Origin: Vibrio sp. ED004
Lineage (GTDB): Bacteria; Pseudomonadota; Gammaproteobacteria; Enterobacterales; Vibrionaceae
Assembly: GCF_023206395.1 (NCBI RefSeq)
Contig: NZ_CP066150.1
Coordinates: 124,001-188,000 of the forward strand
Direction of reading: 5' to 3'
Length of the DNA stretch: 64,000 nt
Under the pieces are notes generated by a model. The model saw nothing but the letters and a program-made list of their open reading frames with translations. It was not told where the DNA came from and ran no database searches. Below, in pieces: positions 1-64,000 of the stretch (its first letter is position 1; each line of letters opens with the position of its first letter). The position numbers and the translations under genes are program-made.

Positions 1-1171
1 GAAAAAGTTAGCGCTGATTTCGGTTGTCGGTTTAATTCTAACTGGCTGTGGCGGTAGTGACAGCAATAGCAATGGAAGCAACGATAACAACACGCAAGCT
101 CCGTCAGCAATCCAGGGAACCATTGACTCTGTTTCTGGCAACACCATTGTTGTGAATGGCTATAGCTATCAAGTAGACAGTGCGAACTACGCAGGTGAAG
201 ACGTGGCTATTGCAGACCTAGAAAAGAACATGATGGTCTCTATTTCATCTAATGCTCGTAGCGCTTCAGCTCACACTGGCGGGACTCAAGTGGGTCTTGA
301 GCCGACTATCGTTGGCCTTATCTCAGACACCAACCATAATAATGGCACGTTTAAAGTAAACGGCATAGCATTGAGCTTTTCAGCTTTATCACGTGAAATT
401 GAAAATGGCGATTGGGTAATGGTCTCTTCTTTACCAACAGCCAATGCTGGTTACAAAGTTCTTTCTGTTGTTAAGTTTGAGCACTCTAACTTAACTGAAT
501 CCGTTGAAGTTGAAGGGCTGATCAGCGAGCTAAATGAATCGACTTTCAAACTTGGCGCAAACCTAAGCGTTGATTATTCAAATGCCCACATCGATAACGA
601 CGATACCAACTCTGGTTTATCTAATGGCCTTTGGGTTGAAGTAACCGGTGCAATGACAGGCTCTGTATTGCATGCAAAAGAAGTGGAAATCGAAGATTTT
701 GATGATGTCGACAATGATACGGAAATCGAAGGCATTATTACTTGGGTAGCTAACGACAAATCATCATTTAATTTAAGCTACAAAGGTCGCTTTTTTATCA
801 ATGATAATACTCGTTACGAAGATGGTAACCAATCAAACTTAACCGTAGGTACAGAAGTCGAAGTAACAACAGAACAAGCTAACGGCGAAAATGTTGCTAC
901 CGAAATCGAATTTGAACACGACGATGATTCACAAGATTGGAATGATAATGACGTTGATTTTGAGGGTGAAGTTCAGAGCACCGATGACGAGGCATTGAGC
1001 TTTATCATTCAGACGCCATTTGGCAATCAAACTGTCTACGTTAACCAAAATACTCGCTATGAAGACGGCCTAACTTTCAACACATTACAAAATCAACGTG
1101 TTGAAGCTGAAGCGTACAAAGTTAATAACCAATACATCGCAAGTGAAGTCGAAGTAGAAGATAACGACTAA
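1..1171 (+). CDS. DUF5666-type repeat lipoprotein (5' edge at window start)
   Basis: The reading frame is open from base 2, and base 1 is a G that would complete an ATG, so the start codon appears to straddle the window edge. The product begins KKLALISVVGLILTGCGGS, a short signal peptide with an LTGC lipobox, so it is a predicted lipoprotein of about 390 residues. After a Ser/Asn-rich linker come about five beta-rich repeats of DUF5666 type: each opens with 'V/I-EG-I' and runs to 'NTRYEDG' or a similar loop (clearest near residues 245-290 and 320-370). The C-terminal half is very acidic, with Asp/Glu runs between repeats. The family is known as secreted repeats without an assigned activity. 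A terminator follows directly, so it ends its transcript. Confidence 0.85.
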   Translation, partial: KKLALISVVGLILTGCGGSDSNSNGSNDNNTQAPSAIQGTIDSVSGNTIVVNGYSYQVDSANYAGEDVAIADLEKNMMVSISSNARSASAHTGGTQVGLEPTIVGLISDTNHNNGTFKVNGIALSFSALSREIENGDWVMVSSLPTANAGYKVLSVVKFEHSNLTESVEVEGLISELNESTFKLGANLSVDYSNAHIDNDDTNSGLSNGLWVEVTGAMTGSVLHAKEVEIEDFDDVDNDTEIEGIITWVANDKSSFNLSYKGRFFINDNTRYEDGNQSNLTVGTEVEVTTEQANGENVATEIEFEHDDDSQDWNDNDVDFEGEVQSTDDEALSFIIQTPFGNQTVYVNQNTRYEDGLTFNTLQNQRVEAEAYKVNNQYIASEVEVEDND

Positions 1172-1196
1172 GATATAATGTCGTTACTGTTATCTT

Positions 1197-1227
1197 AAAA
1201 AGCCATGCACTACGCGTGGCTTTTTCG
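1197..1227 (+). terminator. Intrinsic terminator after the DUF5666 lipoprotein
   Basis: The stem AAAAGCCATGC / GCGTGGCTTTTT (one G-T pair) with a 5-nt loop is followed by a T-tract. It lies 26 bases after the stop codon. Confidence 0.85.
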
Positions 1228-1228
1228 T

Positions 1229-1465
1229 TTAAATACAAGTAAATAGACACATTAAGAATACCCCATCAATTATAATCGATTTACGTTCCAGAGTGATCTT
1301 TAGTTCAGAAGTTAAGTAATTGATAAATACAAAAGTTACAACAAACAAACATTCACCATAGATATCACTCGCATATATCATCCAGCCAATTAGATATGTC
1401 TCTAGAATAAATACTCCTGCTATTTCCACTACACGCCGTTTTGATACATTCCTCATCAATGGCAT
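1229..1465 (-). CDS. Possible small membrane protein, unrecognised
   Basis: An open frame of 78 codons encodes two hydrophobic stretches (near residues 14-32 and 38-52) flanked by basic residues, as in a small inner-membrane protein. I do not recognise a family. The ribosome-binding site is weak for both candidate ATGs (1465 and 1456). It fills the gap between two plus-strand genes and could equally be a chance frame in AT-rich DNA. Confidence 0.25.
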   Translation of the reverse strand: MPLMRNVSKRRVVEIAGVFILETYLIGWMIYASDIYGECLFVVTFVFINYLTSELKITLERKSIIIDGVFLMCLFTCI

Positions 1466-1557
1466 TCAATTTATAAATAGTCATATTTATCAATGACATT
1501 CTCCCAATTGATTCCAGAGTAGTAAATTTTTATCAATAACTTAATAGGAGAACTAAC

Positions 1558-4229
1558 ATGAATGGTCAACGTTCACTGTTAGCAGTGGCAATAGCCCTAG
1601 GGATAGCAGGATGTGGTAGCGACAGTTCGGGTAGCTCCACAACTGATACTGGCGGTTCAACAGCAACTTCAGTGTCTTTAACAGCAAAGGCCGCTGATGG
1701 CTATTTGGTAGGAGCCAATGCGTGTTTGGATCTAAACAGCAATAAAGTTTGTGATAAGGATGAGCCAAGTGCCGTAACGGGTGACGATGGTTCGTTTACG
1801 ATTGATAATCTAACTCAAGAACAACTTGAACAAGGTACTTTGTTGATCGAAGTGGTTGCCGGACAAACCATCGATACCGATAACCCAGGTGTCGTTCTGA
1901 GCAAGAGCTATCGCCTAACTGCGCCACCAAAATCCGTATTTATTAGCCCATTAACGACTCTGATTCAAAATGAAATAGAGAGTGGTTCTTCGTTAGAAGA
2001 AGCTAAAACAGCTATTCAAGAGAAGTTAGGGACAACTCTCGATTTAACGCAAGATTATATCGAAGCCAAAAACAATAACGACTTAGCCGATGCACAAAAA
2101 GCGGCTTTTGAAAACCTACACCGCGTTGCTCAAGTTACCGCTTCAGTCATGGCAGAGAACACGGATGCGTTATCAGAAACAGCAGCGGGCGCCGGTATTT
2201 CTGTCGAAGCACTCACCGTATTGATTAATGAAGAAGTCACTCGAGTCCTCGAGGAAGTCGTAAAAAATATTAAAGCAGCTGGAGATAACTTCAACCCAAG
2301 CGATATTGCTGGCAGTATTAATCGCGATCACATCGCCATTGATGACTCTAATCTCGAAGATAAAATTAAAGAAAATGAGGCAAATAAAGGCTCTAAGCAA
2401 GCCGACCTCGCGAAGCTTATCAAAACAGACGGTATCAATTGGTTTGGCGGCGATAATGACACTGGCAAAGATTTAGTAGTTGCCTATGGAACATTGAAGT
2501 CTGATGCAGATAACTCAGTTACCGATACCAGTTATATTTATGATTACTTTGCTGAGCAATTTGTTGAGTTAGAATATACCCCTGACACAAATAGCATGGT
2601 GTTAGGACAAAACGGTTAGGAAGCGAGCGATGATACCTTAACCAGCATTAAGCCGAACGAAGACGGCAGCTTAACTCTAGAATCTAGAAGCTCGATTTTT
2701 AGTGAAGTTGCTAGCGCCAAGCAATTAGATATCAGTGGGCTCAATGTTCGTTCCATCATGGATCAAACGGATGATGAGAACGTTTGGTCTAACATTATGC
2801 CAGTAGGTTTAAAATTCCCTGACAACACAACCGCATATAAATTGTCTGTAGAAGACATCAACGACAACATTTATACCTTTTACAAAGGTGATTGGTGTGC
2901 CGAGCACGCTATGAAGCGCTCAATAACATGTGTAACGGTATTAGCGCCTTTAAGAATGGCAGCGATACATGGCTTGCCACTTTAGCATCGACCATTGCTG
3001 AAGATGAATCAGACCGTCATGACACAGCGTCTAACAATCATGCAGATTTAATTCCAATGGCAGGCATGGAAAATGCTGAAATATTTGCACAGCTGCTCTC
3101 TAACGGCACCGTAGTTTATTATACAAGAGCATGGAATTTAGATTCTACATTCACCAAATTGTCAGAACTCGGTTCGTGGAAAGATGAATCCGTAAATGGC
3201 GAGGTATTACGTCAAGTTACGATTCCTGAATCTATCCACTCGCAAGCTACATGGTCTAACTACCAAAAAGAAGATAATTCCGCTTACTTGTCTGTAGTCG
3301 AAGGCTTTGTACGTATTACCTACAAGGAAGTTGAAGATGTGGGCAGTGAAGCTTATGTTTTTGATGAAGCGACTAAGCAGTTCATTTTGGATAACGCATT
3401 AACACCACAACCTTTACATCCTCTCAACCTACAGGCTTGTCTTGACTCTCTGCCGGATGCTGAGTTCATTGCGACAGCTAATGACGTCACGGTTTACGAT
3501 GTACAACGCACACCTATGTGGGATCCGGAGGCAATAACACAGAACCTAACTTATGAGTTTACCTACTTGGGTGACACTTTCTCTTGGCTGAATGATGTTA
3601 CGTTAGTCACCGGACTTCCAAGCTGGATTACTGACTTAGAAGATAGCCTAGAAAAAACGCGTATCGATATCAAAGATTCGGAAGGTGCTTTAATGGGGTA
3701 TGAGTATTCATATAGCTCTGAAGATTACTATCTAGGTCAAGAGGGCTTTAACTCTGATGACTCACTAGGCTGGGGTTCGGCTAAGGCTGTGTTGCCACTG
3801 GCAATTGCTGATAATCAAAAGATTATCAATCAAGTGGTAGATTTCGGTACCTCAACCAATGCACCGCTAACATCACAATATGACTATGAGTATGACGAAG
3901 TCAGTGGTGAATTCATTGGGATTGAGTCTCCTGGATTAAGGACTGTATCTGTAGAAACGTCATTAGATGAAATTATCAACGGACGACCTTACTTTCTACC
4001 CACCTTCAACTACCAAGAAACATACTTAGGTAAAGAAGAAGTCACTGTACCTGCGGGTACCTTTGCTGCATGTAAAGTAACAAGTGAGACACAATTCGAA
4101 AATGACGGACCTCGTGACACTCAAACAACCTGGCTCACTAACCGAGGATCTATAAAGTCCATTCGAGAGGAGCAATCTTGGAGCATGTCGATTAATATGG
4201 AAGCAGCTAACTTACCTTCTATTAAATAA
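1558..4229 (+). pseudogene. Large secreted lipoprotein gene broken by a stop and a frameshift
   Basis: A good start (AGGAG spacer ATG at 1558) leads into a signal peptide with lipobox IAGC and a Ser/Thr-rich linker. A short domain around residues 42-75 has a calcium-loop-like segment (DLNSNKVCDKDEP), followed by alpha-helical sequence. The frame meets TAG at 2617-2619 but continues in the same frame to about 2910, then moves to another frame (open from about 2892) and runs to 4229. The three pieces read as one protein of about 890 residues: one stop codon plus a loss of 1 base (or gain of 2) between about 2893 and 2915. The C-terminal 445 residues are Trp/Tyr-rich and beta-like, with no recognised family. 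Either the gene is decaying or both lesions are sequence errors. Confidence 0.75.
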
Positions 4230-4244
4230 TTGATAGGTAATATG

Positions 4245-4277
4245 AACAAGCCAATATCTTATTGGCTTGTTTTTTTC
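4245..4277. terminator. Terminator between convergent lipoprotein pseudogene and manA
   Basis: An 11-bp perfect stem, ACAAGCCAATA / TATTGGCTTGT, is followed by T7 on the plus strand. It ends the lipoprotein transcript and separates it from manA arriving from the other side. Confidence 0.85.
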
Positions 4278-4343
4278 GTATTAGTTCTTAAGCCAACATC
4301 TCCATTCCCAAAAATTGATAGCATTTCAAGCTCATCGCTTCCC

Positions 4344-5556
4344 CTAATTAAACGCTCTGGCCACTCGTCCTTTACTGCTCAATTCATAATGACCAATATA
4401 GGCTGGGATAAATACAGATTGCCCTTTAGTGAGCGTTAAGTGCTCGCCTTTCTGACTCACTAGCGTTAGTTCAGCGTCTATTGCCATTAATATTTCAGCA
4501 CCGCTTGTGATGACTTCTTCTTGCTGAGGGCGATGAAAGATATTGAAATTAAAATCACTGACCGGGATATCATAGCTATCACATTGACCCAGTTTTGAGG
4601 GGGCTAATAATAAGCGTTCGAACGGGATTGGCGTAAACTCTGTACACGCAACTAACTCAGCCACATCAATGTGTTTTGGCGTTAAACCTGCTCGTAGCAC
4701 GTTGTCTGAATTTGCCATGATCTCGAGCCCAGTTCCCTTAATGTAAGCATGCGGAGTGTTCGCATTCAAATACATCGCTTCACCCGGCTTTAGTGTGATC
4801 AAGTTAAGAAGCAGAACACAAAACAAACCGATATCGTTCGGGTACTGGTGGCTAAGCTCAGTAACCAAAGCAAACTCAGCGTGGTCTTGATGAGACTCTG
4901 CGTAAGTCAGAAGTTGCTCTAATGCTTGATTTTTACGCTGGTCATTTAGCGTTAGCAGATCACGGAAGAACGCTTCTAAACCTAGAGAATCAAGGTTGTT
5001 ACCAAACTCTTCAACCAAACCAGCCAGCTCGTTCGAATCCAATTGTCTGAACAAACCCAACATCTCATCGAATTCTCGAAAGCCATTCATCGCTTGATAT
5101 TCAGTGATCGCGTAAACCAATTCAGGTTTGTGGTTAGAGTCTTTGTAATTGCGGTGCCCTGCAGTTAGAGGGATTCTTGCTTGTTCTTCTCTTGCAAAGC
5201 CAACCTCTGCTTGTTGCTTGTTGCTTGTTTGGGTGAACCTGAACAGACAGCGCCTTTTCTGCAGCTAAAATCTTAAACAAGAACGGCAGTTCACCAAACT
5301 CCTGCGCAATATCAGTAGATAAATAAGCCGGTTTATTTTTGTTAATCAGCTCAGAGAGAGGCACCAAATGTTGGTCCAACTTGACCATTGAACAACCTTT
5401 CGGATGCGCTCCCATCCAAACTTCCGCTTGCGGTTCTTGTGACTCATTCTCAAAGCCAAACAGTTCACGTATCGAAGAAATACTCCCCCATGCATAATTT
5501 TGGATGGTGTTTTCCATTGGGAAGAATGAGTGTTCTGAGAAGTGGCTGAGTGACAT
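4344..5556 (-). pseudogene. manA: Mannose-6-phosphate isomerase, frameshifted
   Basis: Class I phosphomannose isomerase (mannose-6-P to fructose-6-P, zinc enzyme). The N-terminal part has QNYAWGS and the EVWMGAHPKG segment, and metal-site motifs LSVQVHPNKQQ follow. The C-terminal part has the NTPHAYIKG motif and ends in a cupin (FIPAYIGHYEL). The two halves are in different frames. The break lies at three perfect copies of GCTTGTT (5209-5229, plus-strand reading); with two copies the frame reads HPNKQQAEVGFAREEQ and joins the second half without a stop. So a single 7-bp duplication inactivates an otherwise intact gene. I take the ATG at 5556 (MSLSHF); a GTG at 5586 is in frame upstream. It has its own UhpA/CRP-type upstream region and sits downstream of uhpC. 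Confidence 0.92.
5209..5229. repeat. Three tandem 7-bp copies (GCTTGTT) inside manA
   Basis: Copies lie at 5209-5215, 5216-5222 and 5223-5229, all perfect. Because 7 is not a multiple of 3, each gain or loss of a copy changes the manA frame. Two copies would restore the family-typical protein sequence. Confidence 0.95.
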
Positions 5557-5662
5557 GGCGTTTTCCGTAGTGAGCCCTTTGAACACAATTCAGAGAGCTG
5601 ATTTCTAATAACGTAAATAATTAGAAAGACTACAGAGCACAGCTAAAACCCACATGAGATGA

Positions 5663-5692
5663 GGTCTTAGACGCAATAGGAAAAATTCTTAG
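5663..5692 (-). promoter_or_regulatory. UhpA-type box upstream of manA
   Basis: In the manA direction the element is a CTAAGA direct repeat 22 bp apart with TTTTTCCTA between. Almost the same 30 bases occur upstream of uhpT (10931-10960). Assignment to UhpA is inferred: uhpT is the classical UhpA target, and the shared element stands at matching distances (107 and 112 bases) upstream of the two starts. Confidence 0.7.
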
Positions 5693-5714
5693 AAACGAGT
5701 GAGAACGATGAAAA

Positions 5715-5732
5715 GCGTGAAAAGAGTCACAT
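5715..5732. promoter_or_regulatory. CRP-type site upstream of manA
   Basis: GTGA-AAAGAG-TCACA matches the CRP consensus TGTGA-N6-TCACA except for one base. It begins 25 bases beyond the UhpA-type box, exactly the spacing seen at uhpT. Confidence 0.7.
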
Positions 5733-5761
5733 TTGAATGCTACGTATAAAAAACGCTGAAG

Positions 5762-5808
5762 ATAAGATAGCTGCACAATAATCAGAGGACTATTAGCAGC
5801 TATCTTAT
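5762..5808 (-). terminator. Hairpin after uhpC
   Basis: A 13-bp perfect stem (ATAAGATAGCTGC / GCAGCTATCTTAT) has a 21-nt loop that can itself pair in part. It lies 16 bases after the uhpC stop. It lacks a long T-tract, so termination efficiency is uncertain, but it separates uhpC from the manA promoter. Confidence 0.55.
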
Positions 5809-5823
5809 TGACGAAGAAACCCC

Positions 5824-7164
5824 TTAAAAACCAGAGCGAGCCTCTGCATTTTTCTGAGGTGATTGAGCTTGTAGGAAAGGCAGTAGCAGCAACCCGATGA
5901 CCGCTGCACAAGTAGAGATGGTAATGAAGAACCCACTCCAACCGTAGGTTTCTAGAACAAGCGCTAATGGGTAACCAGAAAGTGCTGCACCCATGTAAGC
6001 AAACAAGCCAACAAAGCCTGTCGCTGCACCGGCAGAATCTTTGTGCGAGCATTCGGCCGCTGCTATGCCAATAAGCATTTGAGGGCCAAAAACAAAGAAG
6101 CCAACACAAAACAGCCCAGCCGCTTGAAACACAAAGTTGGTTAAAGGCATAAGCCATAAAGCCGATACCGAGAGGAAGATACCAATCGCAAACAGGATGT
6201 TCATCGGGCCACGGTTGCCACCAAACAATCTATCCGATCCCCACCCGGCAACAAGTGAACCAACAAAGCCCCCAATCTCAAATAGAGATAACGCAGCGTT
6301 GGCATTGATCAAGCTATAGTTGTGTTCTTCGGTAAGATATAAGTTACCCCAATCGTTGACTGCCGTTCTGACGATGTAAACCAACACATAGCTAAAGGCG
6401 AGCAACCAAATATACTTGTTGCTGAACACGTAAGTTTTCAAGATCTCTCGATAACTTAACCCTTGCCCATGGCTCTCTTGCGCCAATTCAAGATGGTCAT
6501 TGCGCCACTTCCCGACGGTCGGAAGCCCCATCGTGGTGGGTTTATCACGCAAACGCCAACAAACGATAAGACCAATAAAAACACCAATCACACCCGGCCA
6601 TATAAACCCTGCTCGCCAACTGAATTGAATAGTTAGGTAGCCTACAAGAATAGGAATTAGTGCCCCACCAACGTTGTGTGCTGTATTCCATATGGCCCAG
6701 CGAAAGCCTCTTTCGGAGCGAGAATACCAAGTCGTCAATAGCTTAGAGCACGATGGCCAACCCCAACCTTGGAACCATGCATTCAGTACCCAAAGCGAGA
6801 TAAACGCAACTAGAGAACTCGAAAAGCCAAACGCGATATTGATCAAACCTGTCGCAATTAGGCCAAGCCCCATAAAATAACGCGGGTTTGAGCGATCCGA
6901 TATCGTGCCTGAGATAAATTTCGATAAGCCATAAGAAAGATAAAAGAGCGTGCCAATTAAGCCAATATCGCCTTTGTCCAAACCAAGATCGGTAATCATT
7001 GCAGGCGCGGCATAATTAAAGGTTTTACGAGTGAAATAAAAACCCGCATAGCCGACATACATTCCTATCATGATGTGGAGACGCCAGTAGCGATAACTCT
7101 GATTGACCTCATCATCAGTAAGAGCATAACTCTTGGACGTTGTTGAACGCAGAAATCCAAACAT
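5824..7164 (-). CDS. uhpC: Hexose-phosphate sensor protein UhpC (MFS fold)
   Basis: Twelve-helix major facilitator protein of the organophosphate:phosphate antiporter family, about 446 residues. The N-terminal YAGFYFTRKTFNYAAP segment and the GxxS/WNTAHNVGG region are typical of GlpT/UhpT/UhpC. The gene sits directly after the UhpB-type kinase and overlaps its stop, so it is best read as UhpC, the membrane receptor that senses external glucose-6-phosphate and activates UhpB, rather than a bulk transporter. I prefer the ATG at 7164; a GTG at 7176 that overlaps the uhpB stop (GTGA) is the alternative and would give four more residues. Translation is likely coupled to uhpB. Confidence 0.88.
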   Translation of the reverse strand: MFGFLRSTTSKSYALTDDEVNQSYRYWRLHIMIGMYVGYAGFYFTRKTFNYAAPAMITDLGLDKGDIGLIGTLFYLSYGLSKFISGTISDRSNPRYFMGLGLIATGLINIAFGFSSSLVAFISLWVLNAWFQGWGWPSCSKLLTTWYSRSERGFRWAIWNTAHNVGGALIPILVGYLTIQFSWRAGFIWPGVIGVFIGLIVCWRLRDKPTTMGLPTVGKWRNDHLELAQESHGQGLSYREILKTYVFSNKYIWLLAFSYVLVYIVRTAVNDWGNLYLTEEHNYSLINANAALSLFEIGGFVGSLVAGWGSDRLFGGNRGPMNILFAIGIFLSVSALWLMPLTNFVFQAAGLFCVGFFVFGPQMLIGIAAAECSHKDSAGAATGFVGLFAYMGAALSGYPLALVLETYGWSGFFITISTCAAVIGLLLLPFLQAQSPQKNAEARSGF

Positions 7165-7172
7165 ATTCGTTC

Positions 7173-8669
7173 TCACACTTTAGGTAATGTAACGCTGATA
7201 TTGGTACCCGAAGATGAGCCATTAGCGTTGATTGTCATCTTGCCGCCGAGCGCCTGAACACGCTCCTGCATACCACGAACCCCCATTCCTTTGAGAAGGT
7301 CTTGCGCTGTAAAGCCAACGCCATTGTCTGTGATCTGAAGATAAGCCTGATCATCTAGAATCAGTTCAATTCTAATTTCGCTCGCTTGAGCATATTTATG
7401 AGCATTGTTTAAAGATTCTTGACACAGACGGAAGAGAGTGACCTTAAGCGTGTCACTCAAGCATGAATAATCACCTTGCCAATTTAACTGGATATCAACA
7501 CCATGATCCGAAAACTCCATCTCTCGAATAAGCTGTTCAACGGAGTCTTTAAGATCAAGGTCGTCCAACATTTTAGGTCTTAGTTTTGTTAGCAAGCGTT
7601 TAGTGGTGTCATAAACATTCAAAGACAATGACTCAATCGTACCCGCACAGCGAACGCTCATTTCAGCGGCATCAACGCGCTTAATAATGCTTGCTTGCGT
7701 ACGAATTGCCGTGATGTTTTGGCCAATTTCATCATGCAGTTCACGCGCAATATCACGACGAACCGACTCTTCCGCTGTTACTAGCTGGCGTGACAAGTTT
7801 TGATTTCTAGAGAGCTCATTACGCAATTTCGAGTTGAGATCTTTCTGCTTTTGAACCGCAAGGCCAAGCAATATACCCGTAATAGTTTGAGCAGATAGAG
7901 ACAAGAGTAAGTCGGTAATTTCGAGTTTGGATGTTCCGCTGTGAGCTGCAATCAGCGCAACACTATTTAGCATTGTTGCAAGCAGAGCACCTTGCCATCC
8001 GTAACGAACGGCGAGCAAGATAATAGGGATGGCCATACAGAATGGGGCGAAGCGTCTTAGCTCATCAGGTAAACTGGTTTGTATCAAAATACTGGCCACC
8101 AGCAACACACTGTATAAAGCAATGTGACGGATTTTGAACTCAACGACATTGTTGATTAGGTAAGAGCTCAGTGGCGCCCACTTGTTTTGGAATAGGTAGT
8201 TCCAGACCAGATAACACATCGGCACTAACATCAATCCGCCAGTGATACTCACCAACCACACCATATAAACAGCCGGAACATGAGAACCCACCACGGCAAC
8301 ATTAATGAATGCTGTGACCATGATTAAGCTCGCCATCACTAACAAGTGACGATTCTGGTCACCATAGTAATAACGTTTGGCAATTAACGTGGCAGGGATG
8401 CTCAATCCACTGGCGATGAGTATCGTCAGCCATTGAGGCTCATCAAGTAGAAGAGCTAAAGCGATCGCAAGCCCCCACTCTGCAATATAGATCGCAGGCC
8501 AGTAGTGAGTGCGAGTATGCAGCGTCATTCCCAACCTGAGTGAGAATGGGAAAAGCAGTATGGCTAACTCGGGGTCATTAATGAAATAGAAGGCAATAAC
8601 CCACAAACAGAACCATGCACAGCCAGCCATAAAAACCCCGCACAAAGAGGTGGCTAGATAAGAGCGCAT
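7173..8669 (-). CDS. uhpB: Sensor histidine kinase UhpB
   Basis: 498 residues. The N-terminal half is membrane-embedded, with about eight helices of MASE1 type. The cytoplasmic half holds a HisKA_3 dimerisation helix with the phospho-acceptor His in RDIARELHDEIGQN (near residue 310), then an HATPase with LFRLCQESLNNAHKYA (N box), DNGVGF (G1) and GMGVRGMQERV (G2). Known role: phosphorylates UhpA when UhpC senses hexose phosphate. The start ATG overlaps the uhpA stop by one base (TAATG), giving tight translational coupling. Confidence 0.93.
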   Translation of the reverse strand: MRSYLATSLCGVFMAGCAWFCLWVIAFYFINDPELAILLFPFSLRLGMTLHTRTHYWPAIYIAEWGLAIALALLLDEPQWLTILIASGLSIPATLIAKRYYYGDQNRHLLVMASLIMVTAFINVAVVGSHVPAVYMVWLVSITGGLMLVPMCYLVWNYLFQNKWAPLSSYLINNVVEFKIRHIALYSVLLVASILIQTSLPDELRRFAPFCMAIPIILLAVRYGWQGALLATMLNSVALIAAHSGTSKLEITDLLLSLSAQTITGILLGLAVQKQKDLNSKLRNELSRNQNLSRQLVTAEESVRRDIARELHDEIGQNITAIRTQASIIKRVDAAEMSVRCAGTIESLSLNVYDTTKRLLTKLRPKMLDDLDLKDSVEQLIREMEFSDHGVDIQLNWQGDYSCLSDTLKVTLFRLCQESLNNAHKYAQASEIRIELILDDQAYLQITDNGVGFTAQDLLKGMGVRGMQERVQALGGKMTINANGSSSGTNISVTLPKV

Positions 8670-9277
8670 TAGTACTGATCTTGAGTGAACAATTTAGCTA
8701 ACTCAACGTTGTTCTTAACATTGAGTTTGTCCATCGCATTGGCACGATGTACATGCACCGTTTTATGGCTAACCCCTAGCTCTACGGCGATAGATTTCAC
8801 GTCGAGCCCTGTTGCCAATAGCTGACACACTTCGCTTTCTCTGCGGGTGAGTTGATTTAAAGAGGCTTTATTCTTCATGGGTGTCGCAAGTTTGATAGCA
8901 ATATCTGGCGTGAGATAACAGCCACCATTCGCACTCGTGTGTACGGCTTGGATTAACTCATCAGGGCTACAGCGCTTGCTGAGATAACCTTTGGCTCCTA
9001 ATTCTAATGACTTTTCAACCATCGCGGGAGAGTCATGAACGCTTAACATGATACTGGCAATGCCTGATGGGATCTCTTCCAATAAGCTCAGGCCACTTTC
9101 ATCTTGCATTGAAATATCTAAGATCACGACATCAGGGTGACAACTTGGCAGTCCAAGGCGCGCTTCTGCCGCAGAGTTAAATTCACCCACGACCGTAATA
9201 TCAGCCTCAAGACTGAGTAATTGAGCAAAGCCAGATCGAACAATGACGTGGTCATCAACTAACGCAACATTAATCAT
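8669..9277 (-). CDS. uhpA: Response regulator UhpA (NarL/LuxR type)
   Basis: 202 residues: an N-terminal receiver with acidic pair VDDH, phosphorylated Asp54 in VVILDISM and Lys in KGYLSKR, then a LuxR-type helix-turn-helix ([14 protein letters not shown]...[16 protein letters not shown]). Known role: activates uhpT. I use the ATG giving [11 protein letters not shown]; a TTG four codons upstream is possible. The gene follows a terminator-like hairpin (9311-9330), so part of its transcription may be read-through from uhpT. It is intact, although both of its apparent targets in this window are broken. Confidence 0.93.
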
Positions 9278-9300
9278 GATATTAACCAAAATTAAGAGTA

Positions 9301-9330
9301 AGAAAGAAAAATAGCCCCGACAGGAGCTAT
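9301..9330 (-). terminator. Terminator-like hairpin between uhpT and uhpA
   Basis: Read on the minus strand, ATAGCTCC-TGTC-GGGGCTAT (one G-T pair) is followed by TTTTCTTTCT. It sits about 25-30 bases before uhpA, so it would separate strong uhpT transcription from uhpABC unless read through. Confidence 0.65.
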
Positions 9331-9386
9331 ATAAAATTTAGTTTATTGGTAAAGATGATACTGAATCGAACTCACGATTGGTATGA

Positions 9387-9420
9387 TCTCACGTGCTTTA
9401 AACCAATAAAGCACGTGAGA
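9387..9420. terminator. 14-bp inverted repeat just after the uhpT stop
   Basis: TCTCACGTGCTTTA / TAAAGCACGTGAGA with a 6-nt loop begins five bases after the uhpT stop codon. It lacks a T-tract on the uhpT strand. It may stabilise the 3' end or act with the hairpin at 9311-9330. Confidence 0.5.
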
Positions 9421-9424
9421 CTCG

Positions 9425-10819
9425 CTACGCGTTTTGAGCCGCTAAGTGCATTTTCTTAGCGTGGCGAATCTTCTTCTCTTCCGCTACCGCTACAAATAGC
9501 AGTAACACGATACAAATCGCAGCTGAGGTATCGAGTGCAGCGAACGTTCCTTTCCAACCCGTTAAGCCGAAAATAGGCGTTCCGTCTGCAATCATACCTA
9601 GGCCTAGTTTGGCAAAGCTGTCACCAATTAAGTAAGCAAATGTGCCTTTCACACCATCCGCAACGCTGATTGCTTTCTTAGGCACGAAACCTACCGCAGC
9701 AACACCAATCAGCAGCTGAGGACCAAACACTAGGAAGCCAAGCACGAATAGTGATGCGAGGTACATAAATTCACTCGTTGCATGCTGGTAAAACTCTAGA
9801 GAAACAATGATCAGAGCTAGCGATACACAAGCAACCAAAGCACGGCGTCCGTTAGCAAGGTCTGACAGATAACCTCACATTAGCGTGCCGACTAGTGCGC
9901 CAACTTCAAACAGCGTGAAGCCTGAAATAGCCGTTTCTTTTGATAGACCTAGCTCTTGATACGCATAAACGGTAGACCATTGATCGATACCGATACGAAC
10001 AATGTATAAGAAGATATTCGCGAAGCAGAGCAACCAGATAACTTTGTTTTTCAGAATGTATTCAACAAAGATCTCTTTCTTGGTCATTTGGTTCTCTTCA
10101 GCGGCTGTATCTTCTTCGCTGACTTCTTCACCAAACAATTCTTCAACCGTACCCAAGCCGTAGGCTTCTGGAGAGTCATTACCAAAGCGCATACCAATAA
10201 AGCCAACCACAATCGCGATGATCGATGGGAACACGAACATACCGATCACGTTACCGTCAAATAGGTAGTTTGCACCGAACAGCGCAACGCCAGCAGCACC
10301 TGCACCACCTACATTATGCGACATATTCCAAAGGCCTAAATATGAGCCACGCTTGTTACGAGGTGTCCATTTGGTGATGGTCGAGTAACTTGATGGCCCA
10401 CCGGTACTTTGGAAGAAACCACTTAACGCATAGAAGGCAACCATCATGAATAAGCTAGCGCTACCGCCGCCCATACTGAAGCTGAAGCCCAACATGGCAA
10501 TACCAGAAAGAACAAGCATGAATGGCAGGAACTGCTTAGTGTTTTTACCATCGGCATAATAGGAAACGACGGTTTTACCTATACCGTAAGTGATAGAGAA
10601 ACCCAGACCAATAAGACCTAGATCCGTCATCGATAACCCATAAGTAGAAATCATGTCGTTTTGCGCGACATTGAAGTTCTTACGAATCAGATACATGGTT
10701 AGATAACCAATGAACACGACTAGGTAAGATTGTAGGAATGGTTTAAACCACATTTTTCTTCTAGTTTCGACCGGAAGATCCAGCGTCGGTTTTCGAACCT
10801 GGTCTAGGAACTTTAACAT
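9425..10819 (-). pseudogene. uhpT: Hexose-phosphate antiporter UhpT with a nonsense codon
   Basis: Organophosphate:phosphate antiporter importing glucose-6-P and related sugars; also the known uptake route for fosfomycin in enterics. Full length would be 464 residues, the usual size. Family marks are [41 protein letters not shown] and the C-terminal [19 protein letters not shown]. The frame is uninterrupted except for TGA at 9875-9877, in the context [19 protein letters not shown]. coli UhpT has Trp here ([14 protein letters not shown]), so one G-to-A change (TGG to TGA) explains it. The truncated product would lack the last third (about four helices). First gene of the block, with its own UhpA/CRP-type promoter. 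Confidence 0.93.
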
Positions 10820-10930
10820 TGTGAACTCTCTTATTATTTATGAGGTCTGCACGGCATAATTGCGGCCATGCATTGTTTGTTATTTGACAGGAAAATAATA
10901 AGGAGTCTAAAAATCGACCGCATGAGAGAG

Positions 10931-10960
10931 GGTCTTAGAATAACTAGGAAAAATTCTTAG
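10931..10960 (-). promoter_or_regulatory. UhpA-type box upstream of uhpT
   Basis: On the uhpT strand, CTAAGA appears twice, 22 bp apart, around TTTTTCCTAG. The element matches the one before manA in nearly all conserved positions and lies 112 bases upstream of the start. UhpA binding is inferred from family knowledge. Confidence 0.72.
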
Positions 10961-10982
10961 TTCAGAATTGGGAGTCAAGAAA

Positions 10983-11000
10983 GCGTGAACAGCATCACTT
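10983..11000. promoter_or_regulatory. CRP-type site upstream of uhpT
   Basis: GTGA-ACAGCA-TCAC (close to TGTGA-N6-TCACA) starts 25 bases beyond the UhpA-type box. E. coli uhpT likewise has CRP bound upstream of UhpA. Confidence 0.65.
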
Positions 11001-11185
11001 TGTTTACGGTGTGTTATGGATTGATATTACGATAACAAAATTATCGACTGTCAACGCTAACGGACCAATTTAAACACTCTCGCTGAAACACTTCGCAACA
11101 AATAAAACACTGTTCATAATTTTCTTCTGACAATGCCTTGATAAAATTTTTGCTCTTTATTTATACATCTTTTAGGGCCGAACTT

Positions 11186-11965
11186 ATGAACTCGTTGACT
11201 AAAGCATCACTGACTGCTGCTATTTCTCTTCCTCTACTTGCAGGGTGTGTAACGCCTGGTGAAGATGATCCAAACGCAAGCACTAAACAAGGTGCAGTGG
11301 GTGGTGCTCTGTTGGGTTTAACATTGGGCGCGCTAACAGGTGAGGCGGATTTAGCTGTCCAAGGGGCAGTCGTTGGTGGTTTGGCTGGAGGTGTTGCAGG
11401 GGCAAGTAACGACATTCAGAACAACCGTGAAAACATCCGTCATGACAGCCGTAACGAAGCCATTGCACAAACTGGTGGCACACAAGCAGTAAGCCCAGCG
11501 AGCACTGAAACAACTCAGCAGAACTGGCAAGAGCTTAATAACTTCATTGGCGAGTGGAACGTTACTATTCGTAATCATGTTGATACCAACAGCAATATCG
11601 GCAGCCTTCAAGCAACGGGCAATCTAGCGAGTATCAGCCAAGCCAACATAAATATTGGAAACCAACAGGGCGTTGAACTCTCTGCACAGTTTTCTTATAC
11701 GGCAGAGCAAGGTTACCAACTGGATGTCATGAATGACGCGACTGATGTGACGGTTAACTTCGCAGGTGAACATCAACCACAAGCGAATCGTTACAACTTC
11801 TACCCAACCAACATTCAAGACATCATTTACCAAGACGTGAACAGTGCTGATGTTCGCCTAGAACTGGCGATGGTGAGTGAGAAGCTATGGATTATCGACA
11901 GCTACGCATACATCGATGGTTCTGAGAAGAAGCTACAATCTATCCGCTTCAATAAAGCGAGCTAA
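11186..11965 (+). CDS. Glycine-zipper lipoprotein
   Basis: 259 residues from the ATG at 11186, which has a TAGGG spacer upstream; an in-frame ATG at 11138 would put 16 residues before the signal peptide and is unlikely. The signal peptide ends in LLAGC (lipobox). Residues about 38-75 form a Gly-rich, Ala-rich double helix (GAVGGALLGLTLGAL...GAVVGGLAGGVAG), a glycine-zipper pattern that may insert in a membrane. The C-terminal 130 residues are beta-rich (FIGEWNVTIRN...), lipocalin-like in feel but not recognised. Likely envelope protein of unknown role, monocistronic. Confidence 0.8.
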   Translation: MNSLTKASLTAAISLPLLAGCVTPGEDDPNASTKQGAVGGALLGLTLGALTGEADLAVQGAVVGGLAGGVAGASNDIQNNRENIRHDSRNEAIAQTGGTQAVSPASTETTQQNWQELNNFIGEWNVTIRNHVDTNSNIGSLQATGNLASISQANINIGNQQGVELSAQFSYTAEQGYQLDVMNDATDVTVNFAGEHQPQANRYNFYPTNIQDIIYQDVNSADVRLELAMVSEKLWIIDSYAYIDGSEKKLQSIRFNKAS

Positions 11966-12054
11966 TAGAGTGATATAACAAAGCTAGCACAACCACAGTG
12001 CCAACATTACTATCAATGTTGAGCAATGGTTTAGCGCTGGCTTTGAACATGGTG

Positions 12055-12118
12055 CCCTATTCTTGGCAACAAAGGCTATAGCACTTATTTCCTGTAGCCT
12101 GTGCTGCCAAGAATAGGG
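12055..12118. repeat. Long stem-loop between two convergent genes
   Basis: Outer arms CCCTATTCTTGGCA and TGCCAAGAATAGGG are perfect 14-bp complements enclosing 36 bases, in which GGCTA (12074-12078) and TAGCC (12095-12099) pair again. A run of A (plus) follows at 12120-12126. It may act as a terminator for the convergent genes, or be a small palindromic repeat unit. Confidence 0.75.
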
Positions 12119-12128
12119 ATAAAAAACC

Positions 12129-12467
12129 TTACAAACGCTTACCGCTGCCGTCTTCCCACATCACTTCACACTCTTCTTTGATGGCAGCTTTTAACAACTC
12201 TACCAGTGGAAACGCTCGGCTACCGATATTAACAGGCGCTTCAGCAACCTCTTCTTCATTATCGTCATCAACATTCTCTTGCTCTACCTGCTTGCTCTGC
12301 TCAGAGGCGATCGCAGCACGTAAATTATTCAAAGCTTGAGGTACCTCAGAAGCATCAATGGCTCCAGGGATCGTGCCACTATGTCCGAGCATTTTAATAA
12401 ACTGCAAACCAACCTCACCAAACATAGTGACGCTAGCGTGAGCCTTGCAACTAAACGTAATTAACAT
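12129..12467 (-). CDS. DUF1840 family protein
   Basis: 112 residues. The start MLITFSCKAHASVTMFG, the middle LGHSGTIPGAI and the C-terminal PLVELLKAAIKEECEVMWE are characteristic of DUF1840, a small conserved family of gamma- and betaproteobacteria without assigned function. Residues about 60-80 are a Glu/Asp/Gln-rich linker. AGAGAGGTTC precedes the ATG as a ribosome-binding site. It stands alone. Confidence 0.85.
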   Translation of the reverse strand: MLITFSCKAHASVTMFGEVGLQFIKMLGHSGTIPGAIDASEVPQALNNLRAAIASEQSKQVEQENVDDDNEEEVAEAPVNIGSRAFPLVELLKAAIKEECEVMWEDGSGKRL

Positions 12468-12749
12468 AATGAACCTCTCTCAATTTTGGTTATCTGCAAA
12501 CTATGTTGAGTAACACACTGGAAAGCAAGTAGATAATGGTAAAACCGTATCTTCGAACTTGAATCTTGATAGTTCCATCTTCGAATAAGTTTGTACCGTC
12601 AGTGATACACGTCACCATTTATTATCGGTTGAATAGTCTTTCATATGAAAGCTTGATAGTAGTCACACTAAATAGAGATCAAAGCCTCCGCATAGCTTAT
12701 TATTTAATCTACTATTAACACCATTATCAAAAACTTTGGCACAAATCAC

Positions 12750-13973
12750 ATGAAAAGGCTCGTCGGCAGACACCTAGAAGAAATGGCGGACATACGATCG
12801 ACCCGCAAACAAAAAATTGTCCACTCCTTTTCAATGACTGCCGCTACGTTATTCATTTTCTATACTTGGGCTTACTTCCAAGGCCAACACTATACGCTGT
12901 CAGCTTTCGAATTGTGCTTTGCCATTATTGCCATCTCTAACGCATTTTACGTAAGAAAAGTCTCCAATCCTGAGTATTCCGAATTAATTCTGAGTGGTGT
13001 TCTTCTAGTTCAGGGCATCATCCTATTCTTGTACAGTTATGCTATTCCCGACAGAATACTTTGGCTCTACCCGATCTTAGCTGCTGTCATATTCATTAAC
13101 GATTTCAGAATTGGCGTTATCTTGAGCACCTCATTTTGCGTGTTTATCAGTACATTGATTACTGCAATGCCTAACAACTTTTCTTTGCCATTTAACAGTA
13201 CACACAGGTTTATCCTTAGCTTATTTACCATGAGCTTGGTGTGCCATACATCCGCCTATTACTACACAAAAGCCGTCAGTTATATCCAACGCCTTTATCA
13301 AGAAGGCATTGAAGATCTGGCCTATAGAGATCAACTAACAGGCTTGGCAAACCGTTGGAGCTTTGAACGCTGGGCGACAGAAAAGTTAGCGACTGTGGAT
13401 AGTGAGCGATCACTTACCGCATTGGTCTTTTTGGATATTGATGACTTCAAAGGTATTAACGACAGCTACGGGCACGACGTCGGAGACAGTGTCTTACAGC
13501 ATTTTGCTAATCGCTTGAGTAACAACATTCGAACCAGAGACAGAAAAAGTCACGAATACGATTATTCCATTGCGCGTTTTGCCGGAGACGAATTTGTTCT
13601 TATGCTCTACGATATTCCTACTCGTAAAGATCTAGATGGTATTCTCGATAGGATTTGCAGGCTGTTCGAAAGCGGTTGCCAAACAAACGAAAGAATCAAG
13701 GAATTGACGCTAAGTGTTGGGGTTTCTTTATATCCGCAAGATGCGACAGAATTGCATGAGTTAACAAGGTGTGCAGATAAAGCCATGTATGTTGCTAAGC
13801 ACTCAGGGAAGGATCGATATGCTTATTATCATGACAACCCAGTATCGACATTGATAGAAGAACTACCGGCGAACCTAGCTGGCTCAGAATCGGATTCTTC
13901 TGAACTTGGAAATTGTCTTGAAACGAAAGTGGAAGGAAACAATGTAACGCTGTTAAAAACACGTCAACGCTAG
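12750..13973 (+). CDS. Membrane-bound diguanylate cyclase (GGDEF, AGDEF variant)
   Basis: 407 residues. Six to seven hydrophobic segments span residues 25-180, followed by a GGDEF domain starting at YRDQLTGLANRWSFE. It carries the metal-binding LDIDDFKGINDSYGHDVGD and the signature FAGDEFV, i.e. AGDEF in place of GGDEF; this variant is known to be active in some cyclases. No RxxD product-inhibition site is visible in the expected place before the signature. No EAL domain. Predicted to make cyclic di-GMP in response to a signal sensed in or at the membrane. The start ATG lacks an obvious strong ribosome-binding site. Confidence 0.88.
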   Translation: MKRLVGRHLEEMADIRSTRKQKIVHSFSMTAATLFIFYTWAYFQGQHYTLSAFELCFAIIAISNAFYVRKVSNPEYSELILSGVLLVQGIILFLYSYAIPDRILWLYPILAAVIFINDFRIGVILSTSFCVFISTLITAMPNNFSLPFNSTHRFILSLFTMSLVCHTSAYYYTKAVSYIQRLYQEGIEDLAYRDQLTGLANRWSFERWATEKLATVDSERSLTALVFLDIDDFKGINDSYGHDVGDSVLQHFANRLSNNIRTRDRKSHEYDYSIARFAGDEFVLMLYDIPTRKDLDGILDRICRLFESGCQTNERIKELTLSVGVSLYPQDATELHELTRCADKAMYVAKHSGKDRYAYYHDNPVSTLIEELPANLAGSESDSSELGNCLETKVEGNNVTLLKTRQR

Positions 13974-13998
13974 CCTGCCATACAACTCAGCGGCGATG

Positions 13999-14280
13999 TT
14001 AACCTGCAATGTACATAAGCCAAAGGCTTACTAACCCAATCACAATAATCCATACAACTTGTCGGGTACGGTCCGAGTTAATACGCTTGGGCCTAGATAC
14101 TGGTTTAAAGGCGACTTGCTTATCTGAATGCATAAAAGCCGCTTCCACCTCGCGCTTTTTCCCCCGTCGCTTGACGGCATTATTCGCTACTTCAGTAAAA
14201 CGCTGACCTTGCTCCGTTGTAAAATCATTATCAAAGCCCATTCGACCGTGCCTTTCGCCATGTTTTTGTTGTACTGCCAT
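13999..14280 (-). CDS. Small C-terminally anchored membrane protein, unrecognised
   Basis: 93 residues. The first 70 are hydrophilic and basic, the last 18 (VVWIIVIGLVSLWLMYIAG) form one membrane helix at the very C-terminus, giving a tail-anchored topology. A strong ribosome-binding site (AAGGAGG, 7 bases before the ATG) supports expression. I recognise no family. It lies convergent to the diguanylate cyclase, 25 bases from its stop. Confidence 0.65.
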   Translation of the reverse strand: MAVQQKHGERHGRMGFDNDFTTEQGQRFTEVANNAVKRRGKKREVEAAFMHSDKQVAFKPVSRPKRINSDRTRQVVWIIVIGLVSLWLMYIAG

Positions 14281-14437
14281 AGCGGCCTCCTTGGCGATCT
14301 AATCTATATTGAGTATAGACTTAATTTCATATTGTTACCTGTTCAAGATTTTCGAATAAGACACTCAACGCTGTGCCATCTTCTTTCTCAATCAAATTAC
14401 ATAAACTACAGCTATTCAAGTTTATGAGGGTTTCAAA

Positions 14438-15310
14438 ATGACGAATGTAAGAGCAGTTGATCATGTGATTACGGCACATGCCACCTCAGATGGTGATGGT
14501 GTCAAAATCCAACGAATCGCTGGTTTTAATTACGCGCGTTTCTCTCCATTTTTGATGATTGATGAACTTAAGTCGGATGAAAGCAAAGACTATGTTGGCG
14601 GCTTTCCTCCGCATCCTCACCGCGGGATAGAAACGCTCACTTACATGCTCCAGGGCCACTTTCAACACAAAGACCATATGGGAAATGTTGGAGAGCTACG
14701 CAGCGGTGGCGCGCAATGGATGGCTGCAGGGCGTGGTGTTATTCACAGTGAAATGCCAATGATGGAAGAAGGTGCGCTGCATGGTTTTCAGATTTGGATA
14801 AACCAACCTGCGACACATAAAATGCAGCCAGCGCAATATCACGACTTCCAAAGTGAAAGCATCTCGGAGCATCAAGGTGAACAAAGTGGTTTGCTGAGAG
14901 TAATTGCTGGAGAGTTTGAGCTGCACGGCCAAGCTACCGGTGACTCAGAGGCTTTACGATCACAAGGTCCATTACAGAAAACAGGTGTACCATTAAGTGT
15001 TGCGGATTGGCGATCTCATTCTGGGCAAAAAATGACGTTAGGTACTAATGTTAATCACAATGCCATGACTTACGTGTACCGAGGCTGTATTAAGATCGGC
15101 GACAAAGTTATTAACCAAGGTCAACTTGCCCTGCTCACCAAAGCTGACTTGTTGTCTTTGGATAGCTTAGAAGATTCCGGTGTACTGATTTTTTCTGGCG
15201 AACCGATTAATGAGCCTGTTGTGCACTATGGCCCGTTTGTCATGAATTCGATGGAAGAGATTGAGCAAACCATTCAGGACTACAACAACGGTGTGTTTGA
15301 GACTTACTGA
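14438..15310 (+). CDS. Pirin family protein
   Basis: 290 residues with two cupin halves. The N-terminal half has the pirin metal ligands His59 and His61 (PPHPHRGIETLTYM), His103 and Glu105 (GRGVIHSEMP). Pirins are iron-binding bicupins; some act as quercetin 2,3-dioxygenases, some as regulators. The substrate here is unknown. It is preceded by a clear AGGG ribosome-binding site and closed by a terminator. Confidence 0.9.
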   Translation: MTNVRAVDHVITAHATSDGDGVKIQRIAGFNYARFSPFLMIDELKSDESKDYVGGFPPHPHRGIETLTYMLQGHFQHKDHMGNVGELRSGGAQWMAAGRGVIHSEMPMMEEGALHGFQIWINQPATHKMQPAQYHDFQSESISEHQGEQSGLLRVIAGEFELHGQATGDSEALRSQGPLQKTGVPLSVADWRSHSGQKMTLGTNVNHNAMTYVYRGCIKIGDKVINQGQLALLTKADLLSLDSLEDSGVLIFSGEPINEPVVHYGPFVMNSMEEIEQTIQDYNNGVFETY

Positions 15311-15435
15311 TATCTAGACTTAGCGCTTGTGCGTTGAAGATTGAAGATATTTTGCAACGAACAACGATTTGGTCATCCATTTGATGACTACAAAAACAAG
15401 TGACACTATCCACTGCCGGTTACTATCACTTACTT

Positions 15436-15462
15436 AACCACGCTCTTAGAGCGTGGTTTTTC
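15436..15462. terminator. Bidirectional terminator between pirin and ppnP
   Basis: AACCACGCTC-TTA-GAGCGTGGTT, a 10-bp perfect stem, is followed by TTTCTT on the plus strand; it serves the convergent pair. Confidence 0.88.
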
Positions 15463-15491
15463 TTATTAGACAGAAGCTAGTTTAAGGCTTC

Positions 15492-15773
15492 TTATAGGTA
15501 CTCACACAAGTAAGCTGTCGCTTCTTTTACCTGTAGGTCGAATGAAGAATCGCCCACCACGTCAAAAGACTCACCAGATTGGTATGTTGTCCAATCGTCA
15601 TCGCCAACACGCTTTACAATCAGAGCGCCTTTAACCACTGTCATCTTTTCAGGTGCAGCAGTACCGAACGTGTACTCACCAGCCGCCATTACACCAACAC
15701 TCACATCAGCACCAGACTGGTTAAACGCTAGCGACTTAACGCCACCTTCAAAATATGTATTTTCTTTAATCAT
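15492..15773 (-). CDS. ppnP: Pyrimidine/purine nucleoside phosphorylase PpnP
   Basis: 93-residue single cupin, the usual length. It matches E. coli PpnP (YaiE) in the layout EYTFxTAxPExMTVxxGAL and the end LQVxExTxYLCxYL. Known activity: phosphorolysis of many nucleosides to base plus ribose-1-phosphate. The ATG follows AAGGAAGT. Single gene, convergent with the pirin gene. Confidence 0.93.
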   Translation of the reverse strand: MIKENTYFEGGVKSLAFNQSGADVSVGVMAAGEYTFGTAAPEKMTVVKGALIVKRVGDDDWTTYQSGESFDVVGDSSFDLQVKEATAYLCEYL

Positions 15774-16079
15774 TGTACTTCCTTGTTATCTTCAAATTGC
15801 AATTACTGAGCTCACCGAGTAAGCCTGTGCGTAAATTTAGGTGATAATTGTTTTAACCAATTCGAGACGCTCCTACAAGAAATAAATACGCCTAGCTTAA
15901 GCATTTCTGGAATTCACTTTCATTGATAACGCAAATACTGGGGAGCAAGATTAAAAACACTAACGCAACCTAATTTATTAGAACATTCGATCCTGCTTCT
16001 AACTCTTATAACAACTTTTGCAAACTAAGGTTTTAGTTAATAGAATCAAAAGCAATATCAGTCGATAAATGAAGAGATA

Positions 16080-16544
16080 ATGGCAAAAAAGCCGACTAAA
16101 AGCAGAGATCTATTTGCCGCCTCGTTACTCTACGGCTTCCTATTAGCTGGCTTTATAATTGCCCTTACCGCTGGCTATTTTGCTTACCAAGCCCACCAGA
16201 AATCTGTCAGTCCAAGCAACGTCTATGGCACATGGATAGAGATTGCAGCTCCACCTTACAACACCGATATCCTAACGCTTTCAGAGAAAGGTGTGATGAT
16301 GAATCATCGTCTTATCACTACCTCATTTGATTTTGACGGTAAGATTGTCACGATCAACACAGGCTCTGGAACCACCGTTTACACCATCAGTGGCACCTAC
16401 GACTCGCCTCGCTTGAAGCGACTAGAACCAAGCGTACCATCTCAGCAGTTTGTTAAAGAAGGCTACGAAGATACTGCAACTGGTGATACCCATAGTATCA
16501 TGCAACAACGACGCGCTTCGTTAGCCGAGCAATTCAAAAGATAG
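16080..16544 (+). CDS. DUF2850 family membrane-anchored protein
   Basis: 154 residues with one N-terminal membrane helix (LLYGFLLAGFIIALTAGYFAY, residues about 16-37) and a periplasmic domain starting NVYGTWIEIAAPPYNTD, the mark of DUF2850, a family found mainly in Vibrionaceae. No function is assigned. The C-terminus is basic and polar. AGAGATA precedes the ATG. Confidence 0.85.
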   Translation: MAKKPTKSRDLFAASLLYGFLLAGFIIALTAGYFAYQAHQKSVSPSNVYGTWIEIAAPPYNTDILTLSEKGVMMNHRLITTSFDFDGKIVTINTGSGTTVYTISGTYDSPRLKRLEPSVPSQQFVKEGYEDTATGDTHSIMQQRRASLAEQFKR

Positions 16545-16941
16545 CCCTCTCTCTTTACTCTGAGCAACATTATTCATCAGCTTTAATCGTCGTTCTGTTC
16601 TTCTCGCCCAACAGACTTCACTTTGTGACACCGCTTCAATTCACCATATTTTCTTATAGTTTGTCGCACCTTTCCATAACTTCATGTCGTGAATTTTCAC
16701 TTATGAGATTTTCCTACTAAAGAGGATTTTATTTTATAAAACATGGACTCAGTCTCTCATTCATTAAGCAACAAAATTGTAACAAGATACAATTTTTTAG
16801 TTGTCCATCGAAAACGAATTTATTTTCAGTTATGAAATTAAAACTCTCTCGAATACTGACTGGGAAGCTCCTTCAAAACTGATTGGAGCCGTTTATGGGG
16901 CCATTTGGTTCTCGTAACCTTCAAGGAATGAGAGAAATAGT
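16545..16941 (+). other. Upstream region of the chitinase gene
   Basis: About 400 bases without a gene. It is AT-rich with A/T tracts from 16730 to 16860 and a short inverted pair near the start (GCTCCTTCAA at 16868 and TTGGAGC at 16882). AAGGAATGAGAG before the ATG holds the ribosome-binding site. I see no operator that I can name. Confidence 0.4.
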
Positions 16942-19482
16942 ATGATTCGTATAAATACCTGTGCTGCGAGTATCGCTCTAGCGCTATCTGGTACAGCATT
17001 AGCTGCTCCAACCGCACCTAGCATTGACATGTATGGTTCCAACAACCTGCAATTTTCTAAAATTGAACTCGCGATGGAAACCACTTCTGGCTACAACCAG
17101 ATGGTGAAATATCACGACAAAGCAAAGGTCGACGTTAAATTTAACCAATGGAGCGGTACGTCAGGAAACACGTACAACATCTACTTTGATGGCGTTAAAG
17201 TGGCAACAGGCCCAATCACTGGTAGCCAAACCACGGCTTCATTCGAATACGGCCAAGGTGGCTTATTTGAGATGGAAATTGAAGCATGTGACGAAACAGG
17301 TTGTAGCAAGAGCGCACCAGCTCAGATCACAATCGCTGATACTGACGGCTCACACTTAGCGCCACTTGCGATGAACGTAGCTCCAAACAACAAGTCATAC
17401 AATACAGACCCTAACACGGTAGTAGGTACTTACTTTGTTGAGTGGGGTATTTACGGCCGTGATTACACCGTTGATAACCTGCCCGCTGACAACTTGACCC
17501 ATATCCTTTATGGCTTCATCCCGATTTGTGGTCCGAACGAATCCGTAAAATCAGTAGGTGGTAACAGCTACAACGCACTCATGACAGCTTGTCAAGGTGT
17601 TAACGATTACGAAGTAGTGATTCATGACCCTTGGGCGGCTTTCCAGAAGAGTTTCCCTCAAGCCGGTCACGAATACAGCTCACCAATCAAGGGTAACTAC
17701 GCGATGATGATGGCGCTTAAACAGCGCAATCCAGACTTGAAAATCATCCCATCAATTGGTGGTTGGACATTGTCTGACCCGTTCTTCGATTTCACTACAA
17801 AAGCGAACCGCGACACGTTCGTTGCATCGGTTAAGAAATTCCTCAACACATGGAAATTCTACGACGGTGTGGATATCGATTGGGAATTCCCTGGTGGAGG
17901 CGGTGCAGCTCCCGACCTTGGTGACCCTGTAAATGATGGCCCTGCTTACATTGCACTGATGGCAGAGCTGCGCGTGATGTTAGATGAGCTAGAAGCTGAA
18001 AACGGTCGTACTTACGAGCTGACTTCTGCGATTGGTGTCGGTCACGATAAAATTGAAGACGTGAACTACGGTGATGCTATCCAGTACATGGATTACATAT
18101 TCGCAATGACTTACGACTTCTACGGCGGTTGGAACAACGTGTTAGGTCACCAAACAGCACTGAACTGCGGTAACTTCATGCGTCCTGGTCAATGTGACGG
18201 TACAGGGCTTGATGAAAATGGCGAACCATACACTGGCTCAGCTTACACCACAGACAACGGCATCCAATTGCTGCTTGAGCAAGGCGTTCCAGCGAACAAA
18301 CTTGTAGTAGGTACCGCGATGTACGGTCGTGGTTGGGAAGGCGTATTACCTTCATCACTCACCGATCCTAGCGACCCAATGACAGGCATTGGTAACGGCA
18401 AACTGAAAGGCAGTTCTGCACAAGGTGTTTGGGAAGATGGCGTTATCGACTACAAGGGCATTAAGGCGAACATGCTTGGAGCGAACAACCAAGGCATCAA
18501 CGGCTTCGAATATGGCTACGACGAAATGGCAGAAGCGCCATACGTTTGGAACCGTACTTCTGGTCAGCTGATCACGTTTGATGATGACCGCTCAGTTAAA
18601 GCAAAAGGCGCGTACGTGCGTAGCCTTGGCCTTGCGGGTCTATTCTCTTGGGAAATTGATGCAGACAACGGCGACATCCTGAATGCGATGCATGAAGGTC
18701 TTGCGGGCGGTACGACAGATCCTGTCAACCGTAAACCAACGGCTGCTGCAGGTGCCGATCAATCAGTTGAAGGTCCAGCTTCTGTTTCTCTAGATGGCAG
18801 CACTTCAAAAGACAGTGACGGTACAATCGCTAGCTACGCTTGGTCACAAGTGAGCGGTCCAGCCGTAACACTGGCTAATGCTAATGCGTCTATTGCAAGC
18901 TTCGATGTTGTGGAAGTCGCACAACAAGAGACTCTAACATTCAGCCTAACCGTAACAGACAACGAAGGCGCAACGTCAACAGACACGGTTGTTGTAACAG
19001 TAAATCCTAAAGACACAGGACCAGTTAACACAGCTCCGATAGCAGTGGTTACGGCTCCGGCTGAAGTCAATGCGGGTGACGTTGTTGTGGTTGATGCGTC
19101 AGCGTCTAGCGATGCGGATCAAGACACATTAACCTTCGCTTGGGATGTACCTGCTGGTATTGATGCAACGGTTCAAGGTTCTTCAGTGAGCTTTGTCGCA
19201 GCGGAATACACGCAAGACACAGTACTGAACTTCTCTGTAACCGTTAGCGATGGCACTGATACATCGGTAGCCGTTACTTCAGTGAAAGTTCTTAAGAAAA
19301 CCACAGGTGGCGGTACGTGTACTAACGCTTGGGATTCAAGTGCAATCTACACTGGCGGCGATCAAGTGACTCAAGTTGGTAAGGTTTGGGAAGCGAAATG
19401 GTGGACAACAGGCGAAGATCCAACAACAACAGGTCAATGGGGCGTGTGGAAAGAGATCGGCCCAGCAAACTGTGCTAACTAA
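16942..19482 (+). CDS. chiA: Secreted GH18 chitinase A
   Basis: 846 residues, the size of Vibrio ChiA (about 850). Order of parts: signal peptide cleaved after ALA-A (residue about 22); ChitinaseA_N all-beta domain (to about 130); GH18 barrel from about 155 to 590 with SIGGWT and the catalytic DGVDIDWEF, whose Glu falls at residue 315 as in V. harveyi ChiA; then two PKD/Ig-like domains (about 600-690 and 695-785); and a C-terminal CBM5/12 chitin-binding module (AWDSSAIYTGGDQVTQVGKV). Known role: processive cleavage of chitin to chitobiose outside the cell. nagB at 38.7 kb handles the final sugar. Own promoter and strong terminator. Confidence 0.95.
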   Translation: MIRINTCAASIALALSGTALAAPTAPSIDMYGSNNLQFSKIELAMETTSGYNQMVKYHDKAKVDVKFNQWSGTSGNTYNIYFDGVKVATGPITGSQTTASFEYGQGGLFEMEIEACDETGCSKSAPAQITIADTDGSHLAPLAMNVAPNNKSYNTDPNTVVGTYFVEWGIYGRDYTVDNLPADNLTHILYGFIPICGPNESVKSVGGNSYNALMTACQGVNDYEVVIHDPWAAFQKSFPQAGHEYSSPIKGNYAMMMALKQRNPDLKIIPSIGGWTLSDPFFDFTTKANRDTFVASVKKFLNTWKFYDGVDIDWEFPGGGGAAPDLGDPVNDGPAYIALMAELRVMLDELEAENGRTYELTSAIGVGHDKIEDVNYGDAIQYMDYIFAMTYDFYGGWNNVLGHQTALNCGNFMRPGQCDGTGLDENGEPYTGSAYTTDNGIQLLLEQGVPANKLVVGTAMYGRGWEGVLPSSLTDPSDPMTGIGNGKLKGSSAQGVWEDGVIDYKGIKANMLGANNQGINGFEYGYDEMAEAPYVWNRTSGQLITFDDDRSVKAKGAYVRSLGLAGLFSWEIDADNGDILNAMHEGLAGGTTDPVNRKPTAAAGADQSVEGPASVSLDGSTSKDSDGTIASYAWSQVSGPAVTLANANASIASFDVVEVAQQETLTFSLTVTDNEGATSTDTVVVTVNPKDTGPVNTAPIAVVTAPAEVNAGDVVVVDASASSDADQDTLTFAWDVPAGIDATVQGSSVSFVAAEYTQDTVLNFSVTVSDGTDTSVAVTSVKVLKKTTGGGTCTNAWDSSAIYTGGDQVTQVGKVWEAKWWTTGEDPTTTGQWGVWKEIGPANCAN

Positions 19483-19534
19483 AAAATAGCATTTAGTTAA
19501 ACACTAGCTAAGAATCAACTAAACACCTAAAAGC

Positions 19535-19573
19535 AAAGGCCAACCAGATAATGTCTGGTTGGCCTTTTTATTT
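19535..19573 (+). terminator. Terminator after chiA
   Basis: A 14-bp perfect stem AAAGGCCAACCAGA / TCTGGTTGGCCTTT with a 5-nt loop and trailing Ts. Confidence 0.92.
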
Positions 19574-19638
19574 ATATTTTCTGAGCTTTGAGCTTACGAT
19601 TTTTTTACTGGCATCCTTCTGACTTGCGATCGTTGGAC

Positions 19639-20487
19639 TTAGCCAATTAAGTTATCAAAACTCTCGAATACTTGTGGGCACTTCATCACTCGGCCGTGGC
19701 CTTGGCCTTGAGTGGCAATCAAGGTAACGCGACCCATTTCATTCGCCGCACGCTGAGACACATCAAACTTAGTAAACTTATCTTGTTCATCATGAACAAT
19801 GATCGTTTGAGACTCACGAAGTGCTAGCTTGCCATAGGGATCAACAGATTGAATTGGGTAGTTAAACTGCTCTTCGACTTCCCCAACTACGGCCTCAAAC
19901 AGTTTCATCGAGTAACCAGAACGCGCAACGCTGCCGAAAAGGTTTTCTAGATAATCAAGTACAGGTGCAATCAGCAATAATGGCTTGTTTTCTAATTTAA
20001 TGTGCTTACATTCCAACGCGGAAGCTGTACCCATGCTGTGACCGACCAAACCTGCCACTTCACCCACCGAATCGAGAATAGCTTCAAGGCCATTCACAAA
20101 CGCTGGGATATGGCCATGTACACCATCACTGCCACCATGAGCCGGATGGTCGTAAGCCAGAGCAGTAAAGCCTTTCGCGGCAATATGCTCCATTAAAGGG
20201 AAAAACTGACTCGCGGTACCAGACCAACCATGAGTCAGAATCCAAACTGGACCCGTGCCCAAAGAATAGGTTTTTAAAACCCCATCGCGGCCTTTGATTT
20301 CACCCTTGATAAGTCCTTGGGGATCGGCATTTTTTTGCTCAGTACGCATTGGAGTCAGCAGTAATTTGCGCGCAGTCTTCTTCGCATGACTCGGCGCTAA
20401 AATGTAGTGCAGATTGGTGGTTGCACCAATTAGGCTACGCTTGAAGCTGAACTTGTTCGATGTATTAAAGTAAATTTTGTCACTCAT
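19639..20487 (-). CDS. Alpha/beta hydrolase
   Basis: 282 residues. Oxyanion segment LTHGWSGTASQF, nucleophile elbow GHSMG (Ser near residue 144), an acid in HDEQDKFT and the catalytic His in QGHGRVM, so the triad is complete. The substrate is unknown. I start at ATG 20487 (MSDKIYF) with AAGGAACGGTC upstream; the longer frame from 20508 lacks a site. It lies downstream of, and in the same direction as, a TetR regulator gene, which may control it. Confidence 0.85.
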   Translation of the reverse strand: MSDKIYFNTSNKFSFKRSLIGATTNLHYILAPSHAKKTARKLLLTPMRTEQKNADPQGLIKGEIKGRDGVLKTYSLGTGPVWILTHGWSGTASQFFPLMEHIAAKGFTALAYDHPAHGGSDGVHGHIPAFVNGLEAILDSVGEVAGLVGHSMGTASALECKHIKLENKPLLLIAPVLDYLENLFGSVARSGYSMKLFEAVVGEVEEQFNYPIQSVDPYGKLALRESQTIIVHDEQDKFTKFDVSQRAANEMGRVTLIATQGQGHGRVMKCPQVFESFDNLIG

Positions 20488-20622
20488 GACCGTTCCTTGT
20501 ATCGCCATTAACTATGGCGGATAGCGCTCGGCCCTAAAAATCGAACGACCGTGCTATTTGTTGATATAAAAAATGATGCTACTGCAGACCACCATTTCTC
20601 TCAAAATTGCTCTTAGATACGC

Positions 20623-21216
20623 TTAAACTACTTTCCAGCTGGCAATTAAGCGCTCTACACCACTCCAAAAATGGGTATGGCTCGCTTGTTGGCCTCGCAA
20701 TGAGTAGAACAGGTTTGCACTCAAATAGAGACCGTATAACTCGAAGGTGGCTTGTTTAGGATCTAAATCAGCTCTGAACTGCTTGCTCTCAACTGCTTTC
20801 GTTACCTGAATGGTCAAGTAATCAATCCACACTGAAATAGTTTTCTGCAGTGACTTTTGGATCACAGAGGTTTCGCTGCCTGCATCTTTCCATGCATCAA
20901 TAAACATGCAACTGCCTTGGAATGAGTGATTCCAACCCAACCAATTGTCGAGCAGCTGTTTTAATTTCGCTTCAATATCACCATCTCCCAGCTCTCTTGC
21001 GGGAATAATGACTCTTTCAGTGAATATGGCGTTGGAATATTCAAGTACAGAGAGTTGCAAGTTCTCTTTAGAGTTGAAGTGAGCAAACAAGCCACTCTTC
21101 GACATGCCGCATTGCTTGGCTAACTCACCAATCGTCAAACTCTCAAGCCCATTTTCACTCGCAAGCGCGAATGCGTGGCTCAAAATATACTCTTTGGTTA
21201 TCTTTCCTTTGCTCAT
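20623..21216 (-). CDS. TetR family transcriptional regulator
   Basis: 197 residues. The N-terminal helix-turn-helix (LTIGELAKQCGMSKSGLFAHFNSKENL, residues 24-50) is typical TetR. The C-terminal ligand domain resembles the TetR_C group with WLGWNHSFQGSCMFIDAW. Likely a local repressor; the hydrolase 136 bases downstream on the same strand is the nearest candidate target. Ligand unknown. Confidence 0.88.
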   Translation of the reverse strand: MSKGKITKEYILSHAFALASENGLESLTIGELAKQCGMSKSGLFAHFNSKENLQLSVLEYSNAIFTERVIIPARELGDGDIEAKLKQLLDNWLGWNHSFQGSCMFIDAWKDAGSETSVIQKSLQKTISVWIDYLTIQVTKAVESKQFRADLDPKQATFELYGLYLSANLFYSLRGQQASHTHFWSGVERLIASWKVV

Positions 21217-21313
21217 TATTCACCAATGATAAATCTGATACATTATTTTTAGCACGTTCGTTCTTTTTTTCAAGATTTTTTACTTAACCCTTGGTATTCA
21301 TTTTGTCTTATCT

Positions 21314-21579
21314 AGGGCGTGTTGACCTTTCGTGGTAAAATTTTGTTCGAGATAAAAGCGTTTTAATCGCGGCGAGGGGGAAGTAGCCTAGTCATTCTAA
21401 GCAAATCCCCCTCAACAAAGAGTAAAACGCTTTTAGCCGAACCCTTCGGGCAGCGTTTGCTGGTCATTTCTACTGCGTTATCGGCCTTTCATGTAGGCTA
21501 GCTACACATCAAAGCCTCTGCCTTGTAGACATACCCAGCAATTCGCTGCAAAAATCAGCTCGAAAGGTCCACATGCCCT
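21314..21579. repeat. MITE-like repeat with 19-bp terminal inverted repeats
   Basis: The left end AGGGCGTGTTGACCTTTCG and the right end CGAAAGGTCCACATGCCCT are inverted copies (17 of 19 matching). Inside, AAGCGTTTTAATCGC (21357) and GTAAAACGCTTTT (21422) form a second hairpin, and GGGGGA / TCCCCC another. The 266-base unit has no gene, as expected for a non-autonomous palindromic element. It fills the space between the TetR gene and the transporter at 21.6 kb. Confidence 0.7.
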
Positions 21580-21643
21580 GATAACTGTGGAAAAATGCGA
21601 CAGTATTCAAAGGAAATTGAAATCGACTAACAAAGGAAGAAGA

Positions 21644-22600
21644 ATGAACACACTTTGGGAACAGTTTGCGTTTTCGGCGTCAGTAACAGGCCCTATCTGT
21701 TTAATGCTGTTTCTTGGTGTGATGCTCAAGCGAATCGGCTTAATCAATGACAATTTCATTGATGTCGCATCTAAGGTCGTATTTCAAGTCACCCTACCCG
21801 CGATGCTATTCCTAAGTATTGTTCAATCGAATCACAACTTTTCAGCCAGTAGCGCTTTAGTTGCCTTTGGCGTCATCGCTAACTTTGCCTTTTTCTTGTT
21901 CACGATTTTCTCAACCAAGTTGGTATTCAAAGGTTCGAAAGATCAAGGTGTGATTGTCCAAGGTGGGTTTCGCGCTAATACTGCGATCATCGGCCTCGCC
22001 TATGTGGCTAATATCTATGGCAACCAAGGCGTGGCATTGGCGGCTATCTATGTCGCATCCCTAACCGTGCTGTACAACATTCAAGCCGTAATTGCACTGA
22101 CACCAAAAGGGGAAGACACAGGCGCGAAAGCGATCAAAGTAATCGCTAAGTCGATTACCAGGAACCCATTGATCATCGCTATTTTCTTAGCGGTCGTCTT
22201 CTATGCACTTTCGATTCCTATCCCCAAAATGGTGACTGACGCTGGTCAATACTTTGCCAACATGACGTTGCCTTTGGCTCTGCTGTGTACCGGCGGGTCA
22301 CTAGATATCAGCTCACTCAAACAAGAAAAATTGTCGACGTGGTTCGCCTCTAGCTACAAGTTAATTGCCTCACCGTTACTGATTACACTGGCTGCTGGAT
22401 GCTTAGGGTTTGAAGGGCTCGATCTCGGGCTAATCTTCTTAATGAGCGCGGCACCAACAGCGGCAGCAAGCTACGTTATGGCTCGTGCGATGGGAGGAAA
22501 CTCAACACTGGCAGCTAACATCATCGCGCTTACCACTGTTGTTTCTCTTACCACTTGTACACTCGGTATTTTTGTACTTACTGCAATGGATTTAATATAG
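21644..22600 (+). CDS. AEC family transporter (auxin efflux carrier type)
   Basis: 318 residues with ten hydrophobic helices. It begins with the family pattern PICLMLFLGVMLKRIGLIND and has the duplicated 5+5 layout, with GGFRANTAIIGLAY in the first half and SAAPTAAASYVMARAMGG in the second. Members export or exchange small carboxylates such as malate; the substrate here is not visible. I use the ATG at 21644 with AAAGGAAGAAG upstream; the upstream GTG at 21587 is less likely. The MITE ends about 65 bases before the start and may carry or disturb the promoter. Confidence 0.85.
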   Translation: MNTLWEQFAFSASVTGPICLMLFLGVMLKRIGLINDNFIDVASKVVFQVTLPAMLFLSIVQSNHNFSASSALVAFGVIANFAFFLFTIFSTKLVFKGSKDQGVIVQGGFRANTAIIGLAYVANIYGNQGVALAAIYVASLTVLYNIQAVIALTPKGEDTGAKAIKVIAKSITRNPLIIAIFLAVVFYALSIPIPKMVTDAGQYFANMTLPLALLCTGGSLDISSLKQEKLSTWFASSYKLIASPLLITLAAGCLGFEGLDLGLIFLMSAAPTAAASYVMARAMGGNSTLAANIIALTTVVSLTTCTLGIFVLTAMDLI

Positions 22601-22723
22601 CTGCGACAGGCTTCAAAAAACCGACACAAGCCTTAAAACAAAGGTCATAAGCCTTGATTTAGGACTAACTGGTTGGGCATAAAGACTGCTAGATTTCGTA
22701 AAAATTTTACTAAGAGATCTGAT

Positions 22724-23764
22724 ATGTCTTCCGTTCAACATACGCCTTCACAACACATCGCTAGTATCGAATTAGGCCGAGTGATTGCTATCTTGGCGAT
22801 CATTGGTTTACACGGCCAAATGGCGCTCACTTATTGGCAAATAGATGAAGTGCCTTGGATCGGTTATGTGCTCAATCAAACTGCCCGTTTTGCGGTTCCT
22901 CTTTTCTTCTTAATTTCCGGTTATCTTATTCAGCCCAAGCTGATTGCATCCCCGTGGGAAACCGTCATTAATTACTCGAAACCACTGCTTAAAGTTTGGT
23001 TGGCATGGAGCATCATTTGCTTAATGATGCCGTTCAACCTCGCGAAGGTAGAAGAGTTTGGCTATCTAGGTGAGCGCGAAGGCTATTGGGGTTTCTTAAT
23101 GAACACGCCACTTAACTCTTTCTTAGAGGGCGGTTTGGTGCATTTATGGTTCATTCCAGCTCTGGTGTGTGCTGTGTTGATCATAGCTCTATTGGTTGAA
23201 ATGAAGCTCAACAAGCTTCTATTGCCGCTCGCTATTGCGCTGTATGGCTATGGTGTTTTGGCAGGAAGCTACGCAACACTAACCGGATTAGAAGCCCCCT
23301 TCTTCACGCGTAATGGTCCGTTCTTTAGCACTTTGCTCGTTACCGCTGGTTTTCTGATTCGCCAACACCAATGGCAACTATCATCAGCAAAAGCGTTGGG
23401 CTTACTCGCAGTAGGAATGATCATTCACTTTTCAGAAGCAGCATGGTTAAGCCAATTTGATATCGCCTTTAATATTCACGATTTCTTGTTTGGTACAGCT
23501 TTGTGGGGGATTGGTGTTTTCATGTGGCTCTTAGCTAACCCAAATATGGGTAACTACGCTTGGGTTCGTGCCATTTCTAATCGCATGCTAGGTATCTACG
23601 TTTGCCACTTACTGATCATTATCTTGCTCTTCAATGTCTGTGGAATCTTCGGCATTACAGAACTAGCAAAAGACATTACGGTATTTTTTGGCACCGTATT
23701 GCTGAGCTTCGCTTTGGTCGTTGGTATCGAAAAAACACCACTACGACGCTTACTGCTTCGTTAG
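22724..23764 (+). CDS. Acyltransferase 3 family membrane protein
   Basis: 346 residues with about ten membrane helices. IELGRVIAILAIIGLHG near the N-terminus carries the family's His (acyl-transfer site), and FAVPLFFLISGYL is the second family block. Related proteins O-acetylate envelope glycans; WecH is one such. The partner glycan here is unknown. Start chosen at ATG 22724 after AAGAGATCTG; 124 bases separate it from the AEC gene. A strong bidirectional terminator follows. Confidence 0.82.
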   Translation: MSSVQHTPSQHIASIELGRVIAILAIIGLHGQMALTYWQIDEVPWIGYVLNQTARFAVPLFFLISGYLIQPKLIASPWETVINYSKPLLKVWLAWSIICLMMPFNLAKVEEFGYLGEREGYWGFLMNTPLNSFLEGGLVHLWFIPALVCAVLIIALLVEMKLNKLLLPLAIALYGYGVLAGSYATLTGLEAPFFTRNGPFFSTLLVTAGFLIRQHQWQLSSAKALGLLAVGMIIHFSEAAWLSQFDIAFNIHDFLFGTALWGIGVFMWLLANPNMGNYAWVRAISNRMLGIYVCHLLIIILLFNVCGIFGITELAKDITVFFGTVLLSFALVVGIEKTPLRRLLLR

Positions 23765-23812
23765 TATTTTCACCTAAAACTGTCGGTTAAATCAGTTTTA
23801 AAGAGCGACAAA

Positions 23813-23851
23813 AAATAAAGGCAAGATAACCCAGTTATCTTGCCTTTATTT
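23813..23851. terminator. 18-bp bidirectional terminator
   Basis: AAATAAAGGCAAGATAAC and GTTATCTTGCCTTTATTT are perfect complements with a 3-nt loop. It serves the acyltransferase gene and the convergent PTPS-family gene. Confidence 0.9.
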
Positions 23852-23890
23852 CATCATGTCAGTAGAGAGACGAGGTCACTCGTTGAAGTA

Positions 23891-24769
23891 TTATCGGAAC
23901 GCCATTGCGCCCTTGCCAACACCTTCATAAGCGACGATTTGTAGTGATTGGTTCTCTGCTAGGCTCGGTTCAACTTGGTCCGCAATATAGCCTGCAAGTA
24001 ACTCTACCGTGGTATCCGTTGGTAAGATTTCCGTTTCACTCTTGGCAATCGCTAGTTCAAATTCGCCTTGTGGCGCTGTGTAGCGGAAGCCATAGTGACT
24101 TTCATCATTAACACTGTTCGCGTGTTCACTCAGATTCAGTGAAGAAACCGAAACTTGGTCTTCTTTAGAGCCCAAGTAAATGTCTTCCCAGCGCTGAGCA
24201 AACGCCTGCTCGCGTTGTTCGTCACGCTGGCCATCAACCACAATTTCGACTGGAGAACGGTGGCCATGGGCGATGCGTTGGCAGTTGCCATCATGCTTTT
24301 TCAAACCATGGGTATAATGGTAGAACGCGCCATTAATGTTTTCATGGCGAAGGGTGATTTCTAACCCAGTAACGTTGCTTGGTAGGTTATTGCGAAGAAT
24401 GCCATAGACATGAGCAGTTACGCTCTCGATGGTGATCGCTTCAGCTTCAATTAAGCAATAAGCTTCATCAGGGCAATGTAGGTGAAGGCTCTTGTCACCG
24501 CGCAGTACATCAACCTTAGAGTAGCCAGCTTTACTCGCTTGAAGAACAATCGCAGCGCTTTGCATTGGCAGCAGTAAACGGTGATCAACGTGCTCATCAA
24601 CGAGCTGTTTGATCTGCTTTTTGACCTTGCTAAAATCCAGTACCATGCTCATTTCATTAAGTTCACCAGACATGGTGACATCTAAAATCCAACTATCTCC
24701 TACGACCCCTCTGCGTTCACAGATGTATGAAGAATCGATAACGGTAAGGTCTCTTACAAATAGGTTCAA
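23891..24769 (-). CDS. 6-pyruvoyl-tetrahydropterin synthase-like protein (tandem)
   Basis: 292 residues, twice the size of QueD, so a two-domain member of the 6-carboxy-tetrahydropterin synthase family. The N-terminal half keeps MVLDFSKVKKQI and DEHVDHRLLLP; the C-terminal half has GAFYHYTHGLKKHDGNCQRI and HGHRSPVEI, which supply His metal ligands. Enteric QueD acts in queuosine synthesis; for this longer Vibrio form the product is uncertain. The classical first zinc His after the N-terminal beta strand is not obvious. Single gene. Confidence 0.75.
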   Translation of the reverse strand: MNLFVRDLTVIDSSYICERRGVVGDSWILDVTMSGELNEMSMVLDFSKVKKQIKQLVDEHVDHRLLLPMQSAAIVLQASKAGYSKVDVLRGDKSLHLHCPDEAYCLIEAEAITIESVTAHVYGILRNNLPSNVTGLEITLRHENINGAFYHYTHGLKKHDGNCQRIAHGHRSPVEIVVDGQRDEQREQAFAQRWEDIYLGSKEDQVSVSSLNLSEHANSVNDESHYGFRYTAPQGEFELAIAKSETEILPTDTTVELLAGYIADQVEPSLAENQSLQIVAYEGVGKGAMAFR

Positions 24770-25000
24770 GTTGAACTCCTTAATACTTTAATGAGATACG
24801 GGAGGCTGAATAATGTTCAGCAGGCACTTCGTCTCATTGGTGTCTAGATAAAATAGGACGGGCAGGATGTTACAATGAGCTTATAAAGTCCACCTTTTTA
24901 CACCCTCTTCCGATAAAAGAACAAACTACATACAATTTCCGCTAAAACTTAGACCAGCACGATGTGAATAGCCATAAATCGAGTGAGGTTACCCAGTGCT

Positions 25001-25825
25001 TCACGACACATTTTGCTGTAACCAAAGACGCGGTGATACACCAGCAACATGTTGAAAAGCGCGAGAGAATCCTGAATAGCTATTGTAACCCACTTCATCA
25101 GCAACCCAGTTGATGGGCTTATTTTGCAATAACAGAGATTGAGCCACAGAGACTCGCCACTTTTGCACATAGTCACCCGGCGTCTCACCCACTTCTCGTT
25201 TGAATGCTTCAATAAACTGAGTGCGAGACATCGCAGCCAATGACGCCATTTCGGCAATCGAATAATGGCGAGCAGGTAATCGGTGGATAGCGGTCACCAC
25301 AGAAGCCAATCGTGGATGAGCAAGAGCCGAGAAAACGCCACTATCAATTTTCTGTTGTTCGATGAGGTGGCGGAAAATCAAAGCCATCAAGGCGTCACTC
25401 AACTTATCCATTAAGTACTGCTGCCCCGACGATTCTTGACTCGACTCGTAAGATAACACCTCAATCACTGGCATTAAGTTAGGTGCATCCTCAAACGGAA
25501 TCACTATCACGTCGGGCAATGCCGACAGTAAAGGGTTCATCTGCCCTGAACGATACTCGACGTTGGCACACACGACCTCCGCACCCTCTCCTACGCCTTC
25601 AATCGCATGCGGTGTGCTGTTTGGCAGATAAACAATGCAAGGCTGCGATAAAACCCTGTGTTCGGTGTGAGCGCTAGACAAGCTCAACTCCCCCGCGCTC
25701 AATACATGAAGGTGCCCCTCCTTACCTTGTTGCGCGTTAAATGACGACACGCCACACAGGTTTCCTGAATAGAAAACGCCAGTGCGTATCGAGAAATGTT
25801 CCATTAGTTGTGAAAGCAGATCCAT
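25001..25825 (-). CDS. AraC family transcriptional regulator
   Basis: 274 residues. An N-terminal cupin-type sensing domain (about 1-130) is followed by a C-terminal double helix-turn-helix: SIAEMASLAAMSRTQFIEAF and INWVADEVGYNSYSGFSRAF, ending in GVSPRLW. It is divergent from the YHS gene at 25936 with 110 bases between, a usual arrangement for a regulator and its target. The effector is unknown. Confidence 0.88.
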   Translation of the reverse strand: MDLLSQLMEHFSIRTGVFYSGNLCGVSSFNAQQGKEGHLHVLSAGELSLSSAHTEHRVLSQPCIVYLPNSTPHAIEGVGEGAEVVCANVEYRSGQMNPLLSALPDVIVIPFEDAPNLMPVIEVLSYESSQESSGQQYLMDKLSDALMALIFRHLIEQQKIDSGVFSALAHPRLASVVTAIHRLPARHYSIAEMASLAAMSRTQFIEAFKREVGETPGDYVQKWRVSVAQSLLLQNKPINWVADEVGYNSYSGFSRAFQHVAGVSPRLWLQQNVS

Positions 25826-25935
25826 GTATCCTCCGAACGATTCGCTTAGTTTTTAGTTCTTTTGTCCCTCTATAGACCGGACGACTGGGCTAAATTACTT
25901 CAAACAAGATAACCAACACTGACAAGGAACTTGAT

Positions 25936-26412
25936 ATGTCACACATGAAATCGACCAGTCAAAAAATCACTCTAGTAGCCGCATTGCTAGGAACCAGTTT
26001 TTCGTTAATGGCAGCAGACCTTGATATGAGTGTCGACAGCAATGATCTCGCGATTAAAGGTTATGACCCTGTCGCTTACTTTGCCGATGAAGGGCCAGTT
26101 AAAGGCACATCTGAATTCACAGCGACCTATAAGAATGCGATCTATAACTTTGCGAGCAGTGAAAACAGAGATAAATTCCGAGCCAATCCAGAAGCTTACG
26201 CACCTCAATATGGCGGGTACTGTGCCTTTGGAGTGGCAATGGGTAAGAAATTTGAAACCGATCCTCTCGCTTGGAAGTTAGAAGATGGGAAGTTGTATTT
26301 GAACTTAGACAAATCGGTTCAAAAACGCTGGCTAGAGAATACACAAGAGTTCATCCAAGACGCCAACACCAACTGGACCACCATCAAAACAGTAGAAGCC
26401 TATAAGCTGTAA
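25936..26412 (+). CDS. Periplasmic YHS-domain protein
   Basis: 158 residues with a signal peptide (cleavage after LMA, near residue 26) and a YHS domain: IKGYDPVAYF, YNFASSENRDKF, YGGYCAFGVA. YHS domains often bind metals. It is divergently paired with an AraC regulator and ends at a strong terminator. Likely AraC-controlled; role unknown. Confidence 0.85.
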   Translation: MSHMKSTSQKITLVAALLGTSFSLMAADLDMSVDSNDLAIKGYDPVAYFADEGPVKGTSEFTATYKNAIYNFASSENRDKFRANPEAYAPQYGGYCAFGVAMGKKFETDPLAWKLEDGKLYLNLDKSVQKRWLENTQEFIQDANTNWTTIKTVEAYKL

Positions 26413-26449
26413 GTTCTAGCCTACAGATCTTATCCATTGCCCATTAATA

Positions 26450-26481
26450 AAAACGGAAGCGACCGAACGCTTCCGTTTTCA
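26450..26481. terminator. Terminator after the YHS gene
   Basis: AAAACGGAAGCG / CGCTTCCGTTTT, a perfect 12-bp stem with a 6-nt loop. Confidence 0.9.
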
Positions 26482-26588
26482 TTTTAGCTTTTCAAAAATA
26501 GGTAAATACAAAGCGATTGGCAACGCGTACAAAGCCCATTTTTATTCTATACTCCTAGCAGATAAGCTTTTCTTTTTACGGAAGAATA

Positions 26589-27224
26589 ATGATATTACCT
26601 AGGATATTGGTACTCGGGCTCAGCACCCTATCAACACTGACTTATGCCAACCCGTGGCAGTTCGTCAAAAGTGAAGATGGCATCATGATTGATAAAAGAG
26701 CACACAGTGAAGGCTTAGTCGAAATACGAGCACAAATGCAAACGCCCACCACTTACTCCGGTTTTTTGTTGTTACTGGAAGACAGCGAAAACGTGCCAAA
26801 CTGGATCGATAATGTGTCGCAAAGTCGTGTGTTGATGCAGATATCTGAAACTGAAAACATCGTCTATACCCAGTTCAAAGCACCGTGGCCTGCTAGAAAT
26901 CGCGATATGGTGACCTATTCAAAATACAGCATCGAAGATGGGCAGTTTGTTTTGTCGATAAAGGATGCATCGAACTACTTAGCGAAAGAATCAGGGTACA
27001 TTCGAATCTACGATGTGGACGCACTTTGGACGCTGCAACCACTGACTAATGGCAATACCTACATCACCTACACCGCGTATGCGAACGCAGGTGGCATCTT
27101 GCCAAATTGGTTGATGAACAAGTTATCGATAGGCAGTGCACTGAGCACGTTCAAGGGGCTAAAAGAACAACTACCAAAGTACCAAGGCCAACAGCACCCT
27201 AACCTGCCAAGTGAGTCTCGCTAG
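26589..27224 (+). CDS. Secreted START-domain protein
   Basis: 211 residues. A signal peptide (ends LTYA-NPWQF) is followed by a START/Bet v1-like lipid-binding fold: W-x-FVKSEDGI at the start, PWPARNRDMVTY in the middle and GGILPNWLMNK near the end, the order seen in bacterial START proteins. Ligand unknown, probably a hydrophobic molecule in the periplasm. TTTTACGGAAGAATA precedes the ATG. Confidence 0.85.
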   Translation: MILPRILVLGLSTLSTLTYANPWQFVKSEDGIMIDKRAHSEGLVEIRAQMQTPTTYSGFLLLLEDSENVPNWIDNVSQSRVLMQISETENIVYTQFKAPWPARNRDMVTYSKYSIEDGQFVLSIKDASNYLAKESGYIRIYDVDALWTLQPLTNGNTYITYTAYANAGGILPNWLMNKLSIGSALSTFKGLKEQLPKYQGQQHPNLPSESR

Positions 27225-27266
27225 CTATACAAGTAGATGGGGAAATAGGGAAAATAAGATTAAGGG

Positions 27267-27791
27267 CTATGGCCTTCTCGCGAGATCGCGCGCTAAGATA
27301 AGCGCCAAACCAAATACCTGCAGAAACAAGGCAACGTTCTTGTAGAAAGCCATTTTCTCATCAAGCCTTTGGATTAACTCAACCAAGGTCAAGTTATCCA
27401 GATAATAATCATCGATTCGAGTTCGTTGGGCTTCTTGGGCACTGTTTATCAGTGTCATCAGTTTCGGTAAATTACCCAAAGAGATACTTGGCACTTCGCT
27501 AGTCACCCAACGCTTAAGTTGTCCACGTAGAGCTTCATCGAGAACAGAGGTAGGCTGCACCGTTTCTGGTTTATCAAGGTGAATCAGAATCGCTTCACGC
27601 TTGCGCTCTAGGGTTTCAATTGTATTCCAAGCAAGCTGTATTGAGTAAACATTGCCGTATTTGCGATCGTTGTATTCCGCTTTCTCAGCTTCAATTTTAT
27701 CGAGCACCAAGCTCGACATGACAATCGCCATGATGTTGAGTATCAAGCCTGCGAGGACAATCGCCCAAGCAGGAGGAAGGCGCAACGCCAT
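27267..27791 (-). CDS. Two-helix membrane protein of unknown function
   Basis: 174 residues: an N-terminal helix (WAIVLAGLILNIMAIVMSSLVL), a hydrophilic helical middle with many charged residues (about 30-145), and a second helix (NVALFLQVFGLALILARDL) at the end. This resembles a four-helix sensor bundle held between two membrane helices, but no signalling domain follows. Unrecognised. It starts 8 bases after the MAPEG gene's stop, so the two form an operon. Confidence 0.65.
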   Translation of the reverse strand: MALRLPPAWAIVLAGLILNIMAIVMSSLVLDKIEAEKAEYNDRKYGNVYSIQLAWNTIETLERKREAILIHLDKPETVQPTSVLDEALRGQLKRWVTSEVPSISLGNLPKLMTLINSAQEAQRTRIDDYYLDNLTLVELIQRLDEKMAFYKNVALFLQVFGLALILARDLARRP

Positions 27792-27799
27792 AATGCTCC

Positions 27800-28189
27800 C
27801 TAGAACATTTTATCAAAAGGTAGGTAAGCTAAGTTTAGGACAATCAAAGAGATCATGCAGATAAGCGTTAACACCATCCCCACTTTTCGACCTTTGAAAT
27901 TCTTCGCTAAGATACCTTTCGCATGAATCACACGCCCCAAAATAAACGCGACACCAATAACATGAATCAGCCACATACCGGCACCGTTCATCTCTAACAA
28001 TCCCATCAAAATTACCGTGATTGGGATGTAATCCATTGCGTTACTTTGTGCCGAACGTGCTATCTGTAACGACTCAACACCACCATCGGCATGAGCAACC
28101 AGATTGATTCGCCTCTGCTTAATAACTTCAATCGCTAACCAAATCATTACGACCGTCAGCAAGGCTGCGTAAAGTGCTGTTACCATCAT
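27800..28189 (-). CDS. MAPEG family membrane protein
   Basis: 129 residues with four helices. The MAPEG pattern (RSAQSNAMDYIPITVILMGLLE, then VIGVAFILGRVIHAKG) matches the bacterial branch of membrane-associated eicosanoid/glutathione enzymes. Activity is not established for this branch. First gene of a two-gene operon with the two-helix protein. Confidence 0.88.
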   Translation of the reverse strand: MMVTALYAALLTVVMIWLAIEVIKQRRINLVAHADGGVESLQIARSAQSNAMDYIPITVILMGLLEMNGAGMWLIHVIGVAFILGRVIHAKGILAKNFKGRKVGMVLTLICMISLIVLNLAYLPFDKMF

Positions 28190-28279
28190 ATTTTCCTATT
28201 ACTTAGAGTTTGTTGGGTGTGTTTCACCTGCCGACTAACGGGTGAGGTCAACATAGAAGGATATTCACGCCCGAACACT

Positions 28280-28297
28280 TGTAAGAGATCTCTCACA
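28280..28297. promoter_or_regulatory. UvrY/VarA/GacA-type palindrome upstream of CsrB RNA
   Basis: TGTAAGAGATCTCTCACA differs by one base from the perfect palindrome. A further half-like copy (CGTAAGAGATCACA) follows at 28303. It is centred about 169 bases before the RNA start, which agrees with the far-upstream UvrY site known for csrB in E. coli. Confidence 0.75.
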
Positions 28298-28422
28298 TCA
28301 AACGTAAGAGATCACAATCAAGCTTCGCAGAAAATTCCTAAAATACAAACCCAAGCCCTTGTTTTGTATGAATCCACGCATATTTCTTTTGGTTAGCGAG
28401 GATATTTATTTACCCAGGTGAA

Positions 28423-28453
28423 TTGCGACCAAAGCCCTTAGAGGGTTTAATAC
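28423..28453 (+). promoter_or_regulatory. Sigma-70 promoter of the CsrB RNA
   Basis: TTGCGA (28423-28428) is followed, 17 bases on, by TTTAATAC, placing transcription start at the GTCGACAGGGAG sequence. Confidence 0.6.
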
Positions 28454-28457
28454 ACAT

Positions 28458-28772
28458 GTCGACAGGGAGTTGGCAGGAACAGGAAAAAGCCTAACGGATT
28501 GGTATCTTCAGGATGAAGATTTGATGACTTAGGATGAGTTATCAGCAAGGAAGTTATGCTCTAGGATAGAGTCACTTGTCAGGACGATGAGTTAGTAAGG
28601 ACACCGCTAGGACGGCGATGAATTGGATAGGTTAAAGGATTTGACCAAGTCAAGGAACGATGCAGGGAGCATGCGTTACCTTATTGAAAAATAAGTAACA
28701 ACGTCAGTAGCAGGATGGCTACGAAAAAGAACAGAACCCGTTTGGTGAAAGCCAAACGGGTTTTCCTTTTTC
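28458..28772 (+). ncRNA. csrB: CsrB-family CsrA-sequestering small RNA
   Basis: The RNA would begin GTCGACAGGGAGT, identical to the 5' end of E. coli CsrB, and end at an intrinsic terminator (CCCGTTTGG / CCAAACGGG, then T-rich). In about 315 bases it carries roughly sixteen GGA motifs, mostly in loops of small hairpins: ATCTTCAGGATGAAGAT, CTCTAGGATAGAG and CGCTAGGACGGCG are clear. There is no open frame. Such RNAs bind many CsrA dimers and relieve translational repression. Vibrios have several copies; this one lies beside yjiHG on the opposite strand. VarS/VarA-type control is expected from the upstream palindrome. Confidence 0.9.
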
Positions 28773-28800
28773 TAAAGCTTATAAAGATTCAGAAGTCAGG

Positions 28801-29268
28801 CTACAGGATGATGTTCATCAAGAACATCGCGCCAAATGCGTTCAATACCGAAATCGCGATCATCACTGGGATGTAACGACCTTCAGTTCCGATTGGTCCC
28901 ATGATACGGCCCATGTATTGCACCTGAGAACCCATCAGGTAGATAGCTGGTGCCAAAATAGCAATATGGTTGCCGTTCAAGATACCTTGGTCAAACAGCG
29001 TGATAACCACGCCCACTGCGCCACCCATCGACATCCATGCACCAATCAATACTGCTGCCGCTTCGCCAGGTAAACCAAATACCGCCATGATTGGAGCAAA
29101 TACACTGCCCATCAAATCCAACGCACCGGTGATCTGCAATGCCTTGATGATCACAAACGCCATCAGAACATTCGGTACCGTAGAGGTAGTCGCAATAACC
29201 CAGCCTTTCTTAGCACCTTCAACGAAAATATCAGTAACCATTGGTTTCTTTGCTTTAACTTCGCTCAT
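28801..29268 (-). CDS. yjiG: Inner-membrane protein YjiG
   Basis: 155 residues, four to five helices, 'nucleoside recognition' (SpmB-like) family. Motifs: VEGAKKGWVIATTSTVPNVL, GAWMSMGGAVGV and GPIGTEGRYIPV. It starts on the base where yjiH ends (ATG/TAA overlap of one base), so YjiH and YjiG probably form one complex. Function is not firmly known; in E. coli the pair sits beside the isoaspartyl dipeptidase gene, which is absent here. Confidence 0.88.
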   Translation of the reverse strand: MSEVKAKKPMVTDIFVEGAKKGWVIATTSTVPNVLMAFVIIKALQITGALDLMGSVFAPIMAVFGLPGEAAAVLIGAWMSMGGAVGVVITLFDQGILNGNHIAILAPAIYLMGSQVQYMGRIMGPIGTEGRYIPVMIAISVLNAFGAMFLMNIIL

Positions 29269-30005
29269 TATGCTACTTCCTCTTCCAGTTTTTGTTCTTT
29301 GTCTGATTTTGGTTTGTCTTCTTTGCCTTCAGTAATGTTGAGGTAAATACGGAACAGGTTCGCGCCGACAAACTTAAAGATAAACATCACAGCGACAGCC
29401 AAACCAATTGACGATGTCACCGCTAAAGAGCCATCCATCGCGGTTAGAGTGAACAGCACCGCACCTGAAGAGAAAAAGTTAACGATCGCCGCACCCGCCG
29501 TAAACTGGAACATGGTGAACACATCGGTTTCACGCTTAGTGAGATGCCCTTCATCTTTCAACTGACGTGTCATCGCTGCGCCAGCATCGGTACTTTGCAA
29601 AGAAGCGATCAGTGCCAAGCCTGAGTTACCCGGAATACCCATTAAAGGGCGAAGCAGAGGTGTCAGCAGTTTACGAGCCGCATCCAATGCACCGTAGTGC
29701 TCAAGCACGTTGATCATACCCAGTGCAAACATCACGGTCGGAATAAGTGTCAAAGCAAAAATGAAACCGTCGCGAGCACCACTACCGCCTTTACCACGCA
29801 GTGACGTCGTTGCCGCTTGAATACCATCGGCCGATTCACTCACATCGTAAGCGACCTTACCGAATGAACCGTTGAGCGTTGTAAAATCGAACACTCCATA
29901 CCATTCATTGGACTGCATTAAGCCTGAAAAGAACACAATCGCGAACGCGAGTGCGATATAGCTGCCGATCGTGACTTTACGATCGGTTTTGGTTGGATTA
30001 GTCAT
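29268..30005 (-). CDS. yjiH: Inner-membrane protein YjiH
   Basis: 245 residues, about six helices, SpmA-like partner of YjiG. Motifs: GARDGFIFALTLIPTVMFALG, GIPGNSGLALIASLQSTDAGA and NFFSSGAVLFTL. The C-terminal tail is charged (KEDKPKSDKEQKLEEE). TATAGAGGTCCTT precedes the ATG, a good ribosome-binding site. First gene of the yjiHG operon. Confidence 0.88.
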   Translation of the reverse strand: MTNPTKTDRKVTIGSYIALAFAIVFFSGLMQSNEWYGVFDFTTLNGSFGKVAYDVSESADGIQAATTSLRGKGGSGARDGFIFALTLIPTVMFALGMINVLEHYGALDAARKLLTPLLRPLMGIPGNSGLALIASLQSTDAGAAMTRQLKDEGHLTKRETDVFTMFQFTAGAAIVNFFSSGAVLFTLTAMDGSLAVTSSIGLAVAVMFIFKFVGANLFRIYLNITEGKEDKPKSDKEQKLEEEVA

Positions 30006-30303
30006 AAGGACCTCTATACATCTCGTTTATGTGGAACAGAACACGTATAGATAGTGCAAACTAATGAGCGAAAGGTTAATGACCAAAATCAAATAGCGTA
30101 TCGGTTTGAATAAAAGAAGCACAGCAACATATAAAACTGTGATTTGGATTTAAAAGCAGGACCATACGCTAAATAAATTAGAATTTTTCATATACAAAAC
30201 TAAACAAATCTTGCTTCAACAGCGCAACCAAAAACGCACACAATCGCCACACAAACCTGGCTTCTAGTGAGAAGTTTTTACCTAATGCGATCTCTGATAA
30301 TGT

Positions 30304-30321
30304 TGTAAGAGATCTCTTACA
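30304..30321. promoter_or_regulatory. Perfect UvrY/VarA-type palindrome
   Basis: TGTAAGAGATCTCTTACA is a perfect 18-bp palindrome, the ideal form of the sequence before the CsrB RNA. A possible -10 (TATAAT, 30350-30355) follows 28 bases later on the plus strand, towards the 58-codon gene; no GGA-rich RNA follows. Confidence 0.7.
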
Positions 30322-30531
30322 TTGTTTTTCTGGTCAATTTTAATTCGATTATAATACAGAGACTTAAAGAGTGATTTCGCTTCCAGAACGCAACCGTTTT
30401 CCCTTAGTTGATTGAGTTTTGAACCAAGCGCAAACAGTGAGCCATTTTATAAAGCATTTGAGCTTAATTCGAAATTTCAGCCCTCAGAGGTGCTATAGAC
30501 TTCGCGCAGCCAATATAGAAGGAGAACGGTG

Positions 30532-30708
30532 ATGACTATGGAAATGAGAACGCTTAAATATCAAGTAATGGGCAAAGGCATGTGGATCACTGCAACAGTA
30601 TCTCGCGTAGTAGCGGACAAACTTGCGCTTGAATACCAATCCTATGGCTGGCCTGTTGAAGTATGTGCAGCAGAACAAACACTGACGTTTGATCTCAATG
30701 CTGCATAA
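30532..30708 (+). CDS. Small protein of 58 residues, unrecognised
   Basis: ATG at 30532 with a strong AGAAGGAGAACGGTG ribosome-binding site, 58 codons, TAA, then an intrinsic terminator. The product (MTMEMRTLKYQVMGKGMW...) is soluble, with alternating beta-like stretches and one Cys; no signal or membrane helix. Function unknown. The complete transcription unit (palindrome, promoter, start site, stop, terminator) makes it very likely real. Control by the VarA/UvrY pathway is inferred from the upstream palindrome. Confidence 0.8.
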   Translation: MTMEMRTLKYQVMGKGMWITATVSRVVADKLALEYQSYGWPVEVCAAEQTLTFDLNAA

Positions 30709-30725
30709 TGTTGGCAATTTCGAAT

Positions 30726-30763
30726 AAGCTCTATCGGCACTGAGTCCGGTAGGGCTTTTTCTT
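30726..30763 (+). terminator. Terminator of the 58-residue gene, interrupted in its T-tract by an IS
   Basis: AAGCTCTATCGG / CCGGTAGGGCTT with G-T pairs and an 8-nt loop, followed by TTTTTCTT. That last octamer is the target duplicated by the insertion sequence. Confidence 0.8.
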
Positions 30764-32055
30764 GGTTCATCGCGGATTAGCGGGAACTAAAAACAAAAAA
30801 ACGGTAGTAAGTGATATGGTTTAGTCGCCAAACAAAAATCATACACAAACTACCGTTTTCATGCCGAATCATACTTTCCTATCTTCATTCTGGGAAGGCT
30901 TTAAAATAGTAAAGTCTCACCAGACAGCATCACTTGTTACACTAACTCTTAAACCTAATTCTGAGGCTAAATGCCTTTGCGGTCTTGAAGCTGAGGCTAT
31001 CCATGAGTATCAATGACGTCATGTGAAAGAGGCCATGTTGTTCAATGTTCCTGTTGAGCTTTCCGTTCAAACTCGAAGGATCAAGTGTCGTGACTGCGGC
31101 ATAAAAACAGAGTTTCTATCTTGGTTAGAGCCTTATGCTCGTATAACGACGCGTCTAAAAAGCTATATAGAACAACTACTGCCTCTTCTTCCCATTAAGC
31201 ATATCTCCCAGTTAACGAGCGTTCATTGGCACACCATTAAAGAGATAGATAAACGTCGACTTCGCCAAGTGGTACCGTCAGTGAAATGGGAAGGGCTAAG
31301 GCAACTCGTCATGGACGAGTTCGCCATCTTTAAAGGGCACCGATATGCCACAGTCATCGCTGATGCTAAGACTCACCAAGTCATTTGGATAGGGTTAGGT
31401 CGTAGCCGCAGGACATACGACCGTTTTCGAGCAGTTAGGCAAGCATGGTAACAATATCGAAGCGGTCGCAATGGACATGAATACGGCTTTTGACCTTGAA
31501 GTTCAAGCGCACTGCCCGAATGCAAAAATCGTTTACGACTTATTCCATGTTGTTGCTAAGTTCGGTCGTGAGGTGATGGATAGAGTCAGAGTCGACCAAG
31601 CTAACAAACTCAAGCAGGATAAAAAAGCGAGGCAATGGGTGAAGCGCTCACGCTGGGTACTGCTGAAAAACAGAGGTAATTTAAATGCACGACAAGATAG
31701 CTATCTTACTGAAATATTGAATATCAATAAGGACTTGATGGCCACTTATATACTCGGCTCACAACTCAAAGAGCTTTGGTACTGTAAATCAGAAGCACAT
31801 GCTAAGGGGCTCTGGGAGGTATGGTGGGCACAAGTGCAAGAGAGTGGAATTAAGCCATTGAAAGAGTTTGCACGAAAACTGAGGCCTTATCTTCACGGTA
31901 TTATTGCATCGGCAACTTATCCGCTCAACACCTGCACATTGGAAGGGATAAACAACAAAATAAAGTTAATCAAGCGAATGGGGTATGGATATCGAGATAC
32001 AGACTACTTCTTCTTGAAGATAAAAGCGGCTTTCCCCGGAAAGCCGCGATGAACC
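30764..32055. mobile_element. ISL3-family insertion sequence, decayed
   Basis: The 1292-base element is bounded by inverted ends starting GGTTCATCGCGG (30764-30775) and its exact complement CCGCGATGAACC (32044-32055), with further partial pairing inside. It is flanked by a perfect 8-bp target duplication TTTTTCTT (30756-30763 and 32056-32063), the length usual for ISL3. Its single gene is a broken transposase. The insertion point is the T-tract of the terminator after the 58-residue gene, about 200 bases before nhaD. Confidence 0.92.
30861..32052 (+). pseudogene. ISL3-type transposase, broken
   Basis: The frame opens at ATG 30861 (MPNHTFLSSFWEGFK), stops at TGA 31014-31016, continues in the same frame to 31451, and then moves by frameshift to an open frame that ends at 32052. 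Family marks: zinc-finger Cys pairs (CLCG, CRDCG), first Asp in VMDEFAIFKGHRYAT, second in AMDMNTAF, and Glu in TLEGINNKIKLIKRMGYG. The TGA stands where the context HEYQ-x-RHVKEA suggests Trp. The frame changes between about 31405 and 31436, probably two single-base losses. Not expected to be active unless rescued by a relative. Confidence 0.88.
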
Positions 32056-32060
32056 TTTTT

Positions 32061-32088
32061 CTTTAGTCTTTAGTCTTTAGTCTTTAAG
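32061..32088. repeat. Tandem CTTTAGT repeat beside the IS
   Basis: Three perfect 7-bp copies (32061-32081) and a degenerate fourth start within the target duplication. No gene lies in it. Confidence 0.85.
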
Positions 32089-32256
32089 ATGCAAGACAGT
32101 AATTTTGAGCATGCAAGACCGTATTTCGTTCGCATCACAGTCTATTGCTTTCACTATAATCTATTGAATTATTAAGATATCTATCACACTGCACATGGTT
32201 ATTTAGGTCTACGCTTTTACCCGTGTTAATAACTTATTAACTTCGGAGCGTAATCC

Positions 32257-33696
32257 ATGTTAGGTATCCAGCTTTCTGCTGTTCTCTCTTTGTTACTCTT
32301 TTCTACGGTAGCAGGTGCTGCCACTTCTCAGTTGGGAGAACCACTCAAGCTCACCAACTCATTTGCTGGTTACCTATCTCTGACCATTTTCGTTATCGCC
32401 TACATCGTGGTGATGATGGAAGAGTACCTAAAGCTCCGAAAATCTAAGCCAGTGTTACTTGCAGCAGGACTGATCTGGATAATCATTGGTTTTATCTACC
32501 AAGAACACAACCTTGTTGAAGTCGCTAAGCAAGCACTCGAACACAACTTACTCGAATACGCCGAGCTGTTACTTTTCCTACTCGTCGCCATGACCTACAT
32601 CAGCGCCATGGAAGAGAGAAGACTGTTTGATGCGCTGCAAGCGTGGATGGTGGGCAAAGGCTTTAATTTCCGCTCTCTGTTCTGGCTAACTGGTATTCTA
32701 GCCTTCTTTATCTCACCTATCGCTGACAACCTCACCACAGCTCTATTGATGTGCGCCGTGGTTCTGAAAGTCGCAGGATCTAACCCTAAATTCGTTAACC
32801 TCGCCTGTGTGAACATCGTGATAGCTGCTAACGCTGGCGGCGCATTCAGCCCATTCGGCGACATCACAACGTTGATGGTGTGGCAGGCTGGCTATGTAAG
32901 CTTCAGTGAGTTCATTCCCTTGTTTATTCCTTCAGTGATGAATTACCTCGTCCCTGCAATGATCATGTCTTACTTTGTTCCCACAACCCAACCCGACACG
33001 GTGCATCAGCACGTTGAATTAAAACGAGGTGCAAGACGCATCGTGTTGTTGTTCATCATGACGATTGCGACCGCGGTTGCTTTCCACGCGGTGCTCCACT
33101 TCCCTCCCGTCATGGGCATGATGATGGGCCTCGCGTATCTACAATTCTTTGGCTATTTCTTGCGTAAAACTCTGCCGAACTCTCTAGCGAAGAAGAAAGC
33201 GGTGGCGATTGCCAATAACGATGAAGGTGCCTTGAAGCGACTCGGCTCGGTGGTGCCATTTGATGTGTTTCGCAGAGTCTCACATGCCGAGTGGGACACA
33301 TTGCTGTTCTTCTACGGAGTTGTAATGTGTGTCGGTGGTTTGAGCTTACTTGGGTATTTAGAGCTGGCCTCTGGCGTGATGTATAGCCAATGGGATCCAA
33401 TTTGGGCCAACATTATGGTTGGGATCTTGTCTGCAATTGTCGATAACATTCCGGTGATGTTTGCTGTGCTATCCATGGAACCACAAATGTCGATTGGAAA
33501 CTGGTTATTGATTACTTTAACGGCGGGTGTCGGCGGTAGTTTATTGTCGATAGGTAGTGCAGCTGGCGTGGCATTAATGGGCGCAGCGCATGGTAAATAC
33601 ACCTTCTTTGGTCACTTGAAGTGGATGCCAGTGATCATGATTGGCTACGCGGTCAGTATCGCCGCTCACCTGTGGTTGAATGGTGCTCTTTTCTAA
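32257..33696 (+). CDS. nhaD: Na+/H+ antiporter NhaD
   Basis: 479 residues, about twelve membrane helices, arsenite-permease-like superfamily. Family blocks: EYAELLLFLLVAMTYISAMEER, ISPIADNLTTALLMCAVV, NIVIAANAGGAFSPFGDITT, and VDNIPVMFAVL late in the protein. Known role: exports Na+ for protons at alkaline pH in marine and halophilic bacteria. AATCTCGGAGCG-type spacing before the ATG. The IS inserted some 200 bases upstream may influence its promoter. Its stop overlaps the end of a convergent lipoprotein gene. Confidence 0.92.
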   Translation: MLGIQLSAVLSLLLFSTVAGAATSQLGEPLKLTNSFAGYLSLTIFVIAYIVVMMEEYLKLRKSKPVLLAAGLIWIIIGFIYQEHNLVEVAKQALEHNLLEYAELLLFLLVAMTYISAMEERRLFDALQAWMVGKGFNFRSLFWLTGILAFFISPIADNLTTALLMCAVVLKVAGSNPKFVNLACVNIVIAANAGGAFSPFGDITTLMVWQAGYVSFSEFIPLFIPSVMNYLVPAMIMSYFVPTTQPDTVHQHVELKRGARRIVLLFIMTIATAVAFHAVLHFPPVMGMMMGLAYLQFFGYFLRKTLPNSLAKKKAVAIANNDEGALKRLGSVVPFDVFRRVSHAEWDTLLFFYGVVMCVGGLSLLGYLELASGVMYSQWDPIWANIMVGILSAIVDNIPVMFAVLSMEPQMSIGNWLLITLTAGVGGSLLSIGSAAGVALMGAAHGKYTFFGHLKWMPVIMIGYAVSIAAHLWLNGALF

Positions 33697-34079
33697 TTCG
33701 ATGAACCTTTGGTCGCCTTCTCAACTCGTGTCCAGACATTGCTCAATTGCATCGCTGGACACATATTGCATGTAAGCACTTCACCTTGATGCTGAATTCG
33801 CATCACCAAATCTGAATCCGTTCTGCTGCTTCCTGAGTTCAGCTCAATGATGATCAAGTCATCGTCGACACTATAACTGCGTGTAACTGTGTTATCCGTG
33901 GTTTGATAGGTCACTTGTCCCGATTCAAAAAGCAAATAACTGTCATTATCCGCGTTCTCATACATGCCCTTGAACAAGACAAGCTGTGGGACTTCGAAGG
34001 GTCGACTGGTATCGGTTAAACAACCCGTCAGCAATAGCACGCTACTGCAGCCGATGATCAAAGAGTGATGGCTATTCAT
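33693..34079 (-). CDS. Small lipoprotein, unrecognised
   Basis: 128 residues with signal peptide and lipobox LLLTGC. The mature part is beta-rich and contains a CNMC pair near residue 107. No family recognised. Convergent with nhaD, overlapping by four bases at the stops. ATGCCCAAATG offers only a weak ribosome-binding site. Confidence 0.7.
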   Translation of the reverse strand: MNSHHSLIIGCSSVLLLTGCLTDTSRPFEVPQLVLFKGMYENADNDSYLLFESGQVTYQTTDNTVTRSYSVDDDLIIIELNSGSSRTDSDLVMRIQHQGEVLTCNMCPAMQLSNVWTRVEKATKGSSN

Positions 34080-34240
34080 TTGGGCATCCTTGCCTAGAGA
34101 ACATGGTTAAAGGATATGCAACCAAACAGGTATTTTCCACAAAGTGACGATTTTATTGCAAAGTCGCATTTTAAGAACCACTAGCCTTCACTATGAGCAG
34201 TACGTGATCCTCGGTCAGAGGCTCATTGCCAAATCACTTA

Positions 34241-34723
34241 TTAGTCTTGATCTCTTCCCTCTATCACCAACAAGCGCTGTTTGCGCTCTACACCACCCGC
34301 ATACCCTGTCAGTTTGCCATTTTTACCAATGACGCGGTGACACGGCACAATCACTGACACTGGATTTTTACCATTAGCCAATCCCACCGCACGCACGGCT
34401 TTCGGGTTGCCAATCGCTTCAGCCAATTGAGCGTAGCTCCATGTTTCTCCATAAGGGATGGTAGTGAGAGCTTGCCAAACCGACTGTTGAAACGGCGTTC
34501 CCTTGGCGGCGATCGGTACATCAAACTGAATGGCCTCACCAGCAAAATAACGATTGAGTTGTTCAGTGACCAATTCAAAGATCGGAAAGTTATCGTCTTG
34601 ATCGCCCAACTGATCTGGCTTCGTGGTATGTATTTCAAACCAAGCGCCAAGCAAGCCTTGCTCATTAGCTTGCAAAGTAATGATGCCTAATGGGCTCTCA
34701 TAATAAGTAAAACGATTTGCCAT
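34241..34723 (-). CDS. ogt: Methylated-DNA-protein-cysteine methyltransferase
   Basis: 160 residues. The active-site PCHRVIGKNGKLTGYAGG and the helix-turn-helix GETWSYAQLAEAIGNPKAVRAVG are intact. It removes methyl groups from O6-methylguanine by a single-use transfer to Cys. Start at ATG 34723 with TAGGAGATATC upstream; the longer frame would overlap the alkA-type gene. It follows that gene by 25 bases, giving an alkylation-repair operon. Confidence 0.93.
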   Translation of the reverse strand: MANRFTYYESPLGIITLQANEQGLLGAWFEIHTTKPDQLGDQDDNFPIFELVTEQLNRYFAGEAIQFDVPIAAKGTPFQQSVWQALTTIPYGETWSYAQLAEAIGNPKAVRAVGLANGKNPVSVIVPCHRVIGKNGKLTGYAGGVERKQRLLVIEGRDQD

Positions 34724-34748
34724 GATATCTCCTAGCTTAGTATTCCGA

Positions 34749-36125
34749 TTAAGATTGATTCCAACAATGGAATGTGGCGTAACTGCCCCACGGCGACACG
34801 CTTTGTGCATTAATGGCAGGACGATGCTCGATGAATTTCTTCACAACCAAATCACCGACTAACAAATGGTTAGGTTCGCTCAAGCCCCGAAGCAGCGCAT
34901 ATTGAATCGTCCAAGGGCCAATGCCTTTAAGGTCAATCCACTTAGAAGGATGCTCGGCTTCGTTGTCGACCATGTACTCGGCAAAACGCTTTAGGGTTTC
35001 CTTGCGACTTCCCGGCATTCTTAAAAAGCTCACATCCGCCTCAGCGATCTGTTTTGGTGTTGGGAAGTAAGTTTTTTCATCTTCACCAGAAAGCTCTCTA
35101 ACCAACAGATTAAGCTGACCAATCGCTGCGGTGACCGACACTTGCTGCCCGATAATCGCTCTTACTCCGGCCTCCCAAGCACTCCACACCCCAGGAATAC
35201 GGATACCACTTTTGGCTACCAAATTAGGGTCGATAGTTGTAAAGAAGGCTTCGACCTTTGCAATGTCAACATCTAAGTCAAACATGCGTCGTATATTTGC
35301 GATCAAACTTCTTAGTTGATTGATATCGTCTAACTCAAACTCAATATCCAAGCGGTTATCTTTAACTAAAGTGGCCTTGAACCAGCCCTTAGAACCGTTC
35401 ACATTCACCGAGCGCTGGTAATAGTCCTCGCCTACTTCTTCTATGCCTTCAATCATTCTTCGTCGGTAGAAAGCCAACAGGTGTTGCCAATCTAGCGGGC
35501 CATGAAAACCGAGCTGAATGTGATTACTCAAGTTGTTACTTGGCTTAGAGCGTCGGATTTGACTTGGCGAAAGCTTCAGCTCTTTTAGAAAGGCATCATT
35601 GAAGCGGCGCGTACTATTAAAACCACTCGCAAAGCCGACATCGGTAATGCTCATGCTACTGGTGTGCAGCAACTGCTTAGCAAACATCAATTGGCTATAA
35701 AGGCTATATTGCTTAGGTGACACCCCGATGTAATTGTCGAACAAGGTTCGTAAGTAACGGTCGGAAATGCCTAAACGGTTCGCAAGATCGACGATTGAAC
35801 CCGCATTCAGTGCGCCGTTATCAATCAACTGCAAGGCGCGCAAGAAAGTAGTTTCAACGCCCTTCCATGCTGGAGAGAAAGGCGCGCTGTCTGGTCGGCA
35901 ACGCAAACAAGGACGATAACCTGCCTTTAGTGCCTGAGCTTGATGAGAAAAATACTCCACGTTCTCTTCTTTAGGTGGACTCGCAGGGCAAATAGGACGA
36001 CAGAAGATCCCAGTCGTTTTCACCGCCGTAAAAAACATCCCATCAAAGCGAGCATCTCGCGCATATCGAGCTAAATGGCACTGCTCACTCGTTAAGGTAC
36101 TGTTGTGATGGATATTTTTCGACAT
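34749..36125 (-). CDS. alkA: Ada-like regulator fused to AlkA 3-methyladenine glycosylase
   Basis: 458 residues in three parts: an Ada zinc-binding domain (residues about 10-80; FCRPICPASPP and CLRCRPD supply the four Cys, the first being the likely methyl acceptor), an AraC-type helix-turn-helix (about 100-195, ITDVGFASGFNSTRRFNDAF), and an AlkA-type glycosylase (about 205-450) with helix-hairpin-helix LKGIGPWTIQYALLRG and catalytic Asp in LLVGDLVVKKF. So it probably senses methyl phosphotriesters, activates its own operon and excises alkylated bases. The Ada O6-methyltransferase half is missing, but ogt downstream supplies it. Confidence 0.92.
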   Translation of the reverse strand: MSKNIHHNSTLTSEQCHLARYARDARFDGMFFTAVKTTGIFCRPICPASPPKEENVEYFSHQAQALKAGYRPCLRCRPDSAPFSPAWKGVETTFLRALQLIDNGALNAGSIVDLANRLGISDRYLRTLFDNYIGVSPKQYSLYSQLMFAKQLLHTSSMSITDVGFASGFNSTRRFNDAFLKELKLSPSQIRRSKPSNNLSNHIQLGFHGPLDWQHLLAFYRRRMIEGIEEVGEDYYQRSVNVNGSKGWFKATLVKDNRLDIEFELDDINQLRSLIANIRRMFDLDVDIAKVEAFFTTIDPNLVAKSGIRIPGVWSAWEAGVRAIIGQQVSVTAAIGQLNLLVRELSGEDEKTYFPTPKQIAEADVSFLRMPGSRKETLKRFAEYMVDNEAEHPSKWIDLKGIGPWTIQYALLRGLSEPNHLLVGDLVVKKFIEHRPAINAQSVSPWGSYATFHCWNQS

Positions 36126-36362
36126 GATGTGTTCTTCCCATTTGCCATAATTTTGGCTCCGATAACTAAAAGTTTACCGTGAACGACCAGAGTCGCTAGC
36201 CACTTTCGGAAGCGAAGGTTATATAAATCACAAAAAAGGGTTTTAATTTTATTCAATTCGACTAAATTTAACCTAGAGAAGGCATTCTTCTCACAACGTC
36301 AACGATAGATACTTAGCACGCCAAAGATGCAGAGACCTATCGAATATAAAAAGGAAAAGGCT

Positions 36363-36566
36363 ATGGTTCTTCACACGTGTCGTATTGTTTTATCAAACCA
36401 ACAGGTTCTCACCAGTCAATCAGTCGAACAGTCTCTGAGCTTTCTTGAAGGCAAAGCAGATAACGGGATTTCTAAGATTGAAATTGACGCAACGGATGGC
36501 CACACAATCCATTCGTACATGTCACACTCTCTCGAAGAGTCTATTGAGAATCTAATGAACCTATAA
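36363..36566 (+). CDS. Small soluble protein, 67 residues, unrecognised
   Basis: ATG at 36363 after AAAAGGAAAAGGCT; an upstream in-frame ATG at 36327 would add twelve residues and lacks such a site. The product has no membrane helix or signal; it reads as alternating beta and helix (TCRIVLSNQQVL...ISKIEIDATDG). No family recognised. It lies between alkA (divergent) and a perfect terminator. Confidence 0.6.
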   Translation: MVLHTCRIVLSNQQVLTSQSVEQSLSFLEGKADNGISKIEIDATDGHTIHSYMSHSLEESIENLMNL

Positions 36567-36680
36567 GTGTTAACACTATAGAGCCTTTAAATAGGGCTAG
36601 GTATACCAGGCTTAAACGATTTTATTGGAATGAGAAACGATCTCTAGTTCCGAAAAGAAGTACATCTCTGGTTTAAAACA

Positions 36681-36714
36681 AAAATGGCTCCTAACTAGTT
36701 AGGAGCCATTTTTT
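36681..36714. terminator. Perfect 32-bp palindromic terminator
   Basis: AAAATGGCTCCTAACT / AGTTAGGAGCCATTTT pair completely. It serves the small gene and the convergent hdfR. Confidence 0.9.
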
Positions 36715-36752
36715 ATCTCGTCAACAAAGCATATTGCTGGCTGCGCGTGCTA

Positions 36753-37643
36753 TTACTCTGGCGTCTGCTCAGCGGCTTGTTGCAACGTATAAGCGGTCGA
36801 TGGGTCAATCTCATTAACCAATTTCTCAACCTGCATGATCGCATCCACCGAAGTACTGCTTTTACGGTAGCTTAGGTAAATTGGGCGATACCAGTCTTCA
36901 ACCCCTTTCACCTTATGTAACTGACCCGAATCGATAAAAGGTTCGACTAGAGAGACTGGCAAATACGCACTGCCACCTTTCTCTAAAATGAAATCGAGGG
37001 CAATACGCGCGGTTGAAGTACGTAGGTATGGCGCGGGCACTTTAGGGTGACGCTCTGCATGTTCAGAACCAAAGCGCGTGCCCCAATCAACATAAACGTA
37101 TTTGTGCTGGAACACAGATTCCAGATCATCTTGCTGAGTAGATACCAACACCAAGACCAGATCAGCAACTTTTTTACAGTTCAGCTCTTCTGCTTTGATC
37201 TGATCGAAAGCGAAAGCCATGTCTAAGGTTCGCTCTAGCAAATTACGGTTCAGTTGCTCACGCCCCATCACCTCTGCCATGAAGCCATAACCACCAAAAG
37301 AATCGGTCACCACGCTCAAACAGTTTTGCAAATACGCATCCCAAATATTGGGTGTGCCGCCGAGTGTTAACTGTAAGGCTTTTCCACTCTCTAACGACAG
37401 CTCAAATTTGGCTTGCTGTAAGGTAGATACCATCACTTCAGCATAACCAATCAAACGCTCACCAGAAGATGTGAGCTTGATGTTATTGCGGTCACGAATG
37501 AAGAGTTGAGTATCAAAATAGCCTTCAAGCTGTTTGATTCGCGCACTCACCGCCGCTTGCGTTAAATACAAGTTTTCAGCTGCACGCCCAAAATGGCGCA
37601 CCCTTGCAACCTCAAGAAAGGTTCTAAATACTTTCACATCCAT
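36753..37643 (-). CDS. hdfR: LysR-type regulator HdfR
   Basis: 296 residues. The N-terminal helix-turn-helix [20 protein letters not shown] is nearly that of E. coli HdfR ([20 protein letters not shown]), and the C-terminal LysR substrate domain is complete. It is divergent from maoP, exactly as in E. coli, which supports the name. HdfR is known as a repressor of the flagellar master operon in E. coli; Vibrio lacks flhDC, so targets here must differ. Start taken at ATG 37643 (MDVKVFRTF). Confidence 0.88.
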   Translation of the reverse strand: [296 protein letters not shown]

Positions 37644-37797
37644 CAAATACATCTCTGTAATAAATCTGCTAACTAGCCGATCTAGGATTGTTTATCGTAA
37701 AGGCAAAAACGTTTTGTTTCCTATTTTAGCCTTTTAACAATATTTTCGCGTGAGCAATAAACACTAATTTCTATCTAACCACATTACTGAGGCTGAT

Positions 37798-38151
37798 ATG
37801 TCTGAGACCGAATTCCGTCACGGAAAAAAACGTTTTTATGACACCATTAAATTCCCACGAGGGTTCGCTAAGTCGGGTGATTTTACTCTGTCAGAAGAGG
37901 AAATCCTAACCTTGTTTGGTGACACTATGCTTGCACTTGAGACTGGTGAATTAACACCAACCAATGCAGAAGAAAAGCACTTCATCAAAGTGTTGTCTCA
38001 CCCTCATAAGGCAAAGTCCAAGTTAGAGCGTGTTTGGTTGAAGTACATTCAACTGGCTCGTGGACGCCGTCGCTTTCATACCCTAAACGGCTGCAAACGC
38101 GGCGAAGTGCCTAGGGAAGAATACGAAAGTGAGTTAGTGTTAGAAGATTAG
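37798..38151 (+). CDS. maoP: Macrodomain Ori organisation protein MaoP (DUF413)
   Basis: 117 residues. Conserved blocks FYDTIKFPRGFAKSGDFT, EEKHFIKVL and RGRRRFHTLNGC are those of MaoP (YifE). In E. coli MaoP with the site maoS organises the Ori macrodomain. Divergent from hdfR with about 150 bases between. Ends at a terminator. Confidence 0.92.
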   Translation: MSETEFRHGKKRFYDTIKFPRGFAKSGDFTLSEEEILTLFGDTMLALETGELTPTNAEEKHFIKVLSHPHKAKSKLERVWLKYIQLARGRRRFHTLNGCKRGEVPREEYESELVLED

Positions 38152-38158
38152 TAAAATC

Positions 38159-38195
38159 GCTCAAGGTGATACCTCATCACTTTGGGCTTTTTTTT
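38159..38195 (+). terminator. Terminator after maoP
   Basis: GCTCAAGGTGAT / ATCACTTTGGGC (two imperfect pairs), loop ACCTC, then T8. Confidence 0.85.
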
Positions 38196-38734
38196 GCCTT
38201 CACGGTTTACACTTCAAGATCGCTTTTTCTTCGTAATAGGTAAGTTTAGCCAACCTGCTCGGTTTTACCAATATTTATAGATAATTCATAGCGATAGCGT
38301 GAATCAACATCTATCTTCAACCATTCAATCGGGTATCTAACCCAGTTAAATTCTTCGAGCCCCACTTAGCAACTTCCTTTTATCACGATAGTGGCACATT
38401 GCCATCATTATTTTTCACACCTCAACTATACTCTCAAAGCCTGTGAGCACGCTGGATCTCTTTAATGCGCCAAAGCTTGTCAATCTGCAGAAACGCACAA
38501 ACCCTTTCAGGCACTGAATCAAATCAACATTCCTGTATATGACAAGCGTATTAATCTTGTTTAACGCCACCAAATATCCATACAATTATTGTGCAATTTT
38601 GAGAGTTCTAGTCACAGATACGACGAAAAAAGCAAAAACTTGACCTAAAACAATAGCGGAACTCGATAACTTATTTTATAATGCGAATTAATGTTTCAGA
38701 ACACTATAAAATTTAATTTCTAGGGGCAAAATCA
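38196..38734 (+). other. Long upstream region of nagB
   Basis: 540 bases without a gene. No open frame with a credible ribosome-binding site was seen. The last 100 bases hold the promoter region and a candidate NagC site (38671-38691). The length suggests further control elements, but none is recognised. Confidence 0.5.
38671..38691. promoter_or_regulatory. Candidate NagC operator of nagB
   Basis: TTATTTTATAATGCGAATTAA has the A/T-flanked TTATTTT...GCGAA pattern typical of NagC sites and lies 43 bases before the start codon. Assignment is from memory of the motif and is tentative. Confidence 0.4.
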
Positions 38735-39535
38735 ATGAGACTTATTCCATTAAGCAACAAAGCTAAAGTAGGTAAATGGGCTGCTCGTCACATCGCAGAT
38801 TCTATCAACAAGTTCGCTCCAACTGCTGAGCGTCCATTTGTACTAGGTCTTCCTACTGGTAGCACACCTCTAACTACTTACGCTGAGCTAATTGAACTTT
38901 ACAAAGCTGGCGAAGTTAGCTTCAAGCACGTTGTAACATTCAACATGGATGAGTACGTTGGTATCGACCCGAACCACCCAGAGTCTTACCGCACATTCAT
39001 GCACGAGAACTTCTTCAACCACGTTGATATCCAAGCAGAAAACATCAACCTGCTAGACGGTCAAGCTGAAGACATCGATGCTCACTGTGCAGCATACGAA
39101 GAGAAAATCCGTTCTTACGGCAAAATCAACCTATTCATGGGCGGCGTAGGCATCGACGGTCACATCGCATTCAACGAACCAGGTTCTTCTCTATCTTCAC
39201 GCACTCGTATCAAAACGTTGACTGAAGACACTCGTATCGCGAACTCTCGTTTCTTCGATGGCGACATCAACCAAGTTCCTAAATACGCACTAACTATCGG
39301 TGTTGCTACTCTTCTAGACGCTGAAGAAGTAATGATCCTTTCTCTAGGCCACAACAAAGCGCAAGCGCTTCAAATGGCTATCGAAGGTTCTGTAAACCAC
39401 ATGTGGACTGTTACAGCTCTACAGATGCACCGTAAAGCTATCATCGTTGCTGATGAGCCAGCTCAACAAGAGCTTAAAGTTAAGACTCTACGCTACTTCC
39501 AAGAGCTAGAAGCTGAAAACATCCAAGACCTATAA
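38735..39535 (+). CDS. nagB: Glucosamine-6-phosphate deaminase NagB
   Basis: 266 residues, the exact size of the hexameric enterobacterial type. Motifs: [18 protein letters not shown] (general base Asp72), [16 protein letters not shown] (active-site His). It converts glucosamine-6-P to fructose-6-P and ammonia, the last step of chitin and GlcNAc use. High use of favoured codons suggests strong expression. AGGGGCAAAATC precedes the ATG. Monocistronic, with a terminator. Confidence 0.97.
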
Positions 39536-39554
39536 TCTAAGGTTTTGTTGAATC

Positions 39555-39583
39555 AAAAAAGCCACTGTATGTGGCTTTTTTTG
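39555..39583 (+). terminator. Terminator after nagB
   Basis: AAAAAAGCCAC-TGTAT-GTGGCTTTTTT. Confidence 0.92.
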
Positions 39584-39817
39584 TGCCTGAAATTCACGAT
39601 CGTAAACCGAGTAACCAAAAAACTATGATTAGGGAATAGAGTTAATAGGTGGAGGGAGTGATAACTAAGTAGGTGGAGAAAAGGCAAAGATAAATACTGA
39701 GGCGATTACAAAAAAGCGACTCCTCTAACAAGAGAAATCGCAACAACTGTAAATTCTAGGATGGGTAAAACAAGTTATAGAGGGCTGAATTGCAAAGAAA
39801 ATGCTGAATAACGAAAA

Positions 39818-40408
39818 CTAAGAACTCAAAGCGTTATCGCGGCATAAGGTGTTGATGATGTCTGTGATAGCCAAAACGATCGTCGACTTCACTTTCTGAT
39901 GGTGTCTGCCCAAGAACATTTGAAGCATTGGGCCAGACATGGTTTCCACCATCTCTGCATCATATTCGATAGGCATAATACGCTGAATAGCGTGTACCTT
40001 GTTAAGCTCAAAAATAACGTCAACTTCCGTGAAGCTGGTGTCTTCACCTTGTATTTTCGCCCACTCTTTCAAGGTTACGAAAACCTCTAAATCGTCATAA
40101 AGCTCTTTGCTGATCACACCAAGCCCCAATAGAAGCTTACCGCGAACCATGATCTCGCCTAAAGGCCCACCACTGTTGAGTAGTGGCTCGACAACGAATT
40201 TAATCGCCGTGTCGTCTTTCTTGAAAATGTTTTTTAAAACCGCATCCACCGTGTCATCCAATGCATCATAAGCTGCCATTAGGCAGGCGCCAGCGCTCTC
40301 AGCTTCTGATAGGGCTTCGAGTAATTCAGTTTCGTGGCTAGGATGTATTGGCATAACGGCTCGGTAATAAGAAAGTGCCACAGGTGTGGCACTTTGATGA
40401 TTTATCAT
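39818..40408 (-). CDS. mtlR: Mannitol operon repressor MtlR
   Basis: 196 residues of the MltR/MtlR family, with [25 protein letters not shown] and [21 protein letters not shown] non-DNA-binding repressor of mtl expression in enterics. It overlaps the end of mtlD by four bases, making it the last gene of mtlADR. Confidence 0.93.
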
Positions 40409-41553
40409 TTCAATGCTAGATAAGCTTGTTCCGCTAGTTTAACAACTTCTGAGTCACTATTCAGCTCAGAATAATGCGCTAATGTCTCAGCAAAACCTTT
40501 TTCTGCGAACATTGCCTGAAGTTCAACCGCTTGTGGGTCATCTTCATTCTTGTAATGAAACGCAGCTGCGATCGCTTTTACTAGGTGTGCATTAGGAAGG
40601 CCGTATTCTAGCGTACCGTTCAATGGCTTGACTAGACGATCTTGTGGGCTCAGCTTACGAATAGGCTGACGGCCAACACGATCCACTTCATCACGTAGGA
40701 ACGGGTTCGCAAAACGACCAAGAATTTTCTGGATGTATGCCGCGTGCGCTTCAGGATCGAAGCCGTAACGCTTGATCAGAACTGCACCGCTCTCCTCCAT
40801 CGTTGCTGTTACTTCAGCGCGGATTTTGTCGTCTTCGATAGAGTCTTTGATTGTCTCGTGACCCGCAAGCACACCAAGGTATGCCGTTACCAAGTGACCT
40901 GTGTTTAGCGTGAACAGTTTACGCTCAACGAAAGCCATTAGGTTATCTGTGCATTCCATACCTGGAATGTTTGGAATCTCACCTTTAAATTGCGTTTGGT
41001 CTACGATCCACTCGCTAAACGTTTCAACCGTTACTGCTAGTGGGTCTGTTTCGCCTGCTTCTGCCGGTGGAACGATACGGTCAACCGCTGAATCAACAAA
41101 ACCAATGTGCTGTTCAGTGAAGGCTTTCATTTCATCAGAAAGGTGCTCTAGAACCGCTGCTTTTAATTGGCTAGTACCGCGAACCATGTTCTCTGCCGCG
41201 ATGATGTTCATTGGTGCAGTGTTGTTTGCTGCTGCACGCTTTTCAATGCCTTGAGCGATAGACTTAGAGATGATTTTAAGAACAGTAGGACCAACTGCTG
41301 TCGTCACAATGTTAGACTCTGCAATGCAATCAACCACTGCGCTTGTTGCCGAGTTTACTGCTGTCACGTTCTTAACAACTTCAACAACACACTCTTCGCC
41401 AACAATCTTAACTGGGTATTCTTGGCGTTCAATTAACGCATTTACAACCGTTTCATTTACGTCAGCAAACGTAACCTTCATACCAGCGTCAGAAAGAAGC
41501 TTACCAATGAAACCACGACCGATATTACCTGCACCAAAATGTAACGCTTTCAT
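40405..41553 (-). CDS. mtlD: Mannitol-1-phosphate 5-dehydrogenase
   Basis: 382 residues, usual size. N-terminal Rossmann motif [15 protein letters not shown], then [11 protein letters not shown], and the catalytic Lys in [13 protein letters not shown]. Oxidises mannitol-1-P to fructose-6-P with NAD. Second gene of mtlADR, separated from mtlA by 180 bases that contain a hairpin. Confidence 0.97.
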
Positions 41554-41682
41554 AATTTTGACCTTATAAATATTTGAATCTAGATAGCTAACTGCTCAAC
41601 AACATGCCTTGACGATGTGCCCTCGGCATTAAGCAGTAAGCTATTCAGACTGAATCTTCTTAGAGAGATTAAGACCGAAAAT

Positions 41683-41707
41683 GAGGCCAGTAGGGGGATA
41701 CCGGCCT
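41683..41707 (-). terminator. Hairpin between mtlA and mtlD
   Basis: GAGGCCAGTA / ATACCGGCCTC (one mismatch) followed on the minus strand by ATTTTC. It may partly terminate or stabilise the mtlA message, tuning mtlD and mtlR below mtlA. Confidence 0.6.
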
Positions 41708-41736
41708 CCTTCACTCAGGAGCTTGACTAGAGCTTT

Positions 41737-43629
41737 TTAGTTTCCGTTGAGAATACGTAGAACATCAGCAGGGTTTGTTGTGTTCTGTAGGCATTCCACA
41801 GCTTCTTCATCATCAAGTGAATTCGTAATAGCCATCAGCACCATGTTGTGCTCATCGCCTTGTGCGGCAATACCGATAACCATCTTAGCGATATCATCTT
41901 CATCTTCGCCCCACTGAATACCTTCAGGGTACTGACAGAAAACGATGCCGGTTTTTTGTACGTATTGTTTCGCTTCGATTGTGCCGTGTGGTACTGCGAT
42001 AGACTCACCTAGGTAGGTAGACACAAGCTCTTCACGAGCAAACATGCCAGCTACGTATTCAGGTGATACATTGCCAAGTTTTACCAGTTGGTCGCCAGCG
42101 AACTTGATTGCGTCTTCTTTTTGAGTCGCTTTTAGGCCAAGGAAGATGCTGTCGTCAGTCAGTGCAAGCTTGTTGCCTTCTTGTGCTGGAGCCGCTGCAG
42201 GAGCCAGAGCTTCTACTTTTGCTTCACCACTTTGAGCGTCGGTAAGTTCAGCGACTAGCTGGTCGTATACGCCACCGTCTAGGAAGTTGTTCAGAGACAT
42301 GTGCATTGCACCCGGTACGGTTTTGCGTGCACGGTCTGTTAAGTCTTTATGCGTAATAACGATTTGCGAATCAGCTGGTAGGTTGTTGATTGCGTAGTTG
42401 GTTACCACGATGTCTAGGCCAGCTGTTTCTACTTTCTTACGTAGAAGACCTGCACCCATCGCACTTGAACCCATACCCGCATCACACGCTACGTAGACTG
42501 CTTTTACATCCGCTAGGTTTACGTTTGCTTCTGCAGCTGCACCTTTAGAAGACGCTTTCATGTCTTTCATTTGAGCAGAGGCTTTCTCTAGTGAATCTTC
42601 GTCGTCACCTTGAGCTGAAGTCTTAAGTAGGATTGAAGCTACGATGAAAGACACAGCCGTTGCAGCGATAACAGAAAGAACCACACCGATGTAAGACCCT
42701 TTAGGTGTCATCAACAATACTGCGAAGATAGAACCTGGAGATGCTGGAGAGATAAGGCCAGAATCGAACACTACGTTAGTGAATACACCTGCCATACCAC
42801 CTGCGATTACAGCAAGGATTAGACGTGGGTTCATTAGAACGTAAGGGAAGTAAATTTCGTGGATACCACCTAGGAAGTGGATGATCGAAGCACCAGCAGC
42901 AGATTGCTTCGCGCTACCTTTACCAAACACCATGTAAGCAAGTAGAAGACCAAAACCAGGACCTGGGTTCGCTTCGATTAGGAAGAAGATTGAACGACCA
43001 ATTTCTTCAGATTGCTGGATACCTAGTGGAGAGAAGATACCGTGGTTGATTGCGTTGTTTAGGAATAGGATTTTCGCAGGTTCAACAAAGATAGATGCAA
43101 GAGGTAGTGCACCTGCTTCAACCATCACGTTAACGCCAGCCGCTAAACCAGAAGACAGAACTTTAACTGCAGGACCAATCACGATGAACGCGATGATTGC
43201 GCAGATCATACCGATGATACCAGCAGAGAAGTTGTTCACTAGCATTTCGAAACCACTCTTCACTTTACCGTGAACAGCTTCATCGAATTTCTTAATTGCG
43301 ATACCACCTAGTGGACCAACAATCATTGCACCCATGAACATTGGGATATCAGTACCAACGATAACACCCATTGTTGTGATAGCGCCGACTACCGCACCGC
43401 GGTCACCACCAACCATTTTACCACCGGTGTAACCGATCAATAGTGGTAGAAGGTATGTAATCATAGGACCAACCATTGATGCTAACGTTTCGTTAGGCCA
43501 CCAACCTGTTGGGATGAATAGTGCAGTAATGAAACCCCACGCAATGAATGCGCCGATGTTTGGCATTACCATATTAGATAAGAAACGACCAAAGTTTTGA
43601 ACCTTGATCTTTGCTTCTGGTGATAACAT
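41737..43629 (-). CDS. mtlA: PTS mannitol transporter EIICBA MtlA
   Basis: 630 residues, as in E. coli (637). Order: EIIC membrane domain (about 1-340; GWWPNETLASMVGPM, GGIHEIYFPYVLMNP), EIIB with phospho-Cys in YVACDAGMGSSAMGAG (near residue 385), EIIA with phospho-His in IAVPHGTIEAK (near 550). It imports and phosphorylates mannitol. I start at ATG 43629 (MLSPEAKIKV); the open frame extends 55 codons upstream, but that stretch has no homology and covers the leader. First gene of mtlADR. Confidence 0.96.
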   Translation of the reverse strand: MLSPEAKIKVQNFGRFLSNMVMPNIGAFIAWGFITALFIPTGWWPNETLASMVGPMITYLLPLLIGYTGGKMVGGDRGAVVGAITTMGVIVGTDIPMFMGAMIVGPLGGIAIKKFDEAVHGKVKSGFEMLVNNFSAGIIGMICAIIAFIVIGPAVKVLSSGLAAGVNVMVEAGALPLASIFVEPAKILFLNNAINHGIFSPLGIQQSEEIGRSIFFLIEANPGPGFGLLLAYMVFGKGSAKQSAAGASIIHFLGGIHEIYFPYVLMNPRLILAVIAGGMAGVFTNVVFDSGLISPASPGSIFAVLLMTPKGSYIGVVLSVIAATAVSFIVASILLKTSAQGDDEDSLEKASAQMKDMKASSKGAAAEANVNLADVKAVYVACDAGMGSSAMGAGLLRKKVETAGLDIVVTNYAINNLPADSQIVITHKDLTDRARKTVPGAMHMSLNNFLDGGVYDQLVAELTDAQSGEAKVEALAPAAAPAQEGNKLALTDDSIFLGLKATQKEDAIKFAGDQLVKLGNVSPEYVAGMFAREELVSTYLGESIAVPHGTIEAKQYVQKTGIVFCQYPEGIQWGEDEDDIAKMVIGIAAQGDEHNMVLMAITNSLDDEEAVECLQNTTNPADVLRILNGN

Positions 43630-43737
43630 AGGTAGAACCCCGTAGTGTATTGGTTGGTCAAATGACCGAAAGTGTGTGCTCAAAAGTTGATTAAAATGTA
43701 TCACAACATTTCCAAAATGCACCCCAGCCCAATTTTC

Positions 43738-43751
43738 GTGATAAACATCAC
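43738..43751. promoter_or_regulatory. CRP-type site in the mtlA leader/promoter
   Basis: GTGATAAACATCAC is a perfect 14-bp palindrome matching the CRP core with the usual spacing. Confidence 0.7.
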
Positions 43752-43794
43752 ACACAAAAAACACTTTGGGGTTAACAATAACGCCTTGGATCAC

Positions 43795-44245
43795 AAAAAT
43801 GTCATGAATTTAAATTACAAAGCAAAATTAGTGAGAACAACTCTCATTAACTCACGATCAAGATCACACTTTACCTCATAACCATAAAAAATAAATGGTG
43901 ATCAAAATCACACTTAATAAAAGTTAACTCCATAAAACTATAAACCAAGTATAAAAGAACGCCATACAAAGCGTGAAATATACGCACTCTCTTGAGTATA
44001 AATTGGCATCGTGTAATTTAATTACAAAACCAATGAGATGTAGATCACACTAAAAATTACGCTATCGCATCATCTCGATACACCATCGGCTTGTGCATCA
44101 TGCGCACCTTCACCACACTCTTGCAGCACAAGCTGAGCACAACACACTGCTGTCAGCGGCAAGAGATGTGTTATTGTATTTACCTATTCATATCCACCAC
44201 CGCTTCAACCTGAATCCGCAGATCGCTCTGCTTTGAGAAAAGACT
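43795..44245. other. AT-rich control region upstream of mtlA
   Basis: About 450 bases between divergent genes with no open frame. It contains one good CRP-type site (43898-43911) and several GATCACA half-sites (43790, 43861, 44043), so strong catabolite control of mtlADR is likely. Confidence 0.55.
43898..43911. promoter_or_regulatory. Second CRP-type site upstream of mtlA
   Basis: GTGATCAAAATCAC, close to TGTGAN6TCACA with an intact second half (TCACA). Half-sites with TCACA lie close by at 43861-43868. Confidence 0.65.
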
Positions 44246-45112
44246 ATGTCAGACAAAATTTCCACATCAGCACTCGCGAAACAGAAAGGCGTAGAAGCCA
44301 AAGCGCTATTTAGTGATCTAAAAACCGCTGGCTATATTGTGCGTTCACAAGAGCGTTGGGTACTGACAGAGCGAGGGGAAAGTTTTGGTGGGGAGTATGT
44401 GGAGCACAAAAAGTTTGGTGTCTTTATCGTATGGCCAGAAAAACTGCTTATCGACTTAGAGTCATTCTCTGGCAAAACATTAACCGCGACGCAACTTGGC
44501 CACGCCTTTGAGCTCAGCGCCAAGAAGATCAACTTATTGCTCAATGAACTTGGGTGGATAAAGAAAGAAGAAGATGGCTGGCACGTCACCTCAACAGGCT
44601 TAAAAGCCGGAGGTGAACAAAGAGAAGACAAAGCGACTGAGAATTTATTTGTGGTGTGGCACGACTCGCTGGTCCGCAATAAACGATTAAAGCAATCTGT
44701 TGTCGAGTTCTTAGGCCACGATGCAGAAAGCCACTCGACCGATGTGTCGTTTTCTAGCTTCCGTCAGAAATTTGAGGCGAAACACCGAACCTTAGATGGG
44801 CACTATGTTCGTTCAAAGGGAGAGCTGATCATCGATAACTGGCTTTATATGGCAGGAGTGGTGCATGCGTATGAGCGTCCACTGCCAATATCCAAACAAG
44901 TGATTAGTGATTTTTATCTGCCAAGTGGCAAGGTGTACATCCAGTTTTGGGGAACCGATTCTGCACCTATCGCTGAAGACAAACGCATTGAAACGAGAGA
45001 AACATACGCAGAACACGGCTTCAGCTTGATTGAACTCACCCCAGAAGATATCCCAAACCTAGACAGCGTACTTCCGCCATTATTGCGCCAATATGGTATC
45101 AAGGCGTACTAA
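44246..45112 (+). CDS. Protein with PD-(D/E)XK-like C-terminal domain
   Basis: 288 residues. Residues 1-140 contain two winged-helix-like repeats (TSALAKQKGVEAKALFSDL..., TATQLGHAFELSAKKINLLL). Residues about 185-285 look like a restriction-endonuclease fold: Glu in RSKGELIIDNWLYM, Asp in VISDFYLPSGK, then YIQFWG, and a final EHGFSLIELTPEDI. In the family the third block is usually ExK or E-x-x/K-like (YIEFWG); here Gln replaces Glu. So it may bind DNA without cutting, or use another residue. Partner and function unknown. Divergent from mtlA. Confidence 0.65.
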   Translation: MSDKISTSALAKQKGVEAKALFSDLKTAGYIVRSQERWVLTERGESFGGEYVEHKKFGVFIVWPEKLLIDLESFSGKTLTATQLGHAFELSAKKINLLLNELGWIKKEEDGWHVTSTGLKAGGEQREDKATENLFVVWHDSLVRNKRLKQSVVEFLGHDAESHSTDVSFSSFRQKFEAKHRTLDGHYVRSKGELIIDNWLYMAGVVHAYERPLPISKQVISDFYLPSGKVYIQFWGTDSAPIAEDKRIETRETYAEHGFSLIELTPEDIPNLDSVLPPLLRQYGIKAY

Positions 45113-45404
45113 GCTACTGATCTTAGCGCGCCATCACACATCAAGATCACACTTACGCACTCATTATGGACATTAAACACCATAGTGATTTGATATGTTC
45201 GCTATTTTCCCCGAGTCATTCTTCTATTATCTTACACCCATCGACTTGAGCTACCGCAGATACTCGATTTAATTGGGGCATGTTCGATAACTATTTAGAC
45301 GTTCAATCTATTGAGATTCGTTTAAATGCGTTATCCGTTTATTGTTGACGTTACCGAACATAAAACCCTACAACATTTATTATTGATAGATATTAGGATT
45401 CAAC

Positions 45405-46061
45405 ATGACTCATCCAATCATTACCGATCTAAACACTCGTTACACAGCTAAAAAATACGATGCAGAAAAACGCATCTCTGCGGAAGACATGGAAGTAATC
45501 AAAGAAGCACTTCGTTTGTCAGCTTCTTCTATCAACTCTCAACCTTGGAAATTCATCATCATTGAGAGCGATGCAGCTAAACAGCGCTTCCATAACACTT
45601 TCGAGAACATGTTCCAGTTTAACCAACCACATGCGAAAGAAGCGTCACACACGATCCTGTTTGCTCATGATCCTAAGTACACTAAAGAGAAATTCGCTAA
45701 GCGTGCTGATACAGAAGTAAGCTCTGGTCACCTACCCGCTGAAATGTACGAGCAATTCTTAGGTGCTTACGCATTCGCAGAAATGAACACAGACGAAACA
45801 GGTTTCAACGGTAACTGGACTAAGTCTCAAGTTTACATCGCACTAGGTAACACACTGCACACACTAGCTCGTCTAGGTATCGCTTCAACACCTATGGAAG
45901 GTGTAGACGCAGCTATGATCAGCGAAGAGTTTGCTGACGAACTAGAAGGTCACGTTGTTGATGTAGCGCTAGCTATCGGCTACCACAAAGACGGCGAAGA
46001 CTACAACCACGGTAAACCAAAAGCGCGTCTAGCTCTTGATGAAGTGGTTACTACGTTATAA
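45405..46061 (+). CDS. nfsB: NfsB-type nitroreductase (FMN oxidoreductase)
   Basis: 218 residues, the length of NfsB and Vibrio FRase I. N-terminal RYTAKKYDAEKRIS, FMN-contact LRLSASSINSQPWKFIII, and C-terminal GIASTPMEGVD. Reduces nitro compounds, quinones or flavin with NAD(P)H. High use of favoured codons suggests good expression. Symbol by similarity. Monocistronic, followed by a terminator. Confidence 0.88.
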   Translation: MTHPIITDLNTRYTAKKYDAEKRISAEDMEVIKEALRLSASSINSQPWKFIIIESDAAKQRFHNTFENMFQFNQPHAKEASHTILFAHDPKYTKEKFAKRADTEVSSGHLPAEMYEQFLGAYAFAEMNTDETGFNGNWTKSQVYIALGNTLHTLARLGIASTPMEGVDAAMISEEFADELEGHVVDVALAIGYHKDGEDYNHGKPKARLALDEVVTTL

Positions 46062-46128
46062 CAGCTACTACGCTATAACAGTCACTACGCTGTAATAGCT
46101 AAAACGAACAAATCGCACTGCTTTATTT

Positions 46129-46154
46129 GGCCAGACGCTTGTCTGGCCTTTTTT
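46129..46154 (+). terminator. Terminator after the nitroreductase gene
   Basis: GGCCAGAC-GCTT-GTCTGGCC followed by T6. Two imperfect 17-bp repeats (ATAACAG..ACTACGCT) lie between the stop codon and this stem (46060-46093). Confidence 0.9.
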
Positions 46155-46191
46155 ATATCTGTTATTTATCCAAGCCAATATCCACAGACAA

Positions 46192-46247
46192 GTCATAAAG
46201 ACTCATTAATATCAATATGATTGCAAAAATAAACAAGTCATAAAGAC
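46192..46247 (+). promoter_or_regulatory. Two NorR-type sites upstream of norVW
   Basis: GTCATAAAGAC occurs identically at 46192-46202 and 46237-46247, each fitting GT-N7-AC, the known NorR enhancer core. They lie 55-110 bases upstream of the sigma-54 promoter. E. coli has three such sites; I see two. Confidence 0.72.
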
Positions 46248-46301
46248 ACCAATCAGAGTTAAATAGCAAGTAATTTTATATAAAACAACAACTTAAAAAT
46301 A

Positions 46302-46318
46302 TGGCACAACTAGTGCAA
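46302..46318 (+). promoter_or_regulatory. Sigma-54 promoter of norVW
   Basis: TGGCACAACTAGTGCAA has GG and GC twelve bases apart, the -24/-12 pattern, 37 bases before the norV start. It fits NorR, a sigma-54 activator. Confidence 0.78.
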
Positions 46319-46354
46319 TGAGAGCCTTAGATATTTCAATAAGGTATTATCATT

Positions 46355-47860
46355 ATGACTATTCACGTTAAATCAAATGTTCATTGGGTCGGCGTTCACG
46401 ATTGGGAAACCGAACACTTCCACGGTAAGGAATACCACATGAACAAAGGTACCAGCTATAACTCGTACCTGATCCGTGAAGAGAAGACAGTGCTTGTCGA
46501 TACTGTCGATCATCGCTTTACTGAGCAATTCCTTGCAAACCTAGAGATGGAAATCGATATCAATGAGATCGACTACATCATTTGCCAACACGCTGAAGAG
46601 GACCACTCAGGCGCCCTCTCAGCGCTGTTAGCTAAGATCCCAAATACGCCTGTCTACTGCACTGAAGCAGGGATAAACTCGATTGTTGGTCACCACCACC
46701 AACCAGACTGGAACTTTAGAACCGTCAAAACCGGTGACACTCTTGATGTCGGTAACGGAAAACAACTTATCTTCGTAGAGATGAAAATGCTGCACTGGCC
46801 AGACTCAATGGCGACTTACTTAACTGGTGATGAAATCCTGTTTAGTAACGACGCTTTCGGCCAACACTACTGCGACGAAAATCTATTCAATGACCAACTA
46901 GACCAAGTTGAACTGCATGAACAATGTCTGCGTTACTTCTCGAACATCCTGACACCGTTTGCGCCGCTGGTTAAAGCAAAGATTGAAGAAGTGCTGAACT
47001 TAGGCGTGCCTATCGATGTTATCGCGACCTCTCACGGCTGCATTTGGCGTGACAACGCGACTCAAATCGTTGAGCAATATTACGAGTGGTCGAAAGCCTA
47101 CAAAGAAGATCGCATCACCATTGTCTACGACACCATGTCAAATAACACTCGCATGATGGCCGATGCTATCGCTAAAGGGATCCGTAAAGGCAGCCCAGAA
47201 ACGGCGATCAAGGTGTTCAATATCTCTAAGCATGATAAAAACGACATCCTTGCCAACATCTTTCGTTCAAAAGGTGTACTCGTTGGTTCATCGACCATGA
47301 ACAATGTGATGATGCCGCAAATCGCAGCTTTGCTTGAAGAAATACATGGCCTACGTTTCGCAGAAAAAAGAGCCGCTGCCTTCGGTTCTTCAGGTTGGAC
47401 AGGTGGCGCAGTTAAACGTATCGATGCTCGCCTACGTGAAGCCAACTTCGAAGTCAGCGCACCACAACACATCCACTGGAAACCAGACACAGACGCCCTT
47501 CGCCAATGTATCGATTACGGCATGACACTGGCTGAGGTGTGGCGTGCAGAAGCCGATGAAGTGAGCACACCAAAACAAGTATCACGCAATGTAACACCGC
47601 TCGAAGCCACACCAGCACCGGAGAACACCACTACCGAGCTCAAAGACACGACAGAGCAGAAGTTAGAAGAAGCACAAGACAAGCCTGTCCATAGTGCGGA
47701 TTGCACTTGCTGGCGTTGCACCGTATGCGAATGGGTGTACGACCCACAACTAGGCGAACCCTACCAAGGCGTTGAACCAGGAACACCATGGGTACAAGTA
47801 CCTGATGATTTCCTTTGCCCTGAATGTCATTTAGGCAAAGAAGTGTTTGTGGAGAAGTAG
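46355..47860 (+). CDS. norV: Anaerobic nitric oxide reductase flavorubredoxin NorV
   Basis: 501 residues. Metallo-beta-lactamase domain with the diiron ligands [10 protein letters not shown] (residues about 79-88), then flavodoxin (about 253-395; [20 protein letters not shown]), an acidic/Thr-rich linker, and a C-terminal rubredoxin with two Cys pairs (CTVC, CPEC). Reduces NO to N2O using electrons from NorW. Followed at once by norW. Confidence 0.96.
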
Positions 47861-47861
47861 C

Positions 47862-49031
47862 ATGTCGAACATTGTTATTGTGGGTGGCGGTTTCGCTGCC
47901 CTACAAACTATCAAGATGGTACGTAAGCTTAACCAAGATATCGCAATTACCATGATCACCGCCGATGCCGGGGTTGAGTACAGTAAGCCGAATCTTTCGC
48001 ACGCGTTCAGTCAGGCGCAAACACCAGAAGCATTGTCGATACATAGTGCTCAACAGTTGGCTGAGCAGTACAACGTGGTCATCAAAACCAAAGCACTCGT
48101 GAGCGAGGTAGATACTGTTCAGCAGTGTGTTCATGTTGATGGCCAAATCATCCACTATTCAAAGTTGGTATTAGCGACGGGCGCAACGCCCTTCATACCA
48201 CCAGCGGAAGGGTTAAAACGCAGCGCGACCATTACTCTCAATAGTTTGGAAGAGTTCGAGAAACACAAAGCTCAGGTTGATGACGCACAACGAGTCACCG
48301 TGATCGGTGGAGGTTTGATTGGGGTCGAGCTCGCCTTCGACCTTCAAACCGCAGGTAAAGATGTCACCATCATCGAACCCGCGAGTTACTTGCTAAATAA
48401 CTTGGTGCCACCTTTCGTGTCCCTAGAGTTAGAAAGAGAGTTAAGAAAAGCAGGCGTCACCGTTGAAACTGATTCTGCAGTGTGTCGCGCAACTTATCTC
48501 CCTGATGGGGTGAGGTTGCAAACTACTTCTTCTCGATTAATACGAACCGATATCGTGATTGCCGCTGCAGGGCTAAGACCAAACACGCTGTTAGCCAAAC
48601 AAGCGGGAATAGAAGTAAACAAAGGGATTGTGGTCGATAACACCATGAGTACCAGTGCCGAGAATGTGTATGCGATTGGTGACTGCGCCGAAATCGAAGG
48701 TCGAGTGATGGCCTATTTGCAGCCAGCAATCTTGTCTGCAAATGTGTTGGCTAAGCAGCTGGCTATGGATAAAGGCGACATCAAAGTGGGCGAAGCAACG
48801 CTCAGTTTGCCTCACATCATCACTAAGGTGAAAACACCGAGCTACCCGATTCAACTCGCAGGGCGTGATATTCAAACTGCTCAGAGTTGGGAAACGCGAT
48901 TCGACCCAAAAGGCATTATCGCTAAAGGCTTCAATGAAGAGGATCAGTTGGTTGGGTTCATTGTCACGGGAGAACACACCAAAGCTGCATTCCCTCTGCT
49001 TAAGGAACTCCAGACCAGCTCTCCAGCATAA
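47862..49031 (+). CDS. norW: NADH:flavorubredoxin reductase NorW
   Basis: 389 residues. FAD motif IVIVGGGFAALQ at the start, NAD motif VTVIGGGLIGVELAFDL near 145, and ENVYAIGDCAEI near 265. It passes electrons from NADH to the NorV rubredoxin. The ATG at 47862 starts one base after the norV stop; the longer frame reading back into norV is unlikely. A terminator follows. Confidence 0.94.
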   Translation: MSNIVIVGGGFAALQTIKMVRKLNQDIAITMITADAGVEYSKPNLSHAFSQAQTPEALSIHSAQQLAEQYNVVIKTKALVSEVDTVQQCVHVDGQIIHYSKLVLATGATPFIPPAEGLKRSATITLNSLEEFEKHKAQVDDAQRVTVIGGGLIGVELAFDLQTAGKDVTIIEPASYLLNNLVPPFVSLELERELRKAGVTVETDSAVCRATYLPDGVRLQTTSSRLIRTDIVIAAAGLRPNTLLAKQAGIEVNKGIVVDNTMSTSAENVYAIGDCAEIEGRVMAYLQPAILSANVLAKQLAMDKGDIKVGEATLSLPHIITKVKTPSYPIQLAGRDIQTAQSWETRFDPKGIIAKGFNEEDQLVGFIVTGEHTKAAFPLLKELQTSSPA

Positions 49032-49055
49032 GCTAGGCATTCGCTAGACAATAAA

Positions 49056-49083
49056 AAAGCCAGTCAACAGACTGGCTTTCTTG
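49056..49083. terminator. Terminator between norW and gltS
   Basis: AAAGCCAGTC-AACA-GACTGGCTTT, usable in both directions for the convergent genes. Confidence 0.9.
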
Positions 49084-49131
49084 TATTCATCTTAGTGCGA
49101 CTAGCTCATCGCGTTTAAGCAGAGGAGAACA

Positions 49132-50358
49132 TTAACCGATAAACGAGATGTACCCTTGCAGGATAATCAGGTTAACGATATCGATAAAGAAGGCACCCAC
49201 GATTGGCACAACCATGAAGGCTTGTGGTGACGGACCGAAACGGTTCACCAAAGAGCCCATGTTCATTACCGCTGTTGGTGTTGCACCTAGGCCGAAACCA
49301 CAGTGACCACCCGCCATAACCGCTGCGTCGTAGTTAGAACCCATTACTTTGAACGTCACAAAGTAAGAGAAAATACCCAGTACAACCGCCTGAACCGCAA
49401 GGATAACCAAGAACGGAATCGCAAGGTCAAAGATGTTCCAAAGCTTAAGGCTCATTAGCGCCATTGCTAGGAACAGTGACAATGACACCGTACCAAGAAT
49501 ATCGACCGTTTCGCTATCCGTCTTATGCAGCTTAGTGACTTCAAACACGTTAGTGATGAACACACCGATAAACAACGCGTAAACGAAGTCAGGAATCATC
49601 AACCAAGAAATTTCAAAGGTCGCTACCCATTGCTCTAGGTATCTCGCACCCGTGATACAGATAAGAAGAATGAACAATACTTCAATCACCTTCTTCGCCG
49701 TCACTTTGTCTTCTTCATACTCGTTGTAAGTAACCAGTTCAGGGAAGCGTTCGTGCGTTTGCGTGCCTGTGCCGTACTCAGATTCAAGCTGGTTTTTGTC
49801 AATCAGCTTTTGCGCCACAGGGCTACCGATAATACCACCGATAATCAAACCAAAGGTCGCTGAAGCCATTGCGATTTCTAGCGTATTTGCAATGCCAAAC
49901 GTATCTGCAAAAGTTTGAGACCAAGCCGCGCCTGTGCCGTGACCACCCGAAAGAGTGATAGAGCCAGCAATCAAACCCATCAAGGGTTCCAGGCCTAGTG
50001 CCGTTGCTAAAGTTACGCCTACACCGTTTTGGATAATGATGTAAACCGACGCTACCCCTAAGAATAGGAATACCTTAGCGCCACCTTTTATCAGCTGCGT
50101 GTAGTTAGCCGCAAGGCCGACCGTTGCAAAGAACATCAACATAAACGTGTTCTGCAGGGGCAAAGAAAACTCAAGATCAAGGCCGTTAAAATGCAGGGCT
50201 GTAATAGCAAAAGCGACAATCAAGCCGCCGACAATGGGCTCTGGAATGTTGTACTTTTTGAGAATCGGAAGCTTTGCATTGACGAAATGACCTAGAAACA
50301 AAACACTAATCGCGATTAGGAAGGATTCTAGTGGTCCAATTGAAATTAATTGATTCAT
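49132..50358 (-). CDS. gltS: Sodium/glutamate symporter GltS
   Basis: 408 residues, about eleven helices. Family blocks GGLIVAFAITAL, GSITLSGGHGTGAAWSQTF in the first half and GGHCGFGLGATPTAVMNM in the second, the pair of GGHGxG loops characteristic of GltS. Imports glutamate with Na+. AATAGAGGTTAT precedes the ATG. Single gene. Confidence 0.95.
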   Translation of the reverse strand: MNQLISIGPLESFLIAISVLFLGHFVNAKLPILKKYNIPEPIVGGLIVAFAITALHFNGLDLEFSLPLQNTFMLMFFATVGLAANYTQLIKGGAKVFLFLGVASVYIIIQNGVGVTLATALGLEPLMGLIAGSITLSGGHGTGAAWSQTFADTFGIANTLEIAMASATFGLIIGGIIGSPVAQKLIDKNQLESEYGTGTQTHERFPELVTYNEYEEDKVTAKKVIEVLFILLICITGARYLEQWVATFEISWLMIPDFVYALFIGVFITNVFEVTKLHKTDSETVDILGTVSLSLFLAMALMSLKLWNIFDLAIPFLVILAVQAVVLGIFSYFVTFKVMGSNYDAAVMAGGHCGFGLGATPTAVMNMGSLVNRFGPSPQAFMVVPIVGAFFIDIVNLIILQGYISFIG

Positions 50359-50674
50359 ATAACCTCTATTTTTTTACGTTCTCATCTTCCCTAATGAGTC
50401 TAGTTTTATCTGTAATTATTTGTGCTGCTCTACCTATATTTATACAAACTGGAGAGAAAGTGTGGATTCGAAAAGCGAACACATTACTGCGATCGCTTAG
50501 TGCCATGTTAGTAGCACGTTAACTTTTATAGGAGATAAAAGGATTTGTGACAACAATCACCTCCTAAAAGTTGAAAACGGCGTGAGTATCTATGCCGCAG
50601 ACTCTGCTTTCTTAATACCTAAAAAAGCAAAAAGGAGCTATTTCTAGCTCCTCTTTCATCACCATCGCTGGTAA
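50359..50674. other. Intergenic region between gltS and yibL
   Basis: 316 bases. It contains the yibL terminator at its end and a 42-codon frame (50394-50522) without a ribosome-binding site, which I do not call. Nothing else recognised. Confidence 0.5.
50625..50652 (-). terminator. Terminator after yibL
   Basis: On the minus strand GGAGCTA-GAAA-TAGCTCC is followed by TTTTTGCTTTTTT. Confidence 0.88.
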
Positions 50675-51031
50675 TTAGAATTTTTTCGGTGCGTAACCAG
50701 TCATAACTTCAATGCGAAGTTCTTTACCGACTTTCGTCATTGGGTGAACAATTACGAGTCCTTTAACAGACTTTTTCAGTTTACCCATATCCGCTTGCTC
50801 AGCCTTAGTGATTTCACGGCTAAATGGCATATCAACCAGAGACTTACGCTCTTGGTTCACATCAAAGCTTTCTTTGTGTTTAAGCTGGGCAATTTTCTTA
50901 GTTAGCTTCTTAATCTCTTCCTCGAACTGACGAACAACAGGACGATCATTACGAGTTTTAGCAGCATCTAGCTTGTGGCGACACTTGTCTAGACGGTTGT
51001 TAATTTGTTGAAGTTCGTTTTTAACACTCAT
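50675..51031 (-). CDS. yibL: Ribosome-associated protein YibL
   Basis: 118 residues, basic and strongly helical in residues 1-55 (coiled-coil pattern INNRLDKCRHKLDAAKTRND...EEEIKKLTKKIAQLKHKE), then the conserved MPFSREITKAEQADMGKLKKSVKG. Matches YibL, found with ribosomes in E. coli, where it lies next to mtlADR. Here it is 7 kb from the mtl operon. Exact role unknown. Confidence 0.9.
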   Translation of the reverse strand: MSVKNELQQINNRLDKCRHKLDAAKTRNDRPVVRQFEEEIKKLTKKIAQLKHKESFDVNQERKSLVDMPFSREITKAEQADMGKLKKSVKGLVIVHPMTKVGKELRIEVMTGYAPKKF

Positions 51032-51358
51032 AATAATTTCCTAAGATTAAACAAGCCAATTCGGATTGGGGCGCGGAGTATAGCACAAGGGTTCTGTTGA
51101 ACCGAAATTTATCTGTTAATTACCAACAGAAACGAATCACATCGACACCGCTCATTCAGCTTGCCTATTCTTTGTGGCGAACCTCTCAGCGGATTATTCA
51201 TTGATAGGATAGCGTCTACTTCAAAAATTGCAGTCCTCGATGCATCAAAATTCCGTCTAAACTTATACTCTAACGGAGTAACTAAATCAGGGTACACAGC
51301 TTGGAGTTGTTACCCCCAGCAACGACTCTGATTCGCAACGTAATCACAAGGATAGCCG
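51032..51358. other. Intergenic region upstream of the metallopeptidase gene
   Basis: 327 bases between divergent genes. A 62-codon frame on the minus strand (51109-51297) has no ribosome-binding site and no family likeness. No operator recognised. Confidence 0.4.
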
Positions 51359-52156
51359 ATGACATTATTGAAACGAACATTGACCTGCAGCCTAGCCCTG
51401 AGTGCAATGTTTACTGCAACTTATGCATCTAGTGAACAAACAACCCAAAGTAACCTAATCGTCGAGTACTCTGCACCGCAAAATGTTGAAGAAGAACAGA
51501 TCAAACGCGAAATTCAAAACAGCGGTGTTAATGACACCGTGGTCGACCTATCAAACCAACTGTTCATGTTTGAGAAACCATTAACCATTCAATATGGCGG
51601 GGAAGAAGGACCACTCTACGATCCACAAACCCATCAAGTGCTGATCCCTTATAGCTTTTACGCTGAGTCACTCAATTATTTCGAGAAGAACCAATACGAA
51701 AAAGAGTACGGGAAATCATCGCAAACCGGCGCTATTGATACCTTGCTGCACACCCTGCTGCACGAAGCTGGGCACGCGTATATCGAAGATCAGAACATTG
51801 CCATATTGGGTAAAGAAGAAGATGCAGTTGATAACCTAGCAACCGTGCTACTGCTTAACTACGTAGAGCATGGAGCCGATGCCGCTATCAGCGCTGCAGA
51901 CATGTTCGCTTTCGAGTCAGAAGACCGCCCGGAATATTACGACTTGGGGGAATACATCGATGAGCACAGTTTCGACCTGCAGCGTTACTTCTCCACTTTA
52001 TGCTTGGTGTATGGCAGCGATCCCGATGCCTATGAGAACTTGCTCGACGAGGTGGAAAACGACTATTTGAAAGATAGGAAAGAGTTTTGTGTCGAGCACT
52101 TTAACGTGATCAATGAAAATTGGCATCAGTATTTAAAAGAGAGTGACGGTGCTTAA
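51359..52156 (+). CDS. Secreted DUF4344 metallopeptidase
   Basis: 265 residues. Signal peptide ends TATYASS (about residue 25). The zinc motif HEAGHAYIEDQNIAILGKEEDAVD (HExxH near residue 140, with the downstream E-D-x-x-D segment) is typical of DUF4344. Single gene with CAAGGATAGCCG before the ATG. Substrate unknown; acts in the periplasm or outside. Confidence 0.85.
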   Translation: MTLLKRTLTCSLALSAMFTATYASSEQTTQSNLIVEYSAPQNVEEEQIKREIQNSGVNDTVVDLSNQLFMFEKPLTIQYGGEEGPLYDPQTHQVLIPYSFYAESLNYFEKNQYEKEYGKSSQTGAIDTLLHTLLHEAGHAYIEDQNIAILGKEEDAVDNLATVLLLNYVEHGADAAISAADMFAFESEDRPEYYDLGEYIDEHSFDLQRYFSTLCLVYGSDPDAYENLLDEVENDYLKDRKEFCVEHFNVINENWHQYLKESDGA

Positions 52157-52246
52157 AGGTTAGCGCCGAGAGCGAGAAAAAAGCTTTGGCATCAAATTCC
52201 AAAGCCGTAACTCGATAGATTAGCTTAAGAGTTAAGAGTTTAAACC

Positions 52247-52633
52247 CTAGACCTTCACTTTATACTTCAGATCTTGAGCTTCATCGCCGGTCATGCCTCG
52301 AAACCCCCAGCAGTGCGATGGCTGCTCCTTAATGGTGATCTCGATATCAATGGGAGAGATGGCCAGTTGTTTCTCTATTTCTGAGAATATCTTCTTAATC
52401 AGGCGCTTTTTGGTGTTTACCGCTCGACCTTCCATCATATTGATCTCAATGACGGTGTAAGCTTCTGTTCGCCCTTCGGGATAAAAGAAGTCATCTCGCT
52501 CCAATGGCACAAATCGATGTGCTCGCTTGTCATCGGGTAACCCCATCTCACTGTTCAAGCACTGCTGCAACACATTAGAGAGCTGCAACTTAATTGGATT
52601 TAAGCACTCTTTGATACCATAAATAACAATCAT
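52247..52633 (-). CDS. Tautomerase-like protein without the N-terminal Pro
   Basis: 128 residues. The layout fits the tautomerase/MIF-like superfamily: beta start, LSNVLQQCLNSEMGLPDDKRAHRFVPLERDDFFYPEGRT, ending in SHCWGFRGMTGDEA, as in 'tautomerase family' proteins. The catalytic N-terminal Pro expected after Met is absent (Met-Ile-Val), so a tautomerase activity is doubtful. ATG 52633 chosen because AAAGGAATGGTC gives it the best ribosome-binding spacing. Confidence 0.75.
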   Translation of the reverse strand: MIVIYGIKECLNPIKLQLSNVLQQCLNSEMGLPDDKRAHRFVPLERDDFFYPEGRTEAYTVIEINMMEGRAVNTKKRLIKKIFSEIEKQLAISPIDIEITIKEQPSHCWGFRGMTGDEAQDLKYKVKV

Positions 52634-52822
52634 GACCATTCCTTTGATGCGATGTTAGGTATAGAAGAACGTCAGATAGAAGCATCGTTTGGCGACTACC
52701 CATTCGCTCACTATTTGTACATATATTACCTAATGACGCGTATGAGAAAAGGTAAAAACAATGAATTTATGAACAGGTGCAACAAAATACCTATCCCTTT
52801 GCAAACATAAGCCGAAGCGAAT

Positions 52823-52848
52823 TGATCGAACACCACCTTCCCCGCGTA
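52823..52848 (+). promoter_or_regulatory. Candidate RpoE/ChrR-type promoter before the Lon-domain gene
   Basis: TGATC, 17 bases, CGTA. The same TGATC-N17-CGTA arrangement is found before the ECF sigma gene (53558-53583). In both the second box ends 33-37 bases before the start codon. TGATC resembles the -35 known for RpoE-ChrR systems (from memory). Confidence 0.55.
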
Positions 52849-52885
52849 TATCTTCTCAAATCACATTTGAACTAAGGAGTGCTAT

Positions 52886-53506
52886 GTGCCGAATTCACCT
52901 AGGAAGACCACGCGGACAGACGCCGAACCAGAAACACCCGTAGAGTCTTCTCTGGAGCTCGCAGTGTTTCCTCTCCCTATCTTCCTTCTACCGGGAGGCA
53001 GACAAAGGCTGCGCATTTTTGAGCCAAAGTATCTGGCGATGATTGCTCACGCAGCGCAGGGCGATGGTTTCATTATCGCCACTCAAGACAACTCTAACTC
53101 TGATGATCTTAGTTCTTGGGGGACAAAGGTAACCATCGTCGATTTCAATATGTCTGATGACCAAATCTTGGAAATTGATGTCGAAGGCGAAAAATTGGTG
53201 CAGTTACATGGTTCGTTTCGAGACGTTGATGATCTGTTTAAAAGCCAATTCAGCTTGTTGCCTCACTGGCCTACTCATGACTTTAAAGTGCCCAACGTGT
53301 TTGCGGCATTTTTGGTTCAGTTGTTTCGCGACCACGATTCAATAAGAACACTCTATCCCACTCCAGATTTCGAGAGCCCACAATGGATCTGTGCGCGCTT
53401 GCTCGAAATGATGCCTATCCCATTGGAAAAGAAAACAGAATTTACTGAGCCAGCCAGTTTTCCGTCTCTAGTTCCTTTTTTGAATCAAATCATTACGGGG
53501 CAATAA
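52886..53506 (+). CDS. Lon substrate-binding-domain protein
   Basis: 206 residues, GTG start after AAGGAGTGCTAT. It consists of a Lon N-terminal-type domain (LAVFPLPIFLLPGGRQRLRIFEPKYLAMI) without the ATPase or protease. It may present or hold substrates; function unknown. It opens the RpoE-ChrR cluster and has its own TGATC-type promoter candidate. Confidence 0.85.
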   Translation: MPNSPRKTTRTDAEPETPVESSLELAVFPLPIFLLPGGRQRLRIFEPKYLAMIAHAAQGDGFIIATQDNSNSDDLSSWGTKVTIVDFNMSDDQILEIDVEGEKLVQLHGSFRDVDDLFKSQFSLLPHWPTHDFKVPNVFAAFLVQLFRDHDSIRTLYPTPDFESPQWICARLLEMMPIPLEKKTEFTEPASFPSLVPFLNQIITGQ

Positions 53507-53557
53507 GCACTTTTCTTCACTATAATTTTGTATAGTAGAAATTAATTTAAATTAAAG

Positions 53558-53583
53558 TGATCCCGACTTTCTCCTTCCACGTA
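53558..53583 (+). promoter_or_regulatory. Candidate autoregulated promoter of the ECF sigma gene
   Basis: TGATC-N17-CGTA, 33 bases before the start. Sharing this with the promoter at 52823 suggests both are read by the sigma factor encoded here. Confidence 0.55.
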
Positions 53584-53616
53584 GTGCCTATCAAATTCGC
53601 ATGATGGTTAGTTACT

Positions 53617-54264
53617 ATGCAAGTGGAAAGCAGAAGTTCAGGGAACGGCAAGGAGCATGTCATTATTCCCGATAACAAAGTACCTACAGACAACAAAGTA
53701 CCGACAGAGCTTTCGAGCTGGTTGATGTTGGTTGGTACAGATCGAGACAAGCAGGCGTTCACCTGTTTGTTCAAGTTCTTCGCTCCTAAGATTAAGCGTT
53801 TTGGCATCAGTAAGTTGGGTGGCGAAGCTGCTGCCAACGAACTAGTTCAAGACACGATGACTAATGTTTGGAAAAAAGCACATCTCTACAATGTAGACAA
53901 AGGTGCTGCGACCACTTGGGTATATACGGTAATGCGTAATGCAGCGTTCGACATGTTGCGTAAAGTGAAAGCGAAAGCCGAACAAACGATAGCCGACGAT
54001 ATCTGGCCAATCGATGCGATGGTAGCCGAATCTCAAAGTGAAGATTTGCCATTCGGTGATCATTTGATGAGCCGACACGTAATGACTCAAATAGAAAAGT
54101 TGCCTCTCGCTCAGAAAACCATCGTCAAAGGCGTTTACTTTCAAGAGCTTTCTCAAGAGCAACTCGCTCAGCAACTTGGCGTCCCACTTGGAACAGTGAA
54201 GTCACGTCTGAGACTCGCTTTAGCAAAACTTAAAGTTCACATGGGAGACCAAAGCCATGATTAA
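53617..54264 (+). CDS. rpoE: ECF sigma factor, RpoE of the RpoE-ChrR type
   Basis: 215 residues. Region 2 (FTCLFKFFAPKIKRFGISKLGG...NELVQDTMTNVWKKA, TTWVYTVMRNAAFDMLR) and region 4 (LAQKTIVKGVYFQELSQEQLAQQLGVPLGTVKSRLRLAL) are intact. The N-terminal extension carries a duplicated DNKVPT (18-bp direct repeat at 53671-53706). The stop overlaps the start of the ChrR gene by eight bases. Expected to be released from ChrR by singlet oxygen, as in Rhodobacter. Not the general envelope-stress RpoE. Confidence 0.88.
   Translation: MQVESRSSGNGKEHVIIPDNKVPTDNKVPTELSSWLMLVGTDRDKQAFTCLFKFFAPKIKRFGISKLGGEAAANELVQDTMTNVWKKAHLYNVDKGAATTWVYTVMRNAAFDMLRKVKAKAEQTIADDIWPIDAMVAESQSEDLPFGDHLMSRHVMTQIEKLPLAQKTIVKGVYFQELSQEQLAQQLGVPLGTVKSRLRLALAKLKVHMGDQSHD
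53671..53706 (+). repeat. 18-bp direct repeat in the sigma gene N-terminus
   Basis: GATAACAAAGTACCTACA and GACAACAAAGTACCGACA (16 of 18 identical) encode DNKVPT twice. In-frame, so it lengthens an apparently flexible N-terminal tail only. Confidence 0.85.
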
Positions 54265-54937
54265 ACATCACCCAAACGCGGCAATCTTGAAAGACTTCGT
54301 CGATGGCACGTTGGCTGATTCAGTTTCTTTGATTGTTTCTAGCCATGTAGAGCTGTGTGAACACTGCCAAGAGAAAGTGAAACAGTTAACGGCTGAAGCG
54401 GCGAATAATGCATTTGACGCAGAGCCAGTATTTTCAAATGAAGATTTAGACAGCTTCTTAACGGACGACATGGACTTCGATTTTGACGCGATAGATCAAA
54501 TCACAGCCGATGCTTCTCAGTCAGTAGAGGCGACTCCAGAGGTTCAGAAAGTAACCGTCGCCGACACGACATTCACAATCCCCCGCGCTCTGAATTCAGT
54601 GGCGAGAAAAGATTGGATGAATCTAGGCAAGATTTCACGAGCAAGGCTCGATTTCGATGACGAAACACACCATACGAGTTTGTTGCACATCGATAAAGAT
54701 GGACAAGTACCTTGCCACACTCATAAAGGCTTCGAGATCACGCTTCTTTTAGAAGGCAGCTTCGAAGATGAAATGGGCGTTTACAACAAAGGTGACTTCA
54801 TCTGGTTAGATGGAGAACACACTCATCAGCCTGCGACCAAAGAAGGCTGTGTGTGTTTAACTGTTTCAAGCGATGCCTTGTACTTCACCAAAGGGGTGAG
54901 CCAATTGTTCAACCCACTGGGTAAATATATTTATTAG
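54257..54937 (+). CDS. chrR: ChrR-family cupin anti-sigma factor
   Basis: 226 residues. The N-terminal zinc anti-sigma domain has HVELCEHC (His-x3-Cys-x2-Cys) and an upstream His, as in ChrR. An acidic linker (about 60-90) leads to a C-terminal cupin with DGQVPCHTHKGFEITLLLEGSF and GDFIWLDGEHTHQP, holding the His/Glu metal ligands needed to respond to singlet oxygen in R. sphaeroides. Overlaps the sigma gene, so the pair is co-translated. Confidence 0.9.
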   Translation: MIKHHPNAAILKDFVDGTLADSVSLIVSSHVELCEHCQEKVKQLTAEAANNAFDAEPVFSNEDLDSFLTDDMDFDFDAIDQITADASQSVEATPEVQKVTVADTTFTIPRALNSVARKDWMNLGKISRARLDFDDETHHTSLLHIDKDGQVPCHTHKGFEITLLLEGSFEDEMGVYNKGDFIWLDGEHTHQPATKEGCVCLTVSSDALYFTKGVSQLFNPLGKYIY

Positions 54938-55081
54938 TTTTAGAAGATTTACCGGATACGTCACAAGACTCATAGAGTTGGCTAGTAAGAAAAGTAAAAA
55001 CCGAACTAAAGTAATGTTTAATAAGCAACAAAACACACAATATAAGAATAACAACGAGCAATGAGTGTAAGGAATTGACCA

Positions 55082-56029
55082 ATGGATAAAAAAATAAAAA
55101 TAGGCATTAGTGCATGTGTCGCCGGTCATAAAGTTCGGTTCGATACTGGCCATAAGCGTTCTCGTTTTTGCACAGACGATCTTGCAGACTACGTAGAACT
55201 TGAGCCAGTTTGCCCAGAGATGGGCGTTGGACTTCCAACGCCTCGTCCTACGATCCGTCAAACAAGAATGCTAGACGACATTATTCATGTTTCTCGACCT
55301 GATGGTTCTGGGGATGTCACCGATGAACTGATCGAGTTTGGGCAAAACTATTCAAAGAACAACCAACACATCGCTGGGTTCATTGTGTGTCAGAAGAGCC
55401 CAACCTGTGGCATGGAGCGAGTAAAGGTTTACCACCACCACGGACGTGGTTCTGAGTCGACAGGCGTTGGCTTGTTCACTCAGCAAGTAATGCAAGGCAA
55501 TCCCCTCCTTCCAGTAGAAGAGAATGGTCGCCTCAACGATCCAATTCTGCGTGAAAACTTTATGACTCGTGTTTTCACATATCAAAAGTGGCTCGATCTT
55601 GTCGATGAAGGCGTAACCAAACATAAACTGATTCGGTTCCACAGCGCCCACAAATACTTAGTCATGTGCCACCACGTTGAGGGTTACAAAAGCTTGGGCA
55701 AACTGTTGGCAAGCAACGATCTTGAAATCGACGACTTGGCAAATCAGTATATTGAAGGCTTGATGACGGCACTATCTCACCATGCGAACCGCGGTAGTCA
55801 CGCCAATACTTTGCATCACTTACAAGGTTACTTTAAGAAACAGCTGAGCAGCGCTCACAAACAAGAGCTTACCAATCAGATTTCATCGTTCAGAGAAGGG
55901 TTGGTTCCACTGTTAGTTCCACTAACGCTGATCAATCATTACCTGATGGAATACCCAAACGAGTACCTAGAATCACAAGTTTATCTAAACCCGCACCCAC
56001 AAGAACTTAAACTGAGATACGGATATTGA
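55082..56029 (+). CDS. DUF523-DUF1722 protein (YbgA type)
   Basis: 315 residues. N-terminal DUF523 (about 1-150) has Cys in GISACVAGHKVR, EPVCPEMGVGLP and KSPTCGM, three ligands fit for an iron-sulfur cluster; bacterial DUF523 proteins include a thiouracil desulfurase. C-terminal DUF1722 (about 190-305) is the YbgA part, which in many bacteria sits beside photolyase, as here. Its stop overlaps the photolyase TTG start. Likely in the cluster's photo-damage role. Confidence 0.88.
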   Translation: MDKKIKIGISACVAGHKVRFDTGHKRSRFCTDDLADYVELEPVCPEMGVGLPTPRPTIRQTRMLDDIIHVSRPDGSGDVTDELIEFGQNYSKNNQHIAGFIVCQKSPTCGMERVKVYHHHGRGSESTGVGLFTQQVMQGNPLLPVEENGRLNDPILRENFMTRVFTYQKWLDLVDEGVTKHKLIRFHSAHKYLVMCHHVEGYKSLGKLLASNDLEIDDLANQYIEGLMTALSHHANRGSHANTLHHLQGYFKKQLSSAHKQELTNQISSFREGLVPLLVPLTLINHYLMEYPNEYLESQVYLNPHPQELKLRYGY

Positions 56030-57456
56030 GCGACATTCTATGGATAAGACGAGACCTGCGGACTCACGACAACCCCGCGCTCGTCGCAGCTGTTGAAAAC
56101 GGCGTAACGACAGCCGTTTTCATTTCAACACCGCAACAATGGAAACAACACCATCTTGCGCCAATCAAAGCGGATTTTATACACCGACACCTGACGCAAC
56201 TGGAATCCCAACTCGCTGAGCTTGGGGTAACGTTGCTTCACTTAAAAGCGACCGACTTTGACGACCAATCCAAACAACTCATCAACTTGTGCCAGCAGCT
56301 TGATGCCAAGTGCGTCTACGCAAACTCTGAACCAGAGATTGATGAACAAGCTCGCGATAAAAAGCTGATTTCAGGTGGTCTAAACCTGAAGATCAGCGAT
56401 TGTGACGTGATGCTGCCACTCGGTAGCGTTCTCAACAAACAAGGAGAGATGTTCAAAGTCTTTACGCCCTTTAAGAACGCTTGGCTAAAACAGGTACAAG
56501 CCAAAGGTATCCAATGTAGTCATGCTCCAGTGATACCGGCTGAAAGACTTGATGACCAACGTTCAGAAGCGCAGTTACCTGATAGCCTTTCAGACTATCG
56601 ACTTGCCGATGATTACGATTTCAACTTCCCTCGCGTTGATTCAAGTCGCTGGCCCATGAGCGAAGATGTACTAAGCAGCGTGATCCCCAATTTCTTGGCT
56701 AACAAAGTCAATGACTATGCACACCTGAGAGACATCCCTTCCGTCAAAGGAACGTCTGGCCTGTCACCTTACTTAACGATCGGTGCATTGAGCCCAAGAT
56801 GGTTAGCGATTCAGTTGATTCAGCAACAACCTGATCTGCTGTTTGACTCGCAATTACCTGCCTTTTCTTGGCTTAATGAATTGATTTGGCGAGATTTTTA
56901 TAAGCATTTAATGTTCCATCATCCTAAACTGATTAAAGGCGCTAACTTTCAACAAAAGTACAATGGCTTAGATTGGTATCAGGATCACCCGAGCTTCAAA
57001 GCTTGGTGTGAAGGGAAAACCGGCTATCCGTTAGTTGATGCAGCCATGCGCCAATTGGTTGATACAGGTTGGATGCACAACAGACTAAGAATGGTGGTGG
57101 CGAGCTTCCTGACCAAACACCTGCTGATCGACTGGCGTTGGGGCGAGCGGTTCTTTATGACGCACCTTATCGATGGCGATTTCAGCGCTAACAATGGTGG
57201 TTGGCAGTGGGCTTCAAGTACTGGCTGTGATGCTCAACCTTACTTCCGAATTTTCAATCCAATCACCCAGAGTGAAAAGTTTGATCCGAAAGGAATTTTT
57301 ATTCGTAAATACATTCCAGAGCTGCAAAATATTCCTGACAAGCATGTGCATTTTCCACATGATTACATTGCAAAAAACGGAATTAACAGCGAATACTGGC
57401 AACCCATCGTTGAACACAAAGAAGCACGATTGAGAGCCTTAGCCTTCTTCAAATAA
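56026..57456 (+). CDS. phrB: Deoxyribodipyrimidine photolyase
   Basis: 476 residues. N-terminal antenna domain begins ILWIRRDLRTHDNPAL; the FAD domain has GTSGLSPYLTIGALSPRW, WLNELIWRDFYKHLMFHHP, TGYPLVDAAMRQL, WMHNRLRMVVASFLTKHLLIDW and the C-terminal NNGGWQWASSTGCD. Uses blue light to split cyclobutane pyrimidine dimers. It starts with TTG overlapping the preceding stop (TTGA), so it is probably coupled to DUF523-DUF1722 translation. Confidence 0.95.
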   Translation: MSDILWIRRDLRTHDNPALVAAVENGVTTAVFISTPQQWKQHHLAPIKADFIHRHLTQLESQLAELGVTLLHLKATDFDDQSKQLINLCQQLDAKCVYANSEPEIDEQARDKKLISGGLNLKISDCDVMLPLGSVLNKQGEMFKVFTPFKNAWLKQVQAKGIQCSHAPVIPAERLDDQRSEAQLPDSLSDYRLADDYDFNFPRVDSSRWPMSEDVLSSVIPNFLANKVNDYAHLRDIPSVKGTSGLSPYLTIGALSPRWLAIQLIQQQPDLLFDSQLPAFSWLNELIWRDFYKHLMFHHPKLIKGANFQQKYNGLDWYQDHPSFKAWCEGKTGYPLVDAAMRQLVDTGWMHNRLRMVVASFLTKHLLIDWRWGERFFMTHLIDGDFSANNGGWQWASSTGCDAQPYFRIFNPITQSEKFDPKGIFIRKYIPELQNIPDKHVHFPHDYIAKNGINSEYWQPIVEHKEARLRALAFFK

Positions 57457-57470
57457 TTAGAGTGAGTATT

Positions 57471-57902
57471 ATGGATAACTCTCTATGGCTTGATAACTTT
57501 CTCAACATGTATCGAGAACTCGGAACCGACAATTTCGACGTGCTTAAGACGGTTTATCACCCTGATATTGAATTCCAAGATCCGCTGCATCATGTCAGCG
57601 GTATTTCGGCGCTTACGCACTACTTCGAGAACCTCTACACCCAGGTAACGAGCTGTTACTTTCATATCGAACACACTTTTGAATCGAACGACGAAGCGTC
57701 TGTTTACTGGACGATGCAGTTTGCTCACAAGCAATTAAATGGGCAAAAGCCTATCGAAGTACAAGGACACAGTCACCTTAAGATGCTAGACGGTCAAGTG
57801 GTCTACCACAGAGACTACCTCGACGTAGGGTCTATGTTGTACGAACACATTCCAGTACTGGGCTGCGCGATCAAATCCATCAAAAAGAGAGCGAGCCGAT
57901 AA
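57471..57902 (+). CDS. NTF2-like (SnoaL-type) protein
   Basis: 143 residues from ATG 57471 (MDNSLWLDNF); an in-frame GTG at 57462 lies in its likely ribosome-binding region. The fold is nuclear-transport-factor-2-like: WLDNFLNMYRELGTDN, VYHPDIEFQDPLHHVSG, HSHLKMLDGQVVYHRDYLD. Function unknown, but the neighbour order (photolyase, this, SDR, FAD enzyme) is typical of RpoE-ChrR clusters. Its stop overlaps the SDR start. Confidence 0.85.
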   Translation: MDNSLWLDNFLNMYRELGTDNFDVLKTVYHPDIEFQDPLHHVSGISALTHYFENLYTQVTSCYFHIEHTFESNDEASVYWTMQFAHKQLNGQKPIEVQGHSHLKMLDGQVVYHRDYLDVGSMLYEHIPVLGCAIKSIKKRASR

Positions 57903-58633
57903 TGCGTATTATGATCACAGGCGCGACCTCAGGTATCGGCCAATCCCTAGCTAAAGATTACGCTCAGCAAGGTCATCAGGTGATTGCATGTGGCCGTAAC
58001 TCAGACAAGCTGCAAACCTTAGTTGATTCCCACGAGACGGATTTATCCCACTCATCAATAGAACCACTTTGTTTTGACCTAACCGACTACCACAATTTCC
58101 CGGAACTAGATAAAGACCAACCGCTCGACCTGCTGATTTTGAACGCGGGGGATTGTGAGTACATCGACGACCCAATTCATTTTGATGCCGAGCTTTTTGA
58201 GCGCGTCATCAACATCAACCTGATCTCAATTGGCTACGCCCTTAGGGCCTGGTTAAAAAACATCAAGCCGGGCGGCCGTTTGGTTTTAGTGAGCTCCAGC
58301 GCCTGCTTTTTACCTTTGCCAAGAGCCGAGGCTTATGGCGCTTCAAAGGCAGCCCTCACTTACTTAGGCAGAACACTTTCGGTTGATCTGGCCGAGCACA
58401 ACATTCATGTCTCAATTGTGCACCCTGGTTTCGTTGAAACGCCATTAACCGAGCGAAATACTTTCGCTATGCCTATGATTATTAGTAGTGAGGCCGCAAC
58501 TCAGCGAATCGTAAATGGTATCGCTCAAGGAAAGAGTGAAATCGATTTCCCAAGACGATTCATCATGTTGATGAAGCTACTAAGAATGCTTCCAACTCCA
58601 GTTTGGCAAAAACTCGCTTCAAGGATGGTATAA
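57902..58633 (+). CDS. Short-chain dehydrogenase/reductase
   Basis: 243 residues. NAD(P) motif GATSGIGQSLA, the active-site Tyr-x3-Lys in AYGASKAAL, and VHPGFVETPL. Oxidises or reduces an unknown lipid-like substrate; likely works with the FAD enzyme that follows. One-base overlap with the NTF2-like gene. Confidence 0.9.
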   Translation: MRIMITGATSGIGQSLAKDYAQQGHQVIACGRNSDKLQTLVDSHETDLSHSSIEPLCFDLTDYHNFPELDKDQPLDLLILNAGDCEYIDDPIHFDAELFERVININLISIGYALRAWLKNIKPGGRLVLVSSSACFLPLPRAEAYGASKAALTYLGRTLSVDLAEHNIHVSIVHPGFVETPLTERNTFAMPMIISSEAATQRIVNGIAQGKSEIDFPRRFIMLMKLLRMLPTPVWQKLASRMV

Positions 58634-58635
58634 CA

Positions 58636-59907
58636 ATGAAAAAAATCGCCATTATAGGTTCAGGCATCTCTGGACTGACTTGCGCACATGTATTAGATAA
58701 ACACCACGACGTTACGGTATTCGAGAAAAATGACTACGTCGGCGGGCACACTGCTACGGTTGATATAGAACACCGAGGCACGGCGTTTTCAATTGATACT
58801 GGCTTCATCGTTTTCAACGACAGAACTTACCCAAATTTCAACAAACTGCTTGAGCAACTCGGTGTCGAAAGGCAACCCACTGAAATGAGCTTCAGCGTAC
58901 ACAACAACACGACTAAATTCGAATACAACGGCCACAGCATTAATTCGTTATTCGCTCAGAGGAGTAATATTTTCAAACCTCAATTCTGGTCTTTGGTTTC
59001 TGACATTCTTAAGTTCAACAAATTGTGTAAGGCGCAATTCGAAAGCAATGTGTTTACTCCAGACGTTACCCTTGGCAGTTTCTTGCGTGAAAACCAGTTT
59101 TCCGACTTCTTTAGCCAACACTACATTCTGCCGATGGGTGCCGCTATTTGGTCGACTAGCTTAGAAGAGATGGAAGAGTTTGAGCTTAAGTTCTTCATTC
59201 AATTTTTCTACAACCATGGTCTGCTCGACATTGCTAACCGCCCGCAGTGGTATGTGATTCCAAAAGGATCGCGTTCTTATGTTGAAATCATCCTTTCACG
59301 CCTAAGTAAGTCTGTTGCACTCAATACATCGATTAAACAAGTAACTCGCCAAGAAACAGGCATCACGATTGAATTTGAAGATGGCAGCACACAAGACTTC
59401 GACGAAGTAATCTTTGCCTGTCACTCAGACCAAGCGTTACGTCTGCTTGGTGATGCGACAGAGCAAGAACAACAGGTACTCGGCGAAATCCCATACAGCC
59501 GTAATGAAGTGGTTCTGCATACCGATACCCGCCTACTGCCAGATAGAAAGCTGGCTTGGGCAAGCTGGAACTACATGTTGGATGGCGACAGCAAACGACC
59601 AGCCTGTGTCACTTACAACATGAACATTCTGCAAGGCATCGAAAGCCAAGACACCTTCTGTGTGACCTTGAATCAAAGCGAAGCCATCGACCCAGAAAAA
59701 ATCATTCGCAGCTTTGTTTATCATCATCCGGTACTTAACTCGAACACCGTAGAGGCTCAGCACAAGCGCGAGCAGATCTGTGGCAAAAACCAGACTCATT
59801 TCGCCGGCGCGTACTGGTACAACGGGTTCCATGAAGATGGCGTTCACAGTGCACTCGATGTGACTAAACGCTTCGGCTTAGATTTGAGTACGAGTTCAGC
59901 ACTATGA
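58636..59907 (+). CDS. FAD-dependent amine oxidase/desaturase-like protein
   Basis: 423 residues from ATG 58636 (MKKIAIIGSGISGL), 2 bases after the SDR stop; the longer frame reads into SDR. FAD motif GSGISGLTCAHVLDKHHDVTVFEKN, then YVGGHTATVD and IDTGFIVFNDRTYPNF. C-terminal FAGAYWYNGFHEDGVHSAL. The family (COG2907) is found beside DUF1365 and cfa genes and is thought to modify fatty acids, probably making furan or cyclopropane lipids. Its stop overlaps the next start. Confidence 0.88.
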   Translation: MKKIAIIGSGISGLTCAHVLDKHHDVTVFEKNDYVGGHTATVDIEHRGTAFSIDTGFIVFNDRTYPNFNKLLEQLGVERQPTEMSFSVHNNTTKFEYNGHSINSLFAQRSNIFKPQFWSLVSDILKFNKLCKAQFESNVFTPDVTLGSFLRENQFSDFFSQHYILPMGAAIWSTSLEEMEEFELKFFIQFFYNHGLLDIANRPQWYVIPKGSRSYVEIILSRLSKSVALNTSIKQVTRQETGITIEFEDGSTQDFDEVIFACHSDQALRLLGDATEQEQQVLGEIPYSRNEVVLHTDTRLLPDRKLAWASWNYMLDGDSKRPACVTYNMNILQGIESQDTFCVTLNQSEAIDPEKIIRSFVYHHPVLNSNTVEAQHKREQICGKNQTHFAGAYWYNGFHEDGVHSALDVTKRFGLDLSTSSAL

Positions 59908-60710
59908 ACACGCACACCATGACACCCGACATGGGGATCGCATCCGAAAAGAGTGAAGAGCTCAGCGGTATCTATTGGGGTAACGTAAGACACCGCCGTT
60001 TTGGTGACATTACTCATGAGTTCAGTTATCAGCTTTACATGATGGGGCTGGATCTTGATGAACTGCCCCAAACCACAGCGCGCAGCGCGCTGTTCGGGAC
60101 TCGATGGTACAACCCAATTCGCTTTGTCGAATCGGATTATCTCGCTGAAAAAAAAGAAAATGTCTCAACGGATGAACCTAAATCACTCAAGCAACGTATA
60201 GCTTCCAAAGTGCAACAACTTGGTGGGGTTTGGTCTGATTCAAACCGTGTGACGATGCTGGCTCAGTGCCGTTGTTTAGGGATTTATTTCAGCCCCATCA
60301 ACTGTTTTTTCTGTTACGACGAGGCTAGTGATTGTCGTTACATGTTGGCCGAAGTGAGTAACACGCCTTGGCGAGAAAGACACTATTATCTCATCGACAT
60401 GCACAAAGAGTTGAAAGTAAAAAAAGAGTTTCACGTTTCGCCGTTCATGGATTTAGACATGAATTATTTGTGGAAAATAAAACCACCAGCGAAACGAACA
60501 CTCGTTCACATCGAGAGCCGCAGAAGCGACAAAATTTTCGATGCGACACTGGCACTGACCAAGCAGTCCGTGACCAAGAAAAACATTAGACGAACGGTAT
60601 TCAAGATTCCAGCAATGACGATAAAAGTCGTGATGGGAATCTATTATCAGGCTCTCAAATTATTCCTGAAAAAAGTACCTTTCGTTGCGCACCCAGACTC
60701 AACGTCTTAA
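59904..60710 (+). CDS. DUF1365 protein
   Basis: 268 residues. Family blocks: GNVRHRRFGDITHEFSYQLY, the middle YFSPINCFFCYDE and EVSNTPWRERHYY, and HVSPFMDLDMNYLWKI. No activity is assigned. Always paired with the FAD enzyme and cfa in such clusters, so part of lipid modification. Overlaps the preceding gene by four bases. Confidence 0.9.
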   Translation: MNTHTMTPDMGIASEKSEELSGIYWGNVRHRRFGDITHEFSYQLYMMGLDLDELPQTTARSALFGTRWYNPIRFVESDYLAEKKENVSTDEPKSLKQRIASKVQQLGGVWSDSNRVTMLAQCRCLGIYFSPINCFFCYDEASDCRYMLAEVSNTPWRERHYYLIDMHKELKVKKEFHVSPFMDLDMNYLWKIKPPAKRTLVHIESRRSDKIFDATLALTKQSVTKKNIRRTVFKIPAMTIKVVMGIYYQALKLFLKKVPFVAHPDSTS

Positions 60711-60827
60711 GCGCCTCACAGTAACTAAATAGTACAGCTCAATTAGCGACTCGGGTGAGCTAAGACCAAAGAACAGCACCCGACTTTAGTTGGCAAAAAG
60801 TTAGAATGAATTCTCAGCGAGGTTTAC

Positions 60828-62108
60828 ATGGAACAGCTTGCAAAACAAAACAACAACATTGAACAACAAGCTAATGCCGTTGCTGTTTCAAGCAACTGTA
60901 AATATCGAGCTTTAATCTTCAAGGTGTTAGAACGCCTGCAATTCGCGACGCTTGAGATCATTGAGCGCGACCAACATTCCGTATTCGGTGATCGAGAAGC
61001 CGAGTTGAAAGGTCGAATCGTGATTCATGATGCGACCTTTTTTAGAGATGTTGTCATCAACGGCAGTATCGGTGCATCTGAAGCTTACATCGATGGCAAA
61101 TGGACCAGCCCGAATCTCACGCGTGTGATTCAAATCATGGCTCGGAACCAAGCTCAATTGGATGAGCTTGATGACAAGACACAGTGGATTTCTCGCATCA
61201 AAAACCTCTTGCTGCGTCGTAAGAATGCCAACACCGAGCAAGGCTCTAAGCGGAATATTCTTGCGCACTACGATATTGGCAATGAGTTGTACGAGCGCTT
61301 CTTAGATAGCTCGATGCAATACTCTTCTGCTATCTACAGTGAAGAAGCAGAAACCCTATCCAAAGCTCAGCAAAACAAAATGAAAACTATCTGTGAGCGA
61401 TTAGAGTTGTCAGAGAAAGATAACGTGGTCGAGATAGGCACTGGTTGGGGTGGCTTAGCTATATTCATGGCGCAACACTACGGATGCCATGTCACCACAA
61501 CTACAATCTCAGATGCCCAACACGCGCTTGCAGAGCAGAGAGTAAAAGCCCTTGGTTTAACAGACAAAATCACCCTGCTTAAAGAGGATTATCGTAACCT
61601 CACTGGTGAGTATGACAAGTTGGTCTCTATCGAGATGATCGAGGCGGTTGGTCATGAATATCTGCAGACCTTCTTTGAGAAATGTTCATCGCTACTTAAA
61701 CCTTCAGGCAAGATGCTGATCCAAGCGATTACTATTGCAGACAGCCGTTACGATAAATACCGTAAAGGTGTCGACTTTATTCAAAAGTACATCTTCCCCG
61801 GCGGTTGCCTACCTTCGGTTTCAGTGATGACCCAACACCTTGCGACCAGCACCGACCTTGTGGTTCAAGAAATTGATGATATTGGCCTGCACTACGCTCG
61901 AACGCTGAATGATTGGAACATTGCTTTTGAAAATAGTTGGGAAGAGTTAGAGTCCCTCGGCTATTCAGAAGAGTTTAAGCGCTTGTGGATCTTCTACTTC
62001 TGCTACTGTGAAGGCGCATTCAAAGAGCGCGTGATCAGTACTCACCATGTAGTCGCAAGAAAACCTCGATACTTTGGAGCAAAAGATGAAGCAGTTTTGG
62101 ATTATTAA
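60828..62108 (+). CDS. cfa: Cyclopropane-fatty-acyl-phospholipid synthase
   Basis: 426 residues. The methyltransferase core has VVEIGTGWGGLAIFMAQHYG (SAM site), SIEMIEAVGHEY, FIQKYIFPGGCLPS and the C-terminal YCEGAFKER. Adds a methylene from SAM across lipid double bonds. R. sphaeroides carries a cfaS gene in its RpoE regulon, matching this context. AGCGAGGTTTAC precedes the ATG. The 117 bases before it are the only long gap in the lipid part of the cluster, so a separate promoter is possible. Confidence 0.93.
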   Translation: MEQLAKQNNNIEQQANAVAVSSNCKYRALIFKVLERLQFATLEIIERDQHSVFGDREAELKGRIVIHDATFFRDVVINGSIGASEAYIDGKWTSPNLTRVIQIMARNQAQLDELDDKTQWISRIKNLLLRRKNANTEQGSKRNILAHYDIGNELYERFLDSSMQYSSAIYSEEAETLSKAQQNKMKTICERLELSEKDNVVEIGTGWGGLAIFMAQHYGCHVTTTTISDAQHALAEQRVKALGLTDKITLLKEDYRNLTGEYDKLVSIEMIEAVGHEYLQTFFEKCSSLLKPSGKMLIQAITIADSRYDKYRKGVDFIQKYIFPGGCLPSVSVMTQHLATSTDLVVQEIDDIGLHYARTLNDWNIAFENSWEELESLGYSEEFKRLWIFYFCYCEGAFKERVISTHHVVARKPRYFGAKDEAVLDY

Positions 62109-62607
62109 TCTCGTACTGTTTCAAGCGACCTGGGTTTGCAGTGCCTTCTTTACCGCGCAAGCCCCGTTCGTCACGCCACTGATTGTAGTGGTTCACTTCC
62201 TCCTATCACCGACTCGCAGTAGCGATTTGAAGATACTCATTCTATTACCATTGGGGCTATTGCTTGATAGCCTCATGCTTCACTTCGGCGTGTTTGCCGT
62301 CGATTCTGAAATTGCCAATCAATCGTGGTTTCCTGTGTGGCTCATCTGCCTGTGGATCATGTTTTTGATTAGCTTCAACCACAGCCTTAATTGGCTTTTA
62401 AAATGCTCGAAAGTGATCTTGTTCGCCATAGGGTTCGTAGCAGGTACTAGTAGTTATTGGGGAGGCATCAAAGCAGGTGCCCTTCTAACGACTTGGCCAG
62501 ATGCATCGGTAGTCGCTGCCCTTGCAATAAGTTGGGGGATTTTGTTGCCCTTGCTGGTGGCCGCCTACTCCAACTTAATACAACCTAGAATGGCAATAAC
62601 GAGGTGA
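62086..62607 (+). CDS. DUF2878 membrane protein
   Basis: 173 residues, about five hydrophobic helices, starting MKQFWIINLVLFQATWVCSAF. Start at ATG 62086 with TTTGGAGCAAAAG inside the cfa end; overlaps cfa by 23 bases. DUF2878 genes are usual companions of cfa in gammaproteobacteria. Function unknown. Confidence 0.85.
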   Translation: MKQFWIINLVLFQATWVCSAFFTAQAPFVTPLIVVVHFLLSPTRSSDLKILILLPLGLLLDSLMLHFGVFAVDSEIANQSWFPVWLICLWIMFLISFNHSLNWLLKCSKVILFAIGFVAGTSSYWGGIKAGALLTTWPDASVVAALAISWGILLPLLVAAYSNLIQPRMAITR

Positions 62608-62610
62608 CTT

Positions 62611-63186
62611 ATGGCTTATCCAAGCAACCCGACACAAACGTTCAAACCTGAGAACGTTATTGTTCGCACTCATCAGCGAGCACAAAACACACTTCTAAGC
62701 TTTATCACTCTCTCGTTAATTTTTGCTGCGCTGATATTTTCCGGAAACACTAAAGCCTCTGCGGTCGATGACTTAAATAAACGCGGCCAAGGTGAGATGA
62801 GTTACTTGTTTTGGACTCTCTACTCCGCAGAATTCTACGCGACTCCAACCAACTCTGAACGAGCCTTAAAGCTCGAATATTACCGCTCTATCGACAGCAA
62901 AGACCTCGTAGACGCTACCGAAGATCAGTGGAACAAGCTAGGCTACTCTAACAGCAACATTCAACGTTGGTTGAAACCCTTGTATGCGATGTGGCCTAAC
63001 GTGGAAGAAGGAAGCACACTCACGATTCGTGTCGCTGAAGATAACGTGAGTCGTTTTTATTTCGATGAGCAACCGATCGGCACCATCCAAGACAAGCAGT
63101 TTGGTGAAGCTTTCTTAGCCATTTGGCTATCTGAAAACACCTCGGAACCCGTTCTTCGTAAACAACTTTTAGGTTTGAAAAAATGA
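62611..63186 (+). CDS. Chalcone isomerase-like secreted protein
   Basis: 191 residues with an N-terminal helix (about 28-50) that may be a signal anchor, then a chalcone-isomerase-like domain (GEMSYLFWTLYSAEFYATP, LKLEYYRSIDSKDLVDAT, IGTIQDKQFGEAFLAIWLSE). The plant enzyme is a relative; here a lipid-binding role is more likely. Four-base overlap with the next gene. Confidence 0.85.
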   Translation: MAYPSNPTQTFKPENVIVRTHQRAQNTLLSFITLSLIFAALIFSGNTKASAVDDLNKRGQGEMSYLFWTLYSAEFYATPTNSERALKLEYYRSIDSKDLVDATEDQWNKLGYSNSNIQRWLKPLYAMWPNVEEGSTLTIRVAEDNVSRFYFDEQPIGTIQDKQFGEAFLAIWLSENTSEPVLRKQLLGLKK

Positions 63187-63725
63187 ATCCAAAAACAACA
63201 ATAATAAAATTCGCTCTGGCATTTTTTTCACTCACTTGGCTAGTGGGCTGTGGTTCTGCAAGTTTAGAAGACCATGCCGACACTACGCCAGAGCTCAAGC
63301 TTGAAACCTTTTTTAATGGCGAGCTAATGGCCTACGGCATGGTGCTCGACCGCTCTGGTAACCTACTGCGACGCTTCGATGTCAAACTGATCGCGACTTG
63401 GGACGGTGACAACGGAGAAATAAAAGAGTGGTTCTCTTTTGCTGATGGCGAGCGCTCAACTCGCGTTTGGAATCTACTCAAAACGGGCGAAAACACCTAT
63501 TCAGGCACCGCCAACGATGTAGTAGGTACCGCTTACGGCGAGACACAAGGTTCGGCATTGTATTGGAAATATGATCTCGAAATTGAAGTAGACGGCAGCA
63601 CTTATGAAGTTGTGCTCGATGATTGGATGTTCTTGATGGACGACAAGCGCTTGTTCAACAAGACTGAGATGTCCAAGTTTGGCTTTAAAGTGGGAGAGGT
63701 CATCTTATACATCGAGAAGATTTGA
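63183..63725 (+). CDS. DUF3833 lipoprotein
   Basis: 180 residues with signal peptide and lipobox LVGC. The mature part (LKLETFFNGELMAYGMVLDRSGNL..., WMFLMDDKRLFNKTEMSKFGFKVGEV) is the DUF3833 pattern. Last gene of the RpoE-ChrR cluster, closed by a strong terminator. Likely periplasmic partner of the chalcone-isomerase-like protein. Function unknown. Confidence 0.88.
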   Translation: MNPKTTIIKFALAFFSLTWLVGCGSASLEDHADTTPELKLETFFNGELMAYGMVLDRSGNLLRRFDVKLIATWDGDNGEIKEWFSFADGERSTRVWNLLKTGENTYSGTANDVVGTAYGETQGSALYWKYDLEIEVDGSTYEVVLDDWMFLMDDKRLFNKTEMSKFGFKVGEVILYIEKI

Positions 63726-63789
63726 TTTAACTGCCGTTTCTGCTTTTTGGTTTCAAATCGATGACTACATCTCATCTACAGTACGTAAC

Positions 63790-63826
63790 AAAACAGCCCA
63801 CAACGAAAATTGTGGGCTGTTTTGTT
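63790..63826 (+). terminator. Terminator of the RpoE-ChrR cluster
   Basis: AAAACAGCCCACAA-CGAAAA-TTGTGGGCTGTTTT, a 14-bp perfect stem. Confidence 0.92.
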
Positions 63827-63976
63827 TAATCCCTCGAATAGCATACCTGCATGCTCAAGCCACTGTGCTAAGATGCGCCACCAGCATACAAATGGGCTAG
63901 ACTCATACTCAGCAGTCCCCATTTGTTTCGCTAAGCGTAGATTCCCTACCATGAATAATTGAAAAGGCTTTAAAGC

Positions 63977-64000
63977 ATGAGCAAGTTGACCTCAGCGGAG
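63977..64000 (+). CDS. Possible start of a further gene (truncated by the window)
   Basis: ATG at 63977 after AAAAGGCTTTAAAGC reads MSKLTSAE to the window end. Too short to identify. Confidence 0.35.

Follow-up and report, generated by a model that had tools for sequence, protein, structure and literature searches.

The uhp Locus and the State of Its Genes

In the window, that is, the whole 64-kb stretch of DNA analysed here, five genes are found on the minus strand in the order uhpT, uhpA, uhpB, uhpC, and manA. The three regulatory genes, coding for the response regulator UhpA (8669..9277; NF007685, 282.3 bits, cut-off 258), the histidine kinase UhpB (7173..8669; NF008649, 744 bits, cut-off 408), and the glucose-6-phosphate receptor UhpC (5824..7176; NF008661, 803 bits, cut-off 564), are open, while manA and uhpT, the predicted targets of UhpA, both look interrupted. 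In the case of uhpT, the frame of the 5' piece (9875..10819) is closed early by an in-frame stop lying between the two pieces (9839–9874), and the 3' piece (9425..9838) is 97–99% identical to 16 relatives of the Splendidus group; in the case of manA, the 5' piece (5134..5586, with an ATG at 5554–5556) carries a frameshift at about 5209–5225, in a CTTGTTG-like short tandem repeat, and is followed by a 3' piece (4344..5120). Since both genes are interrupted in the window, this strain may not use the system; intact copies of manA and uhpT exist in relatives. In another genome of the Splendidus group (L014), manA is also broken.

The assignment of manA rests on TIGR00218 (class I mannose-6-phosphate isomerase, cut-off 116.2), which is passed by the 3' piece (150.3 bits), by an intact relative (314.7), and by the Psychromonas protein (289.7), the 5' piece alone scoring 111.1, below the cut-off; the cut-off of 571 of the mannose-6-phosphate isomerase equivalog NF011710 is missed both by the intact relative (447.1) and by Psychromonas (427.6). 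Apart from the two pieces at the uhp locus, the genome of the window encodes two further ManA copies; in three other genomes (G137, G060, and G279), no ManA copy besides the linked one was found at E 1e-20, so that the linked enzyme may serve general mannose use there too. No Rfam family was found in window positions 4200–11200.

Twin Promoter Elements of manA and uhpT

Upstream of both manA and uhpT, the same layout is read on the minus strand: GTGA-N6-TCAC, 24 nucleotides, CTAAGAATTTTTCCTA-N6-CTAAGA, 5 nucleotides, and TCTCATG. The twin CTAAGA box with a GTGA-N6-TCAC site had been pointed out before both genes in the initial annotation and is indeed present at both; the spacer between TCAC and CTAAGA is of 24 bases at both promoters, not of the 25 given there, and the sites had been placed correctly, with outer limits one or two bases off. 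At manA, the predicted CRP site, GTGACTCTTTTCAC (5717–5730), and the predicted UhpA box, CTAAGAATTTTTCCTATTGCGTCTAAGA (5665–5692), both read directly, are followed by TCTCATG (5653–5659), the downstream part of the predicted UhpA-site array, and by a candidate −10 hexamer, TGTAGT (5629..5634), picked by eye against uhpT promoters. At uhpT, the predicted CRP site, GTGATGCTGTTCAC (10985–10998), whose position relative to the box is that of E. coli K-12, precedes the predicted UhpA box, CTAAGAATTTTTCCTAGTTATTCTAAGA (10933–10960; read directly and by weight matrix), TCTCATG (10921–10927), and a candidate −10 hexamer, TATTAT (10895..10900), also chosen by eye, whose offset from the box equals that of the E. 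coli hexamer TACAAT. All these features lie on the minus strand. The similarity said to extend past the box holds for TCTCA, which is part of the core and is found also in E. coli and Psychromonas; it fails for TTTTAG, which relatives change and which is therefore outside the conserved core. The most fitting interpretation of the box is an array of putative UhpA sites that has a CRP site upstream.

The two promoters of the window are alike in sites and spacing, and their 28-base boxes differ only in the six middle bases of the spacer; in contrast, the non-motif positions of the uhpT and manA promoters are only 41% identical (mean within genomes), on which ground a recent duplication of the uhpT promoter was rejected.

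Between uhpC and manA, a terminator-like hairpin is predicted on the minus strand (5762..5808; −25.7 kcal/mol, z −7.2), none of 200 shuffles giving one as good; its T tail is weak, and the terminator scan gave no call. A sigma-70 scan of 5500–5900 gave no −35/−10 promoter at manA; the missing consensus fits an activator-dependent promoter and, taken together with the hairpin after uhpC, a separate one for manA.

Comparison with the E. coli uhpT Promoter

The UhpA of the window is 65% identical to that of E. coli K-12, and the stretch KTVHVHRAN, within the DNA-binding part of the protein, is nearly identical in the two. The E. coli K-12 uhpT promoter reads GTGATGCATCTCAC, 24 nucleotides, CTAAGAAATTTTCCAGGTTTTGCCTGGA, 5 nucleotides, and TCTCAGG; it thus shares with the promoters described above the succession of CRP site, N24, CTAAGA-type box, N5, and TCTCA, as well as a −10-like hexamer located 30–32 nucleotides after the box (hexamers chosen by eye). 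Differences are to be found in the second repeat, which is CCTGGA in K-12 and not CTAAGA; in the gene order, which is uhpABC-uhpT with no manA within the 9.5 kb fetched; and in the gene that is driven, an importer there and a sugar-use enzyme in the case of manA. In E. coli, the CRP site of uhpT is reported at −103, the UhpA site following 30 bp downstream, and UhpA binding is reported between the CRP site and the promoter (PMC5352689); a review distinguishes two UhpA sites in this promoter, a strong one upstream and a weak one downstream (PMC4790336). Counted from the candidate −10 hexamers, and hence from predicted starts, the CRP centre falls at −103.5 for uhpT of the window and at −101.5 for manA.

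Specificity of the Shared Element

The shared manA/uhpT element is real and far beyond chance. Allowing up to 3 mismatches, the box has exactly two matches in the 5.83-Mb genome of the window, namely the manA and uhpT sites, while a reversed control pattern gave 6 matches over 148 genomes; the single 3-mismatch box matches of three genomes with no UhpA match (G009, G044, and G103) are at chance level, in agreement with this control. When the box is extended by TCTCA (hereafter, the extended motif), no control match is left either in 329 genomes of the family or in 394 of the order.

Concordant results came from a weight matrix whose training set was 67 uhpT promoters of lineages other than the Splendidus/Aliivibrio group, with no manA promoter included; agreement with the box and CRP consensus had served to choose the training sites, so that the letters of the promoters of this group did not enter the matrix, while the consensus did. 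Over both strands of the 64-kb window it scored 79.8 bits at uhpT and 64.7 at manA (box together with CRP part), the next best position reaching −8.9. A box-only matrix, run over 4.03 million positions of the loci up to L125, gave scores of at least 20 bits nowhere but in front of uhpT and manA and, on the reverse strand, at uhpT boxes.

Conservation before manA across Relatives

The annotation set comprised 91 loci from 90 genomes, in which manA was looked for with the intact ManA of locus L006; its presence rests on this search and on matches to the C-terminal piece. A uhp-linked manA preceded by the box and the CRP site at the same spacing is found in 31 genomes: 27 of the Splendidus group (window included), V. 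methylphosphonaticus, and three of Aliivibrio, UhpA identity being 97–100% in the 27 and 95% in V. methylphosphonaticus. The letters of the CRP site are complete (8/8) in 30 of these 31 and number 7/8 in the remaining one. Conservation of the box in relatives, on which the initial annotation had made its proposal depend, was indeed found: all 17 Splendidus-group genomes chosen by UhpA alone have both box and CRP site before manA (the other 14 of the 31, the 3 Aliivibrio among them, had been chosen for their two boxes and so give no independent test), and the box precedes manA in 11 of 11 named records chosen by UhpA, some of which overlap with the genome set. These records are V. splendidus (three strains), V. 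tasmaniensis, V. lentus, V. crassostreae, two further Vibrio, V. methylphosphonaticus, A. sifiae, and Aliivibrio sp. 1S175.

In a comparison of 23 distinct manA promoters (30 loci), variation touches 5 of the 37 motif positions and 33 of the 46 remaining ones, and 0 of 20,000 permutations were as extreme; the manA promoters of the window and of Aliivibrio are 97–100% identical over the motif and 54–57% over the rest.

Co-Occurrence with UhpA

In a search of 148 Vibrio genomes for both UhpA (at least 60% identity) and the motif, the extended motif is present in 38 of the 42 genomes with UhpA and in none of the 106 others. At wider range, it occurs in 100 of 329 genomes of the family and in 36 of 394 of the order; the genes following the box were checked in 78 of the 100 motif-bearing family genomes, the other 22 being of Photobacterium type with one match each, and in 9 of the 26 motif-bearing genomes outside the family. 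No wider UhpA regulon emerged in the checked genomes, where every box precedes uhpT or manA save in G161, G154, G582, and G243, the last two being cut by the end of a contig or stretch. Three genomes (G184, G524, and G533) have a boxed uhpT and no uhpA within the fetched stretch, which alone was searched. Of the two remaining exceptions, both Aliivibrio, G161 has lost UhpA and has an insertion element after its uhpT-type box, its manA box being intact, and G154, which retains neither uhp nor the greater part of manA and has no UhpA, keeps a decaying box; the box can therefore outlive the system for some time.

Such remnants, like the broken state of both manA and uhpT in the window, would be expected if the sites before manA were a functionless vestige of a duplicated uhpT promoter. 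This explanation is nevertheless judged very improbable, because the motif positions hardly vary while their neighbours do, across species up to 30% apart in ManA, because the 41% agreement outside the motif is not that of a fresh copy, and because a long ManA frame of 401–411 codons is open in 15 of the 17 genomes read first. As sites of the NarL family resemble each other, the box might be bound by another regulator of the LuxR/NarL type, acting on uhpT and manA in place of UhpA. Against this second explanation, to which we give equally little credence, stand the distribution of the extended motif among the 148 Vibrio genomes, the degree of identity between the two UhpA proteins with their nearly identical KTVHVHRAN stretch, and a layout which is that of E. 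coli uhpT, where UhpA binding is reported (PMC5352689).

The Leader of manA

Some further features were observed between the promoter and the manA frame. The leader of the uhp-linked manA (window 5556–5600, minus strand) holds a hairpin just before a ribosome-binding-like AAAGGG/GGAGGG; the arms of the hairpin change together between lineages, and the leader, read also in L021–L032, L053, L054, and L126, was not seen before the unlinked manA copies compared. A few bases past the AAAGGG/GGAGGG of the linked manA stands A[CT]G: among 28 box-bearing loci read, some of which share a genome, it was found in 26, as ACG in 21 and as ATG in 5, and among 17 loci of the Harveyi type, some again sharing a genome, it was found in 16, as ACG in 12 and as ATG in 4. 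This ACG could be a rare start codon; by eye, it shares the reading frame of ManA in the Splendidus group and in Aliivibrio, while in the Harveyi type it is out of that frame and opens a short upstream one. In the Splendidus group, a palindrome, TCTAATTATTTACGTTATTAGA (window 5601–5622, minus strand), lies near the predicted transcription start of manA and might act as an operator or form a hairpin in the RNA; V. methylphosphonaticus has TCTGAT...ATCAGA in its place, a paired change.

Linked and Unlinked manA Genes without the Box

In genomes of the Harveyi type, in which manA also follows uhpC, the box is found before manA in 0 of 18 (11 chosen by UhpA, 7 as single-box genomes), so that control of manA by UhpA is not general; the gap between the two genes is of only about 103–124 bp. 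Among the remaining Vibrio and Photobacterium genomes covered (UhpA 61–78%), no manA was found next to uhp, and two Aliivibrio genomes (G149 and G151) have uhp with no linked manA.

The short gap of the Harveyi type, with manA starting so close to uhpC and with no box, lends some weight to the possibility that manA is expressed mainly by read-through from uhpABC, or else from a constitutive promoter, the UhpA sites adding little. Where the box is present, the locus does not favour such an arrangement: read-through would have to pass the strong hairpin between uhpC and manA in the window, and in A. sifiae three genes on the opposite strand part uhpC from manA, the box staying beside manA, 3.4 kb from uhpC; a constitutive promoter, in turn, finds no sigma-70 consensus in 5500–5900. 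Expression by either route is therefore considered unlikely, if less so than the two explanations discussed above, and a separate promoter of manA under UhpA is preferred.

Other arrangements were noted in passing. In Actinobacillus minor (L119, 12449–13579), a distant manA homologue (34%) lies directly after uhpC, so that manA is linked to uhp in yet another family, and no box was found; in two genomes of one genus (loci L141 and L205), manA stands upstream of uhpT and then uhpABC, uhpT alone being preceded by a box, in G237, whereas in G243 manA is followed by a box, and the stretch is cut before uhpT.

A Second ManA Lineage

A box before manA is also found in Psychromonas aquimarina and in two genomes of a genus of another family, where the gene order is manA, uhpT, uhpA, uhpB, uhpC. 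The box scores 34–38 bits and lies 109–160 nucleotides before the manA match, with no CRP site at the uhpT spacing. In this second lineage the box is present in 3 of 4 genomes, being decayed in P. ossibalaenae; the two genomes outside Psychromonas had been chosen for their two boxes.

In a phylogeny of 33 ManA proteins, the linked enzymes of the Splendidus group, of Aliivibrio, and of the Harveyi type fall into one clade (100/99), which stands apart from the 13 unlinked copies included, and the linked enzymes of the Psychromonas type fall into another (100/99). Tree tests on 31 rows, from which the outgroup and one long row were left out, rejected a tree holding together the box-bearing ManA (p 0.0003) and weakly rejected one holding together all linked ManA of the three groups (p 0.023); as the groups had already been seen in the tree and some branches are long, these p values err somewhat on the favourable side. 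The simplest reading is that manA was brought under UhpA control on two occasions, and it is moderately probable that one took place with CRP, in the Splendidus group and Aliivibrio, and the other without it, in Psychromonas and the genus of another family. The form shared by Vibrio and Aliivibrio may go back to gene exchange between them.

Proposed Mechanism

We hold it highly probable that manA carries CRP and UhpA sites of the uhpT type and that, as predicted from them, phosphorylated UhpA would, with the help of CRP, activate manA as well as uhpT; manA is very likely a direct target of UhpA in the lineages of the Splendidus/Aliivibrio and Psychromonas types. The sites, their spacing and conservation, the co-occurrence with UhpA in the 148 genomes, and the separate ManA lineage are observed; from them we infer the binding of UhpA and CRP at manA, its induction, and its physiological role. 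According to this proposal, UhpC and UhpB would sense external glucose-6-phosphate, a property known in enterobacteria and assumed here; phosphorylated UhpA would fill the array CTAAGA / CTAAGA / TCTCATG at both promoters and recruit RNA polymerase to a manA promoter lacking a good −35; CRP would raise the expression of both genes when preferred sugars are short, and the hairpin after uhpC would insulate manA from transcription of uhpABC. The linked ManA, belonging to its separate uhp-linked lineage, would turn the mannose-6-phosphate imported by UhpT into fructose-6-phosphate, feeding it into glycolysis and avoiding its build-up, which is harmful in manA mutants. In the V. splendidus group, UhpA would, in short, likely switch on the uptake and the use of sugar phosphates together.

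In enterobacteria, UhpC and UhpB are reported to sense external glucose-6-phosphate, the inducer of UhpC, and to phosphorylate UhpA (PMC10352792, PMC11077982), while UhpT is described as an importer of glucose-, fructose-, and mannose-6-phosphate (PMC10352792). The reported inducer being external glucose-6-phosphate, ManA would be co-induced with the importer and not called by mannose-6-phosphate; in this sense, the suggestion that imported mannose-6-phosphate is isomerised on demand is likely by half only, for the co-induction and not for mannose-6-phosphate itself as the trigger. A comparable coupling is described for the HptRS system of Staphylococcus aureus, which controls uhpT according to glucose-6-phosphate, together with further genes such as pflB, dha1, and adh; it is nonetheless another regulator system, and the wider targets named in the available text of that study do not include manA (PMC6291074). 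In a table of a stringent-response study of V. splendidus (PMC13303043), a manA (the copy being unspecified) goes up and uhpT goes down in the same comparison, which, if the uhp-linked copy is meant, speaks against simple co-regulation.

Significance for the UhpA Regulon

Among two-component regulators, UhpA is a textbook example, known above all for a single target promoter. In the open-licence literature, no description of manA as a UhpA target was found; what is new is a second predicted promoter of the known UhpA-CRP type, located before a new kind of gene. On balance, it seems somewhat more probable than its contrary that in marine bacteria UhpA, known as the activator of one importer gene, was converted on two or more independent occasions, through manA, into a controller of both transport and catabolism, and this apparent repeated recruitment of manA would represent a clean case of regulon growth. 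A second conserved target would allow two natural UhpA promoters to be compared in one cell, and a comparison of the manA and uhpT promoters would test what the CRP site adds. For the bacteria concerned, such a second target suggests that phosphorylated hexoses, mannose-6-phosphate included, are treated as food worth a dedicated, induced enzyme.
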